DNA of 64,000 nucleotides from Thermoplasmata archaeon (GTDB taxonomy: Archaea; Thermoplasmatota; Thermoplasmata; Lutacidiplasmatales; UBA184). The position numbers and the translations under genes were made by a program. The first letter of the stretch is position 1. The number at the start of each line of letters is the position of its first letter. Location of the stretch: assembly GCA_022750055.1 (NCBI GenBank), contig JAKIWL010000002.1, forward strand, positions 85,042-149,041. The letters run 5' to 3'. Below, piece after piece: positions 1-64,000 of the stretch. The notes under the pieces are model-generated. The model was not told the DNA's origin, ran no database searches, and worked only from the letters and a program-made list of their open reading frames with translations.

Positions 1-1
1 G

Positions 2-916
2 CTGCCCGCCTGCACCGGCGTCATCGGGACTCGGATCCCCGTCGACCGGGTCGTCCGGGCGATGCCGTCCCTGCATGGCTCGCTCGCGATCGGGCCGGAA
101 GGGGGGGAACCCGCGGCCCACGCGATCCTCACGACGGACACCCGCACGAAGCAGGCCGCGGTCCGCGTTCGCCTCCACGACGGCGTCGTCGTCAAGGTCG
201 GAGGGATGGCGAAGGGCAGCGGGATGGTCGCGCCGAAGCTCGCGCCTCCCCACGCCACGACCCTCGCCTTCCTGACCACGGACGCCCGCGCCTCTCCCGG
301 CTCGCTCGGGACGATCCTCAACCGGGGCATCGAATCGAGCTTCAACATGGTCACCGTCGACGGGGACACGAGCACCAACGACACGGTCTATCTTCTCGCG
401 AACGGCGCCGCCGGCGGGGAGCCGGCCGACCGGGACCCGGCGTTCGCCGAAGCCGTCTATTCGGTCCTCCTCTCCCTCGCGCGCCAGGTCGCGCGCGACG
501 GCGAAGGGGCCACCAAGCTGCTCACGGTGAAGGTAACGGGCGCCCGGAGCGTCGCCGACGCTCGCCTCGCCGCGCGAGCCGTCGCCGGATCGATGCTCGT
601 GAAGGCGGCCCTATTCGGGGCCGACCCCAACGTCGGGCGGCTCGCCGCCGCCCTCGGCTACTCGGGAGCTCGGCTCGACCCGAACCGGCTCGATATCCTG
701 CTCGAACGGCCTCGGGGAGCGCTCCCGCTCATCACCGGCGGTCGGCCGGCGCGTCAGCTCGAGAACGGCGGCGGCATGCGCGTCCGCGACATTCTCCGTC
801 AGCTCGACGAGGTGCCGATCACCATCCGCCTGCACGAGGGGAGCGGCCGCGCGACCGCGTGGGGCTGCGACCTTTCCTACGCCTACGTCCAGATCAACGC
901 GGCGTACCGGACATGA
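2..916 (+). CDS. argJ: Glutamate N-acetyltransferase / ornithine acetyltransferase ArgJ, 5'-truncated by window edge
   Basis: Moves the acetyl group from N-acetylornithine to glutamate in the cyclic arginine pathway. The frame is open at the window's first bases, where CTGVIGTRIP, the conserved core before the cleavage site, is readable. KGSGMVAP follows, then HATTLAFLTTD, where the precursor self-cleaves before a Thr that becomes the nucleophile (near visible codon 86), and SFNMVTVDGDTSTND. The C-terminal end is normal, so 304 codons are visible and roughly the first quarter is missing. The stop overlaps the start of argB (ATGA), the first link of an argJ-B-G-H operon. An argC gene would be expected upstream but lies outside the window. 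Family assignment is secure; whether it is mono- or bifunctional cannot be told. Confidence 0.95.
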   Translation: MPACTGVIGTRIPVDRVVRAMPSLHGSLAIGPEGGEPAAHAILTTDTRTKQAAVRVRLHDGVVVKVGGMAKGSGMVAPKLAPPHATTLAFLTTDARASPGSLGTILNRGIESSFNMVTVDGDTSTNDTVYLLANGAAGGEPADRDPAFAEAVYSVLLSLARQVARDGEGATKLLTVKVTGARSVADARLAARAVAGSMLVKAALFGADPNVGRLAAALGYSGARLDPNRLDILLERPRGALPLITGGRPARQLENGGGMRVRDILRQLDEVPITIRLHEGSGRATAWGCDLSYAYVQINAAYRT

Positions 917-1740
917 ACGAACGCAGGATCGCCGTCGTGAAGGTCGGCGGCAAGGAGATCGCCCCCGGCCCGTCGATCGAACGATTCGCCCGCTGGGCGG
1001 CGGCCCAGGTTCGGCGGGGACATCGGCTCGTGGTCGTGCACGGGGGAGGCGACGAAGTGAGCGAACGGGCGGCCGCGCTCGGCCTGCCCACAGAAAAGCG
1101 ATTCGGGCAACGAGTGACCAGCGCGCCGATGTTGGAGGTCGTCCTGGAGGTCCTGGCCGGCCGCGTGAACGCCCGACTCGTCGGGTGTCTTACCGCGGCC
1201 GGTCTCCCATCGGTCGGACTGAGCGGGGTCTCGGGGCGTCTCCTGACGGCCGTGCTCGCCGGCGACCCACCCGGGTCCCTCGGATTCGTCGGGAAGCCGG
1301 CGCAGGTTCGCCCACTCCTGCTCGAGACCCTGCTCGAGGGAGGCTACACGCCGGTCGTAGCCCCCGTCGGGGTCGACTCGGCCGGCCAACCCCTGAACGT
1401 CAATGCCGACCTCGCCGCCGGCGCGCTCGCTCGGGCCCTTCGAGCCGACCTCTGGCTCGTCACCGACGTGCCCGGCGTCCGGGACGCGGGCGGGTCGGTG
1501 CTTGCACGCCTTTCGGTTTCGGAGGCGCACCGACTCCTGCGTCGAGGGACCGCGCGCGACGGGATGGTCCCGAAGCTCCAGGCGTCGGAGGCCGCCCTCG
1601 GGGGAGGCCGCTCCGTCTGGATCGGAGACCTCGATGCGCTCGAGCGGTTTCCGCGGTCGGGCGGGACGACGATCGTCGGCTCCCGCCGCGTGCTCGTCCG
1701 AGGGGCGGTTCCTCTCGCGCAGCGGGAGAGGCGGGCCTGA
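913..1740 (+). CDS. argB: Acetylglutamate kinase ArgB
   Basis: Phosphorylates N-acetylglutamate, the second step of arginine synthesis. The amino acid kinase fold is visible: VVKVGGKE at the N-terminus, the nucleotide and substrate loop VVVHGGGDEV near residue 40, VNADLAAGALA and LWLVTDVPGV in the C-terminal half, and GMVPKLQASEAAL near the end. The 275-residue length is usual. The start ATG overlaps the argJ stop, and its own stop shares one base with the argG start. Archaeal homologues sometimes act on LysW-linked substrates. The neighbouring acetyl-dependent argJ and the lack of a lysW gene here favour acetylglutamate. Confidence 0.92.
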   Translation: MNERRIAVVKVGGKEIAPGPSIERFARWAAAQVRRGHRLVVVHGGGDEVSERAAALGLPTEKRFGQRVTSAPMLEVVLEVLAGRVNARLVGCLTAAGLPSVGLSGVSGRLLTAVLAGDPPGSLGFVGKPAQVRPLLLETLLEGGYTPVVAPVGVDSAGQPLNVNADLAAGALARALRADLWLVTDVPGVRDAGGSVLARLSVSEAHRLLRRGTARDGMVPKLQASEAALGGGRSVWIGDLDALERFPRSGGTTIVGSRRVLVRGAVPLAQRERRA

Positions 1741-3020
1741 TGGCAGCCCCGATCGCGCCCCGGCACGTCCTGCTCGCCTACTCCGGAGGGCTCGACACCT
1801 CCGTCGCCATCTCCTGGATCGCCGAGCGATACGGCGCTTCGGTCACGACCCTGACGGTGGATGTCGGCCAGCAAGGGGAGCTCGAGGGAGCGCTCGCCCG
1901 AGCCAAGCGCAACGGGGCTCGCGAGGCGAGGTTCGTCGATGCCAAGGCGGCCTTCGCCCAGGAGTTCGTGTGGCCGGCCGTGACGGCGAACGCTCTGTAT
2001 CAGGGGGCCTACCCGCTCTCCACGGCGCTCGCCCGACCGTTGATCGCCCGTACCCTGGTCGAGGTCGCCCGACAGGTGGGAGCGGATGCCGTGGCCCACG
2101 GCTGCACCGGGAAGGGTAACGACCAGGTCCGGTTCGACGTGGCGATCCAGACCCTCGCCCCCGAGCTCGCCATCATCGCCCCGGTCCGCGAGTGGAACAT
2201 GAACCGTGAGGACGAGATCCGCTACGCGAAGGACCACTCCCTCGAGATCCGGGTCACGCCGAAGACGCCCTACTCGATCGACGAGAACCTCTGGGGACGC
2301 TCGATCGAGGGAGGGATCCTCGAGGACCCCGACCGCCCGGCACCCGAGGAGGTCTTCGACTGGACCGGCCGCTCCGACTCCTGGCCCGCCTCCCCCGAGG
2401 AGGTCGTAGTGACCTTCGAACGGGGGGTCCCGGTTGCGCTGGATGGCCGCCGAATGGATCCCGTACCCCTCGTCCGCGAGATGAACCAGCGGGCGGGGGC
2501 GAACGGGGTCGGGCGGATCGATCACGTCGAGGACCGGGTCGTCGGGATCAAGTCCCGCGAGACGTACGAGTGCCCCGGGGCGGTCGCCCTCATCGAGGCG
2601 CACCGGGCGCTCGAGAGCCTCGTCCTCCCACGGGACCTTCTCTCGTTCAAGTCGCTCATCGACCGCCGGTTCGGCGAGGTCGTCTACGAAGGGATGTGGT
2701 TCTCTCCGCTGAGGGAGGCCCTGCAGGCGTTCCTCGAGCGAACCCAGGAAGTGGTGTCCGGGGACGTCACGCTGCGGTTGTTCCAGGGCAACGCGAAGGC
2801 GACCAGACGCCGATCCCCCTACTCTCTGCTCGCTCCGGAGCTGGCGACCTACGCGGCGAGCTCGACGTTCCGGCAGGACGCTGCGGTCGGGTTCATCCAC
2901 CTGTATGGGCTCGCGAACGAGCGTGCCTATGGCCGAGGCAAGGAATCCCGCGAACGAACAAGCCCCTCGAAGGGTCGGACCAAGCGTGCTGCGAGAGCGA
3001 TTCTCCCGGCCTCTCCATAG
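1740..3020 (+). CDS. argG: Argininosuccinate synthase ArgG
   Basis: Joins citrulline and aspartate using ATP. The PP-loop motif AYSGGLDTS sits near residue 12, followed by HGCTGKGNDQVRF, the citrulline/aspartate-binding segment, and EWNMNREDEI. TPKTPYSIDENLWGRSIEGG is a family hallmark. The 426 residues are slightly longer than typical. The ATG shares its first base with the argB stop (TGATG), so translation is probably coupled. The 3' end overlaps argH by about 35 bases if argH starts at the GTG preferred here. Confidence 0.95.
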   Translation: MAAPIAPRHVLLAYSGGLDTSVAISWIAERYGASVTTLTVDVGQQGELEGALARAKRNGAREARFVDAKAAFAQEFVWPAVTANALYQGAYPLSTALARPLIARTLVEVARQVGADAVAHGCTGKGNDQVRFDVAIQTLAPELAIIAPVREWNMNREDEIRYAKDHSLEIRVTPKTPYSIDENLWGRSIEGGILEDPDRPAPEEVFDWTGRSDSWPASPEEVVVTFERGVPVALDGRRMDPVPLVREMNQRAGANGVGRIDHVEDRVVGIKSRETYECPGAVALIEAHRALESLVLPRDLLSFKSLIDRRFGEVVYEGMWFSPLREALQAFLERTQEVVSGDVTLRLFQGNAKATRRRSPYSLLAPELATYAASSTFRQDAAVGFIHLYGLANERAYGRGKESRERTSPSKGRTKRAARAILPASP

Positions 3021-4434
3021 GGCAGCGCTCGCCCTGAGCGAATCGACCTCGGAGGACGCGGTCCTCCTGGGCGCCGACCTGTGGGGCTCGCTCGCGCACG
3101 CCCGGATGCTCGGGGAACGCCGGATCATCCCGAAGGCGAGCGCCCGGCGGATCGAATCCGGACTTCGGGCGATCGCCCGTCAGGCTGGCCGGGGGGCGTT
3201 CCGACTCGACCCGGACCTCGAGGACGTCCATTTGAACGTCGAACGGGCGCTCACCGAGCGGATCGGGTCGGACGGGGAGCGATTGCATACCGCCCGAAGC
3301 CGAAACGACCAGGTCGCCACGGACCTCGCCCTGTTCAACCGCGAAGCCCTCGCTCAGGCCGAGACGCTCACCCTCGCGCTCGTTCAGGCTCTGACCACGG
3401 CGGCCCGTGGGCCGGGAGGCCGTCGGACCGTCTCGGGCTGGACGCACCTTCAACCGGCGCAGCGGCTGTACTGGGGCGGCATCCTGGGGGCCCATGCCCT
3501 TCGATTCGTCCGAGACGCCGAACGGCTCGGGAGCGTGCGACGAGGGATCCGATACTCTCCCCTGGGGAGCGGTGCGATCGCCGGAAGCTCCCTCCCGATC
3601 GACCGGCATCGGACCGCGCAACTGCTCGGGTTCGAGGGACCCACCCCGTCTTCCCTCGACGCCGTCTCGGACCGCGACGCATCGTGGGAATCGCTATTCG
3701 CGATCGCGATGGTCCAACTCCACGCGAGCCAGCTCGCGGAGGAGCTCGTGATCGGGGCCATGCCCCGATCCGGTCGGGTGCGGCTATCGGACGGGTTCGT
3801 CACGACGAGCTCGCTGATGCCACACAAGCGCAATCCCGACATCGCCGAGCTCGTTCGTGCCGAATCGGCGGGGGCGATCGGACGGCTCACCGCGGGCCTT
3901 TCGCTCATCCGGTCCCTTCCGATCGGATACCAACGCGACCTCCAGGCGGGAAAGCCGGTGCTCTTCGAAGGGTTCGAGCGACTGGGTCTGACGCTTCGCG
4001 CCCTCATCCCCATGATCGCGCAAGCGCAGTACCTCTCCCGTCCCGAGCCGGATCAGCCCACGGCCTCGGTCGAGCTCGCCGACGCCCTCGTCCGCGCCGG
4101 GGTCCCGTTCCGGAGGGCGCACGCTCGGGTCGCGCGCTATCTCGTCGACCTCGAATCCCGCCACGGCGATCTATCGAGCGTGACCGAACCAGAGTTGACT
4201 CGCACGTTTCCAGAACTTCGAGCTTCTGGATTTCGGCTCCCCGGGCAGGAGGACGAGCCGGAGCGTCGGACCTCGTACGGTGGAAGCTCCCGTCGCGAGG
4301 TGGACCGACTCCTTACGATGGTCGAAGGGAAGGGCCGTCGAGCGGAGAAGGAGGTCGAGCGGGCCGCGCGAACGTGGGCGCGCTGCCGTGCAAGGCTCGG
4401 ACTGTCCCAGGCTCTCTTCCGCGCGGCCGGGTAG
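2986..4434 (+). CDS. argH: Argininosuccinate lyase ArgH
   Basis: Splits argininosuccinate into arginine and fumarate, the last step of the pathway. Hallmarks of the fumarase/aspartase superfamily are HTARSRNDQVATDL near residue 90, GWTHLQPAQ near 145, and the flexible catalytic loop SSLMPHKRNPD near 265, which carries the active Ser. The GTG at 2986 gives an N-terminus reading LRERFSRP, which aligns with the usual start of the family. In-frame ATGs at 2905 and 2929 would force overlaps of 92-116 bases with argG and add an unusual extension. Last gene of the arg operon. Confidence 0.93.
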   Translation: MLRERFSRPLHRAALALSESTSEDAVLLGADLWGSLAHARMLGERRIIPKASARRIESGLRAIARQAGRGAFRLDPDLEDVHLNVERALTERIGSDGERLHTARSRNDQVATDLALFNREALAQAETLTLALVQALTTAARGPGGRRTVSGWTHLQPAQRLYWGGILGAHALRFVRDAERLGSVRRGIRYSPLGSGAIAGSSLPIDRHRTAQLLGFEGPTPSSLDAVSDRDASWESLFAIAMVQLHASQLAEELVIGAMPRSGRVRLSDGFVTTSSLMPHKRNPDIAELVRAESAGAIGRLTAGLSLIRSLPIGYQRDLQAGKPVLFEGFERLGLTLRALIPMIAQAQYLSRPEPDQPTASVELADALVRAGVPFRRAHARVARYLVDLESRHGDLSSVTEPELTRTFPELRASGFRLPGQEDEPERRTSYGGSSRREVDRLLTMVEGKGRRAEKEVERAARTWARCRARLGLSQALFRAAG

Positions 4435-4461
4435 CGACGGGGCGGACGGGCTCGGAGTCGG

Positions 4462-4857
4462 TTACACGTCGGCGGTCTGACCTTCTGTTTCGGATGGGTC
4501 CATGCGGGCCAGGACCGAGGCAGGCAGGACCACACGGCCGCTCATCGCCCCATGAAGGAGCAGGGAGCGTTCTCTCACGGAGAGGCCGGGGTGGTGGCCG
4601 TACAAATGGATCTCCAGGCTTGCTCGCGTCGCGTACTCACGGGCGCAAACGGGGCACAGAAAGACCTGCAGGTCGCCTAGGAAGCGAGCGCATTCGCAGT
4701 TCATCACGTGGCAGGGGATCGGCGTGGCCCGGTCCCGGGGTCGAGAGAAGTGTCGGCGCATCCGCCCATCCTGCGGAGCGAGCAGATAGTGGCTCGCTCT
4801 GAGGTGGCCGCACTCCCGGCAGGGCAGCAATCTCAGGTGTCGCCGTTGGGTTGCCAC
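4462..4857 (-). CDS. Small zinc-finger protein, function unknown
   Basis: A 131-residue protein with three Cys/His clusters. CRECGHLRASH is at residues 13-23, CHVMNCECARF sits mid-protein, and CPVCAREYATRASLEIH with a further HH is a C2H2-like finger near residues 70-90. The clusters suggest two or three structural zinc sites and nucleic-acid or protein binding. I recognise no family. It starts with GTG and is convergent with argH. A TATA box shared with the opposite strand lies about 50 bp upstream, giving a short leader. Cys/His density makes a chance frame unlikely. Confidence 0.7.
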   Translation of the reverse strand: MATQRRHLRLLPCRECGHLRASHYLLAPQDGRMRRHFSRPRDRATPIPCHVMNCECARFLGDLQVFLCPVCAREYATRASLEIHLYGHHPGLSVRERSLLLHGAMSGRVVLPASVLARMDPSETEGQTADV

Positions 4858-4905
4858 GTGCTTAGCGACTCCGGTCCTCCCAGTTGGGCTGCCATCCCGC
4901 CGAGG

Positions 4906-4913
4906 CGTATAAA
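4906..4913. promoter_or_regulatory. Near-palindromic TATA box between divergent genes
   Basis: GTATAAAC reads as a TATA element on both strands. Leftward it would serve the zinc-finger gene with about a 25-nt leader. Rightward it would start a transcript that crosses the roughly 300-nt leader region before the ACT-domain gene. A second rightward TATA-like stretch, CTTATAGC, occurs near 4971-4978. Confidence 0.5.
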
Positions 4914-5097
4914 CCAGCCGGCGTCATATTACGGCACACCCCCGTCACGGGCCTACCCGTCCCTGCTCTCCTTATAGCCTACACGTCCCCAGGGAGACAG
5001 TCGCCATGGAGGGCGCCGGCGGCATCCCGGGTCTCGAACACGGATCCCCATGCCCGTGGGAAGGGACGGCCCTGTGGAGTGCGAATGAGGAAGATTC

Positions 5098-5127
5098 GAG
5101 GTGATAACTGCCTCCGTTATCGCCCTC
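5098..5127 (+). other. Leader-region hairpin in a 386-bp intergenic stretch
   Basis: The stretch 4858-5243 has no convincing gene. Inside it GATAAC pairs with GTTATC across a 7-nt loop, and outside an internal loop GAGG pairs with CCTC, giving a 10-bp stem. With rightward TATA boxes near 4909 and 4975, this lies in a transcribed leader or a separate small RNA. I looked for signal recognition particle and RNase P signatures and did not find them. A leader element controlling the downstream amino-acid regulator is possible but unproven. Confidence 0.35.
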
Positions 5128-5243
5128 GTCTCGGGGTCAAGGGATCACCGGTTCCCCCGCTCCGTGTCGGCGGAATCTTCTCTCGCGAGGGCGAAACACT
5201 CATGGCGCGGGTCGCGTCCCTTCCGCTGGCGTAGCAGAGGCCG

Positions 5244-5939
5244 ATGGCAGAGGAGAAAGGGGGCGCGCCCACGGCCGCCGAGGTCACCCGCCGGTACATC
5301 GACGACCACCCCGCCGTTCGCGACTGCCTCGGATACAACGTCGTCAACTTCACCGCGCTCGCGCGCAAGATACGCGGGGAGACGGGACTCGCGAACCAAG
5401 AGGCGATCGAGGTCGCCTGTCGTCGTTACCAGCGCCACATGCGCTCCGACCGACCGCTCGAGATGCGAGTCCTCGATGTGGTCAAGGCGAGCCGGCTCGA
5501 GGTCCGGACCCGCGTCGCGATCATCACGGCCCGAAATGATTGGGATGTGTTGGGCCACGTGCTCGAAACGGGCCGCACCCTGCTCGCGGACCGCCGGCAC
5601 CTCTTGCAGCTTCTGCAGGGGCCGGGCGCGGTCACGATCCTTTGCGAGGAGGACCTTGCGGACCCCGTGGTCCAGGCCGTGGGCCGGCGCGCCGTGCTTG
5701 GGGTACACCGCCAGCTCTCGGCGGTGACCGTGCGAAGCCCGGAGGTCATCGTGGATACTCCGGGAGTCCTCGCGTTCCTCGCCGGATCGCTGTTCCGAGC
5801 GGGGATCAACAGCCTCGAGTTGATGAGCGTCTACACCGATTCCACGTTTGTCGTGCGGGAGGAAGATGTCCTCCACGCCTTCCGGGTACTCTCGGAGCTG
5901 GTGCATCCCCCGGCCGCCGAGCCCGGGGAAGCTCCCTAG
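5244..5939 (+). CDS. ACT-domain regulator of amino acid metabolism (COG2150-like)
   Basis: 231 residues. The N-terminal 75 residues (RRYIDDHPAVRDCL, NVVNFTALARKI) resemble a helix-rich DNA-binding or dimer domain. Residues about 145-225 carry an ACT fold: EVIVDTPGVLAFLAGSLFRAGINSLEL is the typical strand-loop-helix that binds amino acids at a dimer interface, here with VYTDSTFVV after it. Known relatives are predicted to sense an amino acid and regulate its metabolism. The long leader before it and the nearby arg operon fit that role; its target is unknown. Its stop is followed 4 bp later by the target duplication of the inserted TnpB element. Confidence 0.75.
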   Translation: MAEEKGGAPTAAEVTRRYIDDHPAVRDCLGYNVVNFTALARKIRGETGLANQEAIEVACRRYQRHMRSDRPLEMRVLDVVKASRLEVRTRVAIITARNDWDVLGHVLETGRTLLADRRHLLQLLQGPGAVTILCEEDLADPVVQAVGRRAVLGVHRQLSAVTVRSPEVIVDTPGVLAFLAGSLFRAGINSLELMSVYTDSTFVVREEDVLHAFRVLSELVHPPAAEPGEAP

Positions 5940-5952
5940 CTCTCCTCTCCCG

Positions 5953-5969
5953 GCTTTGAACACGGTTTC
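5953..5969 (+). repeat. Left terminal inverted repeat
   Basis: GCTTTGAACACGGTTTC, the inverse of the right end with two mismatches. It begins directly after the 10-bp duplication and lies just outside the stop codon of the TnpB-like gene. Confidence 0.7.
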
Positions 5970-5970
5970 C

Positions 5971-7299
5971 TCATCGGACCTTGGTTGGGCCCGGCGACGA
6001 TCCCGTTCTCTCCCTGCCCGTCCGCTCTGCTCTTGCCCGACGAGTTCGCCTCGCCAGGTAGAGGGGCCTCATCGCATCCTCGAGCAGGGCGTCGGGGTCA
6101 AGTCGAAGACCCCTAAGTTCCCGGGAATGCTCCCGCGGAACGGTTCTTCCGATGTTCATTCCTGCGTTGAACTGCCAGTTCACCGACCACCCGCAGTCCG
6201 CGCAGTCGAACCTCGGCCCCATCCTCCTTCGGTGTCCTTGGTATCCACCCCATCTCGGACAGGTCGTGGAGGTGCGGAAGGGGTTGCACCAGTAGATCAG
6301 TACCCCCTTCGCCTCCGCCTTGTAGGCGATCTGACGATGGAACTCTCGCCGCGGCCAGGACGATAGCCGCCGACCAGTGCTCCGTCGCCGTTTCGCCGGA
6401 ATCGTCAAGCCGGTGAGGTCCTCGAGGGCGAGCGCGGCGTGTTCGCGGGCCGCCTGGTTGACAAGGTCACGGGAGAGGACGTGGAGGCGAGAACGGATCC
6501 GATTCCGCTGCCTCCAGCCCTCCCGCTTGAGAAGACGCCGCCGAACTCGGGCATCGTGGGCCTTCTTCTTGGCAAGGCGGCGAGAGCGGACGAAGTGACG
6601 TGCCTGAATGAGTCGGATCTCCGGGAAGCGAAGTCGGACCAGCCGGGCCCCGGAGGAGACGGGGGCGGTGAGGGAAGTCAGCGACGGAGCAGAATGTGCA
6701 GGCACAGGGGGCGGATTCAGATGCAACGGTCGGACTCGAACTCCGTCGAGGGATGACTCGTTGGTGTCCAGCGCGTTGAGGGCCGTGGCGGCGTACGAGT
6801 CCTGGGCCTTCGGGCCAAGGATGAGAATGGCCCGGTCTGGGAAGAGCCAGAGCTGTTGGAAGGAGGTCCCGGGTTGGGTGATCCGCGCGAGGTGGTGCCG
6901 GGACAAAGGTAGCACGAAGGAGGTCCACACGCCGGCCCGGAGGGACAGGCGAACCTTCCCGGTCCGAGGGTCGAAGTGGAAGCATCGGGGGACCGCTCGC
7001 ACGTGGGGGGGTCGCAGGTAGGGGAGATGGGACGCGTGCCCTCTTCGAAGTCGGCGGCGGTGGCCCTGGAGGAGGGAGAGCGCGAGGGCCGCGGCCTCGA
7101 GGCCACAAGGGGAGTTGACGCCGACGACCCGGGCTCGGTCCAGGGCGAAGCGGGAGAGGGAGCCGCGCGCCGTCCGACCCGAGGTATTCGCCTCTCGAAT
7201 CGCCTCGTTTGTTAGAAGACGGAAGTCGTTCAGGAGCGAGTGGAGTTCGAAGGGAAGAGACTGGGCAAGCGGGACGACGAGAGCGCGCCGGAGCACCAC
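5971..7299 (-). CDS. TnpB/OrfB-like RuvC protein, probably nuclease-dead
   Basis: 442 residues. The N-terminal half is the helical/wedge region. The C-terminal half is a RuvC-type core with the first Asp in ALDTNESSLDG (about residue 180), the catalytic Glu in ALALEDLTGL (about 300) and the zinc-finger region at about 365-395. The third catalytic Asp, normally in DRDxNAAxNI, is lost: the site reads NWQFNAGMNI. The second zinc Cys is also lost (CPRWG instead of CPxCG). TnpB is an RNA-guided nuclease. Losing the last Asp should abolish cleavage, as in described TnpB-derived repressors (TldR). Guide and target are unknown. It starts with GTG inside the conserved end repeat, and the stop lies 2 bp from the left terminal repeat. 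Confidence 0.75.
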   Translation of the reverse strand: MVLRRALVVPLAQSLPFELHSLLNDFRLLTNEAIREANTSGRTARGSLSRFALDRARVVGVNSPCGLEAAALALSLLQGHRRRLRRGHASHLPYLRPPHVRAVPRCFHFDPRTGKVRLSLRAGVWTSFVLPLSRHHLARITQPGTSFQQLWLFPDRAILILGPKAQDSYAATALNALDTNESSLDGVRVRPLHLNPPPVPAHSAPSLTSLTAPVSSGARLVRLRFPEIRLIQARHFVRSRRLAKKKAHDARVRRRLLKREGWRQRNRIRSRLHVLSRDLVNQAAREHAALALEDLTGLTIPAKRRRSTGRRLSSWPRREFHRQIAYKAEAKGVLIYWCNPFRTSTTCPRWGGYQGHRRRMGPRFDCADCGWSVNWQFNAGMNIGRTVPREHSRELRGLRLDPDALLEDAMRPLYLARRTRRARAERTGRERTGSSPGPTKVR

Positions 7300-7393
7300 G
7301 CCAATGAGGACGGGAGGGGGGTCATCCGATTTCGCTTGCCGGTGAACGATGAGAGAGGAAGCGGACCCATTTGGATGAGACCGTTTTCAAAGC
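7269..7393 (+). repeat. Conserved ~125-bp element end, copy A
   Basis: Nearly identical by eye (roughly nine positions in ten) to 32859-32984. It covers the right inverted terminus, the leader of the TnpB-like gene and its first ten codons. It ends about 16 bp before a TATA box, as does the second copy. Confidence 0.8.
7377..7393 (-). repeat. Right terminal inverted repeat
   Basis: Reads GCTTTGAAAACGGTCTC on the minus strand, 15 of 17 positions matching the left end. One base separates it from the right copy of the target duplication. Confidence 0.7.
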
Positions 7394-7408
7394 GTCCTCT
7401 CCCGAGAG

Positions 7409-7417
7409 GTATATATG
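7409..7417 (+). promoter_or_regulatory. TATA box of the PKD/solute-binding protein gene
   Basis: GTATATATG lies 60-68 bp before the chosen ATG, giving a leader of roughly 40 nt. It sits immediately outside the inserted element, so the insertion has replaced whatever lay upstream of this promoter. Confidence 0.6.
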
Positions 7418-7476
7418 AGGGGGTGGTTAGCTTCCTCGACGGAGCCGCCTACGGTACCGTTCCTTGGAAGGTCTCG

Positions 7477-10400
7477 ATGACTACTGAACTCTCGCAGAGC
7501 GTGAGCCGTTTGACCGCGCATTCCGCCCGCTCTCCGGGCATGTCGACCGTGATGGCGGCCGTCGGGATCGTGGTCATCCTCGTGGCCCTGAGCGTCGGCA
7601 CGTTCGCCGTCCTGGGGGGATTCTCTCCCCAGCCCGGGACCCAGTGCTCCCCGCCGAGTTCGCCGGCGTGCGGTTCCTACGAAAACCTCCACGACGTCTC
7701 GGTGCTCTCCCCCTTCAAGTCCGCGCCGACCGGCGCGGCCGTCGCCCTGAGCGCCTCCGTGCCCCAGGGAGAGTCGGCGACGAGCTACACCTACAATTTC
7801 GGCGACGGGGTCACGGCCACCACCTCGGGCACGATCGAATCTCACAACTATACGAATCCGGGCCAGTATCTGGTCTACGTCCAGGCCTCCGTGAGCGGGC
7901 TGAAGCACGACAACATCGGCAACCTGGTCCTGCTGAAGATCACTCCATCGGCCACCGTCGGCAACGCGGGCAGCACGGCCCCGATCACGACCTCGGTGGT
8001 CTCCAACACCACCTCGCCGACAGCCGGGACCAAGGGTGTGACCACCGTGCTCACGCAGGGCCAGAGCGTGACCGTGTCGGCCGCCTACTCTTCGGCGCCG
8101 ACTAATCCGGCCTTCACGACGCTGCCTCCCAAGATCATCGTCTCCACCGGCGGCACGATCACCACGAACTCACCGACCCCGACCAGCGTGCAAGCCACGG
8201 CCCTCTTCTCCGCGGCCGGGACGTTCGAACTCACCTTTGTCGGGTCCTCGACGAACGTGAACGGGACCCAGGTCGTCTACCAGAACTACACCTGGACCGT
8301 GTTCGTTGCGGCCTCCGGAACCCACGCGGGGATCTTCGGCTCGGCGGCCCCGCAGAGCCCGCACCCTGGGACGATCGTCGCCTACGAACTCGCTCCGGGC
8401 GGGGCGGCCTCGGAAGACCCGGCGATCGACTACGAGACGGTGGGCGCAGAGCCGATCTCCAACATCTATCAGACCCTCATCACGTACAACGGGACCGATG
8501 TCGGCCCGGCCGCCAACAACTACGTACCGGTGGCCGCCACGTGCGTCCCGGGCAGCCCCCAATGCAAGGCGCTCTACGGCAACACTCTGCAGAACGGCAC
8601 CAGCTACACCTTCGTGATCCAGCCGAACGCGACGTTCTACGACCCGACGACCCAGGCGCACTGGAGCATGTTCCCGACCGATGTTGAATTCTCGATCGCG
8701 CGCGACCTCGGTTTCTCCACCCTGCCCTTTACGACCGCCCACCCCGGATGGATCGTCGCTCAGGCCCTGCTCAACCCCGGGAACGTGTCGTGGGACCTGA
8801 TCCACGGCTCCTACAACAGCACCCCCCAAGATATCTTCGCGTCGATGGTCATCAACGGCACCCAGTGTCCCTCGGTCGCCCTCAAGGGACCCGGCGCCCG
8901 CGGTTGCATCACCTTCCTCGCCAACGGCGACAACCACCCCTGGCCGGACTTCCTCGAACTCGTGGCCGATCCCCTCGGGGCCGGGATCGTCTCGTGCGGG
9001 TGGTTCAGCGCGAGGGCCCAGGCGGCCGGCATTCCGTACTGGTCCCGCGGTAACATCTCCGGGTCGGGGGACCAGCCGTGCGCGCCGGTGGGGGCCGGAT
9101 TGGGAACCCCCGTCGCCCAGATTCCCGCGACCGGCTGGGACCAGTGGGAGGAGCTCGGAAGCGGCTCGTTCAACGGCCAGTACCTGGGGAACGTCCAGTG
9201 GAACCTGGTCGGGAGCGGTCCGTATGCGCTGTCGAACTACCTCATCGGCTCGTCCTACGCGATGAAGGCCAATCCGTACTACGAGCAGAACCCGTACTGC
9301 ACCTGGACCGGCTGCACCCCGAAGGCCGGGCAGTACGCGAGCCAGGTTGAGGTCACCTGGGAGACGAGCGAGACCCAGGGCGAACAGGCCCTCCGGTTCG
9401 GGGCGGCCGACTTCGCCTCGATCCCGTCGAGCTCGATCGGCCTCATGCTCCAGCTGATCCAGCAGGGAAAGATCAACGCGATCCAGGCGCCGACGCTCAA
9501 CATCTTCTTCGAGGCGTTCAACCTCAACTTCAACCTCCCGGGGGCCCAGCGCTACTCGACGAACCCCATCGGAGTGCTGGCCGACTTCTTCACGTACATC
9601 GGCATGCGAGAGTTCATCTCGAGGGCCTATCCGTACGCGACGATCGAGAACACGATCAACACGAAGGATGGGATCCAGTTCGGGTTCAACATGGGAGGAG
9701 CGATCCCCCAGTTCATGGGGAACTACTACCCGTCGAACATCTCCTGGCCGAGCAAAGACCCGTGCACCTCGACCACCGACCCAGCGTGTCCGGCGTACTG
9801 GTGGGCCCAGATGCATTCGAGCTCGAGTCCCTTCTACGACCCACAGGTGCTCTCGTGTTCCAGTTCGAACCCCTGTCAGTTCCCGATCTTCAGCGCCACG
9901 GGCAATACGCCGCAGGACGAGATCAACTCGCTGTGGGACAGCGAAATCTCGAGCCTATCCGGGGGTGCGCTCCAGTCGAATCCGATCGACATCAACTTTG
10001 TCAACGAGGTCGCGAACTCCGAGACCGTCGCGGGGCAGAATCCCATGCCGATCTACTCCCTCGGTTGGGCCCCGGACTTCCCGGACCCCACGGACTACAC
10101 GGTCCCCCTGTACAATCCGAACGCCACCTACACGGCCGGGGACGCCGTCGCGACCCAGCTCGAGCAGCCCCAGTTCGCTACGGGATGCGCCTACAATTTC
10201 CATCAGTACTCCAACTACGCCGCCCTCGCCGTCTCCACGGGCATCCCGCAGAGCTGCCAAGGCGTGGCCTACAAGGCGATGGTCTACGCGCTGGGCCTCG
10301 CCTCGGCGATGACGAACCTAACTCAGCGCCAGGCCACGTACGACCTCGCCGAACAGATCGGCTACGGCCTGTGCCTCTACGTCTACCAATTCCAACAGAA

Positions 10401-10518
10401 CGTGGTCCCGCAGTTCTCCTCGTGGGTCGACATCAACTCGGTGGACACCAACGTCATGGGGTCGACCGGTTGGTTCACGCTGGCCGGGAATGGCGTTCAG
10501 TACGCCGGCTCGACGTAA
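7477..10518 (+). CDS. Membrane-anchored PKD plus family 5 extracellular solute-binding protein
   Basis: 1013 residues. One N-terminal membrane helix (AAVGIVVILVALSVGTF, about residues 25-45) anchors or exports it. A PKD domain follows, with NFGDGVTAT and HNYTNPGQYLVYVQAS (about residues 85-145). A second beta-rich region runs to about 285. The rest is a SBP_bac_5 (oligopeptide/dipeptide binding) domain starting near AYELAPGG, with paired cysteines such as CSPPSSPAC and CTWTGC. The start is an ATG with GGAAGGT upstream, beyond the TATA box. Such proteins normally feed a peptide ABC importer, but no permease or ATPase adjoins it. The PKD domain probably lifts the binder off the surface layer or mediates adhesion. 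Confidence 0.85.
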   Translation: MTTELSQSVSRLTAHSARSPGMSTVMAAVGIVVILVALSVGTFAVLGGFSPQPGTQCSPPSSPACGSYENLHDVSVLSPFKSAPTGAAVALSASVPQGESATSYTYNFGDGVTATTSGTIESHNYTNPGQYLVYVQASVSGLKHDNIGNLVLLKITPSATVGNAGSTAPITTSVVSNTTSPTAGTKGVTTVLTQGQSVTVSAAYSSAPTNPAFTTLPPKIIVSTGGTITTNSPTPTSVQATALFSAAGTFELTFVGSSTNVNGTQVVYQNYTWTVFVAASGTHAGIFGSAAPQSPHPGTIVAYELAPGGAASEDPAIDYETVGAEPISNIYQTLITYNGTDVGPAANNYVPVAATCVPGSPQCKALYGNTLQNGTSYTFVIQPNATFYDPTTQAHWSMFPTDVEFSIARDLGFSTLPFTTAHPGWIVAQALLNPGNVSWDLIHGSYNSTPQDIFASMVINGTQCPSVALKGPGARGCITFLANGDNHPWPDFLELVADPLGAGIVSCGWFSARAQAAGIPYWSRGNISGSGDQPCAPVGAGLGTPVAQIPATGWDQWEELGSGSFNGQYLGNVQWNLVGSGPYALSNYLIGSSYAMKANPYYEQNPYCTWTGCTPKAGQYASQVEVTWETSETQGEQALRFGAADFASIPSSSIGLMLQLIQQGKINAIQAPTLNIFFEAFNLNFNLPGAQRYSTNPIGVLADFFTYIGMREFISRAYPYATIENTINTKDGIQFGFNMGGAIPQFMGNYYPSNISWPSKDPCTSTTDPACPAYWWAQMHSSSSPFYDPQVLSCSSSNPCQFPIFSATGNTPQDEINSLWDSEISSLSGGALQSNPIDINFVNEVANSETVAGQNPMPIYSLGWAPDFPDPTDYTVPLYNPNATYTAGDAVATQLEQPQFATGCAYNFHQYSNYAALAVSTGIPQSCQGVAYKAMVYALGLASAMTNLTQRQATYDLAEQIGYGLCLYVYQFQQNVVPQFSSWVDINSVDTNVMGSTGWFTLAGNGVQYAGST

Positions 10519-10543
10519 CGAACGACGGCCGCTGCGGCCGAAT

Positions 10544-10551
10544 CCTTAAGG
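10544..10551 (+). promoter_or_regulatory. TATA box of pheS-pheT
   Basis: CCTTAAGG is centred about 26 bp before the GTG of pheS, the spacing for a leaderless transcript. Confidence 0.6.
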
Positions 10552-10573
10552 TGGGAGGGCGGCTCGGGAACGC

Positions 10574-12085
10574 GTGCCCGAGGCCTCCGAGCCACCGACG
10601 GTCGCCCTCGAGTTGGCCGGGCCGGAGCGGGCGATCCTGCTCGCGCTCCGGGCATCGACGGTGCCGGTCCCTGAGGAGGGGCTCGTCGACCTCCTCGCGC
10701 TGGACTTAGAACAGGTCCGCGGCTGCCTGCAGAGGCTACGTTCCAAGCACCTCGCCGTGAGCGACGAGGAGCACTTGGAACGCGCACGCGTGACCTCCCG
10801 AGGTGAGACCGCGCTTCGTCTCGGGGTTCCCGAGAGGCGCGTTTGGGAGGCCCTTCGAGCCGCGGAGCACCCGCTCTCTCCAGCCGAGCTCTCCAACCTC
10901 GGCCTCTCGGAGGAGGAACGTTCCGCGGCCATCGGCATCCTCCGACGTCGCGGGCTGGTGGCCGCCGGAATGCCTCTGTCCCTCGCCCGCCCCTCCGACC
11001 CCCTGCCCATCTTTCCCGAGGAGGACGGGTTGCGCTCGGTCGAGTCGGCCGGCCCGGCACCGCTGGCCCCGGTCGTTGCCTCCCTCGTTCGTCGTGGATT
11101 GATCGAGCTCGACCATGTGACCCATCGGAAGTGGAGCGCTTCGGAGGAGGGCAGGCGACTCCCCGTCTCCGATTCGGCCGATTCGGTGGGCGCGATCTCA
11201 CCCGCTCTCTTGCTGGAAGGGCGATGGAAGACGGCGACGTTCCGGGCGTACGACGTTCGGGCTCCGGTCCCCCGCTGGTCGGGAGCCCGACCCCATCCAT
11301 ATTTGGAATGGCTCCGCGAGTTCGAGGAGATCCTGATCGGGCTGGGGTTCTCGGAATCCCGCGGGCCGCTCGTGGAGACCGAGTTCTGGAATTCCGACGC
11401 CCTGTTCATGCCGCAAGAGCACCCCGCGCGCTCGATCCACGACGTGCTGTCGGTCCGGGGGATAGCGGGCCATACGCCCCCGGAACCCCTCGTCGCGCGG
11501 GTCGCGGCGGCGCACGAGGGTCGACCGATGCCCGGCGAATCCGAAGCGATCTCCGTCGGATGGCAGGCGCCCTACGACCGCGCGCTCGCGGCGCGGACCG
11601 TCCTTCGGTCCCAAACGACCGCGGTCAGCGCGCGGTTCCTCGCCGGGAATCCGGCGCCGCCGTTCCGAATGTACAGCCTCGACCGGAATTTCCGTCGCGA
11701 CGCCGTCGACGCGACCCACCATGTCGAGTTCAATCAGTGCGAGGGGGTCCTCGGGGAGGCCGGGACGAGCCTTCGGGACCTGGTCGGGGTCTTCCGCGCC
11801 CTGTCCGAGGCGCTCGGGATCCGCGAGCTCAAGTTCCGACCGAGCTATTTTCCGTTCACCGAGCCGTCGATCGAGGGGTACGTGCGCCATCCCCGGCTGG
11901 GCTGGATCGAGGTCTTCCCCGGCGGGATGTTCCGCCCCGAGGTCCTTCGGCCGCTCGGCATCGACGTACCGGTCGCGGCATGGGGGATCGGGGTGACCCG
12001 TCTTGCGATGGTCCGGCTCGGGGTGAGCGACATCCGCGAGCTTTACTCCGATGACCTGGGGCGCTTGCGTCGAGGGCCGCGCTGA
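10574..12085 (+). CDS. pheS: Phenylalanyl-tRNA synthetase alpha subunit
   Basis: 503 residues, archaeal/eukaryotic length with an N-terminal winged-helix tRNA-binding part (residues about 1-200) before the class II catalytic core. Core motifs are WNSDALFMPQEHPAR (about 275), MYSLDRNFRRDAVDATHH (about 365-385), EFNQCEG, and motif 3 AAWGIGVTRLAMVRLG near the C-terminus. It forms an alpha2-beta2 enzyme with PheT, whose start overlaps its stop by one base (TGATG). The GTG start follows a TATA box at leaderless spacing. Confidence 0.96.
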   Translation: MPEASEPPTVALELAGPERAILLALRASTVPVPEEGLVDLLALDLEQVRGCLQRLRSKHLAVSDEEHLERARVTSRGETALRLGVPERRVWEALRAAEHPLSPAELSNLGLSEEERSAAIGILRRRGLVAAGMPLSLARPSDPLPIFPEEDGLRSVESAGPAPLAPVVASLVRRGLIELDHVTHRKWSASEEGRRLPVSDSADSVGAISPALLLEGRWKTATFRAYDVRAPVPRWSGARPHPYLEWLREFEEILIGLGFSESRGPLVETEFWNSDALFMPQEHPARSIHDVLSVRGIAGHTPPEPLVARVAAAHEGRPMPGESEAISVGWQAPYDRALAARTVLRSQTTAVSARFLAGNPAPPFRMYSLDRNFRRDAVDATHHVEFNQCEGVLGEAGTSLRDLVGVFRALSEALGIRELKFRPSYFPFTEPSIEGYVRHPRLGWIEVFPGGMFRPEVLRPLGIDVPVAAWGIGVTRLAMVRLGVSDIRELYSDDLGRLRRGPR

Positions 12086-13776
12086 TGCCGAAGGCAACGC
12101 TGTCCAAGGCTCGGGTCCTGTCGATGCTGTCGTCGGTGCCGACCGTGGCCGAGCTGGAAGACCGCCTCTTCGGCTCCAAGGCGGAGGTGCGACTGGGCGA
12201 CGGCGACGACCTGACAGTCGAGGTGACCCCGGATCGCTTGGACCTGTTGAGCGAGGGCGGTCTCGGTCTCTACCTCCAAGGAGCGCTCGGTCTGGCGCGT
12301 GGCATCGTGCGACCGCCGTCGCTCCCCTCCGTCGACCCCCCCCCCGAGATTCTCGTCGACCGTTCGGTCGCTCCGTTGCGGCCGCAGATCGCCGGGATCC
12401 TCCTCCGTTCCCCATCGGAGGATGGCATCGACTCGCCCCTGCTCACCGAGGCCGTCCGGTTCCAGGAGACGCTGCACGCGACCGTGGGGATGGACCGTCG
12501 GCTCGCTAGCCTCGGTCTCTATCCGTACGACCGGGTCCGACCGCCCTTCCGATACTCTATGGAGCCCACCGAGGCCGTCTCGATCACCCCACTCGGCGAG
12601 GCGGGAACGTGGGACGGAAGGCGATTCCTCACCGAGCACCCGATGGGAAAGCGCTTCGCCTCGCTGGGGAGCTCGGAGACGGAAATGCTGACCCTTCGGG
12701 ATGCCGCCGGGACGCTACTGAGCCTTCCCCCGATCTTGAACGCCCGACCGGGCGGCGAGGTCCGTCCCGGGGACCGGACCCTCCTCCTCGAATCGACGGG
12801 CCTTCGGCCGGCGCGCGTGGCGGAGGCCCTCGGCCTCCTTTCCGTGGCGTTCGTCTCGAGGGGTTGGGCCGTCGCCCCCGTGCTCGTCCGGTCGGGGACT
12901 TCCGAGGACCCGGGACGGTCGATCACCGATCCTCGTCGGGTGACATTGTCGTCGAAGAAACTCGACGCCATCGCGGGGCGAGGCTACCCCGCGAGTGAGG
13001 TCGAGCACTACTTGGCAAGCGCAAGGTTGTCGGCTCATCCCGCCCCCCACGGTTGGTCGGTGGAGGCCCCCCCCTGGAGGCCCGACCTCCTCCAAGAGGT
13101 CGACCTGGTCGAAGAGGTGGTCCTCGCGCGTGGGGTTCGTGCCGAGGACGGGATCGTGCCGCCCTCCCCGACGCGAGGCGCTCGGCGCTCGGAGAGCCAG
13201 TTTCATCGGAGCGTGTCCGAGCTCTTCCTCGGTTCCGGATTCAGCGAGGTGTACACGCCGGTGTTGGTGTCGGAGGCGAGCGTGCGCCGGCTGGGCCGTG
13301 ACGGCGCCCTCTCGATCATGAACTCGGTCTCGGACCTCTACGAGCGCCTGCGCGACGCGCTCCAACTCTCCCTCGTCGATTCCCTTTCGCACAACCTCCG
13401 CCAGGGCTATCCGCAACGCCTCTTCGAGCTCGGACCCGTCGTACGCCCGGACCCGAAGAGCGAAACCGGTGCGACCACCGCCTACCACGCCGGTGCCGTC
13501 CTCGCCGACGAGCGCGCCGGCTTTGCCGACGCTGCCTCGGCCGTCGATTACCTGACGGGTGCCTTCGCCGCGGTCGGGGTCCGAGAGCCCGCCGAATTGC
13601 CCGGAACGATCCCCGGCCGGGCGGCCCGCGTCCGGCTCGCGGGGGAGAACGTCGCCGAGCTCGGGGAGTTGCACCCCGCGGTGCTCGCCGAGTTGCGGGT
13701 GCCGGTCCCGGCGGTCTGGTTCGAGCTCGACCTCAGCGCCCTCTGGCCGTTGGCCCAGCGCTCCGGGACCCCTTAA
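12085..13776 (+). CDS. pheT: Phenylalanyl-tRNA synthetase beta subunit
   Basis: 563 residues, the short archaeal form without the bacterial N-terminal tRNA-binding extension. It contains the B3/B4 editing region with the [19 protein letters not shown] segment typical of the beta subunit (about residues 45-65), the B5 domain (KLDAIAG to [20 protein letters not shown], about 290-350), and a non-catalytic class II-like core ([12 protein letters not shown] onward). It edits Tyr-tRNA(Phe) and holds the tRNA. Translation is coupled to pheS. Its last codons contain the TATA box of the next gene. Confidence 0.95.
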
Positions 13777-13779
13777 TAG
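13771..13779 (+). promoter_or_regulatory. TATA box of the methylmalonyl-CoA mutase operon
   Basis: CCTTAATAG overlaps the pheT stop codon and is centred about 27 bp before the mutase ATG. This suggests a leaderless transcript for mutase, epimerase, enolase and S2. Confidence 0.6.
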
Positions 13780-13802
13780 CCGGCTCCGGGTCCAACGCGG
13801 CG

Positions 13803-15473
13803 ATGGGGGGACGTCGAACCCGCGATCCGGCCCGGGATCGCTGGGCTTCGGACGCCGGGGTCCAATCCGAAGCGGCCCTGGAAGGAACCCGGGTCCCGGT
13901 CGTGGTCGGTCCCCCGGAGGACCCCGAGGCGTACTACCTCGAGCAGCTCGGGTTTCCCGGACAGTTCCCGTACACCCGGGGGATCCAGCCGACCCTCTAC
14001 AGGGGTCGCTTGTGGACCTACCGCCAATACTCCGGCTTCGGCGACGCGGAGGAAACGAATCGCCGGTTCCACTACCTGCTGAAGAGCGGGCAGACCGGCC
14101 TCTCGGTCGCGTTCGACCTCCCGACGCAGATCGGATACGATTCCGACCACGCCAAGGCGAAAGGGGAGGTCGGACGGGTCGGCGTGGCGATCACGTCTCT
14201 CGGGGACATGCAGCGGCTGTTCCGAGGGATCCCGCTCGACCGGGCCACCGTCTCGATGACGATCAACGCGACGGCGCCGGTCCTGACGGCCCTACTCGTG
14301 GCGGTCGCGGAGGGCAGCGGAGTCTCCCGACAACAACTGGGGGGGACGGTTCAGAACGACATACTGAAAGAGTACATCGCGCGAGGGACGTACATCTACC
14401 CCCCCGGCGCGTCGATCCGACTGACGGTGGACCTGGTCGAGTTCGCGACCCGCGAGATGCCGAAATGGAACTACCTGTCGGTCTCCGGCTACCACATGCG
14501 CGAGGCCGGGGCCACGGCCGTCCAGGAAGTCGCCTTCACCCTCGCCAACGCGATCGCCTATGTCGAGGCAGTCCGGGCCCGGGGGCTCGCGATCGACGAG
14601 TTCCTCCCCCGCCTCTCGTTCTTCTTCTCCGCCGACCGGAACTTCCTCGAGGAGATCGCAAAGTATCGCGCGGCCCGGCGACTGTGGGCGTCTATCGCGC
14701 GCGACCGGTTCGGTGCGAAGAACGCGCGATCCCAGCAGTTGCGCTTCCACACTCAAACCGCCGGATCTTCGCTTACGGCTCAACAGCCCGAACTGAACGT
14801 CGTGCGGACGACGCTCGAGGCGCTCTCGGCGACCCTCGGGGGGACGCAGTCGCTGCACACGAACGCCCTCGACGAGGCACTGGGCCTACCCAGCGAGTCC
14901 TCCGCTCGGCTTGCGCTCCGCACCCAGCAGGTCCTCGGGGAGGAGTCCGGAGTGGCCTCGACCGTCGACCCCGTCGGGGGCGCCTATGCGATCGAGGAGA
15001 TGACCGACCGGATCGAAGAGTCGGCCGAGGACTACCTCGCCCGGATCGATGGGATGGGCGGGGCTCTCGTCGCAGTGGAGAAGGGGTTCTTCACGGCCGA
15101 GATCGCCCGGGAGGCCTACCGGACCGCCCTCGCTCGAGAGAAGAAGGAGGAGATCGTCGTCGGGGTGAATGACCTCGTCGACCGGAACCGACGGTTCGCC
15201 CTGTTTCCTTCAGAGGCCGGCCCCCCGGGGTCCTCCGCGCGAGGCGCGCGCGAGCGCGAGGCTCGACAGGGCCGACGCCTACGGGCCTGGCGCCGGGAGC
15301 GCAACGCCGGTCGCGCCCAGGCTGCCCTCGATGCGCTCCGTCGGACCACCGACGCCGGGAAGAACGTCATGCCGGACGTCCTCCTCGCGGTCAGCGCCGG
15401 CGCCACCCTGGGCGAGATCGCCGAGACCTGGCGGCAGTCCTTCGGAGAGTACCGACCCCCCCGGTCGTTCTAG
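13803..15473 (+). CDS. Methylmalonyl-CoA mutase, large catalytic subunit
   Basis: 556 residues forming only the TIM-barrel catalytic domain; the cobalamin-binding domain is a separate gene at 50791. Motifs are [20 protein letters not shown] (about residue 56), the CoA-binding [19 protein letters not shown] (about 96-115), [18 protein letters not shown] (about 180) and [13 protein letters not shown] (about 390). It converts (R)-methylmalonyl-CoA to succinyl-CoA, linking propionate, odd-chain acyl-CoA and branched amino acid breakdown to the TCA cycle. The epimerase starts 3 bp after its stop. Split mutases are normal in archaea; the two halves are about 37 kb apart here. Confidence 0.95.
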
Positions 15474-15476
15474 GCG

Positions 15477-15872
15477 ATGCGGATCGATCACGTCGGACTC
15501 GCCGTCCGCAATCTCGAACACTCCCTCACCACCTTCGAACCGCTCCTGGCGACGCGAGCGACAACCCCCGAGCGGGTCGAGAGCCAGCGGGTTCGGGTCG
15601 TTTTCCTGGAGGCGGGCGAGACCCACTTCGAGCTCCTCGAACCCACCGAGGCCGACTCTCCGGTGGGGCGGTTCCTGGAACGCCGCGGCGAGGGGATGCA
15701 CCACGTCGCCTTTCGGGTCCCGAGCGTCGACGTGGCGCTCGCGGGGGTCCGGGCTCGAGGGGGGCGACTGATCGACGAGGTCTCCCGGATCGGGGCCCGG
15801 GGGCGTCGCGTCGGATTCGCCCATCCGTCCACCTTTTCCGGGACCTTGGTCGAGTTCGTCGAGGCCCCATGA
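15477..15872 (+). CDS. mce: Methylmalonyl-CoA epimerase
   Basis: 131 residues of the vicinal oxygen chelate fold. IDHVGLAVRNLEHS supplies the first metal His (residue 5). MHHVAFRVPSVD supplies the second near 78, and the C-terminal TLVEFVE supplies the Glu ligand. It interconverts (S)- and (R)-methylmalonyl-CoA directly upstream of the mutase reaction, matching its place 3 bp after the mutase gene. The stop overlaps the enolase start (ATGA). Confidence 0.92.
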   Translation: MRIDHVGLAVRNLEHSLTTFEPLLATRATTPERVESQRVRVVFLEAGETHFELLEPTEADSPVGRFLERRGEGMHHVAFRVPSVDVALAGVRARGGRLIDEVSRIGARGRRVGFAHPSTFSGTLVEFVEAP

Positions 15873-17086
15873 CCGGCCTCAAGTCGTTGTCGCTCCGGTT
15901 GGTCTACGATAGCCGGGGCGCCGAGACGGTCGAAGCGACGGTGTACGCCGACGACCCCGCAGTTCAGGGGCAAGCGTCGGCCCCGAGCGGGGCGAGTACC
16001 GGCGCCCATGAGGTCGCGGCGCTCCCGCCTGGAGGGGTCGCTGCCGTCCTGGCCGATGGGCCCCGGATCGAGCGAGCGCTTCGGGGGATCTCGCTGGACA
16101 CGCCAGCGTCGATCGACGCCGCGCTCCACGCGGCGGACGGGACCGCTACGTTCTCTCGCGTCGGCGGGAACACCGCGACGGCGATCTCGGTCGCGGCTGC
16201 CCTCGCCGGGGCCCGATCGTCGGGTCGGACCCTCGCCGAGTTCCTACGGCGGCCGGGACTTCGAGGGGATCGGTTCCCGGCCATCGTGGGGAACTGCCTC
16301 AACGGCGGCCGGCACGCGATCGGGGGCCCCGACATCCAGGAGTTCCTTGCGTTCGCCCCGGAGACGCGGCCGGAGGATTCGGTCCGCGTCGCCCTCGCCG
16401 TCCATCGAGCGGTCGGGGCCGCCCTGCACGCGAAGTACCCGACGAGAGCCCTCGGGCGCGGGGACGAGGGCGGTTGGGTGGCGGCGATCGGCAATATGGA
16501 GGCCCTCGAGATCCTCGTCGATGCGTGTCATCACGCCTCAGAATCATCGAAACTCCCCGTCCAGCCCGGCGTCGACTTCGCCGCGAGCGAGTTCTTCCGC
16601 GACGGTCAGTATCGGTACCGTGAACAGACCCTGGACGCCGAGGGACAGCTGGGATTTGTGACGCACCTCGTGGACCGCTACGGCCTCGCGTACCTCGAGG
16701 ACCCGTTCGAGGAGGAGGCGTTCGACTCGTTCACCGCCCTGACGAAGGCCGTCGGATCGAAAGCGCTGGTCGTCGGAGACGACCTCTACACGACCCGGGT
16801 CGACCGGGTTCGACGGGGCCTGGAGCGCCGGTCGACGAACGCCGTGTTGATCAAGGTCAACCAGGTCGGAACGCTCTCCGACACGATGCAGACCGTCGAC
16901 CTGGCCCGCTCGGAGGGACTCCAGACCGTGACCTCGCATCGGTCGGGCGAGACCAACGACGGATGGCTCGCCCATCTCGCCGTGGCCTTTGGATCGGCCG
17001 GGCTGAAATGCGGTCTTCTCGGCGGAGAGCGCGTGGCAAAGCTAAATGAACTCCGGCGTCTCGGCGCCGCCGCGGGAGACCTCTAG
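15869..17086 (+). CDS. eno: Enolase
   Basis: Interconverts 2-phosphoglycerate and phosphoenolpyruvate. Signatures are YDSRGAETVE, the substrate-covering loop APSGASTGAHE, YLEDPFEEEAFDSF with a metal-binding Glu/Asp, VVGDDLYTT, LIKVNQVGT with the catalytic Lys, and SHRSGETND. The end GGERVAKLNELRRL is typical. At 405 residues it is slightly shorter than most enolases; NCLNGGRHAIGGPDIQEF is the usual segment before the catalytic Glu. It overlaps mce by 4 bases and is followed at once by S2, the archaeal eno-rpsB pairing. Confidence 0.93.
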   Translation: MTGLKSLSLRLVYDSRGAETVEATVYADDPAVQGQASAPSGASTGAHEVAALPPGGVAAVLADGPRIERALRGISLDTPASIDAALHAADGTATFSRVGGNTATAISVAAALAGARSSGRTLAEFLRRPGLRGDRFPAIVGNCLNGGRHAIGGPDIQEFLAFAPETRPEDSVRVALAVHRAVGAALHAKYPTRALGRGDEGGWVAAIGNMEALEILVDACHHASESSKLPVQPGVDFAASEFFRDGQYRYREQTLDAEGQLGFVTHLVDRYGLAYLEDPFEEEAFDSFTALTKAVGSKALVVGDDLYTTRVDRVRRGLERRSTNAVLIKVNQVGTLSDTMQTVDLARSEGLQTVTSHRSGETNDGWLAHLAVAFGSAGLKCGLLGGERVAKLNELRRLGAAAGDL

Positions 17087-17087
17087 G

Positions 17088-17741
17088 ATGGAGAGCGAGC
17101 TCGGCGTGGAAGAGCGACTGACCAGCCCTTCCGACGCCCAGGACACGCAGCCGGGGGAGCTGTTGATCCCCGAGGAGACGTACCTCACGAGTGGGGTGCA
17201 CATCGGGACCCAGCAGAAGTCCGCCTCGATGCGCCGGTTCGTCTTCAAGGTCCGATTCGACGGGCTGCACGTCCTCGACATCCGCGAGACCGACCGCCGC
17301 ATCCGGATCGCGGCCAAGTTCCTCGCCTCCTTCCCCCCGGACCAGGTCCTCGCCGTCTCGCAACGGCAATACGGACAAAAGCCCGTCAAGGTGTTCGCCA
17401 AGACCACCGGGGCCGTTTCCTTCTCGGAGCGGTTCGTTCCCGGGTGCCTGACGAACCCGAACCTCGAGGAATACTACGAGCCGAAGGCCCTCCTAGTGAC
17501 CGATCCGGCCACAGATCAGCAGGCCCTCTCCGAGGCCGTCTCGATCGGAATCCCGGTCGTCGGGCTGTGCGATGTGAACAATGAGACCCGCCACGTCGAC
17601 CTCGTCATCCCCGCGAATAACAAGGGACGCGTCGCCCTCGCGACGGTCTACTGGTTGCTCGCGCGCGAGGTCATTCGCAGCCGGTCGGGACCCGAAGCGC
17701 CCTACGAGCTTTCGATCGAAGATTTCCAGGCCGCCCTGTAG
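17088..17741 (+). CDS. rpsB: 30S ribosomal protein S2
   Basis: 217 residues with the archaeal form of S2: YLTSGVHIGTQQKSASM near residue 33, HVLDIRETDRRIRIAAKFL, FVPGCLTNP, LLVTDPATDQQALSEA, and SIGIPVVGLCDVNNETRHVDLVIPANNKG, the strongest signature. An in-frame ATG at 17046 would overlap enolase; the ATG at 17088, one base after the enolase stop, gives a normal N-terminus. Co-transcribed with enolase. Confidence 0.95.
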   Translation: MESELGVEERLTSPSDAQDTQPGELLIPEETYLTSGVHIGTQQKSASMRRFVFKVRFDGLHVLDIRETDRRIRIAAKFLASFPPDQVLAVSQRQYGQKPVKVFAKTTGAVSFSERFVPGCLTNPNLEEYYEPKALLVTDPATDQQALSEAVSIGIPVVGLCDVNNETRHVDLVIPANNKGRVALATVYWLLAREVIRSRSGPEAPYELSIEDFQAAL

Positions 17742-17910
17742 GGCCTGACTCTCGAACTGCGGCATTGGACGGGTCGGCCTTCGCGACCGAACGAACGGAC
17801 CCGGCCTCCGGGGCTGCCGAGTCGGGGAGCCGTCCCAGTGGGATGAACCGGCAGCGGTAGCACCGGGTCCCCGGCCCACTACCGGCCCGTCGGTCTTCTG
17901 AGGTGGTCGG

Positions 17911-17918
17911 TCTTTTAA
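17911..17918 (+). promoter_or_regulatory. TATA box of the TrmB-like regulator
   Basis: TCTTTTAA lies about 26 bp before the GTG start, leaderless spacing. The 17742-17940 spacer otherwise shows nothing I can name. Confidence 0.5.
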
Positions 17919-17940
17919 CTCGTCGGGCCCCCTACGGGTT

Positions 17941-19215
17941 GTGACGGTTCCGGGCGGCCGCCTGCACGATCTCCTCCTGCAGCACGGCGTCCCGGAACGA
18001 GCCTCCCGGATCTACCTCGCCGCCGTCCGGGAGGGACCGCAGACCGCGTCGGAGTTCGCCCGGGTCACGGCCATGCACCGGGTCGAGGCCTACCGGTTCA
18101 TCAAACACCTCGAAGTGCTCGGATTGCTGCGATCCACGAGCGGCCGTCCGATGCGATTCGCCGCCCTACCGCCGGACGCGCTATTGGACCGTTGGATCCG
18201 GACCGCCACCGAGCGCCTCCGCCGACTCGAAGGGGACCGATTGCTCACCCTCGAGGACCTGAAAGCCGGTCTACTGGATGTTCACTCAGCGGACCCGCGC
18301 AAGTTCACCGTCCTCGAGGGCCAGGAGGAGATCTACCGATTCCTCGTCCGCCGGATCGGCACGGCCAAGGTCGAGATCTGGGCGTCGATGCCCGGGGCCG
18401 CGCTTCCCCTCGCGATCGCCGGTGGGATCAATCAGGCGTTCCGCGCTGCCCACGATCGGGGCGTGCGGATCCGAGTCGTCACGGACATCCGCCCGACCAA
18501 CCGCGGGGAGGTCAAGCATTTCCTCGGATTCGCCGATATCCGACACAGCACGCGCCCGGTCGTGACCCGTGCCGTGGTCGTGGACCGGATCGGGGCGGTC
18601 GCCTATGTATCCAGCACGGAGGGACTCGGCGGATCCTCCGTCTCCCAGGTCGCCGTCTGGTCGAGCTCCCCGTCCTTTCGGAAGCTCGCGATGGACTACC
18701 TACGGCCCCTGTGGACGCGGTCGATGACGGTAGAGCGTAGGCTCGTCGAGCTGGAAGCCCCGGAACGTCCCCGCCTGCCGATGCGGCTCGGGCAGGCCGA
18801 GGCGCCGCTGGCCCGCCTCCGGGAGATCGCGACCCTCGGGATGCGGGCCACGGGGATCGAGGAGCTGCATCTCGACGTTCCGGACATGATCGAGGCCGTC
18901 GGGCGCCAACTGGGCCGCCAGGTGGGCGATGAACTCGAGGGCGAGACCCCCGACGAGGTGGCCCGTTCGCTCATCGAATACTACAAGGGCCACGCGATGG
19001 GGCGCCTGGAGATCGCGCGCGCCCGTCCGCTCACCCTGAAGGTCACCCAATGCTTCGCGTGCGTTCGACAATCCCCCGAAGTCGGACGGCGGCTGTGCCC
19101 GATGGTCCTGAAATCGGCCCTGGAGAATCGACTGGGATCCGGCTTCGATGTCAGCCAACCCGACCCAAGCCGGCATTCGAGCCGGGGTTGCCTGTTCACC
19201 GTGACCCCGTCCTAA
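17941..19215 (+). CDS. TrmB-family transcriptional regulator with C-terminal cysteine domain
   Basis: 424 residues in three parts. The first is an N-terminal TrmB winged helix (GPQTASEFARVTAMHRVEAY, about 33-52). The second is a central phospholipase-D-like effector domain of the TrmB regulatory type (KFTVLEGQEEIYRFL, about 121 onward, then IRVVTDIRPTNRGEVKHF). The third is a C-terminal domain with CFACVRQSPEVGRRLCPM and a late CLF, resembling V4R/heme- or metal-binding sensor domains. TrmB proteins usually control sugar or central carbon genes; the effector is unknown. GTG start, own promoter, monocistronic. Confidence 0.8.
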   Translation: MTVPGGRLHDLLLQHGVPERASRIYLAAVREGPQTASEFARVTAMHRVEAYRFIKHLEVLGLLRSTSGRPMRFAALPPDALLDRWIRTATERLRRLEGDRLLTLEDLKAGLLDVHSADPRKFTVLEGQEEIYRFLVRRIGTAKVEIWASMPGAALPLAIAGGINQAFRAAHDRGVRIRVVTDIRPTNRGEVKHFLGFADIRHSTRPVVTRAVVVDRIGAVAYVSSTEGLGGSSVSQVAVWSSSPSFRKLAMDYLRPLWTRSMTVERRLVELEAPERPRLPMRLGQAEAPLARLREIATLGMRATGIEELHLDVPDMIEAVGRQLGRQVGDELEGETPDEVARSLIEYYKGHAMGRLEIARARPLTLKVTQCFACVRQSPEVGRRLCPMVLKSALENRLGSGFDVSQPDPSRHSSRGCLFTVTPS

Positions 19216-19360
19216 GCCGGTTCGAGCTCCCGGTGGGAGGACGACTCCGACGCAGGCCGAGGGATGGGTCGGCCCCCTGCGAATAGGAGGAAGTCTGCTC
19301 GATCGACTCCTCACGTCGGTGCGAAGGGCACCCACCCTCGTGTCGACCGGGCCGTCGAGA

Positions 19361-19738
19361 TCATCGGGAACGTCGAGCGAGGTTCTCGGCGACCCGGGCC
19401 CGGACGATGCGCCGGACCAGGTCCGACGGCAAGGGTCGATCGGGGGTGAACTGGAGGGTCCCTTTTCCCTTCTCGAACGGCTTCGTCGCATCGGAAAACT
19501 GACGGAGGACCCGGGCACTTCCGGCGAAGAAGCTCAGGTGGTCCCGAAAGGCACCATAGTACACTAGCATTCCGTCCTGACGGAACGCGGGCATCTGATA
19601 GCTGATGAGTTCCTCGGCGTCGGGGGCGGCCGCTCGAATCGTCTTACGAAGTTCGCCAAGGACCTTCCGAAATTGGGGCGGGACTCTGTCGAAATACTCC
19701 TCCACCGATGTCGGTGCCCTGACCCCCCGAGTTCGCAT
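19361..19738 (-). CDS. DUF1801 / YdhG-like protein
   Basis: 125 residues with the DUF1801 pattern: SVEEYFDRVPPQFRKVLGEL, EELISYQMPAFRQDGMLVYY, FFAGS and a C-terminal GTLQFTPDRPLPSDLVRRIV. Relatives are small alpha/beta proteins linked to iron handling or stress, with no firm biochemical role. The start at 19738 is preferred over an upstream in-frame GTG because a minus-strand TATA-like ATTTTTG stretch lies about 27 bp before it and the extra 28 residues look non-coding. Confidence 0.8.
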   Translation of the reverse strand: MRTRGVRAPTSVEEYFDRVPPQFRKVLGELRKTIRAAAPDAEELISYQMPAFRQDGMLVYYGAFRDHLSFFAGSARVLRQFSDATKPFEKGKGTLQFTPDRPLPSDLVRRIVRARVAENLARRSR

Positions 19739-19958
19739 GAGCCCCGGACTGGGTGGGGGCAAAAATGGATTGCGATGTCGGTCTCTGAGGGGGCAGCCGG
19801 GCTCGACGATCCGTGCGACCAAGGGGCCGGGGATGTCGACCTGGCCTTCCTACGCGGGGCCGGGTCGGTCAGCCTCGTTTCCGTCGTCCAGATTCGGCGG
19901 ATTCAGGTCCCGGGGGTGCGCGGGTGGCTTTAAAAATAAATCTGCGAAAAACGCCGAT

Positions 19959-19989
19959 TTGAAAAAGAATCGGTCGGCGTGAAAATAAA
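19959..19989 (+). repeat. Left island repeat
   Basis: 31-bp stretch beginning TTGAAAAAG and ending CGTGAAAATAAA, matching 26871-26901 at about 22 of 31 positions with identical spacing between the two conserved blocks. It lies in an AT-rich spacer (about 19930-19990) unlike the surrounding GC-rich sequence. Nothing else is seen in 19739-20029. Confidence 0.45.
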
Positions 19990-20029
19990 TCGAGAGGGAT
20001 CGGGTATCTGCCCCCCGACGCCGGTCCGG

Positions 20030-20458
20030 CTACTTGGGCAGGGCGCCTACGGCTAGTTCGATGGAGTGGTTCCCCTTGTCCGTGGAGACGAAGATGACCA
20101 CAATCCCGAGACGCGCCAGCGAGCGTGAGCGCTCCCGGATCAGCTCCCGGTTCGTGGCATCACCGGGTAGTGCGATCCCCGCAGCGGCGCCATCCGAGAG
20201 GAGTTTTGTCGTCTGAACCAGTGCGCGGCCCAAGCTCGACTCCTTCTGGCTCTTCAAAAACTCCTTGCCGTACCGAGGGGTTCCGGGCTGGCTGCTGCCC
20301 TGACCCTTGGCTTCGATTGTTAAGCGGACGCCGCTGGGGGACTTCATAATCAGGTCGGGCCCGTGGCTCCCGATATCCTTCACCCGGTAGTGGGAGGTGA
20401 ATCCTCTAGCCTTCAGGCCCTCCTCAACGGCGTCTATTACTTCCGACTCGGTCAACAT
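20030..20458 (-). CDS. PD-(D/E)xK nuclease-like protein
   Basis: 142 residues. SEVIDAVEEGLKARGF leads into GSHGPDLIMKSPSGVRLTIEAKGQG, giving the D-(x)n-ExK active-site pattern of restriction-endonuclease-fold nucleases (Asp near residue 33, Glu/Lys near 49-51). A basic stretch follows, and the C-terminal VVIFVSTDKG strand fits the fold. It may be a structure-specific or restriction-type nuclease, or a regulator that kept the fold. It lies at the left edge of the island and reads leftward, downstream of two small ORFs on the same strand. Confidence 0.65.
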   Translation of the reverse strand: MLTESEVIDAVEEGLKARGFTSHYRVKDIGSHGPDLIMKSPSGVRLTIEAKGQGSSQPGTPRYGKEFLKSQKESSLGRALVQTTKLLSDGAAAGIALPGDATNRELIRERSRSLARLGIVVIFVSTDKGNHSIELAVGALPK

Positions 20459-20518
20459 GTGGGGTTTGTGGGGGCCGATTCAGCCGGCCCCCTGAATAGA
20501 TCAGATGCCCTTGTAGAA

Positions 20519-20614
20519 TCAGTCTTCGTCGTCCTCTTGCTTCTCTCTGTTCTCCCGGACCTGGTTGTCGTGGTTTGCCTGCGCCGCTTGGCCGGCCGCG
20601 GACTCCCGGTTCAT
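20519..20614 (-). CDS. Tiny acidic/glutamine-rich ORF (31 aa), hypothetical
   Basis: Begins with an ATG that overlaps the stop of the 96-residue ORF (ATGA) and encodes a strongly hydrophilic peptide ending EKQEDDED. The coupled start and the composition, which differs from random GC-rich frames, are the only support. It could be a short accessory or antitoxin-like peptide. No homologue is recognised. Confidence 0.35.
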   Translation of the reverse strand: MNRESAAGQAAQANHDNQVRENREKQEDDED

Positions 20615-20901
20615 CGAGTCCGCTCGGTCGTCGTTCGCCGTTCGTCCCGGGCTACTGCCTCGTCCGCCGCCACCACCTTTCGGCATTTTCGTTTCTTCGC
20701 CCAGAAGGGCAGGGCGGACACCCCCTGCCGATTGATGAACCCTTCGACATCGCTGTTAAACTGCCCGGTGAGGCTTGGGTGGATGGCCATCGATCTCTCG
20801 ACTACCATAGACCTCGTCGGTCTCTGGGTCACGGCAGGCGGTCTTTCTGTGAACGAATCCCTCGGATCGGGTCCTTCCCGCCCTGGCGTGGGCCAGAGCA
20901 C
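20611..20901 (-). CDS. Hypothetical basic protein (96 aa)
   Basis: The GTG start lies about 30 bp from a TATA box that also serves the opposite strand, and the stop is coupled to a 31-residue ORF. The middle contains a plausible structured stretch (QFNSDVEGFINRQGVSALPF) followed by a basic patch (WAKKRKCRK). The N-terminus looks low-complexity. No family is recognised. The promoter position is the best argument for expression. Confidence 0.4.
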   Translation of the reverse strand: MLWPTPGREGPDPRDSFTERPPAVTQRPTRSMVVERSMAIHPSLTGQFNSDVEGFINRQGVSALPFWAKKRKCRKVVAADEAVARDERRTTTERTR

Positions 20902-20929
20902 CTTCCCCCAATCGACCGGCGGGGGAGGG

Positions 20930-20940
20930 ACTATAAGCCG
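20930..20940. promoter_or_regulatory. Bidirectional TATA box in the island
   Basis: ACTATAAGCC reads as a TATA element rightward and as GGCTTATAGT leftward. It sits 25-30 bp from a GTG in each direction (20959 plus, 20901 minus), so one box may drive two divergent leaderless transcripts. Confidence 0.5.
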
Positions 20941-20958
20941 GGCACTCAGTGCCGCCCT

Positions 20959-21213
20959 GTGGCCCCTCCACCTTCATGCGACATCTGCGGTAGGGATTCC
21001 AAGGATTTGCTGCTCCATCTTCGCCTTGACCACGAGGTGCGGGACCCTGAGAGTCATCTGGAGGCGCTTAAGTTGGAGGTCGCAAAGCTCGACCGGAAAC
21101 TCGCTTTCCGGCGAGCTGTGGACGAGATGAAGGCGAAGGTCGAGCAGGGGCTAATGACCCCTGAGGAGTACCGGCGCCGAGTGGTGCTCCTTAATGAAAA
21201 TCCCGGCCCCTAG
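20959..21213 (+). CDS. C2H2-type mini zinc-finger protein (84 aa)
   Basis: CDICGRDSKDLLLHLRLDH near the N-terminus is a C2H2 finger. It is followed by a charged helix (ESHLEALKLEVAKLDRKL) suited to a coiled coil. A short segment, GLMTPEEYRRRVVLL, at the C-terminus resembles a SHOCT-like tail. The GTG start has a TATA box at leaderless spacing; a longer in-frame reading upstream has no such support and looks non-coding. It precedes the ParB-like gene by 21 bp, so it may be the first gene of that operon and its regulator. Confidence 0.6.
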   Translation: MAPPPSCDICGRDSKDLLLHLRLDHEVRDPESHLEALKLEVAKLDRKLAFRRAVDEMKAKVEQGLMTPEEYRRRVVLLNENPGP

Positions 21214-21234
21214 GACTCCGAAAGAGGCTTTCGA

Positions 21235-22056
21235 ATGCCGGAACTGGTGACCTTTCGGAAACTCGAGCCCAACCTTCCCATCGAGTTTATCGATGTGGCG
21301 GACGAGAACGTAAGGCACACGCAACTCGATTTTGGAATCGAGGAACTGAAGACGAGCATCGAGAGGCTTGGCCTGATCCATCCGGTCATCGTCATCCCCA
21401 TTGGCCACCGGTTCAGGCTCGTGGTCGGTCAGCGGCGTTACCGTGCGTTTCTGGCGCTCGGTAGACCGACGATCCCTGCGCTGATCATTAGGTCCATAGA
21501 CAAAGACTCACAGCGGCTCGTTTCGTTCAGCGAGAATATCCACCGAAGAAACCTTCCGTACGATGATACGATTGCGGTATGCGACTACCTTTTTCAGGCG
21601 CACAAAGGTCCCAAGACGGCCAAGATTGAGACCATAGCAAGAGAGCTGAACATCTCTGTTTCGACTGTCCGGAAGTACCTCGCGTATCGACTCGTTCCGG
21701 AACCAGTCCAGAAGTTAGTGCGTGAGCGTGAACTCTCAGCCGAGATCGCCTATCGTATCACCGAGGTTTTCTGGCCCAACGCGGCAATCATAACCGAGAT
21801 CGCGAAGAGGGCGACCCTCCTCACCAAGTCCGAGAAGAATCGTCTTATCGAAATCGGAAAGCGAAACCCAAATGCTCCGATTGATAGCATTATCGAGGCG
21901 GCGCAAAAGGCACTCCCGTACGTAGAGATATCGATCTACATCGAGCCGGAGACGATGACCCTCCTAGAGAAAGAGGCCAACAAGCGGAAGACCGACGTCC
22001 AGACGATGATCAAAGGAGTCGTCGATGATTGGGTCCGCGAGGAGGGGATCAAGTGA
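21235..22056 (+). CDS. ParB-family protein with HTH and C-terminal helical domain
   Basis: 273 residues. The N-terminal ParB/Srx fold has FIDVADENVRHTQ, the nucleotide motif VVGQRRYRAFLALG (GxRRxRA, about residues 62-75) and FSENIHRRNLPYDD (ENxxR, about 99-112). A helix-turn-helix (IARELNISVSTVRKYLAYRL) occupies about 135-155. The C-terminal part ends with a ribbon-helix-helix-like segment (EISIYIEPETMTLLEKEANK). ParB proteins are CTP-dependent DNA clamps; some island-borne ones are regulators. No ParA accompanies it, which argues against simple partition. Its stop overlaps the next gene (GTGA). Confidence 0.8.
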   Translation: MPELVTFRKLEPNLPIEFIDVADENVRHTQLDFGIEELKTSIERLGLIHPVIVIPIGHRFRLVVGQRRYRAFLALGRPTIPALIIRSIDKDSQRLVSFSENIHRRNLPYDDTIAVCDYLFQAHKGPKTAKIETIARELNISVSTVRKYLAYRLVPEPVQKLVRERELSAEIAYRITEVFWPNAAIITEIAKRATLLTKSEKNRLIEIGKRNPNAPIDSIIEAAQKALPYVEISIYIEPETMTLLEKEANKRKTDVQTMIKGVVDDWVREEGIK

Positions 22057-22616
22057 AATCCGCCGAGGCCGAGCTGCTTGCGGAACTCTATGTGGACCTG
22101 AAAGGTCGAAGGGACAAGCGGTTAGACTGGATTACGATCGCAACAAAGTGCAAGGAACTTTCCAATCTCTACGGTGGCTTCAGGGAGGCGGCCTCCAAAC
22201 TTGGGGTTTCGCTGCAGCTCGTAAGGTCGATCGTAAGCCTTCTCGACTTGCCAGCAGGAGTTCAGACTATGGTCAAGGATCGTTCAATCCTCTTTGACGC
22301 GGCCCAGCGATTAAACACCCTAAAGGATCCTCGAAGGATGGTTCGAGTCGCGAGACAGATTCGTAACCTTCCCTCACGTCAACAAAGGGAGATCATTCAG
22401 TTCGCGAAGGGCCATCCGGATGCTGACTTGGTCGATTTTCGTAAGCGTGTCGCGCACAAGGAAACTCGAACAGAACGGATTCATCTGTTGATGATACCAG
22501 TTGATGACCTCACTTTCAACGCATTGCAAGCCCTGAGTCGTAAGGGCGAATCCACGGTGCAGGGAACGATACTAAAGGCCGTTCACCAGCTCGTTTCGCA
22601 AGGTACTAAACCTTGA
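22053..22616 (+). CDS. ParB-like paralogue lacking the CTPase domain
   Basis: 187 residues. It lines up with the C-terminal two thirds of the preceding ParB protein: an HTH (KLGVSLQLVRSIVSLLDLPA), the spacer (VQTMVKDRSILFDAAQRLN, then KGHPDAD), and a ribbon-helix-helix-like tail (RIHLLMIPVDDLTFNALQAL). It has no GxRR/ENxxR nucleotide-binding part. It probably binds DNA or pairs with the full-length protein. The GTG start overlaps the upstream stop (GTGA); an ATG at 22029 would extend the overlap to 28 bases. Its own stop overlaps the next start (TTGA). Confidence 0.65.
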   Translation: MKSAEAELLAELYVDLKGRRDKRLDWITIATKCKELSNLYGGFREAASKLGVSLQLVRSIVSLLDLPAGVQTMVKDRSILFDAAQRLNTLKDPRRMVRVARQIRNLPSRQQREIIQFAKGHPDADLVDFRKRVAHKETRTERIHLLMIPVDDLTFNALQALSRKGESTVQGTILKAVHQLVSQGTKP

Positions 22617-23266
22617 CCCTCATTATTGCGGCGCACGGGAAGGACTGCATTGTGGTTGGTGCCGACAGTAGGGGCACATCCGAACAGGGAGGTACCCGGG
22701 TCGAGACAAACACAATAGTCAAATTATTCCCGGTGGGGAGACACGCGGTTGTCCTAATCTGTGGCGATTCCGGTCCTGCCACGAACTTGGTTGACCTTCT
22801 TGTAGAAGCGAGGGTCAAGGAATCGACGGGAGTCCGCGGCGTCGCGACTCATCTGGCCCGGATTGCCAGACAAGAGGCGCGTGATTTGAAGGACGTGCCC
22901 ACCCATCCGAGGTACTTCCCGAACTTCGCCTTCATTGTCGCTGGTCTAGAGCGAATCAACCGAGGTGGCCTAAAACCGCGATCATTCGCCCTCCGAAGCG
23001 AGACGGGATTCCGCCTCGAGCTGACTCAAGGCGGCCGAGAGATGGACGGCAAGCCTATGATCCCCCTCTATATCTTTGCCAAGGACTTCAAGGATAACAT
23101 GAATTTTGATGAACTCTGTACGCTTGTCGCGAGAGCGCTACACAACACATCACGAATCGACGGCGATGTCGGAGGCAGGCTTCGGGTCGGTGTCGTATCG
23201 ACAACGGGATTCCGAGAGCTTACCCGCGACGATGTAGAGGGGCGTTTCGAGAAATGGCCCGATTGA
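22613..23266 (+). CDS. Proteasome-like Ntn-hydrolase (first of two)
   Basis: 217 residues. TLIIAAHGKDCIVVGADSRG follows the initiator Met, placing Thr exactly at the proteasome beta position 1 and Asp at position 17. A Lys occurs in TIVKLFPV at position 36 (33 in proteasomes), and CGDSGPATN resembles the serine-glycine turn. It should be an N-terminal-nucleophile amidase or protease, although oligomerisation is unknown. There is no propeptide. It is translationally coupled (TTGA) to the ParB-like pair, which suggests cleavage of a regulator or a partner protein. It is not the housekeeping proteasome, which is much closer to consensus. Confidence 0.7.
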   Translation: MTLIIAAHGKDCIVVGADSRGTSEQGGTRVETNTIVKLFPVGRHAVVLICGDSGPATNLVDLLVEARVKESTGVRGVATHLARIARQEARDLKDVPTHPRYFPNFAFIVAGLERINRGGLKPRSFALRSETGFRLELTQGGREMDGKPMIPLYIFAKDFKDNMNFDELCTLVARALHNTSRIDGDVGGRLRVGVVSTTGFRELTRDDVEGRFEKWPD

Positions 23267-23279
23267 CCCAGAGTTGTGC

Positions 23280-24002
23280 CTAGACCATACAGTTCGCGCC
23301 GCAGGGCTCGTCTCCAACTACTCGGGTCCGCGGCTGGTCCTGGAACCGCCTCTCAACCAAATTCCTTAGGCCACCTGAACGCAGATTCTGTCTCGGAAAG
23401 TGCTTGGACCCTTCTTCCAATGCTACCGCTCTTTCAAACAAGTCTGGATGAGTGTCGTGAATCTCCCTCCAGCGATCAGCATTATTGAAAGGACAGAAGA
23501 AACATCCGCTCTTCACCGGCACCGGAAGCCCCGCCTTCTTGATAATGCGAATACAACCCTCTCGGGTTATTCGCATGTCAACTAGCGGGAATATTGATGT
23601 AACGAAGTCAGCCTGGCTCCTCTTCATCCGATGAATCTCATCGTAGGCGATCCCGAGGTACTCGAAGATGTGGTCATCTATCGTCTTGTAGTAGGCGTGA
23701 ATAGGATAGACTTTGAAGTCCCGAGTTGACCATCGCCACATCTTGGAGGGGATGACAGACCTCCGGGTGCAGGCATCGTACAACGAACCCGATTTGTTCT
23801 TGACTACCGTGAGATTCTTGCCATGTTCCGCCAGATACTTTCTCGCCACTTCGAGAAACTCATAGGTCTCCGGGACCTCTCCCCCCGTGTCGGCAAACAC
23901 GGCCTCGTCAAACCGCATCCTTTTCTTGATCAACAATACCATCAGGGCAGCAGTGTTCACTCCAGCCCCGAAACTGAGGATGTATCGCCCCTCGCCCGTC
24001 AT
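23280..24002 (-). CDS. PAPS-reductase-family (PP-loop ATPase) protein
   Basis: 240 residues. ILSFGAGVNTAALMVL is a PP-loop variant (SxGxxT) at residues 8-23. FADTGGEVPETYEF is the second signature of this family, and SGCFFCPFNNADRW near residue 165 gives a Cys pair that may hold an Fe-S cluster. CGANC ends the protein. Related proteins include PAPS reductase, DndC of DNA phosphorothioation, and IbrA, which is encoded beside a ParB-like IbrB in E. coli. The pairing with ParB genes here is therefore notable. It converges on the Ntn-hydrolase gene (13 bp apart) and has its own repeat-flanked promoter. Confidence 0.75.
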   Translation of the reverse strand: MTGEGRYILSFGAGVNTAALMVLLIKKRMRFDEAVFADTGGEVPETYEFLEVARKYLAEHGKNLTVVKNKSGSLYDACTRRSVIPSKMWRWSTRDFKVYPIHAYYKTIDDHIFEYLGIAYDEIHRMKRSQADFVTSIFPLVDMRITREGCIRIIKKAGLPVPVKSGCFFCPFNNADRWREIHDTHPDLFERAVALEEGSKHFPRQNLRSGGLRNLVERRFQDQPRTRVVGDEPCGANCMV

Positions 24003-24005
24003 GCA

Positions 24006-24050
24006 GTCCTGCTATGTCCTGCCAGTACTTAACGTCCTGCTTCGTCCTGC
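24006..24050 (-). promoter_or_regulatory. Promoter with four GTCCTGC repeats
   Basis: GTCCTGC occurs at 24006, 24016, 24034 and 24044: two pairs, each with a 10-bp (one helical turn) period. Between the pairs lies a minus-strand GTTAAGTA box 26-30 bp before the PP-loop gene start. This arrangement is typical of an operator bound by a dimeric repressor that blocks TBP. A short overlapping frame also reads through it, so a coding origin of the repeats is not excluded. Confidence 0.5.
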
Positions 24051-24160
24051 TCAGAATTGCCGGGGTGGTTTCCGACCGTCTGGTCTTTCCCAGAGAGAAT
24101 AGAGGAGTGTACTTCGCGACCGACTTGGCTACCATCATGGAATCACCTCATCGTGCACGA

Positions 24161-24382
24161 TCAGGTGAGAGGTCCTCTTCGCCTGCGGACCGGGGTGACT
24201 CCGCTCGACCCGGCCTTGGTGGCGCCACGTTGGATTCGGAGGACCCCCATGCGGGCCTCGCCCACCAACTCGTCCCCCTCTGACCACCCTAGTTGTTCCA
24301 CGAGGGTGGGAGGGAGGCTTAGGAGCCACTTGTAGTAGGTCTTGTCGTACGCCTTCAAATTCACGACGCGCTGGAGCTTCAC
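24161..24382 (-). CDS. AbrB/SpoVT-like DNA-binding protein
   Basis: 73 residues. LQRVVNLKAYDKTYYKWLLS, then LPPTLVEQLGWSEGDELV and LRIQRG, match the swapped-hairpin AbrB fold: a strand, a helix with PPxLVEQLGW, and GDEL before the last strand. The GTG at 24382 yields the usual MKLQRV-type beginning. A longer reading from a TTG at 24454 would start inside the operator. The protein lies divergent to the transposase across a palindromic operator and may bind it. It could also be an antitoxin, but no toxin gene is adjacent. Confidence 0.65.
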   Translation of the reverse strand: MKLQRVVNLKAYDKTYYKWLLSLPPTLVEQLGWSEGDELVGEARMGVLRIQRGATKAGSSGVTPVRRRRGPLT

Positions 24383-24432
24383 GCCAGGAACGAGAGGATA
24401 GGCAATACAAGAAGCTTCGGTCGCTAAGGACC

Positions 24433-24472
24433 TTAGATACCTATAAGTATCCAAGATACCTTAGGTATCTAA
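24433..24472. promoter_or_regulatory. Double palindrome operator with embedded TATA boxes
   Basis: Two adjacent palindromes: GATAC-(6)-GTATC at 24436-24451 and AGATACC-TTA-GGTATCT at 24454-24470. TTAGATACC at 24433 and GGTATCTAA ending at 24472 also frame the whole as an inverted repeat. CTATAAG inside the first palindrome acts as a TATA box both for the transposase (start 24487) and, as CTTATAG, for the AbrB-like gene. Repressor binding would block both. Confidence 0.6.
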
Positions 24473-24486
24473 TTGAGGACACGACG

Positions 24487-25770
24487 ATGACGAACGACTC
24501 GAACGCGCCAGTTGTGGCGGATGATGGAAGGGTGGCCAGGGGGGTGGAGATCGCCTCACATCCCGAAGCTATCGCCAAGCTCGAAGACGGGGTCTGGTCT
24601 GTTCCCTCCCAAACCGGGTCCGGCGGATACCGAGTTTGGTTCGTCGACGGAGTCGGACGGTGTTCGTGTCCGGATTATGGCAAACGCCTGATTGCGTCCC
24701 AAGCTGCCCCCTGCAAGCACATCTATGCCGTGATGGACCTCAGACTTCGTGAGGCAGGGAAGCCTCCGCTCCTGCCCGAGAGGAAGGCACGGAAACAGTA
24801 CCCCCAGCATCCGACCTACAACAAGGCGCAGACTGAGGAGTTGAGGCTCGTGGACTCCCTCCTCCACGATCTCCTAGGAGTCGCCCCCGATTTCCCAAGA
24901 ATCCCGGGCAAGGCGGGACGACCCCCCCTCCCGTTCCGGGATGAGCTGTACTGCGCGATCCTCAAGGTCTATTCTGGGCTCTCCGGAGCCCGAGCCTATG
25001 GGGTCTATCGCAACGTCGCGGACCGGGGTCTGCTCGGTCACATCCCCAGCTACGCGGTCGCCTCCAACCTCCTCACGCGGCCTGAAGCCACACCCGTCCT
25101 ATACAGCCTCCTCCGGATGAGCGCGCTGCCGCTAGCGGGACTGGAGGAGGGCGGTGTTGTCGCTCCTGACAGCACTGGAATTCAGACCACCTCCTTCGGC
25201 GGATGGCGCGAGGAGAAACACGGCGAGAAGAGACAGAGACGGTGGGTCAAAGTTCACGCAATCGTCGGGACCAAGACGCATGTAATCATTCGAGCGGTGG
25301 TATCGGACAAGAACTCCGGCGACTCCCTTGAATTCGAGCCGCTCCTCCGAGGCACGCTCGAAGACGGCTTCCGGCCCACGGCGATAGCGGCCGACAAGGG
25401 GTATCTTTCGGCGCGCAATTACGCCCTGGCCGACTCGTTGGGAGTCGAGCCGTTCATCCCCTTCAGGGTCGACACGGTTTCTAACGACGTCAACCGAATT
25501 CGAGGGGTCGTCAAGCCGGAAGCATGGATAAAAGCGTACCATATGTTCCAAGCGAATCGACCCGAGTTCGACCGGCGGTATCACATCCGCTCGAATGTCG
25601 AATCGGTATTCTCGGCACTCAAGCGAAAGTTCGGGGAGAACATCCGCTCCCGAACCCCGGTGGCTCAGGTGAACGAAGTCTTGTGCAAGCTGATCTGCTA
25701 CAACTTGACCGTCGTGGTTCACGAGATGTTCGAGAACGGAATCGCGCCGTCCTTTGCGCAAAGGGGGTAG
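24487..25770 (+). CDS. DDE transposase with N-terminal SWIM zinc finger
   Basis: 427 residues. A SWIM finger CSCPDYGKRLIASQAAPCKH (CxC...CxH, about residues 59-78) precedes an IS4/IS5-type DDE core. The first Asp is in VVAPDSTGIQT (about 224), the second in AADKGYLS (about 299), and the Glu in the helix NVESVFSALKRKFG (about 376). Similar SWIM-transposase fusions occur in archaeal insertion sequences. I found no convincing terminal inverted repeats around it, so its element limits are unknown. The operator upstream suggests regulated rather than decayed expression. No frameshift is seen. Confidence 0.85.
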   Translation: MTNDSNAPVVADDGRVARGVEIASHPEAIAKLEDGVWSVPSQTGSGGYRVWFVDGVGRCSCPDYGKRLIASQAAPCKHIYAVMDLRLREAGKPPLLPERKARKQYPQHPTYNKAQTEELRLVDSLLHDLLGVAPDFPRIPGKAGRPPLPFRDELYCAILKVYSGLSGARAYGVYRNVADRGLLGHIPSYAVASNLLTRPEATPVLYSLLRMSALPLAGLEEGGVVAPDSTGIQTTSFGGWREEKHGEKRQRRWVKVHAIVGTKTHVIIRAVVSDKNSGDSLEFEPLLRGTLEDGFRPTAIAADKGYLSARNYALADSLGVEPFIPFRVDTVSNDVNRIRGVVKPEAWIKAYHMFQANRPEFDRRYHIRSNVESVFSALKRKFGENIRSRTPVAQVNEVLCKLICYNLTVVVHEMFENGIAPSFAQRG

Positions 25771-25796
25771 TTGGCACAGTGGTGACCAACCCTAGG

Positions 25797-25991
25797 CTAA
25801 GGCGTGGAACCGGATGCAGGCTCCGCCTCGGCCGGGGGAGCGGCCTCTACCTGCAACCCGAAGATGGTGGGAAGATTCATCCGGGCAGCCCATAAGCTGA
25901 GCTGCCAAGACTGGAGAGCGGCGGCTAGGCTAGACTCGGGGTCAGGTAACAGAGGGGGAACAGGCAGATCAGTGGGGCTTCTCCGATTCAT
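25797..25991 (-). CDS. Small hypothetical ORF (64 aa) after the second Ntn-hydrolase
   Basis: The ATG overlaps the last 23 bases of the Ntn-hydrolase gene, suggesting coupled translation. The peptide has a central hydrophobic/aromatic helix (ALQSWQLSLWAARMNL) and a Pro/Ala/Glu-rich tail. No family is recognised. It may be chance in a GC-rich sequence. Confidence 0.35.
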   Translation of the reverse strand: MNRRSPTDLPVPPLLPDPESSLAAALQSWQLSLWAARMNLPTIFGLQVEAAPPAEAEPASGSTP

Positions 25992-26796
25992 ACACCCTTT
26001 GAAGCTCCTTGAGGGACGGCCTCTGGATCATCATAGCCTGTTCTCGCGCCTTCTTTAACTCTTCGAGAACGGCATCACTGCAGACCCTTGGACTTCCATC
26101 GGCTGCGACCACAGCTAGGTCGGTCGTCTGGCCGACGCCGGGGGCGACATGGGCCGCAACCTTCGCGCAGTAGACCCCGTAAACGGTATCGTAAAGCGCG
26201 TGGGTCCGAGTCTGGCCCGATAGCGCCATAGTTGTGATCGCATGGATCGCGCCACTGCCAACTGCACCGTAGCCGAGCTTGTCAAGCCAGTAGATCGACC
26301 CCGGGTGAGTCACGACTGCAATGCGGGCGCCGTTCGCATCAACGCCAGCGAGGACAAGTTCCGTCTGGAGGTTGTACTGGGAGGTTTGCGCCGCGAGCAG
26401 CTGGTAGAGCTGCGGCTGCGGCTGAAGGTACTGAGGCAGTAGGGCGCCCTTCACCTTGCGCGCGTTATAGAAGTCAATCCCGAGCATCGGGAGAATGATC
26501 TGCTCCTCCGCCTTGGTAAGCTTCACTCGCTCGTAGGCTCGGTGGACAGCTTCGGCAGCTTGAACCACGGTCGGAGTTCCGTTTCCACCGAGTTCCTTTC
26601 GAGCCTCGTCCAGTATCTCTGTCACGACTGCGACGTTGCCGGCGGGGAGGACGACGATACCGGGCGCGAACCACTCAATCTTAGAGACATCGGACTCGAA
26701 CTCTACGCTGACGGGCGGGGGCGAGGTAAACATGCGGTCCGCCGCCACCACGACGCTCTTCCCGTTATTGCAGATGGCCGCTATGCAAATCGTCAT
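25969..26796 (-). CDS. Proteasome-like Ntn-hydrolase (second of two)
   Basis: 275 residues. TICIAAICNNGKSVVVAADR follows the initiator Met: Thr 1, Asp at about 19 in AADR, and a Lys in VSKIEWF at about 38, followed by LPAGNVAVV where proteasomes have their glycine turn. A long Gln/Leu-rich insert (QYLQPQPQLYQLL) and GYGAVGSGAIHA in the C-terminal half are unusual. The C-terminus is a charged helix. It resembles the Ntn-hydrolase at 22613 only in the core, so the two are distant relatives. Predicted amidohydrolase or protease; substrate unknown. It faces the right end of the island. Confidence 0.65.
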   Translation of the reverse strand: MTICIAAICNNGKSVVVAADRMFTSPPPVSVEFESDVSKIEWFAPGIVVLPAGNVAVVTEILDEARKELGGNGTPTVVQAAEAVHRAYERVKLTKAEEQIILPMLGIDFYNARKVKGALLPQYLQPQPQLYQLLAAQTSQYNLQTELVLAGVDANGARIAVVTHPGSIYWLDKLGYGAVGSGAIHAITTMALSGQTRTHALYDTVYGVYCAKVAAHVAPGVGQTTDLAVVAADGSPRVCSDAVLEELKKAREQAMMIQRPSLKELQRVYESEKPH

Positions 26797-26870
26797 CGGG
26801 GGACTCCTGTGCTTACGCCACGCCCACCGCGAGGGACGGTATCACCATTACGGACTGCGCTCGATCGACC

Positions 26871-26901
26871 TTGAAAAAGTATTCTTGTCCGTGAAAATGA
26901 T
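26871..26901 (+). repeat. Right island repeat
   Basis: Starts TTGAAAAAG and contains CGTGAAAAT at the same spacing as 19959-19989. It lies about 75 bp upstream of the second Ntn-hydrolase start, so it could instead be part of that promoter region. The remaining 26797-27033 spacer is AT-rich and holds the TFB promoter. Confidence 0.45.
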
Positions 26902-26994
26902 TTGGGCCATCTGCGTCATTCTTTTTTAAAGCCTGCGCGGGTCGATTTTTTGTGTAAGTCTTGTTTGAACACTGGTGACATAACGGGGCCGTGC

Positions 26995-27005
26995 CTTTAT
27001 ATATT
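26995..27005 (+). promoter_or_regulatory. TATA box of the TFB gene
   Basis: TTTATATATTA is a near-consensus archaeal TATA box centred about 34 bp before the ATG. Confidence 0.65.
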
Positions 27006-27033
27006 ACTGACCCGTCACGCTTATCCGATACAC

Positions 27034-28146
27034 ATGACGATAAAGTCCACCCCCAGCGCGAGGAGTCTCCGTCGACCCTCCGCGCTGAAAGCTCCCGCCG
27101 TCCCGGCTGGAACTGGCCACCTGGGCGAAGGGCCCCGAACTCCTCCCCCGATCTCCAACGATGGCGACGTGTGCCCGGAATGCGGTTCGACCCACCTGAC
27201 CCGGGACGACATCCGCGGGGAGATCGTTTGCGCAGATTGCGGGCTCGTCGTCGATGCCAGCGCGCTCGTCTCGGACCGGGGCCAGCGGGGTAGCAAGGAA
27301 GACACGGGCCGCGAAGCGCGAGGGTGGGGGCCGGTCATCTCGCCGTTGATGCCAGACAAGGGACTCTTCAGCGAGATCGGGGTTCCCACGCGCGACTTCC
27401 AAGGGAACAGTCTCTCCCGTCACGCCTCCGTCAAGTTCTACCACCTCCGGAAGCTCAACCACCGGCTGCGCGCCGCGCGGACCCACCAGCGCAACCTCGT
27501 CGTGGCCCTCGGCGAGCTCAACCGACTGGCGGGGGTCCTCGGCCTCTCTCGGGAGGTCAAGGAATCGGCGACGTACATCTATCGGCGGGCCTTGGAGCAC
27601 AAGGCGACCCGCGGCAAGAAGATCGTCGCCCTCGTTGCGGCGAGCGTCTATGCCGCCTGCCGGCAATGCCATGTGCCGCGAACGATGAAGGAGATCATCG
27701 CCCATTCGAAGGCGACCAAGATCGAGGTCGGGCGGGCGTACACCCTCCTCGCACGCGAGCTCAAGCTCGGATTGAAGCCCGTCGAGCCTCGGGACTACCT
27801 CGTCCGGTTCACCCAGGACCTGAACCTCTCCAAGGAGGTTCGGCATAAGGTGCTCGAGCTCCTCGAACAGGTGGAGCAGGTCTACTCGACCTCGGGGGTC
27901 CTGCCCAACGGGATTCTGGCGACCATCATCTACATCGCCTCTAACCTGATGGGCGAGCCGCGCAGCCAGGATCGGATCGCGGCCGTCGCCAACGTGACCC
28001 CGGTGACGATCCGCAACCACTACAAGGAGCTCCTCGACCTGCTCGGGCTTCCGAAGAACCTGGCCAACCCGCAGGCTCGGGGGACTCTCCCGGTTCCACG
28101 CGAAGCTGGCCCGATCCTCGTGACGCCCCCGATCGCGGGTCAGTAG
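27034..28146 (+). CDS. tfb: Transcription initiation factor B (TFB/TFIIB)
   Basis: 370 residues. The N-terminal zinc ribbon is CPECGSTHLTRDDIRGEIVC plus CADCGLVVD (about residues 47-72). The B-finger/linker follows, then two cyclin-like repeats: RNLVVALGELNRLAGVLGLS to IVALVAASVYAACRQ and QDLNLSKEVRHKVLELLEQV to ATIIYIASNLMG. It bridges TBP-DNA and RNA polymerase. The 40 residues before the ribbon (TIKSTPSARS...) are longer than usual and basic. The ATG at 27034 sits correctly behind a TATA box. Many archaea carry several TFBs; whether this is the only one cannot be seen. Confidence 0.95.
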   Translation: MTIKSTPSARSLRRPSALKAPAVPAGTGHLGEGPRTPPPISNDGDVCPECGSTHLTRDDIRGEIVCADCGLVVDASALVSDRGQRGSKEDTGREARGWGPVISPLMPDKGLFSEIGVPTRDFQGNSLSRHASVKFYHLRKLNHRLRAARTHQRNLVVALGELNRLAGVLGLSREVKESATYIYRRALEHKATRGKKIVALVAASVYAACRQCHVPRTMKEIIAHSKATKIEVGRAYTLLARELKLGLKPVEPRDYLVRFTQDLNLSKEVRHKVLELLEQVEQVYSTSGVLPNGILATIIYIASNLMGEPRSQDRIAAVANVTPVTIRNHYKELLDLLGLPKNLANPQARGTLPVPREAGPILVTPPIAGQ

Positions 28147-28220
28147 GCCCGGGTCGCGCGCATCGGACGGCGCCCGCTCCCGCCGACCAACGATATCTCC
28201 CCCACGACCATCCGCGAGGG

Positions 28221-29429
28221 GTGGCCGCCTCGGAACCGCTCCTCAGCTACTCTTCCGTGCGGGCGTACTTGGAGTGCCCGCTCCGTTGGAAGTTCCTGTA
28301 CGTCGACGGATTGAAGGAAGCCCCCCGGGGATACTTTTCGTTCGGTCGGACCGTCCACAATGCGCTCGAAGAGCTGCTTCGACCCCTGGTGCGACCCGCA
28401 GCCGAGCCGGAGGTCGCGCTCGCCCAGACGACCCTGGACGGTTGGGCACCCCGTTCGATTGGGCGCGAGCCGGACGGGGGACTCATGCCTCTCGACGACC
28501 TCCTCGCCCTCTACCGACGATCGTGGATCTCGGACGGCTACGCGAACCCGGAGGAGGAGGAACGCTACCGCGTCCTTGGAAGCGAGATCCTCCGGTCGTA
28601 CTACCAGACCCTCGAACTATCCCCGCCCCACCCGGTCGCGATCGAGCGCCATCTGGAGGCCACCTGGAATGGGCTACGGGTCCACGGGTACGTCGACCGG
28701 ATCGACCGGACCGCCCACGGCGGGCTGGAGATCGTGGACTACAAGACGAGCCGCGAGCTCTCCCAGGACGACGCGCGCGAATCCGACCAGCTCGGGATCT
28801 ACCAGGTGCTTGTCGAGCGGAATTTTACGGAGCCGGTCGAGGCCCTCACGCTCTATCATCTGAGATTCCTCCGGCCCTTGACGGTGCCGCCCCGACCCGC
28901 CAAGGAGATCGGAGCGCTCTACGAACGGGTCGGAACGGCTCGCGATGGGATCCGATCCCAGGCGTTCGAGCCGACGCCGGGCCGGCAGTGTTCGCGATGC
29001 GATTTTCGGGCGATCTGCCCCGAGTTTCGGGATGTTCCGGATGAGGAACGTCAGCCTCTCGCAGACCTCGTCGACCGATTCGCGCGGCTTCGAGAGGAGG
29101 AGCAACGGGTCGACGGGGAACTTCGCGCCACCGCAGAGGAACTTCATGCGGCCGCCCAGCGCCTCGGCGTACACCGCATCCCAGGCAGCCAAGGGTTCGT
29201 GCGCCGTAAGCCGGAGGAATCCTGGCAGTACCCCCCTGAAGGCGTGCGGGCGCTCCTCGAGGAGACCGGACTGTCCGAGCGCGCCGATCCGATCGACCCG
29301 ACCTCGGTCCGCCGCCTCCAGCGCGATCCCACCGTCCCCCCCGAGGTCCGTCAACGCCTCGCCGCGGTCGGCCATCGACAGGTGCGATGGTACTGGGAGA
29401 TCGACCCCCAGAAACCGACGGGAGATTGA
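28221..29429 (+). CDS. RecB/Cas4-like PD-(D/E)xK nuclease with probable Fe-S cluster
   Basis: 402 residues. SVRAYLECPLRWKFLYV gives the first cluster Cys (about residue 19) and the QhXXY-like start of the family. GYVDRIDR and LEIVDYKTSR carry the D...DxK catalytic residues (about 155-175), and ESDQLGIYQVL is the conserved QxxxY motif. CSRCDFRAICPEF gives the remaining three Cys (about 257-265). A coiled-coil C-terminal region of about 130 residues (LREEEQRVDGELRATAEEL) is extra. Relatives process DNA ends in repair. No CRISPR array or cas genes are present, so a repair role is likelier than adaptation. GTG start. Confidence 0.82.
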   Translation: MAASEPLLSYSSVRAYLECPLRWKFLYVDGLKEAPRGYFSFGRTVHNALEELLRPLVRPAAEPEVALAQTTLDGWAPRSIGREPDGGLMPLDDLLALYRRSWISDGYANPEEEERYRVLGSEILRSYYQTLELSPPHPVAIERHLEATWNGLRVHGYVDRIDRTAHGGLEIVDYKTSRELSQDDARESDQLGIYQVLVERNFTEPVEALTLYHLRFLRPLTVPPRPAKEIGALYERVGTARDGIRSQAFEPTPGRQCSRCDFRAICPEFRDVPDEERQPLADLVDRFARLREEEQRVDGELRATAEELHAAAQRLGVHRIPGSQGFVRRKPEESWQYPPEGVRALLEETGLSERADPIDPTSVRRLQRDPTVPPEVRQRLAAVGHRQVRWYWEIDPQKPTGD

Positions 29430-29619
29430 GCCCGGACCGACCGCGCGGTTTTCCCAACTCCCCCAGGACAGGCTCCCGACCCTTCGAAATCGGTCACGGA
29501 GGGCGAGGGAAAGGTCCCGTGCGTCTTGACAGGGGCCGGCGGATCGCGGGCGGTGTAACCGGTCCGGTCGCCGTCAGGAGACTCAGCAATCTCAAATCCC
29601 CTGCCCGGTTTCGGTCGAT

Positions 29620-30687
29620 ATGGGAATCCAACTTTCGGAACCGGCCCGCCACGGGCCCCTATCGGAAAAACTCCCGACCGTCGCGACCCTCTGTTCGCAC
29701 TCCTCCCTCCAGATCTTCCACGGGGCCCGTCTCGAAGGGTTTCCCACCCTCGGCATCTCCCGGGGTCCTCCACCCCGCTTCTACGACGCGTTTCCGCTAG
29801 GGCGGCCGGACAAGTTCCTGCCCGTACCGGAGGTCCGTGAGATCGCCCAGCACGCCGACGAACTCAACCGGGAGAACGCCGTGCTCGTTCCTCACGGTTC
29901 GTTCGTCGAGTACCTCGGTCCTGAGGCGTTCCAGCGGCTCCCGGTGCCGGTGTTCGGAAACCGGGCAGTGATCGGCTGGGAGTCGGACCGGGAGAAGGAG
30001 CGAGTCTGGCTCGAATCGGCGGGCGTCCTGATGCCCGAACGGTTCACCGACCCCTCCCAGGTCGATGGTCCAGTCATCGTGAAGTACTACGGGGCCAAGG
30101 GTGGCAAGGGATTTTTCCTCGCCAAGAATCGGGACGGGCTGAAGGATTTCCGGCCCACCGGACCCCACGTGATCCAGGAGTACGTCCTGGGGACCCGGTA
30201 CTATGTCCACTTCTTCTATTCTCCGATCTCCGAGACGGGGTATCGTGTGGCCCACGGCTCGCTCGAGCTCCTGGGAATGGACCGTCGGGACGAGGCGAAC
30301 ATCGATGAGCTCTACAAGCTCGGAGCCCAGGAGGAACTCCTCAAGGCCGGCATCCGACCGACGTTCGTGGTGACCGGGAACGTCCCGGTGGTGCTGCGGG
30401 AGTCTCTCCTACCGCAGATCTTCGACGTCGGGGCTCGGATCGTCGCGCGGTCCGTCGACCTCTTTGGCGGGATGGTCGGGCCGTTCTGCGTAGAGGGGAT
30501 CATGACGGAGGACCTCGTCTTCAAGGTCTTCGAGATCTCGACGCGGATCGTCGCCGGGACGAACCTGTTCGTTTCCGGCTCGAGCTACTCCGACCTGGTC
30601 CGTCCTCAACTCTCGATGGGACGACGGATCGCCCTCGAGCTCAAGGCCGCGCGCGAGCAGGGCCGGCTCGGCGAAGTCATCTCCTAG
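29620..30687 (+). CDS. purP: FAICAR synthetase PurP (formate-dependent)
   Basis: 355 residues. It uses ATP and formate to convert AICAR to FAICAR, the archaeal replacement for the folate-dependent step of purine synthesis. VATLCSHSSLQIFHGARLEGF at the N-terminus is the AICAR-binding start. The ATP-grasp part shows VIVKYYGAKGGKGFFLA (about 148-164), VIQEYVLGTRYYVHFFYSP and a late VFEISTRIVAGTNLF with the metal-binding Glu. GLGPFCVE-type sequence here reads GMVGPFCVEGIM. Length and start match the family. The 190-bp spacer before it shows no clear TATA box or RNA. Confidence 0.93.
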   Translation: MGIQLSEPARHGPLSEKLPTVATLCSHSSLQIFHGARLEGFPTLGISRGPPPRFYDAFPLGRPDKFLPVPEVREIAQHADELNRENAVLVPHGSFVEYLGPEAFQRLPVPVFGNRAVIGWESDREKERVWLESAGVLMPERFTDPSQVDGPVIVKYYGAKGGKGFFLAKNRDGLKDFRPTGPHVIQEYVLGTRYYVHFFYSPISETGYRVAHGSLELLGMDRRDEANIDELYKLGAQEELLKAGIRPTFVVTGNVPVVLRESLLPQIFDVGARIVARSVDLFGGMVGPFCVEGIMTEDLVFKVFEISTRIVAGTNLFVSGSSYSDLVRPQLSMGRRIALELKAAREQGRLGEVIS

Positions 30688-30703
30688 TGCCTGGAGGTTC
30701 CTC

Positions 30704-31684
30704 GTGTCCGCGGCGCTCTCTTCGACCGATCCGGGGGGGGCCGCCATCGTCGCCCGCGGAATCTCCAAGCGGTATCAGGTCGGCCGCCACCCCATCGATG
30801 CGCTAACGGAGGTCGACCTCGCGATCCCGAAAGGAAAGATCTACGGGCTGATCGGGCGCAACGGGGCCGGGAAGACCACCTTCGTCCGGATCGCGGCGAC
30901 GCAACTTCTCCCCACGTCCGGGAGCCTTACGGTGCTGGGGCAGGACGTGGTCAAGGACGCCTCACGGGTCCGCCTGTCGATCGCTTCGGTCCCCCAGGAG
31001 TCGCGACCGCTGTACTTCCTCAACGTCGACGAGCTGATCTTCCTCTACCTGATGATGCGCGGTTCCGACCGCGTCGATGCCCGCCAGCGGACCAATGCGA
31101 TCTTGGACGAACTCAGCCTCACCTCGGTCCGAAAGCGCCTGGTGAGCCATCTGTCGGGCGGGATGCGAAGGCGTGCGATGGTGGCGATGGTCCTCGCTTC
31201 GGACGCGGAGGTTGTCTTCCTGGATGAGCCCACGACGGGTCTCGACCCGTTCGCCCGCCGCGAGGTCTGGGCGGCGATCCGTCGGGCGAAACGCGACCGG
31301 CGGACCGTCCTGCTCACCACCCATTACCTCGACGAGGCAGAAGCCCTCTCCGACCGGGTCGCCCTCCTCGAAGGGGGCCGGTTGAAGATCGAGGGGTCTC
31401 CGAGCGAGATCCGGGAGAGCGTTCGGTTGCCCTATCGGGTGACCGTCCAAGGAGGGTTCTCCCGCCCCGAGCTCGAACCGTATGGGGAGGTCAGCCCGTT
31501 CGACGGTGGGTTCATCGTATTCGCGCGAGAGCCGGCCGCCCGGGAACTCGCCTTGGCCGCGCTCGGACGTGGCGCCCGGGTCTCTCTCGGGCCGGTCAGC
31601 CTCGAGGACATCTTCCTTCAGATCGTCGGTCGCCCGATCGACCAAGACGCGCCCTCCGAGGAGGAAGGCGGGGGAGGCGGATGA
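30704..31684 (+). CDS. ABC-2 type transporter ATP-binding protein
   Basis: 326 residues. Walker A GRNGAGKTT (about 50), Q-loop SVPQES, signature HLSGGMRRRAMVAM (about 151), Walker B VVFLDEPTTGLDP (about 172) and the switch His in LLTTHYLDEAEAL. A C-terminal domain of about 90 residues after the ATPase is typical of drug or nod-factor exporter ATPases. The GTG start follows purP by 16 bp. The stop overlaps the permease ATG (ATGA), forming a two-gene exporter. Substrate unknown. Confidence 0.93.
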   Translation: MSAALSSTDPGGAAIVARGISKRYQVGRHPIDALTEVDLAIPKGKIYGLIGRNGAGKTTFVRIAATQLLPTSGSLTVLGQDVVKDASRVRLSIASVPQESRPLYFLNVDELIFLYLMMRGSDRVDARQRTNAILDELSLTSVRKRLVSHLSGGMRRRAMVAMVLASDAEVVFLDEPTTGLDPFARREVWAAIRRAKRDRRTVLLTTHYLDEAEALSDRVALLEGGRLKIEGSPSEIRESVRLPYRVTVQGGFSRPELEPYGEVSPFDGGFIVFAREPAARELALAALGRGARVSLGPVSLEDIFLQIVGRPIDQDAPSEEEGGGGG

Positions 31685-32427
31685 TCGAGCGGCATCGGAT
31701 GCGCTCCCTCCTGGCGCTCGCGTACATGAACGGCATCGTGCCGATGCGCACCCAGCCTCTCTACCTGCTCGGCGTGATGGCCTCCCCGCTCTCCTTCCTG
31801 TTCTTCATCACCGTCGCCTCCCACGGCCTGCTCCTGCGGACCGCCGTGGCCGGGGGGATGGTCCTGACGATGGTCTCAATCGGGACGAGTCTGCAGTCGG
31901 ACATGTCGCATTACCGCCAGGACCTGAAGCTCCAGGACCTTCTCGTCGCCTCCCCCCTCGAAGCCCCGATCTATGTCGCCGGGATCGCCCTCTCGGAGCT
32001 CGTCTACTCGATCCCCGGCATCGCGCTGTTCGCCGTTCTCTGGGTGGTGAACGCCCCCGTCTCCCTCGTGACCCTCGTCGAGGTCGTCCCGGTTCTCCTT
32101 CTGGTCTGGGCGTTCGCCTCCGGCCTCGGCTTCACGCTCGCGACGTACTTCGCCGATGTCCGAGAGACGTTCATCTTCTCGACCCTCATCTCCCTCGCCT
32201 TGACGGTCGTTCCTCCGGTCTATTACCCGGTGAGCTTCCTTCCGCCCGCCATCCAACCGCTCGCCTACCTCTCCCCGACGACCTTCGCCGCCGACCTGAT
32301 GCGTAACGCGTTCGGCCTCGAGCCGCTGAGCGTCCTCGCCCGCGCCACCGACTGGGGGGTCCTCATCGGATTCACGATCGTCTTGCTCACGATCGCCTCC
32401 TTCAAGTCCCGCTGGCGGGACGTGTAG
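31681..32427 (+). CDS. ABC-2 type transporter permease
   Basis: 248 residues with six predicted membrane segments (for example YLLGVMASPLSFLFFITVAS, AGGMVLTMVSIG, VPVLLLVWAFASGLGF, FIFSTLISLALTVVPPVYYP and a last helix before RWRDV). PPVYYPVSFLPPAIQPLAYL is the ABC-2 signature segment. It pairs with the preceding ATPase as an efflux system of the drug, polysaccharide or lipid type. The ATG lies inside the ATPase stop. Confidence 0.88.
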   Translation: MIERHRMRSLLALAYMNGIVPMRTQPLYLLGVMASPLSFLFFITVASHGLLLRTAVAGGMVLTMVSIGTSLQSDMSHYRQDLKLQDLLVASPLEAPIYVAGIALSELVYSIPGIALFAVLWVVNAPVSLVTLVEVVPVLLLVWAFASGLGFTLATYFADVRETFIFSTLISLALTVVPPVYYPVSFLPPAIQPLAYLSPTTFAADLMRNAFGLEPLSVLARATDWGVLIGFTIVLLTIASFKSRWRDV

Positions 32428-32591
32428 TTGGGCCCAGCCACGACGGCACTTGGAGAGGGCATCAAAGACGGCGATCCGCTCTCCAACGACGGAATTCCTC
32501 GCGAGAACGGGCCGTCCGGTCGCGCCGGCGACATCGTCCGGAAGAAAGTGACCAAGCACTTATGTACGCGCTCGGTGCTCGCGCGGCTCGC

Positions 32592-32831
32592 ATGCTTTCG
32601 TTCGCGGACCATCGTGTCTTTTCGAGCTCCGAGGACCGGTTCCAGCGCTGCACCTTCTGCGGGAAAGAGCTCGTTGTGCTCCCCAACGACCGGCGGGGAG
32701 GAGCGTGCTTCGACTGCCTCTCGCTCCTCGGCCCCGAGCCGGTCCCGTGCCCAGACTGTGGTTCGGAGATCCCCTCCGGGCAACGAGCCGTGGGCTGCGC
32801 GCGTTGTGGCTGGAGCCCGCTTCCCGACTAG
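32592..32831 (+). CDS. Double zinc-ribbon small protein, unknown function
   Basis: 79 residues with CTFCGKE, CFDCLS, CPDCGSE and CARCGW: four CxxC knuckles able to bind two zinc ions. The ATG at 32592 is chosen because an ACTTATGT box sits about 30 bp before it; the earlier ATG at 32562 overlaps that box. The C-terminal ribbon resembles rubredoxin- or ribosomal-type zinc ribbons. No specific family is recognised. The decayed TnpB element end begins 28 bp after its stop. Confidence 0.65.
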   Translation: MLSFADHRVFSSSEDRFQRCTFCGKELVVLPNDRRGGACFDCLSLLGPEPVPCPDCGSEIPSGQRAVGCARCGWSPLPD

Positions 32832-32858
32832 TATCTCACCGGGCGGCCCCCGCTCGGG

Positions 32859-32984
32859 CGCGGGGCGACGGGAGCGCGCCGGAGCAGGACGCCGGGGAGG
32901 ACGGGAGGGGGGTCATCCGAATTCGCTTGACGGTGAACGATGAGAGGAGGAGCGGACCCATTTGGATGAACTCGTTTTCAAAGC
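32859..32984 (+). repeat. Decayed end of the TnpB element, copy B
   Basis: About 126 bp matching 7269-7393, including the inverted terminus CGTTTTCAAAGC and the remnant of the first ten TnpB codons (LLRRAPVAP on the minus strand against VLRRALVVP). No opposite terminus (GCTTTGAA-like) was found upstream, so this is a truncated or solo end. It stops 16 bp before the aquaporin TATA box, the same relation as copy A to its neighbour. Confidence 0.75.
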
Positions 32985-32999
32985 ACCGACCCGGCGAAT

Positions 33000-33009
33000 C
33001 TCTAAATAT
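33000..33009 (+). promoter_or_regulatory. TATA box of the aquaporin gene
   Basis: CTCTAAATAT is centred about 27 bp before the ATG, leaderless spacing. It directly abuts the transposon remnant, which could supply upstream sequence. Confidence 0.55.
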
Positions 33010-33031
33010 CCCGCCGCCCAGCCCGTGCACG

Positions 33032-33772
33032 ATGGCGTGGAGCGCGGGGCAACGCTACCTCGTCGAGTTCGTGGGCACGTTCTCGCTCCTCCTCGCTGTG
33101 GGTGGCGCGGCGGTCTTCACCCTGGATCTCGGAGCGGGCTCGCTGGTCCGCGTCGTCCTGGTCTCCCTCTCGGTGGGGTTCGGGCTGATCGGTCTCCTCT
33201 ATTCGTTCGGAGAGATCTCGGGGGGCCATTTCAACCCCGCCGTGACGATCGGCGCGTGGGCCGCGGGGCGGTTCGCACCCCGTGATGTGCTTCCCTACCT
33301 CGCGGCGCAGGTGGCCGGGGGTATCGCCGGCATGGGGACCATCGCCGCCGTCGCCTACGGCAATCCGGACCTGTTCCACGCGGCCCAGGGAAGCGCCCTC
33401 GCATCCCAGTGCTACACCACGGGGGCGGTGGCCTGCGGTGGGTTCGGCTGGGGGGCGGTGTTCGTTCTCGAGACCGCGTTCACGTTCTTCCTGGTACTGG
33501 TCATTTTGTTTGCCACCCGGTCGGACGCGTCGGCGAAGAACCTCGCGCCGATCGGGATCGGCCTGACGCTGATCATGACGAACCTCGTGGGGATCCCCGT
33601 CGATGGCGCGTCCATCAACCCCGCCCGCAGCTTTGCGCCCGCCCTCCTGTCGGCCTTCTGGAGCTCGGGGAACTGGGCGATCCAACAGGACTGGATCTTC
33701 TGGGTCGCGCCCATCCTCGGCGGGGTGATCGCGGCCCTCGTCGACCGTGCGCTTCAGCCGGCTCGTCCCTAG
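33032..33772 (+). CDS. MIP-family aquaporin / aquaglyceroporin
   Basis: 246 residues with six membrane helices and two half-helices bearing NPA boxes: SGGHFNPAVTIGAW (about residue 68) and GASINPARSFAPAL (about 191). EFVGTFSLLLAVGG is the classical first helix. It passes water or small uncharged solutes. The Arg after the second NPA, part of the selectivity filter, is present. GC-rich inverted repeats at 33797-33821 after the stop may form a terminator-like hairpin. Confidence 0.93.
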   Translation: MAWSAGQRYLVEFVGTFSLLLAVGGAAVFTLDLGAGSLVRVVLVSLSVGFGLIGLLYSFGEISGGHFNPAVTIGAWAAGRFAPRDVLPYLAAQVAGGIAGMGTIAAVAYGNPDLFHAAQGSALASQCYTTGAVACGGFGWGAVFVLETAFTFFLVLVILFATRSDASAKNLAPIGIGLTLIMTNLVGIPVDGASINPARSFAPALLSAFWSSGNWAIQQDWIFWVAPILGGVIAALVDRALQPARP

Positions 33773-33892
33773 GCTGCCGGATCGGAACTCGGCGGGCGGC
33801 CGGGGGGCGCCCGCCTAACCCTGCCCACCGGGTCTCGGGCCATCGTTCCGCCCTCTCCTCTCCGTGGGCGCCGGTGCGCCGTCAAGCTTATC

Positions 33893-33898
33893 GGGGGA
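33893..33898 (+). promoter_or_regulatory. TATA-like box of tRNA-Ser
   Basis: CTTATC is centred about 26 bp before the first tRNA base. The rest of 33773-33892 shows only the hairpin after the aquaporin gene. Confidence 0.4.
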
Positions 33899-33921
33899 GA
33901 ACCTACCAAAGTCGCGGGCGT

Positions 33922-34038
33922 GCCGAGGTGGCTCAGTCCGGTACGGCGCGAGTCTGGAAAGCTCGTGGCGGAATACGCCTCGGGAGTTCAAACGCCGGTC
34001 CGGCCGACCCGGTCCGACGGAAACTCTCCCCCTCGGCG
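33922..34038 (+). tRNA. tRNA-Ser(GGA) with a ~32-nt insertion in the T-loop
   Basis: Acceptor GCCGAGG (33922-33928) pairs with CCTCGGC (34031-34037), discriminator G. The D-arm GCTCAGTCCGGTACGGC, the anticodon arm CGAGT-CTGGAAA-GCTCG (anticodon GGA) and the long variable arm GGCG-GAATA-CGCC are all correct for serine. The T-stem GGGAG is at 33982-33986, but its partner CTCCC lies at 34026-34030, so about 32 extra bases split the loop after TTCAAA. AAAC occurs at both junctions, so the exact borders slide. An archaeal non-canonical intron is the simplest explanation. No CCA is encoded. Confidence 0.85.
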
Positions 34039-34068
34039 CTCCCCACCGGGTAGGAGGAGGGAGCGCGC

Positions 34069-34560
34069 TTGACGGTGCCGGCTCGCCAGGTGGTTCCCGC
34101 CCTCCTCCAAGTCGACGCCGTGCTCCTCCGCCTGTCCGGCGACGATGCCCTCGCGGAGGTCTGCCGGTTTCTGCACCGCGAGTTCTCCCATTTCCATTGG
34201 GTCGGCGTCTACCGCTTGGACGGGGAGACTTTGCGGCTCGCCGGATGGGCCGGAGATCAGGCGACGGAGCACGTCAGCATCCCGGTAGGGCAGGGCCTGT
34301 GCGGGTTGGCCGCGCGGCAAAACGCCACGGTCCTCGTCGAGGACGTGTCGACGCGTCCGGAATACCTCGCCTGCTTTCCTGACACTCGGGCTGAGGTGGT
34401 CGTCCCGATCCGCGACGGGGCGGCCGTGATCGGGGAGATCGATGTCGACGGCCGAGTGGTCAGGGCGTTCGACGCGTCGGACGCGCGATTTCTCGAGCAG
34501 GTCGCGGCACATATCGTCGGACCGACGAAGGCCGCCGGTCGCGCCGCAGCCCCCGTGTGA
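34069..34560 (+). CDS. GAF-domain protein, free methionine-(R)-sulfoxide reductase-like
   Basis: 163 residues forming one GAF domain: HFHWVGVYRLDGETL, IPVGQGLCGLAA (about 83-94), EDVSTRPEYLACFPDTRAEVVVPI (about 102-125) and IGEIDVDG. The two Cys in GLCG and LACFP occupy positions of the resolving and catalytic Cys of the fRMsr (YebR) family. The third usual Cys is absent. It may reduce free methionine sulfoxide or merely sense a ligand. The TTG start is supported by AGGAGG 12 bp upstream. It lies 30 bp after the tRNA and converges on the pantothenate gene with about 100 bp of overlap. Confidence 0.7.
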   Translation: MTVPARQVVPALLQVDAVLLRLSGDDALAEVCRFLHREFSHFHWVGVYRLDGETLRLAGWAGDQATEHVSIPVGQGLCGLAARQNATVLVEDVSTRPEYLACFPDTRAEVVVPIRDGAAVIGEIDVDGRVVRAFDASDARFLEQVAAHIVGPTKAAGRAAAPV

Positions 34561-35287
34561 GTCGGCTCGCCATCTCCCTTCTTGCAACCGCCAAGAGCGC
34601 GCGTCGGTCGACCGGATCGAATCGTCCGGTGAACGGCCGGCGCCGCCTAGACCGGAGCCCCCGCGTGATCGCGCGGAGCGCCCGGGTGAGCTCATCGACG
34701 ATCGGAAGGTTTGCGACCTGCGAAGTTCGGGAAAGCGGGTTCAGGTCGATCGAGATCACCCGTTTTCCCATTCGCCGCATCGCGAGAGCGCGGTCCCCAT
34801 CCTCCAGGGGGACCACGCAAAGGTCGGCGCGCAGGATGCCGTCGCGCTCGGCGCGGGCCCGGTCCGAGGGGAGATGGGGGATCCGCCCGGTCGCTCGCTC
34901 CCCGAGGACGCCGACGACGCCGGCCCGTTGGAGGACTCGGACCACGGACCGGACCCGGGCGGGGGTCCGATGAAAGAGGTTGACCTCGACGACGAGTCCC
35001 GGGCGCGCTCGCTGAAGCGCCCGGATCTCGGCCGCGGCCAGAGCGGCGACGTTGCCGTTCACTGATAGGACGGGGTGCCGCGCGACGGCGAGCCACTGGG
35101 CGGCGATCCGTTCCGCCGTCCGCGCCGAGCGGGTCGACCGTTCCCCGAGAAAGTAGTCGAACGCCTCGCCGCGGCCATGGGCGATCAATCCTTCCGGGAC
35201 GACGAGGTGGGACCGGCTCGCTGCGCCCAGACGAGCTCGGGTCACGAGGCTACGGTAGCGGGGGTGACGCGGGGAGATGCGCGTCAT
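34460..35287 (-). CDS. 4-phosphopantoate--beta-alanine ligase (archaeal phosphopantothenate synthetase)
   Basis: 275 residues. ISPRHPRYRSLVTRARL, VPEGLIAHGRGEAFDYFLGE, PVLSVNGNVAALAAAEI, VEVNLFHRTPARV, VVPLEDGDRALAM and ISIDLNPLSRTSQVANLPIVD are the run of signatures of this archaeal coenzyme A enzyme (formerly DUF137). It joins phosphopantoate and beta-alanine with ATP, replacing bacterial PanC/CoaA order. About 50 residues of basic C-terminal tail extend beyond the family core and overlap the GAF gene on the other strand. It starts 14 bp after the coiled-coil gene and is probably co-transcribed with it. Confidence 0.9.
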   Translation of the reverse strand: MTRISPRHPRYRSLVTRARLGAASRSHLVVPEGLIAHGRGEAFDYFLGERSTRSARTAERIAAQWLAVARHPVLSVNGNVAALAAAEIRALQRARPGLVVEVNLFHRTPARVRSVVRVLQRAGVVGVLGERATGRIPHLPSDRARAERDGILRADLCVVPLEDGDRALAMRRMGKRVISIDLNPLSRTSQVANLPIVDELTRALRAITRGLRSRRRRPFTGRFDPVDRRALLAVARREMASRLTRGLRRDRRPSSVRRYVPRPAREIARPTRRTP

Positions 35288-35301
35288 CGCAGGGGAGACA
35301 G

Positions 35302-36117
35302 TCAGCCGCTCGGGTCGGGCTCGGCCGGTTTCAAGGCCTCGGTCGGGGTCTCCACCGGCTCCCGGACCGCGACGACTTCCGCCGCGGGGGCGGCGACCCC
35401 AACGCGATTCTCGAGCTGGGCGATCCGCTGCTCGATCGGGGACAGGCCCTCCTCGATCGACCGTTGGACCACGAGCTTGATGCCATCCTCGAGGGCCAAG
35501 AGGTCGCGGCCCAGGTCCGAGATACGACGGGCGTTCTCGTTGAGCAGGAGCCGGGTCTGCGTCGCGACCTTGTAGGTATCCGAGACCTCCTGCACCATGG
35601 CCTTCGACCCCTGGGAGAACGACTCGATCGACTCCCCGATCGGGCGCCAGGTTTCGCGCAACTCTTTCGTCAAACGGTTCGAGGCGGTCTCCGCGATGCG
35701 GTCGGTCCCCTCGGTGAACCCGCGTTCGAATCTCTCCGAGAAGGTCGCGGAGAGGACGTCGAGCCGCCCGACGAGGTCGGCTCGCGCGGTCGTGTCGGAT
35801 TCGGCGATCGCAGCGACTCGGTCCTCCACCGCTTGGAGCCGGGCGTTCAGGTTGGCGTACGACGAACCGACCAGCCGGTCCACGTGCGCTTGGGACGATT
35901 CGGCGGCTCGCAGGAGAAGGTGTAGCACCCAGTGCTCGCGTCCCTTGGCTTCCGCCAGGGGTCCGCGCTCGATCCGGTCGCGGGCTTCCCGGTTGTCGAT
36001 GAGTTGCTGAAGCTCTTGGAGGACCTCCAAGCGGAGGCGGGGAAGGGCTGCGTTCGACCTCGACGCTGCGTCGGTTTCGGGCGTCCGAGCCGCTGGGGTG
36101 GCGGGCCGGCCGCTCAT
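35302..36117 (-). CDS. Coiled-coil protein, unknown function
   Basis: 271 residues, nearly all helical: RLRLEVLQELQQLIDNREAR, then long heptad-rich runs through NLNARLQAVEDRVAAIAE, TFSERFERGFTEGTDRIAE and LGRDLLALEDGIKLVVQRS to LSPIEQRIAQLENRV, ending in a Pro/Glu/Ala-rich tail. There is no membrane segment or enzyme motif. Possibly a structural or scaffold protein of the DNA- or envelope-organising type. A TATA box lies about 28 bp upstream of the ATG. It is first in an operon with the phosphopantothenate synthetase. Confidence 0.75.
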   Translation of the reverse strand: MSGRPATPAARTPETDAASRSNAALPRLRLEVLQELQQLIDNREARDRIERGPLAEAKGREHWVLHLLLRAAESSQAHVDRLVGSSYANLNARLQAVEDRVAAIAESDTTARADLVGRLDVLSATFSERFERGFTEGTDRIAETASNRLTKELRETWRPIGESIESFSQGSKAMVQEVSDTYKVATQTRLLLNENARRISDLGRDLLALEDGIKLVVQRSIEEGLSPIEQRIAQLENRVGVAAPAAEVVAVREPVETPTEALKPAEPDPSG

Positions 36118-36141
36118 GTATCGGCGATGGCGGACGCGGGC

Positions 36142-36149
36142 CTATAAAG
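36142..36149. promoter_or_regulatory. TATA box of the coiled-coil gene, palindromic
   Basis: CTATAAAG reads leftward as CTTTATAG at leaderless distance from 36117. It also reads as a TATA box rightward into the 36161-36294 inverted-repeat region. Confidence 0.55.
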
Positions 36150-36160
36150 CATTGGGTTGT

Positions 36161-36294
36161 GTGGGGGCGGTTTTCCCGTCAGAGGACGGGTACCGGGCGT
36201 CCCAGCGAATCCCCATCTCGAGAATGCGATTCGTTCGGACGAGGGATCGCCCCAGGACCTGAGTCGGCGGTTACCGGAACCGCCCGGCCCCCAC
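36161..36294. other. Intergenic region framed by an inverted repeat
   Basis: GTGGGGGCGGTT (36161-36172) pairs with AACCGCCCGGCCCCCAC (36278-36294) apart from a few unpaired bases. The 105-bp interior has further short inverted repeats such as TTTTCCCGTC/GACGGG. It lies between the acyl-CoA dehydrogenase stop and the coiled-coil promoter. It may be a terminator-like fold or a small RNA read from the rightward TATA box. No tRNA is seen in it. Confidence 0.35.
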
Positions 36295-36299
36295 GAGAC

Positions 36300-37451
36300 C
36301 TAGTCGAACCCGCTCCCCAAGAGCTCGCGCGCGACCAGCAAGCGACGTATCTCCGAGGTTCCCGCCCCGATCTCGAGCAGCTTGGCGTCGCGAGCGAGTC
36401 GTTCGACTGGGTAGTCGCGGATGTAGCCGTAGCCTCCATGGACCTGGATCGCCTCGAGCGCGACGCGCGTGGAGGCTTCGCTCGAGTAGGTCAGGGCCGC
36501 CGCGCTGGCTTTCGCGCTCCGCTTGTCCGTCTGGACCGCGTCCAGGGCCTCATAGAGGAGCAGGCGGGAGGCCTCCTGTTCGAAGTACATGTCCGCGATC
36601 TTCGCTTGGATGAGCTGGAACCGTCCGATCTTCTGGCCGAACTGTTCGCGCTCCTTCGCGTATCGCAGCGACAGCTCGAGGCATTCAGCGATGATCCCGA
36701 CTGGGATCGCGGACAGTACCGCCCGCTCGACGTTGAGACCGGCCATCATGATCTCCACCCCCTGATTCTCGGTCCCGAGGAGTTGGTCGCCGGGGACTTC
36801 CATGTTCCGGAACGCGAGCTCCCCGGTCGGCGACCCTCGCATACCCATCTTGTCGAGTGACCGCGAAACCGTGAACCCCGCCTCGGTCCGGTTGACGATG
36901 AACGCACTGATTCCGCGAGAGCCTCGCTCCGGCGCCGTCTTCGCGTAGACGATCAAGGTATCGGCGACCGGTCCGTTGGTGATGAACTGCTTCGAACCGT
37001 TGAGCACGAAGTGAGCTCCCTTCCGAACGGCGGTCGTTCGCAGAGCGACTGCGTCCGAGCCCGCATCCGGCTCGGTCAAGGCAAGCGCGCCGACATGCCG
37101 TCCGGAGACCAGGTCCGGCAAGAATCGCGAGCGTTGCTCCGGCGTCGCGTTCCTAGAGATGTTGTCGGCGCAGAGGTTCGAATGCGCCCCGACCGAAAGC
37201 GCCAACGCAGGGCTGACGCGGGCGATCTCCACGAGCACGAGGGCCTGGGCCAGGTAGGAGAGGCCGAGCCCACCGTGCTCGACGGGAACCGTGATCCCGA
37301 GGAATCCGTCCTCCCCCATTCGTCGGAACAGGTCCCGGGGGAACCAGTCCTCCCGGTCCATCCGGGCGGCGAGCGGGGCGAGGTGGGTGCGGACAAAACG
37401 CCGTGCCGCCTCCTGGAGGCTCGTCTCCTCCTCGCTCAGCCGAAAATCCAT
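36300..37451 (-). CDS. Acyl-CoA dehydrogenase, isovaleryl-CoA dehydrogenase type
   Basis: 383 residues, normal for the family. [13 protein letters not shown] (about 122) and [13 protein letters not shown] bind [23 protein letters not shown] and the end [15 protein letters not shown] are C-terminal marks. The Glu that is catalytic in medium-chain enzymes is replaced (IGAGTSEI instead of IYEGTSQI), while [11 protein letters not shown] supplies a Glu on helix G, as in isovaleryl- and long-chain enzymes. Leucine breakdown or a branched acyl-CoA is therefore the likeliest use, needing an ETF not seen here. TATA box about 27 bp upstream; leaderless. Confidence 0.88.
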
Positions 37452-37472
37452 GCACGGACGACCGAGCCAGCG

Positions 37473-37479
37473 ACATAAG
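37473..37479 (-). promoter_or_regulatory. TATA box of the acyl-CoA dehydrogenase gene
   Basis: CTTATGT on the minus strand, centred about 25 bp before the ATG. Confidence 0.5.
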
Positions 37480-37503
37480 TCTTGTCGAGGAGCGTCGCGG
37501 CCG

Positions 37504-39066
37504 TCAGGCCAGGGGCCCGGCGCGCCGCGCGCCCATCGCGATCCCTAACGTCCGGCGCCACGCCGCTCTCGGTCTCGGGAAGTCCGACCGATAGTGAGCG
37601 CCCCGGCTCTCCTCCCGGGCGAGTGCGGCCCTGGTGATGATCCGGGCCGTCAGCGTAGCATTCGCCCCTCGTCCGGCGAGCTCGCCCGATCGAGGCTCGC
37701 ATTCACGCTGGATTCGTCCGAGTTCGCGGCCCGCTTCCGCAAGTCCGGGGCCGTTTCGAACGATCCCCACTTGCGCCCAGAGAAGTTCCCCTACCCTCGG
37801 AAGGATCCGGCCGGGCTCATCGTGTCCTTCGCCAGGGTCGAGCCGAATCCGAACGAGCCGGGCGGGCGGTTTCGGTCCGCCGGGGGCAGGATGCAGCAAT
37901 TGGCGGACCGCCCGTTCTCCGAACACGAGGCCCTCGAGGAGGGAGTTGCTCGCGAGACGATTGGCGCCGTGCACCCCGGTGGAGGCAAGCTCACCGCAGG
38001 CCAGGACCCCGGGGAGACTCGTCCGGGCCTCGAGGTCGGTCGCCACTCCCCCGATCGTATAGTGGGCGGCAGGGGCGACCGGGATAGGGTCGCGGGATGG
38101 GTCGAGCCCGTACGTCGCGAGGAAGCGGCATACCGTCGGGAACCGCGCGAACAATCGGTCCCGAGGGATCGCGGTCGCGTCCAGCAGGACCCACCCGGCT
38201 CCACTGTGCCCAAGTTCGTCGCAGATCGCCCGGCACACGACGTCTCGCGTGGACAGCTCGCCCTGGGCGAGGCGGCCCTTCAGGAACCGTTCGCCTCGTA
38301 GGGTGGTGAGCAAGGCGCCCTCCCCCCGCAGCGCCTCGGTGATCAGGAAACGGGGCGCCCCTTCCCGAGCGAACGCGGTAGGGTGGAACTGGACGAACTC
38401 CATGTCCGTCAGGAGGGCGCCGGCCCGGAACGCGATCGCGATCCCGTCGCCAGTGGCGACCGACGGGTTCGAGCTCTGTCGATAGAGGCTACCGGCCCCC
38501 CCGGTCGCCAGCACGATCGGTCGGCCCGCCACCCGGACCTCCCCGCGCCCGTGCGTGGATAGGATAACGGTGGGCCCTCCCGTCGAGACGTCGACGCTCC
38601 GGAGGACGGTCCGCTCCAGGACTTCGATCCCCTCGGCCAAGGCGCGGCTGCGCAGCGTCTCTTCGACCTGGAAACCGGTCGCGTCGCCCCCAGCATGTAG
38701 TATGCGCGCCCGGGAGTGGGCCGCCTCCCGCCCAAGTGCGATCTTTCCGTCGACGGTATCGAACGGCACCCCGAACCGTACGAGGTCTGCGATACGGGCG
38801 GGAGCCTCAAAGGTGAGGACCCGGGCCGCCTCCGGATCCACGAGACCGTCTCCCGCGTTCCGGGTATCCTGCCAATGGAGCTCCACCGAGTCGTCATCGC
38901 CTAGCGCCGTGGCGATGCCGCCTTGGGCATACCGGGTGTTGGACTCCTCGAGCGTCGTCTTGGTCACGAGCGTCGGACGCAGCCCGAGCTCCCTGCACCG
39001 AAGCGCGACGAAGAGTCCCGCGATCCCGCTGCCGATGATGAGGGGCTGGTGGGCAGGGTCGGACAC
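37504..39066 (-). CDS. nadB: L-aspartate oxidase NadB
   Basis: 520 residues. Oxidises aspartate to iminoaspartate, the first step of NAD synthesis. The FAD dinucleotide loop [14 protein letters not shown] is at the N-terminus. [60 protein letters not shown] and [20 protein letters not shown], then [18 protein letters not shown], are characteristic of NadB rather than fumarate reductase. The frame extends another 77 residues upstream over non-coding-looking sequence; the GTG at 39066 gives the normal beginning. No nadA or nadC is adjacent. Confidence 0.9.
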
Positions 39067-39220
39067 GGGCTTCGGAGGTTCGAACGCCTCTTGGACCTTG
39101 TGGGGTCCCACGGCCTCACGCGGCCGCTCTGCTGCTTGGTCCTCCGGGAAGACCCAAGGGGCGCACGAACGCTCCCGCCCGCCCAGCGAGTAGGGCGCCT
39201 GCGCGGGCCGCTCTTCGATT

Positions 39221-40168
39221 CTACCGAAGCGGCGCGGTCCAACGATAGATCCGGGCCGAGTGAACGGTGTGGAACCCAAGGCGTTCGTACAACGCACGGG
39301 CCGGAAAGTTCGTATCGGTCACCCACAGCCGGACCGCCTCCCCTCCGCCGGCGGTCAGCTTGTCGATCGCGCCTTGGAGGAGATAGGAGGCAATCCCTCG
39401 ACGTCGCCATGTTGGATCCACCACCAGGTCGAGGACGATCGACCGACCCGGTGCCTGCTCGGCGACGAGGATCATCGCTGTCGGACGACCGTCTGACAGA
39501 ACGATCGCGCCTGAGCAGTCCTCCAGGATCCGTCCCAGGCGGCCTTCGACCAGCTCCGTCAGGCTCCGTCGTTCCTCCGCCAAGGTCTCCGCAGCAAGCC
39601 TCTCGTCTGGGCTTCCCCGAAACGATTCCCAATCGAGTTCGGCCAGCCGCTCGAGGGGCACCGAACGGATCGGGACGAGGGAACCTTGGGAGGGGGGGGG
39701 CAGAGTCCGGGCGGGAAGATTCTGATCGAGCGCGCGTTCCAGAGAATACCGGACCAGAATGTCCCCGCCAAAGCGCTGGACCGCCTGGTCTGCGAATCGG
39801 GTCTCTTGGGGCCCCTCGAGGCCGGAAAGACCGACATCGGCCCGCCGCACCTCCCTCGGCAAGGCGTGAAGCAGCGTCTCCGCGAGTCGCAAGGCACCCT
39901 GGGCCGCATCTCCGCTAGGCTCCATGTGGATGTGCGCGAACACGTGGCTGTCGCGACGAGAAAACACGACCAGCCCTGGTGTCGTCGCCTCTCGGCCGAG
40001 CCAGAAACCGGCGAGTTCTTCGGACCGCAGGTCTCGGGAGGCCTCCTCCGACCAGCTCGGCGGAAGGAACTCGCCTCGTTGCAAGAGCTCGCGTCGCAGC
40101 CCTCGGGTGCGTTCCAGGAGCTCCTCGAGCGGGGCTTCGTGCGCGGGGCGAGGGCCAGCCTCGTCCAC
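39221..40168 (-). CDS. GNAT-family N-acetyltransferase with N-terminal extension
   Basis: 315 residues. The C-terminal half is a GNAT fold: DLVVDPTWRRRGIASYLLQG holds the acetyl-CoA loop (RRRGIA, about residue 260), and LWVTDTNFPARALYERLGF is the closing strand. The N-terminal 150 residues look like a degenerate second GNAT or substrate domain (HVFAHIHMEPSGDAAQGAL). Substrate unknown. GTG start; 16 bp downstream of the PRPP synthetase gene on the same strand and probably co-transcribed. Confidence 0.75.
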   Translation of the reverse strand: MDEAGPRPAHEAPLEELLERTRGLRRELLQRGEFLPPSWSEEASRDLRSEELAGFWLGREATTPGLVVFSRRDSHVFAHIHMEPSGDAAQGALRLAETLLHALPREVRRADVGLSGLEGPQETRFADQAVQRFGGDILVRYSLERALDQNLPARTLPPPSQGSLVPIRSVPLERLAELDWESFRGSPDERLAAETLAEERRSLTELVEGRLGRILEDCSGAIVLSDGRPTAMILVAEQAPGRSIVLDLVVDPTWRRRGIASYLLQGAIDKLTAGGGEAVRLWVTDTNFPARALYERLGFHTVHSARIYRWTAPLR

Positions 40169-40184
40169 TTCTCGGGTCCTCCGC

Positions 40185-41066
40185 CTACCCGAGGCGGGGG
40201 ACCTCCCGCTTCAGGATCTGGGCCACATCCGGGGCGACCGAGGCCTTCTCCGCAGGGTTGAGGAGTGTGTCCGTGGAGAACAGCTCGTCGGTCACTGCCT
40301 TGATCCGCTCGAAGGCGTCCCGAAGGAAGAGACCGTGGGTGCAGGCGGCGGAAACGGCCCGGACTCGGTGGCGTCGTAGAAGCTTCGCCGCTTCCACGAT
40401 GGTCCCGCCGGTGGAGATGACGTCGTCCACGATTACCACCTGCTTCCCCTCGAGGTCGACCGGTGTGCTGGTCGGGAGACTGAGTTCCACCCGATCGCTG
40501 TCGATCCGCTTCTTTTCGAGGGACATCCACGGGCGGCCGAGCAGCTCGGCCATCCGCCGAACCCGGTCCACGCCGCCCTTGTCCGGAGAGACGAGGAGGT
40601 CGACCGGCCGCTCTCGCAAGAGCCGGGCGATGGCTGGTATCCCGCTCGCTTCAAAGACGGGCTTGGTGAACGACTGCATCGTCAGCGGGGAGTGCATGTC
40701 CACGGTCACGACGGCATCGGCCACGGCCTCGATGTGGCGGGAGAGGGCCCGCGCACTCACGGGCTCCCCCGGGAAGAACGAGCGGTCCTGCCGTGCGTAT
40801 CCAAAGTAGGGAACCACCACGATCAGTTTGCGGGCCCCGGCCTCACGGATCGCGTCCTCGAGCAGCAGCAACTCGATGAAATCCTGGTCGGTCCGACTCG
40901 ACTGGACGAGGACTACCTCCTCGCCGCCGAGGCGCCCTCCGATCCGGACGTATAACTCCCCGTCCGGGAATCGCTTGGAGAACGGGATCGCGAACGGCGC
41001 GTTGCCGAGCTCTCGGGAGATGCGTTCTGCCAGCGCCGTCGAGGCCGGTCCCCCGATTACATGCAA
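40185..41066 (-). CDS. prs: Ribose-phosphate pyrophosphokinase (PRPP synthetase)
   Basis: 293 residues. Makes PRPP from ribose 5-phosphate and ATP for nucleotide, histidine and NAD synthesis. Motifs are FPDGELYVRI (about 37), YFGYARQDRSFFPGEPVSA (about 92-110), TVDMHS, LLVSPDKGGVDRV, and the PRPP loop VVIVDDVISTGGTI (about 210-223). The TTG at 41066 starts the protein as LHVIGGPAST, matching archaeal relatives; the frame upstream overlaps the transporter gene end with non-family sequence. Confidence 0.93.
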   Translation of the reverse strand: MHVIGGPASTALAERISRELGNAPFAIPFSKRFPDGELYVRIGGRLGGEEVVLVQSSRTDQDFIELLLLEDAIREAGARKLIVVVPYFGYARQDRSFFPGEPVSARALSRHIEAVADAVVTVDMHSPLTMQSFTKPVFEASGIPAIARLLRERPVDLLVSPDKGGVDRVRRMAELLGRPWMSLEKKRIDSDRVELSLPTSTPVDLEGKQVVIVDDVISTGGTIVEAAKLLRRHRVRAVSAACTHGLFLRDAFERIKAVTDELFSTDTLLNPAEKASVAPDVAQILKREVPRLG

Positions 41067-41154
41067 TGCGGCCTCCGACCTGTGGGACGGGGCGGGGAAG
41101 AAAAACCTTCTGCCCCCGGTGGTCGCGATCGAGGGATACCGGTGGAGGCTTAGA

Positions 41155-42711
41155 TCACGGCGCCGCGGGAGGGACGGTCGGCCGTCCCCCGGTCCCGGCT
41201 CGAACCTCTTCGTCCATGGAGCGCCACGCGACCGGAGAGCGTACGGTGGGCCGGTGCAGCACGACCGCCTCCCCGGCACGACGCTCCTTGCCTCGGAGGA
41301 CAGAGAAGACCGCTGCCACCGACAAGAACGCTCCGGATACGGCGAAGGCAGAGCGCATTCCGACGAGGAAGACCTGGTCCAGACCCGCGGGGGTCAATCC
41401 CAATTGCGCGACGAGAGAGGGGCCGAAGGTTCCGCCGAACAGGGCAGCGGCGGTTCCGCTTGGCAAGCGGGCCGTTACCGCGATGAGGGCCACGGCGAAA
41501 CTCAGAGCCATCGATGAATTCCGTAGCGTCATCATCACTCCGGAGGCCACGCCGTACTTGGGCCTCGGCACGCCCGCCATGATGGAGGCGGTGTTCGCCG
41601 GGAAGAACAGACCTCCGCCGACCCCGAGCACCGCCTCCCACGCCCCCACCGTCCACAGGGAGGTCGAGCCGGAGATCGTCGCGAGTCCGAACAGGGCCAA
41701 CGCCTGGACCAGGAGGCCCACGGTGGAGACCACCCGAGCCCCATAGCGGTCGGAAAGTCGTCCTCCGATCGGGCCGACCAGGCCGAGCGTAACGGACAGT
41801 GGGATGAGGAGGTAGGCGGCGGTGATGACGGTCACGCCCCGTATTCCCTGGAAGTAGACCATCAAGAGAAAATTGGTCGCGAACAGGGCGATTCCCTGGA
41901 GGACGGCCGCCAACAACGACGCGCTGAATAGCCAATCCCGAAACAGCGAGAACGGTAGGATGGGGTCCGCGCTCACGGCGGCTTCCCAGTATAGAAAGGC
42001 CGCCAGCGCCGGGGCGGAGAGGAGGAGGGGAGCCCAAGTCACGACAGAAACCCAGCCGTAGAGGATGCCGTCGGTCACCCCGAGAAGGAACAGCGCCAGC
42101 GCCGCGACGAAGAGAGACGCAGCCGCGAAGTCGAACGTCTCCTTAGGATCGGGGGTGACCGATTCCCGCAGTAACAGCGCGGCGAGCGCGATCGCGACGA
42201 CACCGATCGGCACGTTGATGAAGAAGATCCATCGCCACGTCGTGACGGCGAGGATGAGGCCCCCGAGCGCGAACCCTACGATCGAGCCCGTCCCCCAGAC
42301 CACCGAGTTGATCCCGAACGCACGTCCCCGCTCGTTCGGCGGGAAGGCATCGGATAGAATGGCGAAGGAGTTGGCCACGAGCATCGCACCGCCCACTCCT
42401 TGCACACCCCGAAACGCGACGAGTTCGAGTCCATTCTGGGCGAACCCGGACAGGAGGCTTCCCAACACGAATACGACGAAACCGGCATTGTACAGCCGCT
42501 TGCGTCCCTTCATGTCGGAGAGGCGGCCGAGGGAAAGGACGAGGGCGGTGCCCATCAGAATATAGATCATGATGACCCAGACCATCGTCACGAGGTCCGC
42601 GCCCAACTCTCGGGCGATATCCGGGAACGCGATCAGAAGGACGGTGCTGTCGATCGACCCCATCAGGCTCCCGATGGAGACCACGCCCAAGACCCGCCAT
42701 TTGAAATCCAT
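41155..42711 (-). CDS. MFS drug-resistance transporter (DHA2, 14-helix type)
   Basis: 518 residues with about 14 membrane segments. SIDSTVLLIAFPDIARELGA (about 18-37) is the DHA2 helix 1 motif, and GRLSDMKGRKRLYNAG the cytoplasmic loop 2-3 motif. VAFRGVQGVGGAMLV carries the conserved Arg, and NVPIGVVAIALA motif C follows. It exports drugs or metabolites by proton antiport; substrate unknown. The ATG at 42711 begins right before helix 1; an upstream start at 42792 adds an unlikely Arg-rich leader. Confidence 0.88.
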   Translation of the reverse strand: MDFKWRVLGVVSIGSLMGSIDSTVLLIAFPDIARELGADLVTMVWVIMIYILMGTALVLSLGRLSDMKGRKRLYNAGFVVFVLGSLLSGFAQNGLELVAFRGVQGVGGAMLVANSFAILSDAFPPNERGRAFGINSVVWGTGSIVGFALGGLILAVTTWRWIFFINVPIGVVAIALAALLLRESVTPDPKETFDFAAASLFVAALALFLLGVTDGILYGWVSVVTWAPLLLSAPALAAFLYWEAAVSADPILPFSLFRDWLFSASLLAAVLQGIALFATNFLLMVYFQGIRGVTVITAAYLLIPLSVTLGLVGPIGGRLSDRYGARVVSTVGLLVQALALFGLATISGSTSLWTVGAWEAVLGVGGGLFFPANTASIMAGVPRPKYGVASGVMMTLRNSSMALSFAVALIAVTARLPSGTAAALFGGTFGPSLVAQLGLTPAGLDQVFLVGMRSAFAVSGAFLSVAAVFSVLRGKERRAGEAVVLHRPTVRSPVAWRSMDEEVRAGTGGRPTVPPAAP

Positions 42712-43042
42712 ACGGAACGGGCATCGAGCCGCGGACGAACGATAACCGTTGCGAGACCGACTCAGATCCGTCCCTCGAATGCGTTCATCCACGGGGGTGG
42801 CGTGCTAGGGGAGCACACTCAACGAGCGGCGCCGTGGGTGGATCGCCCGCCTCGATTCCGAGGAGGGCGCCCCCCGATCCCCGTCTACCGGGCCGAATTC
42901 CGACCGGGCCGAACCGGGGCAGACGTGGGGAGTCGGCGGGTCCGTGACGCAGGACGGAGACCCCCTGCGGGTTCGACCTGGGTCCTCGGGGAGTTTCCAC
43001 TTCGGCGGGGCGGAGGGGGCAGAGCGGGCGCCCCGGACGAGA
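42712..43042. other. Intergenic region between the MFS gene and pilin promoter
   Basis: No convincing gene on either strand. Open frames here are Pro/Arg/Gly-rich with no motif and no start signal. No tRNA or repeat was recognised. Confidence 0.5.
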
Positions 43043-43069
43043 ATGCGCATTCATGCATGTCGAAGTGAA
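43043..43069 (+). repeat. Pilin upstream element, copy 1
   Basis: ATGCGCATTCATGCATGTCG and seven following bases match 43948-43974 at 23 of 27 positions. It starts 58 bp before the TATA box. Probable binding site of a shared activator or repressor. Confidence 0.65.
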
Positions 43070-43100
43070 ATTCGACTAAAGTCGAAGTTTCCATGGGAAC

Positions 43101-43110
43101 GTTGAAATAG
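43101..43110 (+). promoter_or_regulatory. BRE/TATA of pilin 1
   Basis: GTTGAAATAG is at the same position relative to the upstream element and the start codon as GTTGAAATA of pilin 2. It gives a leader of roughly 35 nt. Confidence 0.55.
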
Positions 43111-43136
43111 TGGGGGTATCACGTTGCGTTCTTTGC

Positions 43137-43150
43137 GGGGGCAAACCCCC
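43137..43150 (+). promoter_or_regulatory. 5'-leader GGGGG/CCCCC hairpin of pilin 1
   Basis: GGGGG-CAAA-CCCCC followed by AAGGTAGAATCG and the ATG. Pilin 2 has the equivalent hairpin GGGG-(5)-CCCC in the same place, so the structure is conserved while its sequence is not. Confidence 0.55.
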
Positions 43151-43163
43151 AAGGTAGAATCGA

Positions 43164-43733
43164 ATGAAGACGGGAATGCGGAGACAAGGACGCTGGAGAA
43201 AGTCGGGGAAGCGCGGGGTTTCTCCGATTATCGCGACGATCTTGCTGGTGGCCATCACGGTGGTGCTCGCGGCGGTATTGTACGTGCTGATCTCGGGACT
43301 GACGAGGGGGCCCGGCAACACGCCGATCGGCAGCGCTTTCGCGGTGTCCAGTGCCACGGACGGGGTATGCAGCGTCGGCTTCTGCTACACGTTCACGATC
43401 CAGACGGCGAGCTCGGGTGTCTCGGCGAACAGCTTGAAGTTCCAGGTGCAGAGCTCCGGGGGCGTCATCACGGCGTTCACCAACGTTCGCTTGATCGACG
43501 TCAGCAACTGCGCGGTCGGAGCCTACACGACCCTGTGGACCGCGGGAGCCCCGGCGACCCCAACGGGTGGACCGGCGAGCTGCGCGGGCGGAACGCCCGG
43601 CCTGACCAGCCAGGTCTCGAGCGGAGACCAACTGATCCTGGCGAGCACCACGTCGTTCAACGCCGCGGGGTACGTCTTCGTCGTCATCGGAACGGGCTCG
43701 TACTCGGGCACGATCCAAGCGGCGATCCCGTAG
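43164..43733 (+). CDS. Archaeal type IV pilin 1 (class III signal peptide)
   Basis: 189 residues. Basic N-terminus RRQGRWRKSGKRG then VSPIIATILLVAITVVLAAV: the prepilin peptidase cuts just before the hydrophobic helix, which forms the filament core. The next 35 residues (LISGLTRGPGNTPIGSAF) are nearly identical to pilin 2. The head domain is Ser/Thr/Gly-rich with Cys in CSVGFC and a second pair that may form disulfides. It ends GSYSGTIQAAIP. It is membrane-anchored before assembly into a surface filament. The processing enzyme could be the prepilin peptidase at 49814. Confidence 0.88.
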   Translation: MKTGMRRQGRWRKSGKRGVSPIIATILLVAITVVLAAVLYVLISGLTRGPGNTPIGSAFAVSSATDGVCSVGFCYTFTIQTASSGVSANSLKFQVQSSGGVITAFTNVRLIDVSNCAVGAYTTLWTAGAPATPTGGPASCAGGTPGLTSQVSSGDQLILASTTSFNAAGYVFVVIGTGSYSGTIQAAIP

Positions 43734-43757
43734 GGCGAACCCAGGGCCTTGCATCGT

Positions 43758-43766
43758 CAACCTTTT
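43758..43766 (+). terminator. T-rich terminator after pilin 1
   Basis: CAACCTTTTCCT follows the stop by about 25 bp, and a similar CCAACCTTTTCCTTT lies about 50 bp after pilin 2. Archaeal polymerase stops at such T-runs. A further TTCTTTT occurs near 43782. The rest of 43734-43947 shows no gene. Confidence 0.5.
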
Positions 43767-43947
43767 CCTGGCCCACCCGACTTCTTTTGGATCGGCTTGC
43801 TTGAGAAGCCCTGAGCGAGCTACGCAATGGCTCGCCCTACCGGCTCGGCGCGGCGTGTCGGTGGAGCGCTGCGGAGCCTCCCAGACGGGGCGCCCACGCC
43901 GAGGACCGCTCCGGTCGGTGGCGCGAGCGTCGTTCCTCCGGAATCAG

Positions 43948-43974
43948 ATGCGCATCAATGCGTGTCGATGTGAA
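43948..43974 (+). repeat. Pilin upstream element, copy 2
   Basis: 27-bp match to 43043-43069 (23 of 27), starting 59 bp before the pilin 2 TATA box. Confidence 0.65.
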
Positions 43975-44006
43975 GGACGTTGATTGTCGTCTTGGCTATC
44001 CAAGAG

Positions 44007-44015
44007 TTGAAATAC
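44007..44015 (+). promoter_or_regulatory. BRE/TATA of pilin 2
   Basis: GTTGAAATA, 60 bp before the ATG, as in pilin 1 (63 bp). Confidence 0.55.
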
Positions 44016-44041
44016 CCCTAGTCAGCGTTTGCGTCCCTAGT

Positions 44042-44054
44042 GGGGCGAGACCCC
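44042..44054 (+). promoter_or_regulatory. 5'-leader GGGG/CCCC hairpin of pilin 2
   Basis: GGGG-CGAGA-CCCC, extended by a flanking T-A pair, then AGGAAAGACCG and the ATG. Counterpart of the pilin 1 hairpin; it may affect translation or stability. Confidence 0.5.
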
Positions 44055-44066
44055 AGGAAAGACCGA

Positions 44067-44678
44067 ATGAAGAATGGTATCGGGAACAGCGTCCGGTGGA
44101 GAAAGCAGGGAAAGCGTGGAGTATCGCCGATCATCGCTACGATCTTGCTCGTCGCGATCACGGTCGTACTCGCGGCGGTCCTGTACGTGCTCATCTCCGG
44201 ATTGACGAGAGGGCCAGGAAACACGCCGATCGGAAGCGCGTTCGCGTCGGGCACCGGCCAAGCTGGGACGAGCTACGTCCAGTCGGCGGTGACCTACTAC
44301 CCTGTGACGTTCTCCGTTCAGTCGGCGAGCTCCGGGGTCACGGCGAACAGCCTCAAGTTCCAGCTGCAGAACTCCGGCTCGACCATCCAGACGTACTCGT
44401 TCGTAGCCCTGATTGACGTGTCGGGGTGCTGGGTCGGGACGTTCACTGCCGCGGCTGGCTGGACGACAGGGCTCACGATCGGGGCAGCGGGCACGGCCGG
44501 CGTACCGGCGGGCGCCGTTGCTTGCGCAGGCGGGACTCCCGGCCTGACCACTCAGATCTCGAGCGGGGATCAACTGGACATGGTCGTGCCGACAACGTCG
44601 CCCAACGGGGCGGGCTTCTCGATGGTGATCATCGGCACAGGCTCGTACTCGGGCACGATCAACGCGGCGATCCCATAG
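44067..44678 (+). CDS. Archaeal type IV pilin 2 (class III signal peptide)
   Basis: 203 residues and a close paralogue of pilin 1: VRWRKQGKRG then VSPIIATILLVAITVVLAAV, and LISGLTRGPGNTPIGSAF. The head diverges but keeps SASSGVTANSLKFQLQNSGS, ACAGGTPGLTTQISSGDQL and GSYSGTINAAIP. The ATG at 44067 corresponds to the pilin 1 start; an in-frame ATG at 44040 lies before the leader hairpin and is rejected. The two genes probably arose by tandem duplication including the promoter and were kept as major/minor or alternate pilins. Confidence 0.88.
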   Translation: MKNGIGNSVRWRKQGKRGVSPIIATILLVAITVVLAAVLYVLISGLTRGPGNTPIGSAFASGTGQAGTSYVQSAVTYYPVTFSVQSASSGVTANSLKFQLQNSGSTIQTYSFVALIDVSGCWVGTFTAAAGWTTGLTIGAAGTAGVPAGAVACAGGTPGLTTQISSGDQLDMVVPTTSPNGAGFSMVIIGTGSYSGTINAAIP

Positions 44679-44728
44679 GTCCCCGAACGCCTCGGCCGAC
44701 CCTCCCGTTCGATCGGGACGGGTCGGCT

Positions 44729-44737
44729 CCAACCTTT
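44729..44737 (+). terminator. T-rich terminator after pilin 2
   Basis: CCAACCTTTTCCTTT follows the stop by about 50 bp and shares ACCTTTTCC with the stretch after pilin 1. Nothing else is seen in 44738-44908. Confidence 0.5.
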
Positions 44738-44908
44738 TCCTTTGCCCTAGGTTTCTCCCATGCGTCTCCTTGGAGGGGAAGAAGAGCTCCGGTCCCGGAA
44801 GACGGGCCGACCAAGCATCCCGACCGGTTCGTTCGAGGACGAGGAACCCAGGGAGGTTCGAGCGATCGCCGCACCCACGATGGGTCGAGACGGACGGGCC
44901 TCCCCGCT

Positions 44909-46273
44909 CTAGAGGTCGTCGTCGGGGGGCCGGTGGCGATGTCGGGGACGGTCCCGGGACCGGCCGACGCGAGGGCGGGGGCGACCGCCCCGGTGGGCGA
45001 CGTGTGTGTCGTGGCCTCGCTCCCGGCGGCCCTCGGGCCTCGGGCGACCCGAGGACCGGGGGCGATGTCCCGCCTCCTCCTCGTCGTCGTCGTCGAGGTC
45101 ATCTTCCCGGGAACGCCGCCAGGGGACTAACGAGTGCCACCGACGCCCGGGGCGCGAGCCCTCCTCGTCGTCGTCCTCCCGCTCGTCCTCCTTTCGACGA
45201 TCGTCTTCGATCCCTTCGGCTCGCAAGGCATAGTGGATTCCCATCGCCGCGAGCAGAGTCCCGATCACCGTGATCGCAAGCCATTCCCACGATTGGGTCG
45301 GGACCATCCCGGCGTCCCCGGACAGGAGCAGCTTGAGGGAGCCGAACCATGGGATCATGCCGCGAGCAACCCCTACGACCCAATCGGATTGGACGAGGAG
45401 GCTCAAGGTTGGCTGGTCGGGCGCCCCCCGAGGGGGTGTCCCGGCCGCTAGATTGTTGTCCCCCATGGTCAGAAAACCCGAATGCGCGCCGACGACCCCG
45501 TTGGAGAGGGTGACATTCACCTCGGCTCCCATCCAGCCCACGTCGAGCAAGGAGATGGGTCCCGTGATCCCCAGGGTTCCGCACCCAGAAAGGTGGGCGG
45601 AGACTCGGTAGACTGCGTCCGACTGGGACCCGCAAGGAAGCCCCTGGAGTTCCGGTATCGAGTACGTGCGGTTACCGGCGTTGTATTCGATGTATGCGAG
45701 CGCCCGGTGTATGATGGGGGCGTCGTTCGCGTTGCCGTTCGCATGATAGAGGATGACGTCCCCGTACTCTCCATACGTCCGGTACCCCGACTCCAAACCG
45801 GCAAAGTAGGTGGTGACCTGGGAGGCGTTCAGGCGCTGCGCGAGCACCAGGTCGCCGGTGTTGATCAACCCCACCTGGTCGGTGAGGCCGTGCTGCATGC
45901 TATCGGACTCGATCACGTAGGCCGGGGGCCAGTTCGACGTATAGGCATACAACGAGACGAGGATCAGGACCACGATGGCGAGCGCGACCAGGGGTTCGAA
46001 CCAGACCGTATCGCTAGCCCGGAAGAACACGGGTCGCCGGACCCGGTGAAAGAGACCCCGCGGAGCCGGCTCTTCATCCTCCTCCGATTCCGACGAGTCA
46101 TCTCCTGTCGACCGGTGTGGAGACTCCGGGGCGGACCGCCAGGGCCGAACGGGACGGGACCGACCTCGCGTGCCGCGGTGCGTCCGCGGCGGGCCGGAGG
46201 GTTCCTCATCGACCTCCTGCGGGTCGTCCGGACCCTCGTCGGGCTCGTCGTCCTCCAGCGAACGACGCCGCAT
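44909..46273 (-). CDS. Archaeal signal peptidase I (Sec11-like) with long charged tails
   Basis: 454 residues, more than twice the usual core. The N-terminal about 100 residues are acidic/Pro-rich (LEDDEPDEGPDDPQEVDEE). One membrane helix follows (PLVALAIVVLILVSLYAY, about 120-137). Then come the catalytic Ser in YVIESDSMQHGL, the His in APIIHRALAYIEY that replaces the bacterial Lys, and the Asp in FLTMGDNNLAAG. After a second helix (EWLAITVIGTLLAAMGIHYA) comes an Asp/Glu- and Arg-rich tail of about 90 residues. It removes Sec signal peptides outside the membrane. It lies 26 bp after the GDT1-like gene. Confidence 0.85.
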   Translation of the reverse strand: MRRRSLEDDEPDEGPDDPQEVDEEPSGPPRTHRGTRGRSRPVRPWRSAPESPHRSTGDDSSESEEDEEPAPRGLFHRVRRPVFFRASDTVWFEPLVALAIVVLILVSLYAYTSNWPPAYVIESDSMQHGLTDQVGLINTGDLVLAQRLNASQVTTYFAGLESGYRTYGEYGDVILYHANGNANDAPIIHRALAYIEYNAGNRTYSIPELQGLPCGSQSDAVYRVSAHLSGCGTLGITGPISLLDVGWMGAEVNVTLSNGVVGAHSGFLTMGDNNLAAGTPPRGAPDQPTLSLLVQSDWVVGVARGMIPWFGSLKLLLSGDAGMVPTQSWEWLAITVIGTLLAAMGIHYALRAEGIEDDRRKEDEREDDDEEGSRPGRRWHSLVPWRRSREDDLDDDDEEEAGHRPRSSGRPRPEGRRERGHDTHVAHRGGRPRPRVGRSRDRPRHRHRPPDDDL

Positions 46274-46299
46274 GTCCAACGGCTCGCCGCCGACGGCGC

Positions 46300-47016
46300 T
46301 TAACCGTTGGCCTCGACCCGAACCGGCGGGCGCAGGAGCACTTCCACGAGGCCCCGGACGACGAGCACGGCCGCGACGAAAATGACGAGGAGGAAGAGGT
46401 CCGATCCCGGCCATTTGACCGACTCTGCCTCGCCTCCCCAGAACACGGCGAAGGTGAACACCATCGAGGTCGCTCCGAGCTTCAGGGTCGGGACCTTGAT
46501 CCGGCGGATCTGCTGGTGGACGGCGATGGCCGCCCCGACCAACGTGACCCCCCCGGCCACGGCGCCGAATACCGCCGAGGGGCCATAACCGGCCGCGGCC
46601 AGGGCCAGGAGTACGATGACCGTCTCGGTCGCCTCCACCGCCCCGACGACGAAGCCGCCTCCAAATTGGAGGACGCGACCCCCGGAGGTCGAGTCGCCGC
46701 CTGCGGGAGGTGGGTGAGGATTCGCGCGATGCCGACGATAGGATCGCAGTGTGCTGCGGAAGAGGAATACGCCGAAGCCGAACAGGACGACGGCCGCCCC
46801 TCCTAGGAGCTCCGACCTCGGTAGGGCGATCAGGAGGGCGCTGAATCCGATCGCCACCGTTCCGACGACCGTGGTACCGGCCGCGGCCCCCGCGGCTCCG
46901 TGACCGACGGATTGCCGGTCCGCTCCCAGAGCGAACACCACGGCGACGACCTCCGTCATCTCCACGATGGTGATGACGAAGGCGACGAGAAGCGCAGGGA
47001 GGTAGAGGACGAGCAC
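46300..47016 (-). CDS. GDT1/TMEM165-like membrane protein (COG4280 type)
   Basis: 238 residues with six or seven membrane helices in two similar halves. Each half starts with an acidic helix motif: TIVEMTEVVAVVFALGA (about residue 18) and GAVEATETVIVLLALAA (about 127). Paired ExxE-type helices are characteristic of the GDT1 cation exchanger fold, which moves Mn, Ca or related ions. The canonical ExGDK motif is absent, so the substrate is uncertain. GTG start, divergent from the cyclase gene, and likely in one operon with the signal peptidase. Confidence 0.6.
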   Translation of the reverse strand: MLVLYLPALLVAFVITIVEMTEVVAVVFALGADRQSVGHGAAGAAAGTTVVGTVAIGFSALLIALPRSELLGGAAVVLFGFGVFLFRSTLRSYRRHRANPHPPPAGGDSTSGGRVLQFGGGFVVGAVEATETVIVLLALAAAGYGPSAVFGAVAGGVTLVGAAIAVHQQIRRIKVPTLKLGATSMVFTFAVFWGGEAESVKWPGSDLFLLVIFVAAVLVVRGLVEVLLRPPVRVEANG

Positions 47017-47100
47017 GTCGACCGGACCGCCAGAGAGTCTTTACGGATGCCGGTCCCATCGCCCGGGGCGATCCCTTCTGGACCGCAGAGCTCGAGGACC

Positions 47101-47730
47101 ATGGTCACCGTCGACATCTCCATGCCCATTCGCCCGTCGATGCCCACCTTTCCCGGAGACCCTCCGACGGCGATCGATACCCTCCGTTCGATCGCCCGGG
47201 GGGATCCGTACAACCTTTCGGTGCTGTCGATCGGCACCCATTCCGGAACCCATGTCGACCCTCCGAGCCATTTCCTCGCCGGGGGAGTATCGATCGATCA
47301 GCTCGATCTCGGCCTCTTGAACGGGCCGTGCCGGGTCGTCTCGGTACCCGAGGGGCGTTCCTCCGTGTTCCCCTCGGACCTCGAAGGGATCCCCCCAGGG
47401 ACCGAGCGACTGCTGTTCCGTACCGCGAACTCCCAACGCTGGGAACGCGGGGAGGGATACTTTTCCGATTTCGTGGACCTCTCGCCCGCCGCGGCGGCGG
47501 AGGTCCTGCGTCGGGGAGTCCGCCTCGTCGGGATCGACGCTCTTTCCATCGAGGCCGACCCAACGGTCACGTTCCCCGTCCACCGGGCCCTGCTCTCCCA
47601 GGCGGTCGTGATCCTGGAAGGGCTGGTCATGGCCAACGTACGAGGCGTGGACCACTCGCTTCGATGCCTACCGCTTCGGATCCCCGGTGGGGACGGCGGC
47701 CCCTGTCGCGCGATCCTCGATTCAACGTGA
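47101..47730 (+). CDS. Cyclase-family metal hydrolase (kynurenine formamidase-like)
   Basis: 209 residues. Starts with VDISMPIRPSMPTFPGDP. GTHSGTHVDPPSHFLAGG (about 45-62) contains the HxGTHxDxPxH metal-binding motif. RLVGIDALSIEADPTV and LRCLPLRIPGGDGGPCRAIL close the fold. Relatives hydrolyse N-formylkynurenine, isatin or similar amides. The actual substrate is unknown; a tryptophan-catabolic neighbour is not present. The ATG at 47101 begins the family homology; a long upstream frame is a shadow of the divergent gene. Confidence 0.85.
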   Translation: MVTVDISMPIRPSMPTFPGDPPTAIDTLRSIARGDPYNLSVLSIGTHSGTHVDPPSHFLAGGVSIDQLDLGLLNGPCRVVSVPEGRSSVFPSDLEGIPPGTERLLFRTANSQRWERGEGYFSDFVDLSPAAAAEVLRRGVRLVGIDALSIEADPTVTFPVHRALLSQAVVILEGLVMANVRGVDHSLRCLPLRIPGGDGGPCRAILDST

Positions 47731-47766
47731 CCCCGGGGATCGCGGCCCCGGTTCGACGCGCGGCGC

Positions 47767-47949
47767 TCAGTCGCGCTCGTTCGGAGGAAGCAAGTTCGGG
47801 ATCCCGTCCTCGATCGGGTAGTCCTCCCGGCACGCGTCGCATCGGAGCGAGCCCTGTTCGATCTCCTCCCCGACCCGGCGTTGCACGGAAAGGGTGAGGG
47901 TCCCCCGACACACCGGGCAGCACAGGATCTCCATCAGCTCGGGCTTCAC
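47767..47949 (-). CDS. Trm112-like zinc protein
   Basis: 60 residues: ILCCPVCRGTLTL and LRCDACREDYPIEDGIPNLLP, the full pattern of the Trm112/YcaR family. Trm112 proteins activate tRNA, rRNA and release-factor methyltransferases. The GTG overlaps the aIF2 gamma stop (GTGA), so it is the third gene of an S6e-aIF2 gamma-Trm112 translation operon. The partner methyltransferase is not in this cluster. Confidence 0.85.
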   Translation of the reverse strand: MKPELMEILCCPVCRGTLTLSVQRRVGEEIEQGSLRCDACREDYPIEDGIPNLLPPNERD

Positions 47950-49178
47950 TTCCCGCTCCCCTCGACCAGCCCGTAGCCGATCAGCCTCCAGGCCGTCAGC
48001 TTTCGGGAGATCGCGACCCGGCTCCCTGGGAAAACGGTGACCGGACGGCTGAGGGTCAGCTCGACCTCGTCCCCCCGGGCGCTCGTCACCTTGCCGGCGG
48101 CCACGGTCGTCCCGATCGTCACCGCGAGCATCTCGCTCGTCCGGATCTTCTCGACCTTGGTCTCCCGTTGGGCGCCCAGGACACGGTCGAGCAGTGTCGC
48201 CTTGATCCGGATCTTTTGGCTGACCGGGGGGAGCGTGCCCGGTGTGCCGACGAGCCGACCGGTGAGTCCATCGGCCTTGGTCAGGGCGGGGTCGAGGGTG
48301 GTCCCGACCGCCGCGAGTCCGCCGGGCTGCAGCTCGGTGATCTCCTGCCCACCGGAGATCAGCGCTGCGACCCGTGTCTGCAACGCCTCGGCTCGCCCAT
48401 CCGATAGGCCGGCATACCCGGGGCGGATCTCGATCTCGTCGCCGACCCGCAATTTCCCCTGCACCAACGATCCGCCGAGGACCCCGCCCTTCAACTTCGA
48501 AGCTCGGATCCCGGGTCGATTCACGTCAAAGGACCGCGCCACGTAGAGGAGGGGCGGTTTCGTCGAGTCCCGCGTCGGGGTGGGGATCGTGTCCTGGATC
48601 GTCTCGATCAGCGCGTCGATGTTGACCTTGTGGTTGGCGGATACCGGTACAATCGGGGCCGACGCGATCGGCGATCCCTTCAGGAATTCCACGATCTGGC
48701 GGTAGTTCTCCTCCGCCTTCTCCGGGCTGACGAGGTCGATCTTGTTCTGGACGACGACGACCTTGCGAACCCCGATGATGTCGAGCGCGTACAGGTGCTC
48801 CTGGGTCTGGGGCTGGGGCACCTTCTCATTGCCGGCAACCAGGAGCAGCGCTCCGTCCATGATGGCGGCCCCCGACAGCATGGTCGCCATCAGGGTCTCG
48901 TGACCCGGGGCGTCCACGAACGAGACGGCCCGAAGGAACTTCGCCTCCCGATCGTCCGGGCAGGTGGCCTCGGTGCGAAAACAATCCGGCTCGGGTAGGC
49001 CGGGGCAGCGATAGAACGCGGCGTCCGCATACCCGAGCTTGATCGAGATGCCTCGACGGAGCTCCTCGGAATGACGGTCGGTCCACTCGCCCGTGAGCGC
49101 TTGGGTGAGGGTTGTCTTGCCGTGGTCGACGTGTCCGACCAGCCCGATGTTAACCTCGGGCTGACGAGGGACCTTCAT
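47946..49178 (-). CDS. eif2g: Translation initiation factor 2 gamma subunit (aIF2 gamma)
   Basis: 410 residues. G1 GLVGHVDHGKTTL, switch 1 RGISIKLGYADA, zinc knuckle with Cys in CPGLPEPDCF and a third in ATC, G3 VDAPGH, G4 NKIDLVSPEKA, then EF-Tu-like beta barrels (GVLGGSLVQGKLRVGDEIEI). It binds Met-tRNAi and GTP with the alpha and beta subunits encoded elsewhere. Start overlaps the S6e stop (ATGA). Confidence 0.96.
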   Translation of the reverse strand: MKVPRQPEVNIGLVGHVDHGKTTLTQALTGEWTDRHSEELRRGISIKLGYADAAFYRCPGLPEPDCFRTEATCPDDREAKFLRAVSFVDAPGHETLMATMLSGAAIMDGALLLVAGNEKVPQPQTQEHLYALDIIGVRKVVVVQNKIDLVSPEKAEENYRQIVEFLKGSPIASAPIVPVSANHKVNIDALIETIQDTIPTPTRDSTKPPLLYVARSFDVNRPGIRASKLKGGVLGGSLVQGKLRVGDEIEIRPGYAGLSDGRAEALQTRVAALISGGQEITELQPGGLAAVGTTLDPALTKADGLTGRLVGTPGTLPPVSQKIRIKATLLDRVLGAQRETKVEKIRTSEMLAVTIGTTVAAGKVTSARGDEVELTLSRPVTVFPGSRVAISRKLTAWRLIGYGLVEGSGK

Positions 49179-49552
49179 GTCGGGGCAGCGGGCTCCGCCA
49201 GGGGTTTTTGCCCCCTCTTTTCCACCACCAGATTGATCTGGACGGTCTCCTCGCTGACCGCGCTCCCTCGAAAGGTGCGTCGCTTTCGCATCCCGCGTCG
49301 AGGAGCGTGGAACCCGAATCCTTCCCCCACAAAGACGCGAACCTGGCGCGCGCCGGGGATTTCCGGCCGCAACGGAAACCCGCTCTTGTCGGTCCCACCG
49401 GAGATCCGGAACGTGTAGCCGGTGAGGCCAACGAGCTCGCCTCCGATCGTCTCGCCGATCCGCTTGCCGAGGAACCCAGCGGACTGTGGGTCGCCGACCG
49501 TCCGAGCGTACGACGTGGCCGCGTCGGCGATGACGAGCTTGAACTCAACCAT
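49175..49552 (-). CDS. rps6e: 30S ribosomal protein S6e
   Basis: 125 residues: FKLVIADAATSYARTV, LGKRIGETIGGELVGLTGYTF, RISGGTDKSGFPLRPEI and RGMRKRRTFRGSAVSEETVQIN are family signatures; the length is the short archaeal form. GTTTAAATAGC at 49587-49597 is the TATA box for the S6e-aIF2 gamma-Trm112 operon, about 38 bp before the ATG. Confidence 0.95.
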   Translation of the reverse strand: MVEFKLVIADAATSYARTVGDPQSAGFLGKRIGETIGGELVGLTGYTFRISGGTDKSGFPLRPEIPGARQVRVFVGEGFGFHAPRRGMRKRRTFRGSAVSEETVQINLVVEKRGQKPLAEPAAPT

Positions 49553-49586
49553 GAAGGGCTGACCAGCCGCGCGCCAGTTTGAGTTC

Positions 49587-49597
49587 GTTTAAATAGC
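49587..49597 (-). promoter_or_regulatory. TATA box of the S6e operon
   Basis: GCTATTTAAAC on the minus strand, centred about 40 bp before the S6e ATG, giving a short leader. The 49598-49813 spacer shows no other gene. Confidence 0.55.
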
Positions 49598-49813
49598 TTG
49601 CCGAAAGCGAACCGTCGGTGCGACGGCGTCTCGGGCCCGTCCTGGGCCGGCTCCGACTCACACCGCAGACCGGGACACCTGCGGCCCGACGTCGCGGTCC
49701 CGATCCAGAGAACGGTCGGTCCGAGCGACCTCGGAGCGGAGTTCATGGTCCTGTTGGAGCGGTCCCCTTATCGGGGGGAAGCCGCCATTCCGATGGGCGA
49801 GGGTCGCTAGACC

Positions 49814-50722
49814 GTGGTCGGAATCCAAACCGGGTGGACCGGCTTTGAGATGGCCGTCCTCCTGGCGGGATTTGGCCTCGCCGCTTACTTCGATTGGACG
49901 ACGCGCCAGGTCGACGACCGACTCTGGCAAGGACTCGTGGCGATCGGCGGGGTGACGGGCGCGATCGTCGTCGCGCCGTTCGGGCCGCTCGCGCTGGCCC
50001 TGTGGATCGCCGTGGCCCTCCTCGCGGTCGAACAGCTCGTGCCGTGGGATCTCGCGGTGGAGAAGTTCGATGACCGGCTCCCTGGTCTCCTGGAAGTCGC
50101 CGCGTTCGTTTCCGTGGGCGGCTTTCTGGGGGCGGCCGGCTGGTTCGATGGCATCGGACCGACTGGCCTACCGCTCCTCGTGATCGCAGCGTTCGCGAGC
50201 ATCCTTCTCGGACGAGGGTTGTTCGAGGCCCGCCTGCTGTACGGGGGGGCCGATGCGAAAGCGCTGATCACGACCGGGGTCGTCCTGCCGATCGTGGCCA
50301 CGAGCTGGCTCGCCCTGCCGGACTCGGCCACCCGGATCCTGGGAATCTACCCGTTCGCCCTCACGCTCCTCATGAACGCCGCCATCGTCGCAGTCGGCGT
50401 TCCGCTCTCGATCGCCCTCCACAATGCTCGTCGGGGAGACTTCTCCTTCCCCCACGGCTTCACCGGGTTCACCATCCCGGTGGCCGAACTCCCAGACCGG
50501 TTCGTATGGATCAAGGACCCGACGTTCCAGCGGGCAGAGGAGACCGAGACCGCCGAGGAGGACCGGGCGATGCGGGTGCGACAGAGGTCAGAGTTGGAGG
50601 CCCAGGGGATCGCGCGCGTGTGGGTCACGCCGCAGGTTCCGTTCTTGGTCTTGATGTTCGTGGGTACCATGTTGGGCGTCGTGTTGGGGAACCTGATCTT
50701 CGACGTGCTCGCGTACGTGTGA
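49814..50722 (+). CDS. Archaeal prepilin peptidase (A24 aspartic protease)
   Basis: 302 residues with about six membrane helices. The first catalytic Asp is in [14 protein letters not shown] (about 27-40); the second is in [15 protein letters not shown] (GGAD, the archaeal form of GxGD, about 142). A cytoplasmic charged segment ([20 protein letters not shown]) precedes a last helix. It cleaves class III signal peptides of pilins or archaellins, so the two pilins 6 kb upstream are natural substrates. GTG start; a TATA-like CCTTATCG occurs about 40 bp before it. Confidence 0.85.
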
Positions 50723-50790
50723 GCCTCGGTCTTCCCCGCCGAGCCAAGCGAGAGGTTAAGCCGCGACCATCGCTTCCTCGGTCGATTGGG

Positions 50791-51207
50791 ATGGCGAAGA
50801 CTGCGAACGCGCCGCCGGTCCGGGTGCTGATCGCGAAACCCGGTCTTGATGGCCATGACCGGGGGGCCAAGGTCGTGGCCCGGGCGCTTCGCGACGCGGG
50901 CATGGAGGTCATCTACGCCGGTCTCCGACAGACCCCGGAAGAGATCGTCGAATCGGCGATCGAGGAGGACGTCGACCTGATCGGGCTCTCGATCCTGTCC
51001 GGGGCGCACATGGCGCTGTTCCCTCGGGTCCTCGCCCTGCTCAAGAAGCGCAAGGCCTCCGACATCCCAGTCTTCGCCGGTGGGATCATTCCGGATGAGG
51101 ACGCCAAGCGGCTCCGAAAGATCGGCCTCAAGGCCGTCTTCGGACCCGGCACCTCCCTCGAACAGATCGTGACCACGGCCCGGGGCATCGCCCGCCATCG
51201 GGCATGA
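50791..51207 (+). CDS. Methylmalonyl-CoA mutase, cobalamin-binding subunit
   Basis: 138 residues. [18 protein letters not shown] contains the DxHxxG base-off B12 motif (His ligates cobalt). [17 protein letters not shown] and [12 protein letters not shown] hold the other ligand-binding loops. It completes the catalytic subunit at 13803. The stop overlaps meaB (ATGA). An AGGTTAAG box about 35 bp upstream is the likely promoter. Confidence 0.94.
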
Positions 51208-52181
51208 GGGGCCGACCCCGGCTCACCCAGGCCGCCCGGCAGGTCCTCGCCCAGGACCGACGCGTCCTGGGCCGGCTCATCTCCGCCGTGGAGAATCGGG
51301 ACCCGAAGGTGATCCCGACGCTGCGCGCTTTGTATCCCCGAACGGGCCGCGCTCGCGTCATCGGGATCGCCGGTCCGCTCGGCGTGGGCAAGTCCTCGCT
51401 TCTGAACGGGCTGCTCGCTCACCTGCGAGCCGCCGGTCGCACGGTGGGCGTGGTGGCGGTCGACCCATCGAGCCCCTTCACCGGCGGCTCGGTCCTTGGG
51501 GACCGGATCCGGCTCGAACGGGAGCCGGGAGACCCCGGGGTCTTCATCCGGTCCATGGCGAGTCGCGGACACCTGGGCGGGATCGCCGCCGCAACGCTCG
51601 AGGTGACCCGCCTCCTCGACGCGTTCGGGATGGACTTCGTGCTCGTCGAAACCGTGGGTTCCGGCCAGGTCGACGTCGAAGTCCGTGAGGTGGCCTCGAC
51701 CGCGGTCGTGGTCTTGGTCCCCCACCTGGGAGACGAAGTACAAACGCTCAAGGCCGGGCTCTTCGAGATCGCCGACGTGTTTTGCGTCAACAAGTCCGAC
51801 CTGCCCGGTGCGGACCTCGCCGCGAAGGACCTGCGGGAACTCATCAGCCTCGCGAGGTCCACAGGGGGCTGGACGCCTCGGATCCTGACCGCCTCGGCCC
51901 GCGATGGCGTCGGCATCGCCGAGCTGTGGGCCGCGATCGAGGCCCACGAGCGGTTCCTCGACGAGGCGGGGACCCGCGCCGCGACCGAGCGACGTCGACT
52001 CTCGGCGGAGATCGTCGGTCTCGTCACCGAACGGGTCGGGCACGATCTGGCGGAGTCGCTCCGACGCGACCCTCGGCTCTCCAACTTGCTGGACCGGGTG
52101 CTCAGTCGCGAGGTCGACCCCCACTCTGCCGTCGAGCAGATCCTCCGGGCGGGGCCCCGACGACCGATCCGGGTCCCATGA
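51204..52181 (+). CDS. meaB: Methylmalonyl-CoA mutase chaperone GTPase MeaB/ArgK
   Basis: 325 residues. P-loop [17 protein letters not shown] (about 53-69), [21 protein letters not shown] (about 88-108), [26 protein letters not shown] and NKSDLPGAD are the G3E-class MeaB signatures. It protects and reloads the mutase cobalamin. Overlaps its partner subunit upstream and the methyltransferase downstream, giving a three-gene operon. Confidence 0.94.
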
Positions 52182-52789
52182 CGACCCTCACGCTCGAGCT
52201 TTTCACGATCCTCGTCACCGGTGCGGCGGCGGTCCTGTACTTCGTCTTCGCGTCGTTCGTCTTCGGCGCGGGGTATCAGCCGACCTCGCGGAGCGCCGTC
52301 GCGCGCATGCTCGACCTCGCCAACGTCGGACCGACCGACCGACTGGTCGACCTCGGCGCGGGAACGGGGGCCATCCTGTTTCGAGCCGCGCGGGAGCGCG
52401 GAGCCGACGTCCTGGGCGTCGAAGTCGAGCCGATCCGGATCCTGATCCTGTGGGCCCGGCGGGCCCTGGGCGGGCCGGCGGACCGCGTCCGGATCCGTTG
52501 GGGGAACCTGTTCGACGTGGACCTGACCACTACGAGCGTCGTCACCTGTTTTCTGTGGCCGGGAGCCATGGAGCGTTTGAAACCTCTACTCGAAGCCCAA
52601 CTCCCGGCGGGCGCGCGGGTGGTGAGCCACTGGCACCCGATCCCCGGTTGGACCCCCGTCGCCGTCGATCGCCCCCGCCACGTCTTCGCCTATCGGTGGA
52701 CCGGACCCACGACCGCGCCCGCCTCCTCCTCCGCCTCGGCGGGCGCCCGCTCGAGTCCGAGCCTACAGCCCGTGGTAGTGAATCCATAG
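52178..52789 (+). CDS. SAM-dependent methyltransferase-like protein with N-terminal membrane helix
   Basis: 203 residues. LFTILVTGAAAVLYFVFASF forms a membrane helix (about 8-27). A Rossmann methyltransferase follows: RLVDLGAGTGAILFRAARE (motif I, about 57-75), VLGVEVEPIRI (motif II) and FLWPGAMERL. A Ser/Ala-rich tail ends it. Substrate unknown. The ATG overlaps the meaB stop (ATGA). Its 3' end overlaps a small opposing gene by 27 bases. Confidence 0.75.
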   Translation: MTTLTLELFTILVTGAAAVLYFVFASFVFGAGYQPTSRSAVARMLDLANVGPTDRLVDLGAGTGAILFRAARERGADVLGVEVEPIRILILWARRALGGPADRVRIRWGNLFDVDLTTTSVVTCFLWPGAMERLKPLLEAQLPAGARVVSHWHPIPGWTPVAVDRPRHVFAYRWTGPTTAPASSSASAGARSSPSLQPVVVNP

Positions 52790-52897
52790 CCCGGCGCCGA
52801 TCGCGACCACCAGGGCGATCAACAGCACGCTGACGAGCCAGCCGAGGTACGGGTTTCCGCCTTCGTCCCCGGAGACGACCTGCGTCGACCCGTGCAT
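52763..52897 (-). CDS. Single-pass membrane mini-protein (44 aa)
   Basis: A short hydrophilic start (HGSTQVVSGDEGGNPYLG), one hydrophobic helix (WLVSVLLIALVVAIGAGLW) and an IHYHGL tail. A minus-strand GATAAAC box at about 52922-52927 lies roughly 27 bp before the ATG, so a leaderless mRNA is likely. Function unknown. The clean membrane helix and the promoter make chance unlikely. It converges on the methyltransferase gene. Confidence 0.6.
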   Translation of the reverse strand: MHGSTQVVSGDEGGNPYLGWLVSVLLIALVVAIGAGLWIHYHGL

Positions 52898-53147
52898 CCG
52901 CGCCGAAGGACGTGGACCGGGTTTATCCCGAGGAGGTCCGAACTCCTCCCGAGTCGGCCCAGGCGTCGCGGGCCGCGCGAAGCGGGCCTGGGTGGATCAG
53001 CCGCCGAGCTCGATCGCGATTTCCCCATCGCCCTCCCCGAATGCCCCCGATGAACCCATCGTGGCTGGGGCGTCGGAGCCGCACTGGGCGCGGTTCGGGT
53101 GGCATCGGCCCACCCCCCCATTCGGGAGTGCGCGCGTGAGCCGTCGT

Positions 53148-53999
53148 TCAGTCGCCTTGCTTCGCGGGAGCGGCCGTGGCCTTGGAATCGTGATCGTGCG
53201 CGTGCCCGGCCCCTGCGGTCGGGGCCTCGGATTCGGGGGTCGAGGCGGCCGCGGCGGCCTCCTTCGCGGAAGGGGTAACGTACTCCTCCACGAGGTGGAT
53301 CGCCTTGGGCTTGAGCTGGGTTCGGAGACGATCGATCAGCTTCGGCTTCGTAGCCATCCATCCGAAATCGAACTTGCTCCGCTCGGGAACCCGGAGGGTG
53401 AGAACCCCTTGATGGCTCTTCACGTCGAAGTCCTTCCCGTGTCCATAGGTCAGCTCGACGAGGGCCCGGGCCTGCTCCACCGGTTCCTCGATCCGTTCGA
53501 GTGGGTGAAACTGCACGCGGATCTTCCGTCCGGCAAAAGGAGGGTTGAAGTCGACACGCACCCGAGCGGCCGTCAGAGTAACGACCCGGCCACGCCGACC
53601 CTTGATCGTGAGGATCGTCCCGGTCTGGAGCTCGGCGTCCTCCCGGCGCATTTCGGGAAGGCGGGAGATCTCATGCATGCTGAACAGCTCGATCAACTTC
53701 GGGTCCCGTTCCCCGAACGCCTCGGCCGGTGGGAACTCTCGGGAGAGCGTCTCGCCGACCTTCGCACCGACGAGCGAGCCCTCGATCCCCGACGGGAAGT
53801 AGTCCCCCCCGACGAGGTGGGGCCGCGGTTCGAGCTTGGCCCCTTCGGGAAGCTTCACGTCCGCCTTGTGGGCCACCTCTTCACGGGTCGTGTCGACCAA
53901 GTCCGCGTGGTCGGCCCCTTCCGCCCAGACCTCGTAGTCGAGCAGGACGAGGTCTCCGGATTTCAACGGGGAGCCTTCGGAGGCGGTCGTCGGAGACAT
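53148..53999 (-). CDS. FKBP-type peptidyl-prolyl isomerase (long archaeal form)
   Basis: 283 residues. SGDLVLLDYEVWAEG at the start, GVEGS-like GIEGSLVGAKVGETL and EFPPAEAFGERDP are the SlyD/FKBP core with an inserted flap. RRGRVVTLTAARVRVDFNPPFAGR is the returning FKBP strand (G..V.VDFNHPLAG). A C-terminal domain of about 90 residues with a His-containing tail (GHAHDHDSK) may bind metal. It folds proteins as chaperone and isomerase. ACCTTAAGGT at 54021-54030 is the leaderless TATA box. Confidence 0.88.
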   Translation of the reverse strand: MSPTTASEGSPLKSGDLVLLDYEVWAEGADHADLVDTTREEVAHKADVKLPEGAKLEPRPHLVGGDYFPSGIEGSLVGAKVGETLSREFPPAEAFGERDPKLIELFSMHEISRLPEMRREDAELQTGTILTIKGRRGRVVTLTAARVRVDFNPPFAGRKIRVQFHPLERIEEPVEQARALVELTYGHGKDFDVKSHQGVLTLRVPERSKFDFGWMATKPKLIDRLRTQLKPKAIHLVEEYVTPSAKEAAAAASTPESEAPTAGAGHAHDHDSKATAAPAKQGD

Positions 54000-54023
54000 C
54001 GCCGCGCGGAGCGCCCTCCGACC

Positions 54024-55142
54024 TTAAGGTTTTCCGAGATGGGCGTCCGCTGACGGTGCCGCCGGCGGGGACCGGGCTACCTTCGCGCTCCCGCGACGCC
54101 CGGACCAGCCATACCGCACGAGGCCCTGGAACGCTCCCAACAGCGTGGCCCATCGACGAGGAATCTCCAACGCTGCGTATCGCAGCCCCGGATACCTCCG
54201 GTCCTCTAACCTCCCCCAAATCGTCAGGCCGAGCGCGAGCGCGCCCAGCCCGATCCCCCCGATCCCCAGCAACACCATGCCGAAGGACCGCAGGCTCCCG
54301 AATGGAAGGAATGCGGCTCCGGCGAGGACGGCCACCGGGAGGAGGAGGAAGGGTAGGACCCGCGCAACACTCGCCTCGTAGGTGCTCTGATGGCGTCGCC
54401 AAACGACGAACCCTCCCCTTGCATAGACCCGCTGCTTCCGAAGGAGCGCCGCGGTGTCGAGCCCCTGGAAATCGTGCAACACCCAGGCATCCGGGACGAA
54501 CACCCCTCGCCAACCCCCGCGCAGCGCTCGAACGGCGAACTCCTGGTCCTCCGACGCCGCGAGGCGGTCGAGGCTGGCGTCGAGGCCTCCCAGCTCCCGG
54601 AAGAGACGGCTTCGCCAGGCCGAATTTCCCATGGGCAGCGCCTGCGGATGGGTTCGGGCCACGCGGTCGTAGAACCGGCGCAGGTACCCGTCGTAGTACC
54701 GGGCGCCGATGGTCCGGAGCGACTCCGGGCTGCCGGGCGTGGGGCCTCCAACGAACCCGACGGAGGGGTCGCTGAACGGGGCGAGAAGATGTTCGAGCCA
54801 CTGAGCCGGGGCGACCTCGTCCGCGTCGAGGAAGGCGATGAACTCCCCGCGGGCAACCGAAAGCGCCGTGTTGCGGCTCTCGGCGATGTTCCCCGGGGCA
54901 TCGAGATGGCGGACTCGGGGGTCGCGCTCGCTCAGGCGCTCGGTGATCCGGCGGACCCGGTCGGTGACGCCCCCGTCGTCCACGAGGATCTCCTCCGGAC
55001 CCCGGCTCTGGCGTAGGAGGCTCTCGACGGTCCGCTCGACCCGCGGGTCGTTCAGAACCGTGACCACCACCGACACGCTGCCCGGGCGGGGCGGGGCCGT
55101 CGGCGGGCCGGGGACCGGGTCGGTCCTAGAAGCCTCGAGCAC
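54024..55142 (-). CDS. Family 2 glycosyltransferase with C-terminal membrane helices
   Basis: 372 residues. GT-A fold: SVSVVVTVLNDPRVERTVES, EEILVDDGGV, GEFIAFLDADEVAP (DxD, about 103) and ASEDQEFAVRALRGGWRGVF. Two hydrophobic helices (LPFLLLPVAVLAGAAFL and GMVLLGIGGIGLGALALGL) near 270-310 anchor it. It transfers a sugar, probably to a lipid carrier or glycan, alongside the sugar epimerase whose stop it overlaps by 17 bases. Confidence 0.85.
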   Translation of the reverse strand: MLEASRTDPVPGPPTAPPRPGSVSVVVTVLNDPRVERTVESLLRQSRGPEEILVDDGGVTDRVRRITERLSERDPRVRHLDAPGNIAESRNTALSVARGEFIAFLDADEVAPAQWLEHLLAPFSDPSVGFVGGPTPGSPESLRTIGARYYDGYLRRFYDRVARTHPQALPMGNSAWRSRLFRELGGLDASLDRLAASEDQEFAVRALRGGWRGVFVPDAWVLHDFQGLDTAALLRKQRVYARGGFVVWRRHQSTYEASVARVLPFLLLPVAVLAGAAFLPFGSLRSFGMVLLGIGGIGLGALALGLTIWGRLEDRRYPGLRYAALEIPRRWATLLGAFQGLVRYGWSGRRGSAKVARSPPAAPSADAHLGKP

Positions 55143-56088
55143 GGGCCATTTCCCGGACGGTCTGCTCGACCGCCTGCCGGCTCGTATGCTTCGGTTTCCA
55201 GCCGAGTCGCCCGAGTCGCTCGATCGAGAGCAGCTGCTGGGGGATGTCTCCGGTCCATCCCCGATCCCCGCCGGTGTACTCGATCCGGCCCTTCCCGCCG
55301 CAGGCCGAGACGATGACCTCGGCGATCTCCTGGACCGCGATCCGGTCGTGGGTCCCGAGGTTGAACAGATTCACCGGCTCGGAGGCATGGTCCCCCACGA
55401 AGCGCATGGCGTCGACGCACTCCTCGGTCCTCAGGTAGCTCTTCGATTGTCGGCCATCCCCCAGTACTTCGAGCCGGGAAGGGTCCCGACGGAGTTTTTC
55501 GAAGAAGTCGAAGATCACGCCGTGGGTCATGCCCGGACCGATGATATTCGCGAACCGGAACAGGTTCACCCGAATCCCGTAGGAATGCGCGTAGGCAGAG
55601 AAGAGCCCCTCGGAGGCGAGCTTGGAGGCGCCGTACAAGGACTCGGGCAGGAGCGGGCCGTACTCTTCGGGCGTCGGGAAGGTCTTCGGATACCCATAGA
55701 CGACGCTCGACGAGGAAAAAAATAGGGTCCGGACGTCGGCCTTGCGAGCGGCCTCGAGGAATCGGAAGGAGGCGAGGGTCCCGTGGTCGAAGTCAAGGTT
55801 CGGGTCGGCGGTCCCTCGCCGTATGTCCGGGTTGGCCGCTAGATGCCAAGCCGAGGCGGCCCCGCGGAACTCCGAGTCGATCGCGCCCTGGGTGCGGAGG
55901 TCGGCAACGTGCAGGGTGACCCGCTTCTGGTCGATCAGTGGGGCGATCGAGTCCCGCCGACCTGAAGAAAGGTTGTCGATGACTCGAACTTGGGACCCAC
56001 CCGCGGAAAGGGAGGCGACGAGGACGGACCCGATCGCCCCGGCCCCTCCGGTGACCACGACCGGGTCACGGGATGGCTCCGACGGCAT
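55126..56088 (-). CDS. NAD-dependent sugar epimerase/dehydratase (UDP-glucose 4-epimerase-like)
   Basis: 320 residues of the extended SDR family. Rossmann loop VVTGGAGAIGSVLV (about 10-23), VRVIDNLSSGRRDSI, HLAANPDIRRG, SSSSVVYG, and the active YGASKLASE (YxxxK, about 152). RFANIIGPGMTHGVIFDFF and SKSYLRTEECVDAM are typical of archaeal epimerases that feed N-glycan sugars. First in a two-gene operon with the glycosyltransferase. Strong TATA box about 28 bp upstream. Confidence 0.9.
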   Translation of the reverse strand: MPSEPSRDPVVVTGGAGAIGSVLVASLSAGGSQVRVIDNLSSGRRDSIAPLIDQKRVTLHVADLRTQGAIDSEFRGAASAWHLAANPDIRRGTADPNLDFDHGTLASFRFLEAARKADVRTLFFSSSSVVYGYPKTFPTPEEYGPLLPESLYGASKLASEGLFSAYAHSYGIRVNLFRFANIIGPGMTHGVIFDFFEKLRRDPSRLEVLGDGRQSKSYLRTEECVDAMRFVGDHASEPVNLFNLGTHDRIAVQEIAEVIVSACGGKGRIEYTGGDRGWTGDIPQQLLSIERLGRLGWKPKHTSRQAVEQTVREMARARGF

Positions 56089-56112
56089 GAACGCGCGGCC
56101 ACGGAAGGAAGG

Positions 56113-56123
56113 ATATATAATAT
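56113..56123. promoter_or_regulatory. TATA box of the epimerase gene (AT palindrome)
   Basis: ATATATAATAT serves the minus-strand epimerase at leaderless spacing. Symmetric enough to fire rightward too. Nothing I can identify lies in 56124-56397 before the winged-helix gene. Confidence 0.6.
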
Positions 56124-56397
56124 GGAAGCCCGCCTAAATGGGTTACTCGGTCGGAGCCAGCGGTACGCATGCGCACGCATATCCAAAGGGGACCGGAACC
56201 CCCACTCACTTCGGCCACGGCCGGTGCGTTCTTCTCTCGTATGGTTCTACGCCCCGGGGGGATCCGGGCCCCACGGGCGAGCGAGCGATCGAATCGGCAG
56301 GGCGAGCGCCTCCGTCCCCTGACGGGCCGTGCGCGATTCGTGGCCCCCCTACCTGCCTCGACCCGGTGGACGGCCGGATTCGACTGAGTCATCCCGG

Positions 56398-56793
56398 ATG
56401 GCCACGATGGATCGGGAGAGTCCGAGTCGACTCGAGCGCTCCCTCCTCATCCATCTCCTGAGCCATCGGGGCGCGCAGGTCCGCTTCGAGGCCGACCAGT
56501 GGACGACCGAGTTCGGGATCTTGCGCGCCTTCGCGCAGGTCGAGCTCACCGAAGTGAAGAATACCCTCCGCCAGCTCGAGATGGGGCGGTACGTCTACCG
56601 ACGGGTGCAGTATGTGATCGGGTATACCGAGCCGAAGCTCGTCTACTCGCTCACGCCGAGCGGCCACCGCGTGGCCCTAACGCTGAGCGAGGAGGGATCG
56701 GCGGCGGGCCCGGCCGAACCCGACCTGTCCGCCCCCGCCAGCAACGGCCCCACCCTGGCGGGCGTGAATCGGCAGCGAATCCTTCCCGAGTGA
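56398..56793 (+). CDS. Winged-helix transcriptional regulator-like protein
   Basis: 131 residues. LERSLLIHLLSHRGAQVRF, TEFGILRAFAQVELTEVKNT and LRQLEMGRYVYRRVQYVIGY trace three helices and a wing; EPKLVYSLTPSGHRVALTL ends the domain like MarR/PadR types. A Pro/Ala-rich tail follows. Target unknown. The ATG at 56398 or 56407 is preferred; an upstream ATG at 56329 adds Pro/Arg-rich sequence. The stop overlaps the GNAT gene start (GTGA). Confidence 0.7.
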   Translation: MATMDRESPSRLERSLLIHLLSHRGAQVRFEADQWTTEFGILRAFAQVELTEVKNTLRQLEMGRYVYRRVQYVIGYTEPKLVYSLTPSGHRVALTLSEEGSAAGPAEPDLSAPASNGPTLAGVNRQRILPE

Positions 56794-57380
56794 CCGTGTC
56801 AGGCCTCCCGCTTCTCCAAGGCTACGCCCTGAGGCTGCGCGCGCCGGCCCGCGCAGACCTTCCCAAGCTGTTCGACTGGTACAACGACCCGGAGAATGTG
56901 GCGCCGTTCGACCGGTTCTCCCTCGACACGGCCGAATCGTTCGAGGCCGCCGTCCTAGCCGCTCCCGATGACCCCCGCTCGCTCGCCCCGCGCTTCGTCG
57001 TCGAGCGGGTCCAGGATGGTCTGGTCCTCGGTTTCGTCGGGCACTACCAGCCCCACCCGGTCCTCGAGACCACGGACGTCTGGTACGTGCTCGGGGATCG
57101 CTCCCAGCGAGGGAAGGGGTACGGGAAGGAGGCGGTGGGGTTGCTCGTCGACTACCTGTTCCACGAGGCCACTCTCGCCCGGGTCGGGGCGACCTGCGAT
57201 GTCGAGAACGTGGCGTCCTACCGAGTGCTCGAAGGATTGAGATTCCGGCGGGAGGGGACACTGCGATCGGCGCTGTTCCACCACGCCCGCTGGCACGACG
57301 TTCTCGTCTACGGGGTGACCCGACCGGAGTGGGCCGAGGCTCCGCGCAGCCTGAACCCTACCCTCGTCCCGGCCCCCTGA
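56790..57380 (+). CDS. GNAT-family acetyltransferase (RimJ/RimL type)
   Basis: 196 residues. YALRLRAPARADLPKLFDWY at the start, WYVLGDRSQRGKGYGKEAVG (acetyl-CoA loop QRGKGYG, about 103-117), and ATCDVENVASYRVLEGLRFR (about 139) are classic RimJ/L features. Acetylates a protein N-terminus or small amine. GTG overlapping the winged-helix stop indicates coupled expression. The 3' end overlaps the AlaX gene by 73 bases. Confidence 0.82.
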   Translation: MTVSGLPLLQGYALRLRAPARADLPKLFDWYNDPENVAPFDRFSLDTAESFEAAVLAAPDDPRSLAPRFVVERVQDGLVLGFVGHYQPHPVLETTDVWYVLGDRSQRGKGYGKEAVGLLVDYLFHEATLARVGATCDVENVASYRVLEGLRFRREGTLRSALFHHARWHDVLVYGVTRPEWAEAPRSLNPTLVPAP

Positions 57381-58072
57381 GCGACCGGGGGATCGAGCTC
57401 GAGGAGGCCGATCTCCTCTGTCGAACGAAGGTGAGTCCCGCCGCATGGGCATCGGTCGATGCCCTCGATGTCGAGCACTCGGACGGGGTCGACATGGGGC
57501 GGGAGCGGGACCGCGCCCGAACGCTCCGAGGGGTTCTGATCCCATTCCGCTCGTGGGACCTGTTCGATCCGCACGGGGTGGGGGGAACGCAGCGCCTCGA
57601 GGGTGGCCTCTTCGAACGTCCGCCAGGCGACCTCGACCGGCCACGGACCATCGAGGTCGATCACGGCCCGGTCCCCTTTCATCGTCGCCGATCGGGTCTT
57701 ACGTCCCGTCGAGCGGAAAAGGAGCGCGCTGACAAAGTGCTGGGCGGTATGCAGTCGCATGTGCCGGTAGCGTCGCTCCCAGTCGACCTCGCCCGTGACG
57801 AGGTCCCCGACCGACAAGGGTCGAGCGTCCGAGGGGCGCGGCCGTCCGATCTGGTGCAGGATGGCCTCCCCGCTCTTGCGTACCTCGGTCACGGGGAAGC
57901 GAGAGCCGGAGTCGGAAACGATCCAACCCTGGTCCGAGGGTTGACCACCCCCGACCGGATAGAAGTAGGTCCGGTCCAAGACGGTCGCCCCGGGAGGCCG
58001 CGCGACCACGGTCGCCCGGAACGACCGCTCGTAGGCGGCTCCGATCGGGTAAAGATAGGCGGCCTCGGTCAC
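57308..58072 (-). CDS. alaX: Alanyl-tRNA editing protein AlaX
   Basis: 254 residues, the long AlaX-L type. RTYFYPVGGGQPSDQGWI is the glycine-rich opening; RHMRLHTAQHFVSALLF carries HxxxH and CPCGGTHLRSTEEIG carries the other zinc ligands. It hydrolyses Ser- or Gly-tRNA(Ala). The GTG at 58072 gives TEAAYLYPIG, matching relatives; an earlier GTG at 58174 lies next to the PCNA promoter. It converges on the GNAT gene with overlap. Confidence 0.87.
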   Translation of the reverse strand: MTEAAYLYPIGAAYERSFRATVVARPPGATVLDRTYFYPVGGGQPSDQGWIVSDSGSRFPVTEVRKSGEAILHQIGRPRPSDARPLSVGDLVTGEVDWERRYRHMRLHTAQHFVSALLFRSTGRKTRSATMKGDRAVIDLDGPWPVEVAWRTFEEATLEALRSPHPVRIEQVPRAEWDQNPSERSGAVPLPPHVDPVRVLDIEGIDRCPCGGTHLRSTEEIGLLELDPPVAQGAGTRVGFRLRGASAHSGRVTP

Positions 58073-58174
58073 GAAGGTCGGCGGAGCGGAAGCGGCCTTG
58101 TATGGGTTACGGGCAGCGCGTCCGACCGCCGATTCGGCCCCCGCGTCGTCGTCGGCGCGGTTTCCGAGCGACAC

Positions 58175-58182
58175 CTTTTAGA
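58175..58182. promoter_or_regulatory. TATA box region of PCNA (and AlaX)
   Basis: CTTTTAGA lies about 37 bp before the PCNA ATG. The reverse reading TCTAAAAG could serve the divergent AlaX gene with a longer leader. Confidence 0.45.
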
Positions 58183-58215
58183 GGGGACGCGTGTAGTCCG
58201 CACCCGAGGTTTCGG

Positions 58216-58953
58216 ATGTTCAAGGCGCGCATACGGATGGAGGTCCTCCGCGAGCTCGTCGAGGTCATCGCGACGCTCGTTCCCGAGGCCAAGTTGTCGA
58301 TCTCCAAGGACGGGATCTCGGTCAAGGCGGTCGACCCGTCCCACGTGGCGATGCTCGTCGTGACCTTGAACAAGGGCGGCTTCGAAGAGTTCACCGGGGA
58401 GCCGACCGAGATCGGCATCGACATCGAGAAGTTCAAGGAGATCCTCCGTCTGTCCAAGCCCGGCGACCTCATCGACCTCCAGTTCGATGGCGGCAAGAAC
58501 CGACTGATCGTGAAGGTCGGGAAGGTGACGAGGCACATGTCCGTCGTCGACCCGGCCGGGATCGCCGAGCCGAAGGTCCCGAACGTGTCCCCGCCGGGGA
58601 TCGCGGTGGTGAAGATGGAGGAGCTCCGGCAGGGGATCCGCGGAACGGAATCGATCTCCGACCACGTGACGCTCGCCCTCGACCCAGAGGGGTTCACGAT
58701 GCATTCTGAAGGGGAGACCGACCAGGTGGACATGCACCTCGGCAAGGACGGTCTCGGCAAGCTCGAGGCTCGCGAGCCGGTCAAGAGCATGTACCCGCTC
58801 GATTTCTTCTCGAACATGGTGAAATCCATCACCTCGAGCACCGAGGTGACCCTCCACGTCGGCAACGAGTACCCGCTCAAGATCGAGTTCACCCTCGCGA
58901 ACGGGAAAGGCGGCGGACAGTTCCTCCTCGCCCCCCGCGTCGAGGAAGACTGA
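58216..58953 (+). CDS. pcn: DNA polymerase sliding clamp PCNA
   Basis: 245 residues, the full homotrimer subunit length. FKARIRMEVLRELVEVIATL, SISKDGISVKAVDPSHVAML, the interdomain connecting loop around DPAGIAEPKVPNV, and YPLDFFSNMVKSITSSTEVT match archaeal PCNA. The C-terminus GGQFLLAPRVEED closes the fold. Tethers replicative polymerases and other PIP-box proteins to DNA. Confidence 0.95.
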   Translation: MFKARIRMEVLRELVEVIATLVPEAKLSISKDGISVKAVDPSHVAMLVVTLNKGGFEEFTGEPTEIGIDIEKFKEILRLSKPGDLIDLQFDGGKNRLIVKVGKVTRHMSVVDPAGIAEPKVPNVSPPGIAVVKMEELRQGIRGTESISDHVTLALDPEGFTMHSEGETDQVDMHLGKDGLGKLEAREPVKSMYPLDFFSNMVKSITSSTEVTLHVGNEYPLKIEFTLANGKGGGQFLLAPRVEED

Positions 58954-59003
58954 GCTCGGCCCCAGCGCGGATCGTCGAGCCCGGCGTCGGTTGCCAATCG
59001 CCC

Positions 59004-60203
59004 ATGACGAGTTCGCTCCCTCGGGTGGCCGTCCTCGCGGCCGTCCGGACCCCGATCGGCAAGTTCGGGGGCGGGCTTCGGGAGGTTCCGGCGACGGCGC
59101 TCGGCACGATCGCCGTCCGCGCCGCCCTGCGAACGGCCGGGGTGCTGCCCTCCGACGTCCCGTTCGTGACCATGGGGCATTGCATCCAGGCCGGGGCCGG
59201 GCAGAATCCCGCGCGTCAGGTGCTTCGGGGGGCGGGGATCCCGGATCGATCCGGTGCCTTCACCATCAACATGGTCTGCGGCTCGGGGATGCAGGCCCTC
59301 CTGGTCACGACCGCTTCGATCCGTTCGGGGGAGCTATCCCTCGGAGTAGCCGGTGGGATGGAGAGCATGTCATCGTCTCCGTTCCTGATCCCCTCGAAGG
59401 CTCGCTGGGGAATGCGATACGGCGCTCCGCCTCTCGACGATGCGATGTTGCGGGACTCGCTCCTAGACGCCTACGGGGAGCACGAGCACATGGGCCTGAC
59501 CGGGGAGCGGGTGGCCCAGAAGTTCGGGATCACGCGGGCCGATGCGGATGCGTTTGCACTGCGAAGCCACCGTGCCGCGGCGCGCGCCAACGCCGACGGC
59601 ACGTTCGCCTCCGAGACCGTCCCGATCCCGCGCGACCTACCTGGGACGCCGCTAGGTCTCGCCCACGATGAGGGCCCGCGCGGCGACTCGACGCTCGAGG
59701 GACTCGCTCGTCTCACCCCGTCGTTCTCCCCCGACGGGATCCTGACCGCCGGAAATTCCTCCCAGTTGTCCGACGGGGCGGCGGCCCTCGTCCTGGCGAG
59801 CGATTCGGAGGCGGAGCGTCGGGGAATCCGCCCGATCGCCTGGGTTCACTCGAGCGCGGTGGGCGGAGTCGCTCCCTCTGACGTGATGGAGTCTCCGATC
59901 CCGACCGTCCGAGCGCACCTCGAGCGGGTCGGCCTGGACGTGTCGGCGATCGACCGGATCGAGCATAACGAGGCATTCGCCTCGGCCTCCATCGCCGTCC
60001 AACGGGCGTTCCAGTTTCCCGACGACCGATTCAATGTGCACGGGGGAGCGGTCGCGCTCGGGCATCCGATCGGGGCGAGCGGCGCCCGGATCGTCGTGAC
60101 CCTCCTACACGAGTTGGTGCGTTCGGGCGGGCGCTACGGCCTCGCCACCCTGTGCATGGGCGGCGGGAACGGCCTGAGCCTGATCCTCGAGCGAGCAGGG
60201 TAG
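59004..60203 (+). CDS. Thiolase (acetyl-CoA C-acetyltransferase)
   Basis: 399 residues. Active Cys in NMVCGSGMQA (Cys 92), HNEAFASASIAVQ (His/Asn), GGAVALGHPIGASGAR (His, about 348) and CMGGGNG (second catalytic Cys, about 386). QAGAGQNPARQVL is the N-terminal thiolase signature. Both degradative and biosynthetic types share these. With the acyl-CoA dehydrogenase it could complete beta-oxidation, or it could form acetoacetyl-CoA for isoprenoids. Confidence 0.92.
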   Translation: MTSSLPRVAVLAAVRTPIGKFGGGLREVPATALGTIAVRAALRTAGVLPSDVPFVTMGHCIQAGAGQNPARQVLRGAGIPDRSGAFTINMVCGSGMQALLVTTASIRSGELSLGVAGGMESMSSSPFLIPSKARWGMRYGAPPLDDAMLRDSLLDAYGEHEHMGLTGERVAQKFGITRADADAFALRSHRAAARANADGTFASETVPIPRDLPGTPLGLAHDEGPRGDSTLEGLARLTPSFSPDGILTAGNSSQLSDGAAALVLASDSEAERRGIRPIAWVHSSAVGGVAPSDVMESPIPTVRAHLERVGLDVSAIDRIEHNEAFASASIAVQRAFQFPDDRFNVHGGAVALGHPIGASGARIVVTLLHELVRSGGRYGLATLCMGGGNGLSLILERAG

Positions 60204-60231
60204 TCCAAGGCTCGCTGGACGCCCCGTCCTC

Positions 60232-61449
60232 CTAGTGGAGGGGCAAGCCCAGTCGGCGTTCCATGTCGGCGACCAGGGCCAGGGAACTTCGTCGACTCCC
60301 TTTCGGGAACGCCCCCCGGGCGCTGCGCTCGATCACCGTGGCGTACCGTGCGATCCTCGCCAGGGCGCGTTCCGTTCCGAGATTCCTTGAGAGGTCCTTC
60401 GAGACGTCGTCCCGCAGGCGTCGGAGGGAGCGTTCGGCCAGCGAGCCCCCGCCGACGTCACCGAGGGCGATCCGGAAGGCCCGGCGCACGGATGACGCCG
60501 CGTGGGCTGCGACCTCCAGGGCCCTCTGGTCCCACTCGAGCGGGCGACCGTAGGGGACCGACAAGAGATACCAGCGGACCGCCGCCGCCCCCGCCCCCTG
60601 GACCGCCGAACGGACCGTCACGAGGTTGCCGGTGGACTTGGACATCTTCACGCCGTGCTGGGTGACGAAGTCGGCATAGAGATAATGCCGGGCGAACGGC
60701 CGCCGGTCGAGCGCCTGGGCGAGTTCGCTCTCGGCATAGTGGTGCGGGAAGGCGAGGTCGAGCCCCCCGCCGTGAAGGTCCACCGGCAGGCCGAGATAGC
60801 GGCGGGCCATCACGTAGCATTCGAGGTGCCAACCCGGGGTGCCCATCCCCCACGGGCTCGGCCAGGCTGGTCCACCGGGATGCGGCGGAAGCCAGACCGA
60901 GAACTCTCCGAGCTCGAGACCGTCGGGGCTGGGGACGCCCGGCTCGGCCACCGCATGCTCGACCGCCTCGGAGGCCAACGGAGATTCCCGGCTCCTACGG
61001 TCCGACGGTCGATAGACCAGACCCTGCTCGCGCGGCTCGAGCCGTCCGGTGCGCGCCAGGGCCCTCACCGTCGACCGCATCGCGGCGATGTGGTCGCTCG
61101 CTCTCGGGTAGAGGTCGGCCGGAAGGATCCCAACGCTGCCGAGGTCGGAGCGGAACCTACGCTCCTCTCGCCGGGCTAAGAGCTTCCAGCTCGTCTCTAA
61201 CGCGAGCGCTCGATCGAAGATCTTGTCCTCGAAATCCGTGATGTTCATGACGTGTCGGACCCGGACCCCCTCGGCCTGGAGGTGGCGCTTGAGCACGTCG
61301 AAGAAGAGGTAGGTCCGCGCATGGCCGACATGGGCGTCGGCGTAGACCGTGGGCCCGCAAACGTAGATCGTGAACGGTCGGCCCGGTCGCGGTCCCAGGG
61401 GCCGTACGCGGCCCGACCGCGGATCTCGGACGGCCAGCCCCATGGCCAC
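60232..61449 (-). CDS. cysS: Cysteinyl-tRNA synthetase
   Basis: 405 residues. IYVCGPTVYADAHVGHART supplies the first zinc Cys and the HVGH form of HIGH. GTPGWHLECYVMA, then LHGGGLDLAFPHHYAE give the other zinc ligands, and VKMSKSTGN is KMSKS. Somewhat shorter than the usual 460 because the C-terminal helical tail is reduced. CTTAACGG at about 61469-61477 on the other strand reads CCGTTAAG as TATA, spaced for a GTG start at 61449 or the ATG at 61443. Near-leaderless. Confidence 0.94.
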   Translation of the reverse strand: MAMGLAVRDPRSGRVRPLGPRPGRPFTIYVCGPTVYADAHVGHARTYLFFDVLKRHLQAEGVRVRHVMNITDFEDKIFDRALALETSWKLLARREERRFRSDLGSVGILPADLYPRASDHIAAMRSTVRALARTGRLEPREQGLVYRPSDRRSRESPLASEAVEHAVAEPGVPSPDGLELGEFSVWLPPHPGGPAWPSPWGMGTPGWHLECYVMARRYLGLPVDLHGGGLDLAFPHHYAESELAQALDRRPFARHYLYADFVTQHGVKMSKSTGNLVTVRSAVQGAGAAAVRWYLLSVPYGRPLEWDQRALEVAAHAASSVRRAFRIALGDVGGGSLAERSLRRLRDDVSKDLSRNLGTERALARIARYATVIERSARGAFPKGSRRSSLALVADMERRLGLPLH

Positions 61450-61547
61450 GCCCGGGGCCGCTCGCCCTCCTTAACGGTTGCCGAGCTGCTTGCGTCGTCC
61501 TCCCGAGCGGCAACCTCAAGAACCCGGCCCCGAGTGCCGGAGCCTCC

Positions 61548-61784
61548 ATGGAAACGTTGTTCCTCCTGGTCGAGACGGAGGTAGGCCGACTCGAGGAGGT
61601 CCGCCGCCGGCTCCAGGCCGAGCCGACGGTGGTGGAGGTCGAAGCGGTGACCGGACCGTACGACCTCATCGCGAAGGTGCAGGCCCCTCACATCAACCAG
61701 GCCCTGGATGTAGTCGTGCACCGGATCCGCCGGATCCCCGGCATCAAGGGGACCGAGACGCTCGTCACCATGGCCGGTCCGTAG
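61548..61784 (+). CDS. Stand-alone RAM (Lrp/AsnC effector) domain protein
   Basis: 78 residues: FLLVETEVGRLEEVRRRL, VVEVEAVTGPYDLIAKVQAP, HRIRRIPGIKGTETLVTM. This is the ACT-like amino-acid-binding half of Lrp regulators without the HTH. Such stand-alone domains can dimerise with full-length Lrp proteins and modulate them. Monocistronic start; the peroxiredoxin gene follows 18 bp later. Confidence 0.85.
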   Translation: METLFLLVETEVGRLEEVRRRLQAEPTVVEVEAVTGPYDLIAKVQAPHINQALDVVVHRIRRIPGIKGTETLVTMAGP

Positions 61785-61802
61785 GAGGGCTTCGCCCCCA
61801 CC

Positions 61803-62273
61803 GTGGCCTCGGCCGGGGAGGATCCTGCCGTGCTCGAGGTCGGTCAACCCGCCGTCGATTTCGAGGCCCCGGTCTCCAGCGGCGGACGCGTTCGTCTTTC
61901 CGACTGGCGGGGTCATCCCGTCGTCCTGTTTTTTTTCCCGAAGGCGAACACGACGGGGTGCGCGAGGGAGACGAGGGGGTTCGCCCTTCTGTTCCCCGAA
62001 CTCGACGCCCGAGGCGTCCGCGTACTCGGGATCAGCGTCGACCGGATCGGGACCCAGACAGGGTTCGCCCACGATTGCGGGGCGGGGTTCCCGATGGCGG
62101 CGGACGCCGACAAGAAGATCGCCACCGCCTTCGGCGTCCTCGGTTTCCTGGGGTATGCAAAGCGCGTGACGTTCTTCATCGGGCCCGACGGAACGATCGT
62201 CGACCGGGTGGCCTCGGGCCTGCCGGGGCCCCATGTGACCCGGGCGAAACAGCGCTACCTCAGCGTTCCGTAG
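61803..62273 (+). CDS. Peroxiredoxin, Bcp/PrxQ type
   Basis: 156 residues. DFEAPVSSGGRVRLSDWRGH, then VVLFFFPKANTTGCARETRG with the peroxidatic Cys in the TxxC context (about residue 53). GISVDRIGTQTGFAHDCGAGF holds a second Cys further away. Reduces hydroperoxides with thioredoxin-like donors. The GTG start lies 18 bp after the RAM gene; likely co-transcribed. Confidence 0.9.
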   Translation: MASAGEDPAVLEVGQPAVDFEAPVSSGGRVRLSDWRGHPVVLFFFPKANTTGCARETRGFALLFPELDARGVRVLGISVDRIGTQTGFAHDCGAGFPMAADADKKIATAFGVLGFLGYAKRVTFFIGPDGTIVDRVASGLPGPHVTRAKQRYLSVP

Positions 62274-62418
62274 ACGGGCCTACGCGCCCGCCGGGAATCA
62301 CCCGGGATCGGGTCGGCCGGGGGGGGTTCGGCCTCCGCCTCGACGGTCCCGGTCGAGCTCGGAGGGTCCGCGGACGCCACCCGGGCGATTCGGTCCCGTT
62401 CAGGCTCCGGAAGGGTCC

Positions 62419-63399
62419 CTACTCGGGGGGCAGCACAGAGGGGGCCGGGGCGACGTCGTCGGGGTTCGCCTTCTTTCGTCCCCAGGTCGGGGGGTATCGG
62501 GCCGGGTCGACGAAGACCCGCTCCGCATCGACGACCCACCCGGTCCGCCGGCGGGTGATCTCGTCCCGGTCGACCAGGGCCGTGCCGGTGGCGAGGAGCG
62601 TTCCGGACCGCGAGAGCAACACGACCCGACGACCCTTGTCAAACGGACGGGGAGTGGCGACGATACCGCCTGCCGCGAGGTCCGATCCGTGGGCGATCGC
62701 GGAGGCGGCCGAGTCCTTGACCACGACGCTCGGGAACTCCCGCGTCACTTCCTCCATGGGGTGCAGGAGGGCGACGAGCGCAGCCGGCCCACCCCCCCGA
62801 GCGGCGTGCAGGGCGTCTGCGAGCGCCGATAGACTGACCGACTGCGCCTCGGTGAATGGGCCGGTTCCCGTGCGACGGAGCTCCTCGAGGTGCGCGTCGA
62901 CTCCCAGGGCCTCCCCGATGTCGACCGCCAGGGTCCGGACGTAGGTGCCCGAGTCTCCGATCACGTCGATGAGGAGCCGGTCCCCACGCTGTTGAAGCAG
63001 GGAGAGGCGGTGGATCGTGCGGATGCGTCGGAGCCGTCGGACGGCGGAACGGACCGGAGGGGTCTGGAAGATCGGCCCCACGAACTCCGAAAGGACCCGC
63101 TCGAGCTCCCGGGCGGCGACGGGCCCGTGAAGACGGACCACGCCAACGTAGCGCTTGGGGAACTCGAGCAGGAGCGGGAGCAGCTTCAGCGCCGGTCCCA
63201 CTCCGACCCACAGGAGTCCCGACACGTTCGGGTCGAGGGTCCCGGCGTGGCCGGCCGTGCCCACGCCGAGGAGGTCGCGGGCCCAGGCCGTCACCTGATG
63301 GGAGGTCGGTCCCCGGGGCTTGTCGAGGAGCAGGAAGGCCCCCTCGGACAGGCGCCGCCCTACCTCGGGGGCGACGGTGGCCAGCTCCGGCCCGCTCAC
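62419..63399 (-). CDS. cbf5: tRNA/rRNA pseudouridine synthase Cbf5 (TruB family) with PUA domain
   Basis: 326 residues. GAFLLLDKPRGPTSHQVTAW, GHAGTLDPNVSGLLWVGVG with the catalytic Asp (about 60), KRYVGVVRLHG, SGTYVRTLAVDIGEALGVDAHLEELRRTGTGPF, then a C-terminal PUA domain (SAIAHGSDLAAGGIVA). In archaea it is the catalytic subunit of H/ACA RNPs and also makes Psi55 in tRNA. The GTG overlaps the cytidylate kinase stop (GTGA). The convergent 62274-62418 spacer holds no gene. Confidence 0.93.
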   Translation of the reverse strand: MSGPELATVAPEVGRRLSEGAFLLLDKPRGPTSHQVTAWARDLLGVGTAGHAGTLDPNVSGLLWVGVGPALKLLPLLLEFPKRYVGVVRLHGPVAARELERVLSEFVGPIFQTPPVRSAVRRLRRIRTIHRLSLLQQRGDRLLIDVIGDSGTYVRTLAVDIGEALGVDAHLEELRRTGTGPFTEAQSVSLSALADALHAARGGGPAALVALLHPMEEVTREFPSVVVKDSAASAIAHGSDLAAGGIVATPRPFDKGRRVVLLSRSGTLLATGTALVDRDEITRRRTGWVVDAERVFVDPARYPPTWGRKKANPDDVAPAPSVLPPE

Positions 63400-63944
63400 G
63401 CCCCTGCCCCGCCGGTCCGCGCTCGGACGAACTCCGCGATCCTCTGGGCGACCTCGTCGGCGCCGGAGCGCGACGAATCGATCGTGAGGTCCGGGCGTTC
63501 CCGGTCGAGGTCGATCGCGTAGTAGGCGAGAAACCGACGCCGCTCGCTCGCCTCGCGCTCGCGGGTCAGGGCGAGGCATCGTTCGAGATCCTGGTGGTCG
63601 CGCTGAGCGAGGCGGGCGACGCGGACCGCTTCGGGAGCGGTGACCCACAGGTAGTCGACCTCGATGCGACGCTGTCGGCAGAGCGCGCCGGCGAGGCGGG
63701 CGTCGAGGACCCGCCCCGGCCGGGCGAGCGAAAGGACCGCCGCGTCGAGCGAGCGGTCGATGGAGTCGTCCCGCTCGGCGATCTGGGAGAGCTCCTCGAG
63801 GCTCACGTTTCTACGGCTCGCCTCCGCGCGGAAGAGCTCGCCGGCGCTCACGAACTCGTAACCCAGCCACTGGGCGGCCAGGCGCCCGGAGGTCGATTTC
63901 CCGCTGCCGGGGGGACCCCCGATCGCGACGACCCGCCCGGTCAC
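63396..63944 (-). CDS. cmk: Cytidylate kinase (archaeal type)
   Basis: 182 residues. P-loop VVAIGGPPGSGKSTSGRLAA (about 5-24), then YEFVSAGELFRAEASRRNVS and ERDDSIDRSLDA, the archaeal Cmk pattern, and VLDARLAGALC as substrate strand. Phosphorylates CMP/dCMP. GTG start overlapping an upstream stop, and stop overlapping cbf5: a compact operon usual in archaea. Confidence 0.92.
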   Translation of the reverse strand: MTGRVVAIGGPPGSGKSTSGRLAAQWLGYEFVSAGELFRAEASRRNVSLEELSQIAERDDSIDRSLDAAVLSLARPGRVLDARLAGALCRQRRIEVDYLWVTAPEAVRVARLAQRDHQDLERCLALTREREASERRRFLAYYAIDLDRERPDLTIDSSRSGADEVAQRIAEFVRARTGGAGA

Positions 63945-64000
63945 GCGGACGGGCTCGGCGGGTTGGGCGGGTCGGTGAGGTGCTTGAGCTCGTAGCGCCG
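63941..64000 (-). CDS. C-terminal tail of an unidentified gene, cut by window edge
   Basis: The last 19 codons end LKHLTDPPNPPSPSA with a TGA that overlaps the cmk GTG. In many archaea the gene before cmk is a DUF106 (EMC3-like) membrane protein. That placement is the only hint; the sequence here is too short to assign. Confidence 0.5.
   Translation of the reverse strand, partial: RRYELKHLTDPPNPPSPSA

Follow-up and report, generated by a model that had tools for sequence, protein, structure and literature searches.

A conserved five-gene cassette encoding a ParB pair, a proteasome-like threonine hydrolase, and a PP-loop protein in distantly related archaea

A cassette of five genes, encoding a small zinc-finger protein, two ParB-type proteins (ParB and ParB2), a proteasome-like hydrolase (Ntn1), and a PP-loop protein (PP), is common to distantly related archaea. 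As judged from the predicted proteins and gene boundaries, the set is conserved and operon-like, with its signature residues kept, and searches of the open-access literature turned up no description of it. We tentatively propose that these genes (20959-24002 of the 64-kb window, i.e., the whole stretch of DNA analyzed) form a single horizontally moved archaeal accessory module, in which (i) ParB would bind an NTP, probably CTP, become loaded as a DNA clamp at particular sites, and pair with ParB2 via their related C-terminal parts; (ii) the PP-loop enzyme would adenylate, and perhaps thiolate or otherwise modify, its substrate (DNA or a nucleotide) at the site so marked; and (iii) the threonine hydrolase, working either free or within a ring of the proteasome type, would cleave a partner (the ParB proteins, the zinc-finger protein, or a target in the host), thereby resetting the system or acting as its effector. 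The role of such a module would most likely lie in conflict with mobile DNA, as host defence or between elements.

Organization of the cassette in the window

The five genes reside in a low-GC stretch flanked by genes for a TrmB-like protein and for TFB. Measured in 1-kb steps, the GC content falls to 0.537-0.552 between 21 and 24 kb and to 0.586-0.603 between 24 and 27 kb of the window, against 0.628-0.732 in the remaining steps of the 64 kb. The two flank genes are only 348 bp apart in one genome of the same genus, and other same-genus genomes hold different contents between them. The cassette genes are as follows:

20959-21213, + strand: small zinc-finger protein, 84 aa from a GTG start, first gene of the operon; matches in three other loci (L055, L093, and L180)
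21235-22056, + strand: ParB, with ParB_N (CTPase-type), HTH, and a C-terminal part; PF02195, 2.2e-13
22053-22616, + strand: ParB2, with a ParB-type HTH and a C-terminal part, without the N domain; HTH_ParB, 6e-7
22613-23266, + strand: Ntn1, proteasome-type threonine hydrolase; PF00227, 1e-10
23280-24002, - strand: PP, PP-loop/PAPS-reductase-like protein; PF01507 (PAPS_reduct), 1.1e-7

The ParB, the ParB-like HTH protein, and the PP-loop gene named in the original prediction are thus borne out by their profile matches; the zinc-finger gene had been overlooked there. The zinc-finger protein combines a C2H2-like CxxC...HxxxxH motif with a SHOCT-like tail (SHOCT, 0.047, below the cut-off), and its matches in L055, L093, and L180 occupy the same position, before ParB. 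By eye, a TATA-like ctataagc lies ∼22 bp upstream of this gene. Starting with GTG, parB2 shares 4 bp with the end of parB, and ntn1, which starts with TTG, shares 4 bp with the end of parB2; the catalytic-type Thr of Ntn1 comes directly after the start codon. The PP gene is convergent with ntn1, and its product carries a CxxC and a C-terminal Cys pair.

The island had also been described as bounded by a 31-bp imperfect repeat. This shrank to 28 nt at 75% identity, and when the two 131-bp borders, which were picked post hoc, were compared with each other, their best match was equalled in 7 of 300 dinucleotide shuffles; the repeat was therefore rejected as an attachment site.

Recurrence and genomic neighborhoods

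Besides the window, full five-gene sets were found in three other genomes (at L055, L093, and L180), all belonging to the phylum of a Bathyarchaeota genome, which brings the known full sets to four. One of these, L180, was recovered by the PP profile alone, and its remaining four genes were then seen there. The co-occurrence on which the original prediction had been staked does exist, as the PP-loop, ParB, ParB2, and hydrolase genes are contiguous in all three. ParB is 43-47% identical to its counterparts in L055, L093, and L180, ParB2 is 36-46% identical to its partners in full sets, and PP, the best-conserved gene of the cassette, is 48-51% identical to its five partners in other loci. Two further loci, L094 and L095, carry ParB2 together with PP but lack the hydrolase. 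In L055, L093, and L180, the PP gene heads the set and is co-directional with it, whereas in the window, L094, and L095 it comes at the end, in convergent orientation. Within the stretches compared, L093 resembles L095 at the DNA level, and L180 resembles L094, in the PP gene alone. These arrangements indicate that PP became linked with ParB2-bearing loci on more than one occasion.

These counts come from ParB2 matches in 19 genomes, for which the regions of 11, plus L055, were read (excluding G377, G564, G474, G365, G480, G542, and G527), and from PP matches in 12 genomes, where 3 of 10 further PP loci were read (G747, G804, and G726). All three new loci of a second PP profile search were read, and three more ParB2 matches comprised an already seen ParB (L040) and two unread ones (G1217 and G1099). 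Scans of viral contigs with single proteins (Ntn1, Ntn2, and ParB) and profile scans (ParB2 and ParB) returned no relatives, nor did tblastn find relatives of Ntn1 in phages or of Ntn1, ParB2, and Ntn2 in plasmids (Ntn2 being a second hydrolase of the island, discussed below).

L055 is adjoined by an integrase gene, L095 lies beside Cas1/PolB genes, and L094 is adjoined by portal/capsid-type (provirus) genes and by BREX genes, the latter being a set with PglX and BrxL that is separate from the cassette. L180 has type I RM genes next to it, along with surface-type proteins rich in repeats, and no evident element. At L093, ordinary chromosomal genes occupy the right side, and no defence gene or element core was seen by eye in this locus, which includes 909 N. 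Judging by such flanks, several copies of the cassette occupy variable or mobile sites. Defence genes stand beside two of the five non-window loci (the PADLOC flank scan covered 9 proteins, by L180 and L094 only, and the other flanks were read by eye), and these neighbors may merely reflect shared insertion sites. The conserved core of the module originally proposed has held up, while its role in DNA modification or defence is still something we infer.

ParB pair and PP-loop protein

All five ParBs contain GQRR and ENxxR boxes (ENIHR in the window ParB), and a ParB_N fold with a GxxR phosphate box places the protein among ParB-type clamps, as a predicted NTPase. The ParB2 model also matches ParB itself, over model residues 45-179. 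Like the ParB/Noc/KorB CTPase clamps, the cassette ParB has ParB_N, the GxxR and ENxxR boxes, an HTH, and a C-terminal part; the cassette differs from them by adding a second ParB without the N domain, as well as the recurring partners PP and Ntn1. No ORF of at least 120 aa with KGGx[GA]K[TS], the pattern that we took to denote ParA-type ORFs, was present in the window, L055, L093, L180, L094, or L095. Further, the ParA-binding motif, defined in PMC12704722 as [LFI]G[KR]G[LFI], is absent from all five ParBs. Because neither a ParA-type gene nor a ParA-binding motif was found, a ParABS partition system was rejected. A palindrome search for parS-like sites yielded none common to the loci.

PP groups with the viral/phage PAPS-reductase-like PP-loop proteins of PHROG 424 (phrog_424, 1.1e-38) and matches, among PADLOC models, SspD (2.7e-32) and BrxP (2.1e-5). 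Its structure model (pLDDT 91) has CysH as the best PDB match, followed by LarE, GMP synthetase, and TtuA/NcsA. An assimilatory PAPS reductase was rejected on the scores for TIGR00434 (14.2 bits of 165.1) and TIGR02057 (12 of 254.2); the fold is nonetheless closest to that of CysH. Relatives of PP, at <60% identity, occur in 62 phage records, and viral relatives share the CxxC and terminal Cys with the cassette PP. The ParB pair, zinc finger, and hydrolase were found in none of 57 viral PP loci (19 of these records being <8 kb), in a search whose two-row ParB profile could miss distant ParB-fold proteins near viral PP genes.

The Dnd, Ssp, and BREX type 4 phosphorothioation systems have a PP-loop enzyme in common with the cassette, and Dnd systems use DndB, termed a ParB-superfamily protein in PMC10853773. 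All three were rejected, since (i) SspD was the sole Ssp match among the 9 island proteins, with no SspA, SspB, or SspC; (ii) no Dnd model matched any of the 9 at E<=0.5; and (iii) BrxP alone was matched from BREX type 4, with PglZ and BrxC absent from the island. No further model of the Ssp, Dnd, or BREX sets matched any of the 9 at this threshold, single PADLOC models weakly matched ParB and the zinc finger, and by these models no known defence system is complete in the island.

A specific form of our proposal is an immune or DNA-marking system, in which an NTP-closed ParB/ParB2 would select targets, the near-constant PP would modify them, and the loaded clamp would switch the Thr hydrolase on or off; so detailed a scheme is doubtful, though open to serious consideration. 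We give equal weight to a KorB/Noc-like module that maintains an integrated element or controls its genes, whereby the ParB pair would repress or organize the DNA of that element, the hydrolase would remove a regulator for induction, and PP would be a passenger or a redox/sulphur sensor. The IbrA/IbrB proteins, which are a PP-loop/ParB-like pair, resemble PP and ParB in this gene pairing, the likeness being one of description alone. According to PMC6008420, they are gene regulators carried by prophages, and PMC12704722 describes ParB-fold proteins outside parAB operons as often tied to mobile elements, with KorB and Noc as regulators. Element control also draws support from ParB pairs that exist without PP or Ntn1 (L096 and L097), as well as from the adjoining integrase, provirus, and Cas1/PolB genes. 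It fits less well with L093 and L180, given their element-poor surroundings. Moreover, PP does not look like a passenger, because it is the best-conserved gene and was apparently joined to ParB2-bearing loci repeatedly.

Ntn1 and its possible activities

Thr2, Asp18, Lys37, and Asp183 are invariant in all 16 aligned rows, and the 50 listed PDB matches of the Ntn1 structure model (pLDDT 86) are all proteasome entries (TM 0.66-0.83). With this fold and Thr1/Asp17/Lys33-type residues, Ntn1 is a proteasome-like Ntn hydrolase, which upholds the first of the two such hydrolases originally predicted; the second is weaker and without a significant Pfam match. A housekeeping archaeal proteasome subunit was rejected for Ntn1, as three stronger PF00227 matches lie elsewhere in genome G000 (137-185 bits, with Ntn1 at 27 bits in that search); against arc_protsome_B, Ntn1 scored 22.7 bits (cut-off 224). 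In a tree, the cassette hydrolases are separated from 14 non-cassette relatives with 100/100 support, the window row forming a long branch.

As surveyed in 2021 by Fuchs, Alva and Lupas (PMC8665760), 22 new kinds of orphan proteasome homologs exist, and that survey states that genomic context and co-occurrence gave no specific function for them. Ntn1 resembles the homologs described there in its proteasome-like fold, Thr1/Asp17/Lys33-type positions, and lack of a propeptide. Unlike those without an informative context, ntn1 overlaps the ParB pair in a conserved cassette, and this conserved overlap gives a proteasome homolog a concrete partner set. If our proposal is true, a CTPase-type DNA clamp would be linked to controlled proteolysis, unlike in any system compared; ParB folds outside parAB operons and mobile-element PP-loop proteins are largely without assigned roles.

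Ntn1 might instead be a connectase-like, sequence-specific ligase or processing enzyme with ParB, ParB2, or the zinc-finger protein as its substrate, and not a degradative protease, which we regard as improbable. Connectase, a proteasome homolog that is a specific protein ligase (PMC8665760), sets a precedent, and no unfoldase-type gene was recognized by eye in the cassettes; however, the Ntn1 model, also by eye, is without a helix pair between the early strands, which is the insertion site of connectase. Slightly less probable still is a small-molecule or nucleobase modification, where PP would adenylate a substrate and the Ntn hydrolase would serve as its amidase or amidotransferase partner. 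An Ntn domain and a PP-loop domain do occur together in AsnB-type enzymes, and the presence of LarE, GMP synthetase, and TtuA/NcsA among the PP fold matches also fits. Class II glutamine amidotransferases, however, have an N-terminal Cys nucleophile, whereas for Ntn1 all 16 rows show Thr, together with a proteasome-type Asp17/Lys33 pair, so that membership in this class was rejected, and none was among the 50 listed PDB matches.

Other genes of the island

Four further genes surround the cassette in the window:

20030-20458, - strand: small PD-(D/E)xK-like ORF; Mrr_cat, 0.043, below the cut-off
24161-24454, - strand: small AbrB/MazE-like protein; PF04014, 0.0035, below the cut-off
24487-25770, + strand: IS5-like transposase with a SWIM zinc finger; PF01609 (DDE_Tnp_1), 1.6e-27, and PF04434, 3.1e-5
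25969-26796, - strand: Ntn2, the second proteasome-like protein, from a different subfamily; arc_protsome_B, 3.8e-4

Being absent from the other loci, these four were rejected as cassette parts. The PD-(D/E)xK ORF, a call that comes down to the sub-cut-off match and a motif reading, and Ntn2 had both been counted as module members, and tblastn at E<=0.1 found neither of them in seven records of the five other loci; the AbrB/MazE-like gene had no match in the other loci either. A chance patchwork of unrelated insertions, which the transposase, the genes absent elsewhere, and the marginal border repeat might suggest, is extremely improbable and is refuted for the five-gene core by five identical gene types contiguous in four genomes, though it may still apply to these four genes. 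The transposase scored 123.5 bits against the IS5 model, under that model's cut-off of 140. Ntn2 has an HslV-type PHROG match at 0.016, can be aligned over its length with proteins of the Ntn type from same-class genomes, and has relatives in L016-L018 and, without cassette genes in the stretches compared, in L048 and L049.

A conserved five-gene module

The island lies in a 1.5-Mb genome and differs in composition, with GC contents per 1-kb step of 0.537-0.552 at 21-24 kb and 0.586-0.603 at 24-27 kb against 0.628-0.732 in the remaining steps. The low-GC stretch holds the following features.

20030-20458, minus strand, PD-(D/E)xK-like ORF
20959-21213, plus strand, small zinc-finger-like ORF
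21235-22056, plus strand, ParB
22053-22616, plus strand, ParB2, a ParB-like HTH protein
22613-23266, plus strand, Ntn1, a proteasome-like protein
23280-24002, minus strand, PP, a PP-loop protein
24161-24454, minus strand, AbrB-like ORF
24487-25770, plus strand, transposase with SWIM finger
25969-26796, minus strand, Ntn2, a second proteasome-like protein

In the window sequence, where the codons were checked, the GTG start of parB2 overlaps the parB stop by 4 bp, and the TTG start of ntn1 overlaps the parB2 stop by 4 bp. A TATA-like ctataagc, read ∼22 bp 5' of the zinc-finger GTG, would be compatible with a leaderless operon of archaeal type. Ntn2 belongs to a subfamily other than that of Ntn1, with relatives 23-28% identical in three same-class genomes (loci L016-L018), and a 41% relative of the SWIM-finger transposase adjoins a ParB-like gene in genome G023 (L042, 9050-11450).

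A profile from three Ntn proteins, searched over the species collection, returned 13 loci. In one of them (L055, Bathyarchaeota palsa_986), the genes for PP, the zinc finger, ParB, ParB2, and Ntn1 follow one another on a single strand. The other 12 and three viral loci, several of them short records, showed no further cassette gene by tblastn or by profiles on ORFs of ≥50 aa. The ParB2 profile matched 19 of the 349 genomes of the L055 phylum, and among 11 regions examined we found (i) all five cassette genes in L093, (ii) ParB, ParB2, and PP in L095, (iii) ParB2 and PP in L094, (iv) a ParB/ParB2 pair but none of PP, zinc finger, and Ntn1 in L096 and L097, with two extra ParB-type genes in L096, and (v) one ParB-type gene each in the remaining six. 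The PP profile matched 12/300 genomes in the class of genome G373 and 5/250 in that of genome G250, some genomes being shared among searches. Scores exceeded 400 bits in five genomes. Four of these had contributed sequences to the profile; G1029 (L180) had not, so that it was detected through PP alone, and the other four cassette genes adjoin its PP gene. Five weaker PP loci that we examined contained none of the other cassette genes.

Full sets are therefore present in four genomes, namely the window's and those of L055, L093, and L180. The last three belong to one phylum, L180 to the same class as L055, and L093, we infer, to a different one. In the window's own class, Ntn1 was matched in 14 of 250 genomes; apart from the window's own, these 13 matches were 25-30% identical and had no further cassette gene in the stretches examined (L044-L046 were also examined). 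PP was matched in one other genome of 150 from the window's group and ParB2, weakly, in three others of 233; the cassette is rare within this group. We are highly confident that the five genes constitute one unit. The original prediction was that a ParB pair, two hydrolases, and PP-loop and nuclease genes could form one module, which the four full sets bear out for ParB, the ParB-like protein, one hydrolase, and PP; the nuclease and Ntn2 are not supported as fixed parts, and the zinc-finger gene is a member that had been overlooked.

A probable insertion site across the genus

Of 41 same-genus genomes, 39 have TFB-type genes at E≤1e-60, a count that includes the window's genome and paralogs. 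We compared 11 regions upstream of the closest TFB genes, nine with both flanks and two (L221 and L227) that end at a contig edge and retain the right flank only. Only 348 bp separate the aligned flanks in genome G009, versus ∼8.1 kb in the window, and the remaining two-flank regions differ from both in spacing and contents. Cassette profiles matched none of the 11 regions; of all the island proteins, the transposase alone had a match there, to a fragment in L223. Given these differences in spacing and contents and the lack of a cassette match, the site between the flanks is, on sequence comparison, variable, and the cassette appears to have been acquired specifically in this lineage. The interval from the TrmB-like gene to TFB (window 17941-28146; L218-L228), which elsewhere holds up to ∼6.9 kb of other genes, is likely an insertion hot spot. 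The 31-bp border repeat once proposed to bound the island was recovered as 28 nt at 75%, was equalled in 7 of 300 shuffles, and is poor evidence for the ends.

Ntn1, ParB, ParB2, and the zinc finger

Among full sets, the window proteins share 43-47% (ParB), 36-46% (ParB2), 34-40% (Ntn1), and 23-30% (zinc finger) identity with their partners. A Thr directly follows the start codon in all 16 rows of the Ntn alignment, two of which were assigned a start at the codon before the Thr, and Asp18, Lys37, and Asp183 are invariant in all 16. This Thr, Asp18, and Lys37 occupy the Thr1/Asp17/Lys33 positions of the proteasome (triad as given in PMC8665760). In phmmer, Ntn1 aligned to yeast beta-1 in the same register (E 0.0036), and for its predicted structure (pLDDT 86) the best 50 PDB matches listed were all proteasome entries. 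The position that we take to be proteasome Ser169 is Val in 16/16 rows. A long branch with 100/100 support separates the four cassette Ntn1 proteins from 14 other relatives in our tree, in which the window row was itself flagged as a long branch. A wider proteasome-like family (L056-L070), with a DSRGTFGDPRG-TAQND-type stretch in many members, extends across several groups of bacteria, into the archaea, and to three viral contigs; the other cassette genes were not found in the stretches examined.

The GQRR and ENxxR boxes are kept in all five ParBs, and the ParA-binding motif, as defined in PMC12704722, is absent from all five. Since the ParB2 model also matches ParB, ParB2 looks like a ParB minus its N domain. 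In L096 (9056-11648), ParB and ParB2 are directly followed by a gene that was identified by eye as MBL-fold exonuclease-like and that shares 4 bp with parB2; the ParB pair may thus have alternative third partners.

Apparent separate movement of the PP gene

PP is 48-51% identical between the window and five partners. Its predicted structure (pLDDT 91, with a 16-residue tail below 50) was nearest to PAPS reductase, followed by LarE, GMP synthetase, and TtuA/NcsA. A CxxC motif is invariant in 23/23 rows, as is the first Cys of a terminal pair, the second being present in at least 90%. The PP genes of L095 (10556-11329) and L093 (7701-8474) are 81% identical at the DNA level, and L095 showed no other DNA match to an 8-kb part of L093; the corresponding ParBs are 31% and the ParB2s 25% identical. 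Similarly, L180 and L094 share 72% DNA identity over PP alone. PP opens the set in L055, L093, and L180, reading in the same direction as the rest, and closes it in convergent orientation in the window, L094, and L095. Because DNA likeness in the stretches compared is confined to PP and its order and orientation differ, the gene seems to move separately from the other cassette genes, and a near-constant PP enzyme appears to have been joined more than once to divergent ParB2-bearing loci, which would suggest variable site recognition with constant chemistry. In G1029 (L177), the PP match spans one in-frame TAG near the start, and the 243-aa ORF used begins after it.

Surroundings of the loci

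A type I restriction-modification set lies ∼1 kb from the cassette in L180. The BREX genes BrxA, BrxB, PglX, BrxC, PglZ, and BrxL adjoin the ParB2/PP pair (L094, 3995-15423; L187, 6109-13971), whose opposite flank in L094 carries portal and encapsulin/capsid-type genes. A tyrosine integrase is near the L055 cassette, and ordinary chromosomal genes, by eye, lie to the right in L093. In L095 (6481-15383, also in L185), Cas1, a B-family DNA polymerase, and ParB/ParB2/PP fall within ∼10 kb, possibly as a casposon-like or other integrated element; a second Cas1-like ORF was noted by eye near Cas1. Two L055 ORFs (1372-2238 and 8169-9011) have PD-(D/E)xK-like motifs by eye; in Pfam, the former matched DUF6671 below the cut-off and the latter had no match. 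The window nuclease (20030-20458) matches neither, and the cassette may have a looser association with nucleases.

Comparison with known systems

Across the window cassette and loci L055, L093, and L095, the PADLOC scan covered the nine island proteins of the window. Its SspD and BrxP models matched PP, MTase_II and mad1 weakly matched ParB, and REase_II weakly matched the zinc-finger protein; no complete known system was found among the nine. No description of the set was found among the matches listed from the open-access literature, subscription papers and preprints being outside this scope. The 2021 study by Fuchs, Alva, and Lupas (PMC8665760) reports no gene neighbourhood that would point to a specific function for the novel proteasome homologs, and the words 'proteasome', 'PAPS', and 'phosphosulfate' are absent from the main text of a ParB-fold survey (PMC12704722). 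Each part alone comes from a known family; the parts list of the five-gene module fits no system tested. Tentatively, and with somewhat less than even confidence, we propose that the ParB pair would act as an NTP-gated clamp, the PP-loop protein would supply the chemistry, and the hydrolase would serve as switch or effector, in a conflict with mobile DNA.
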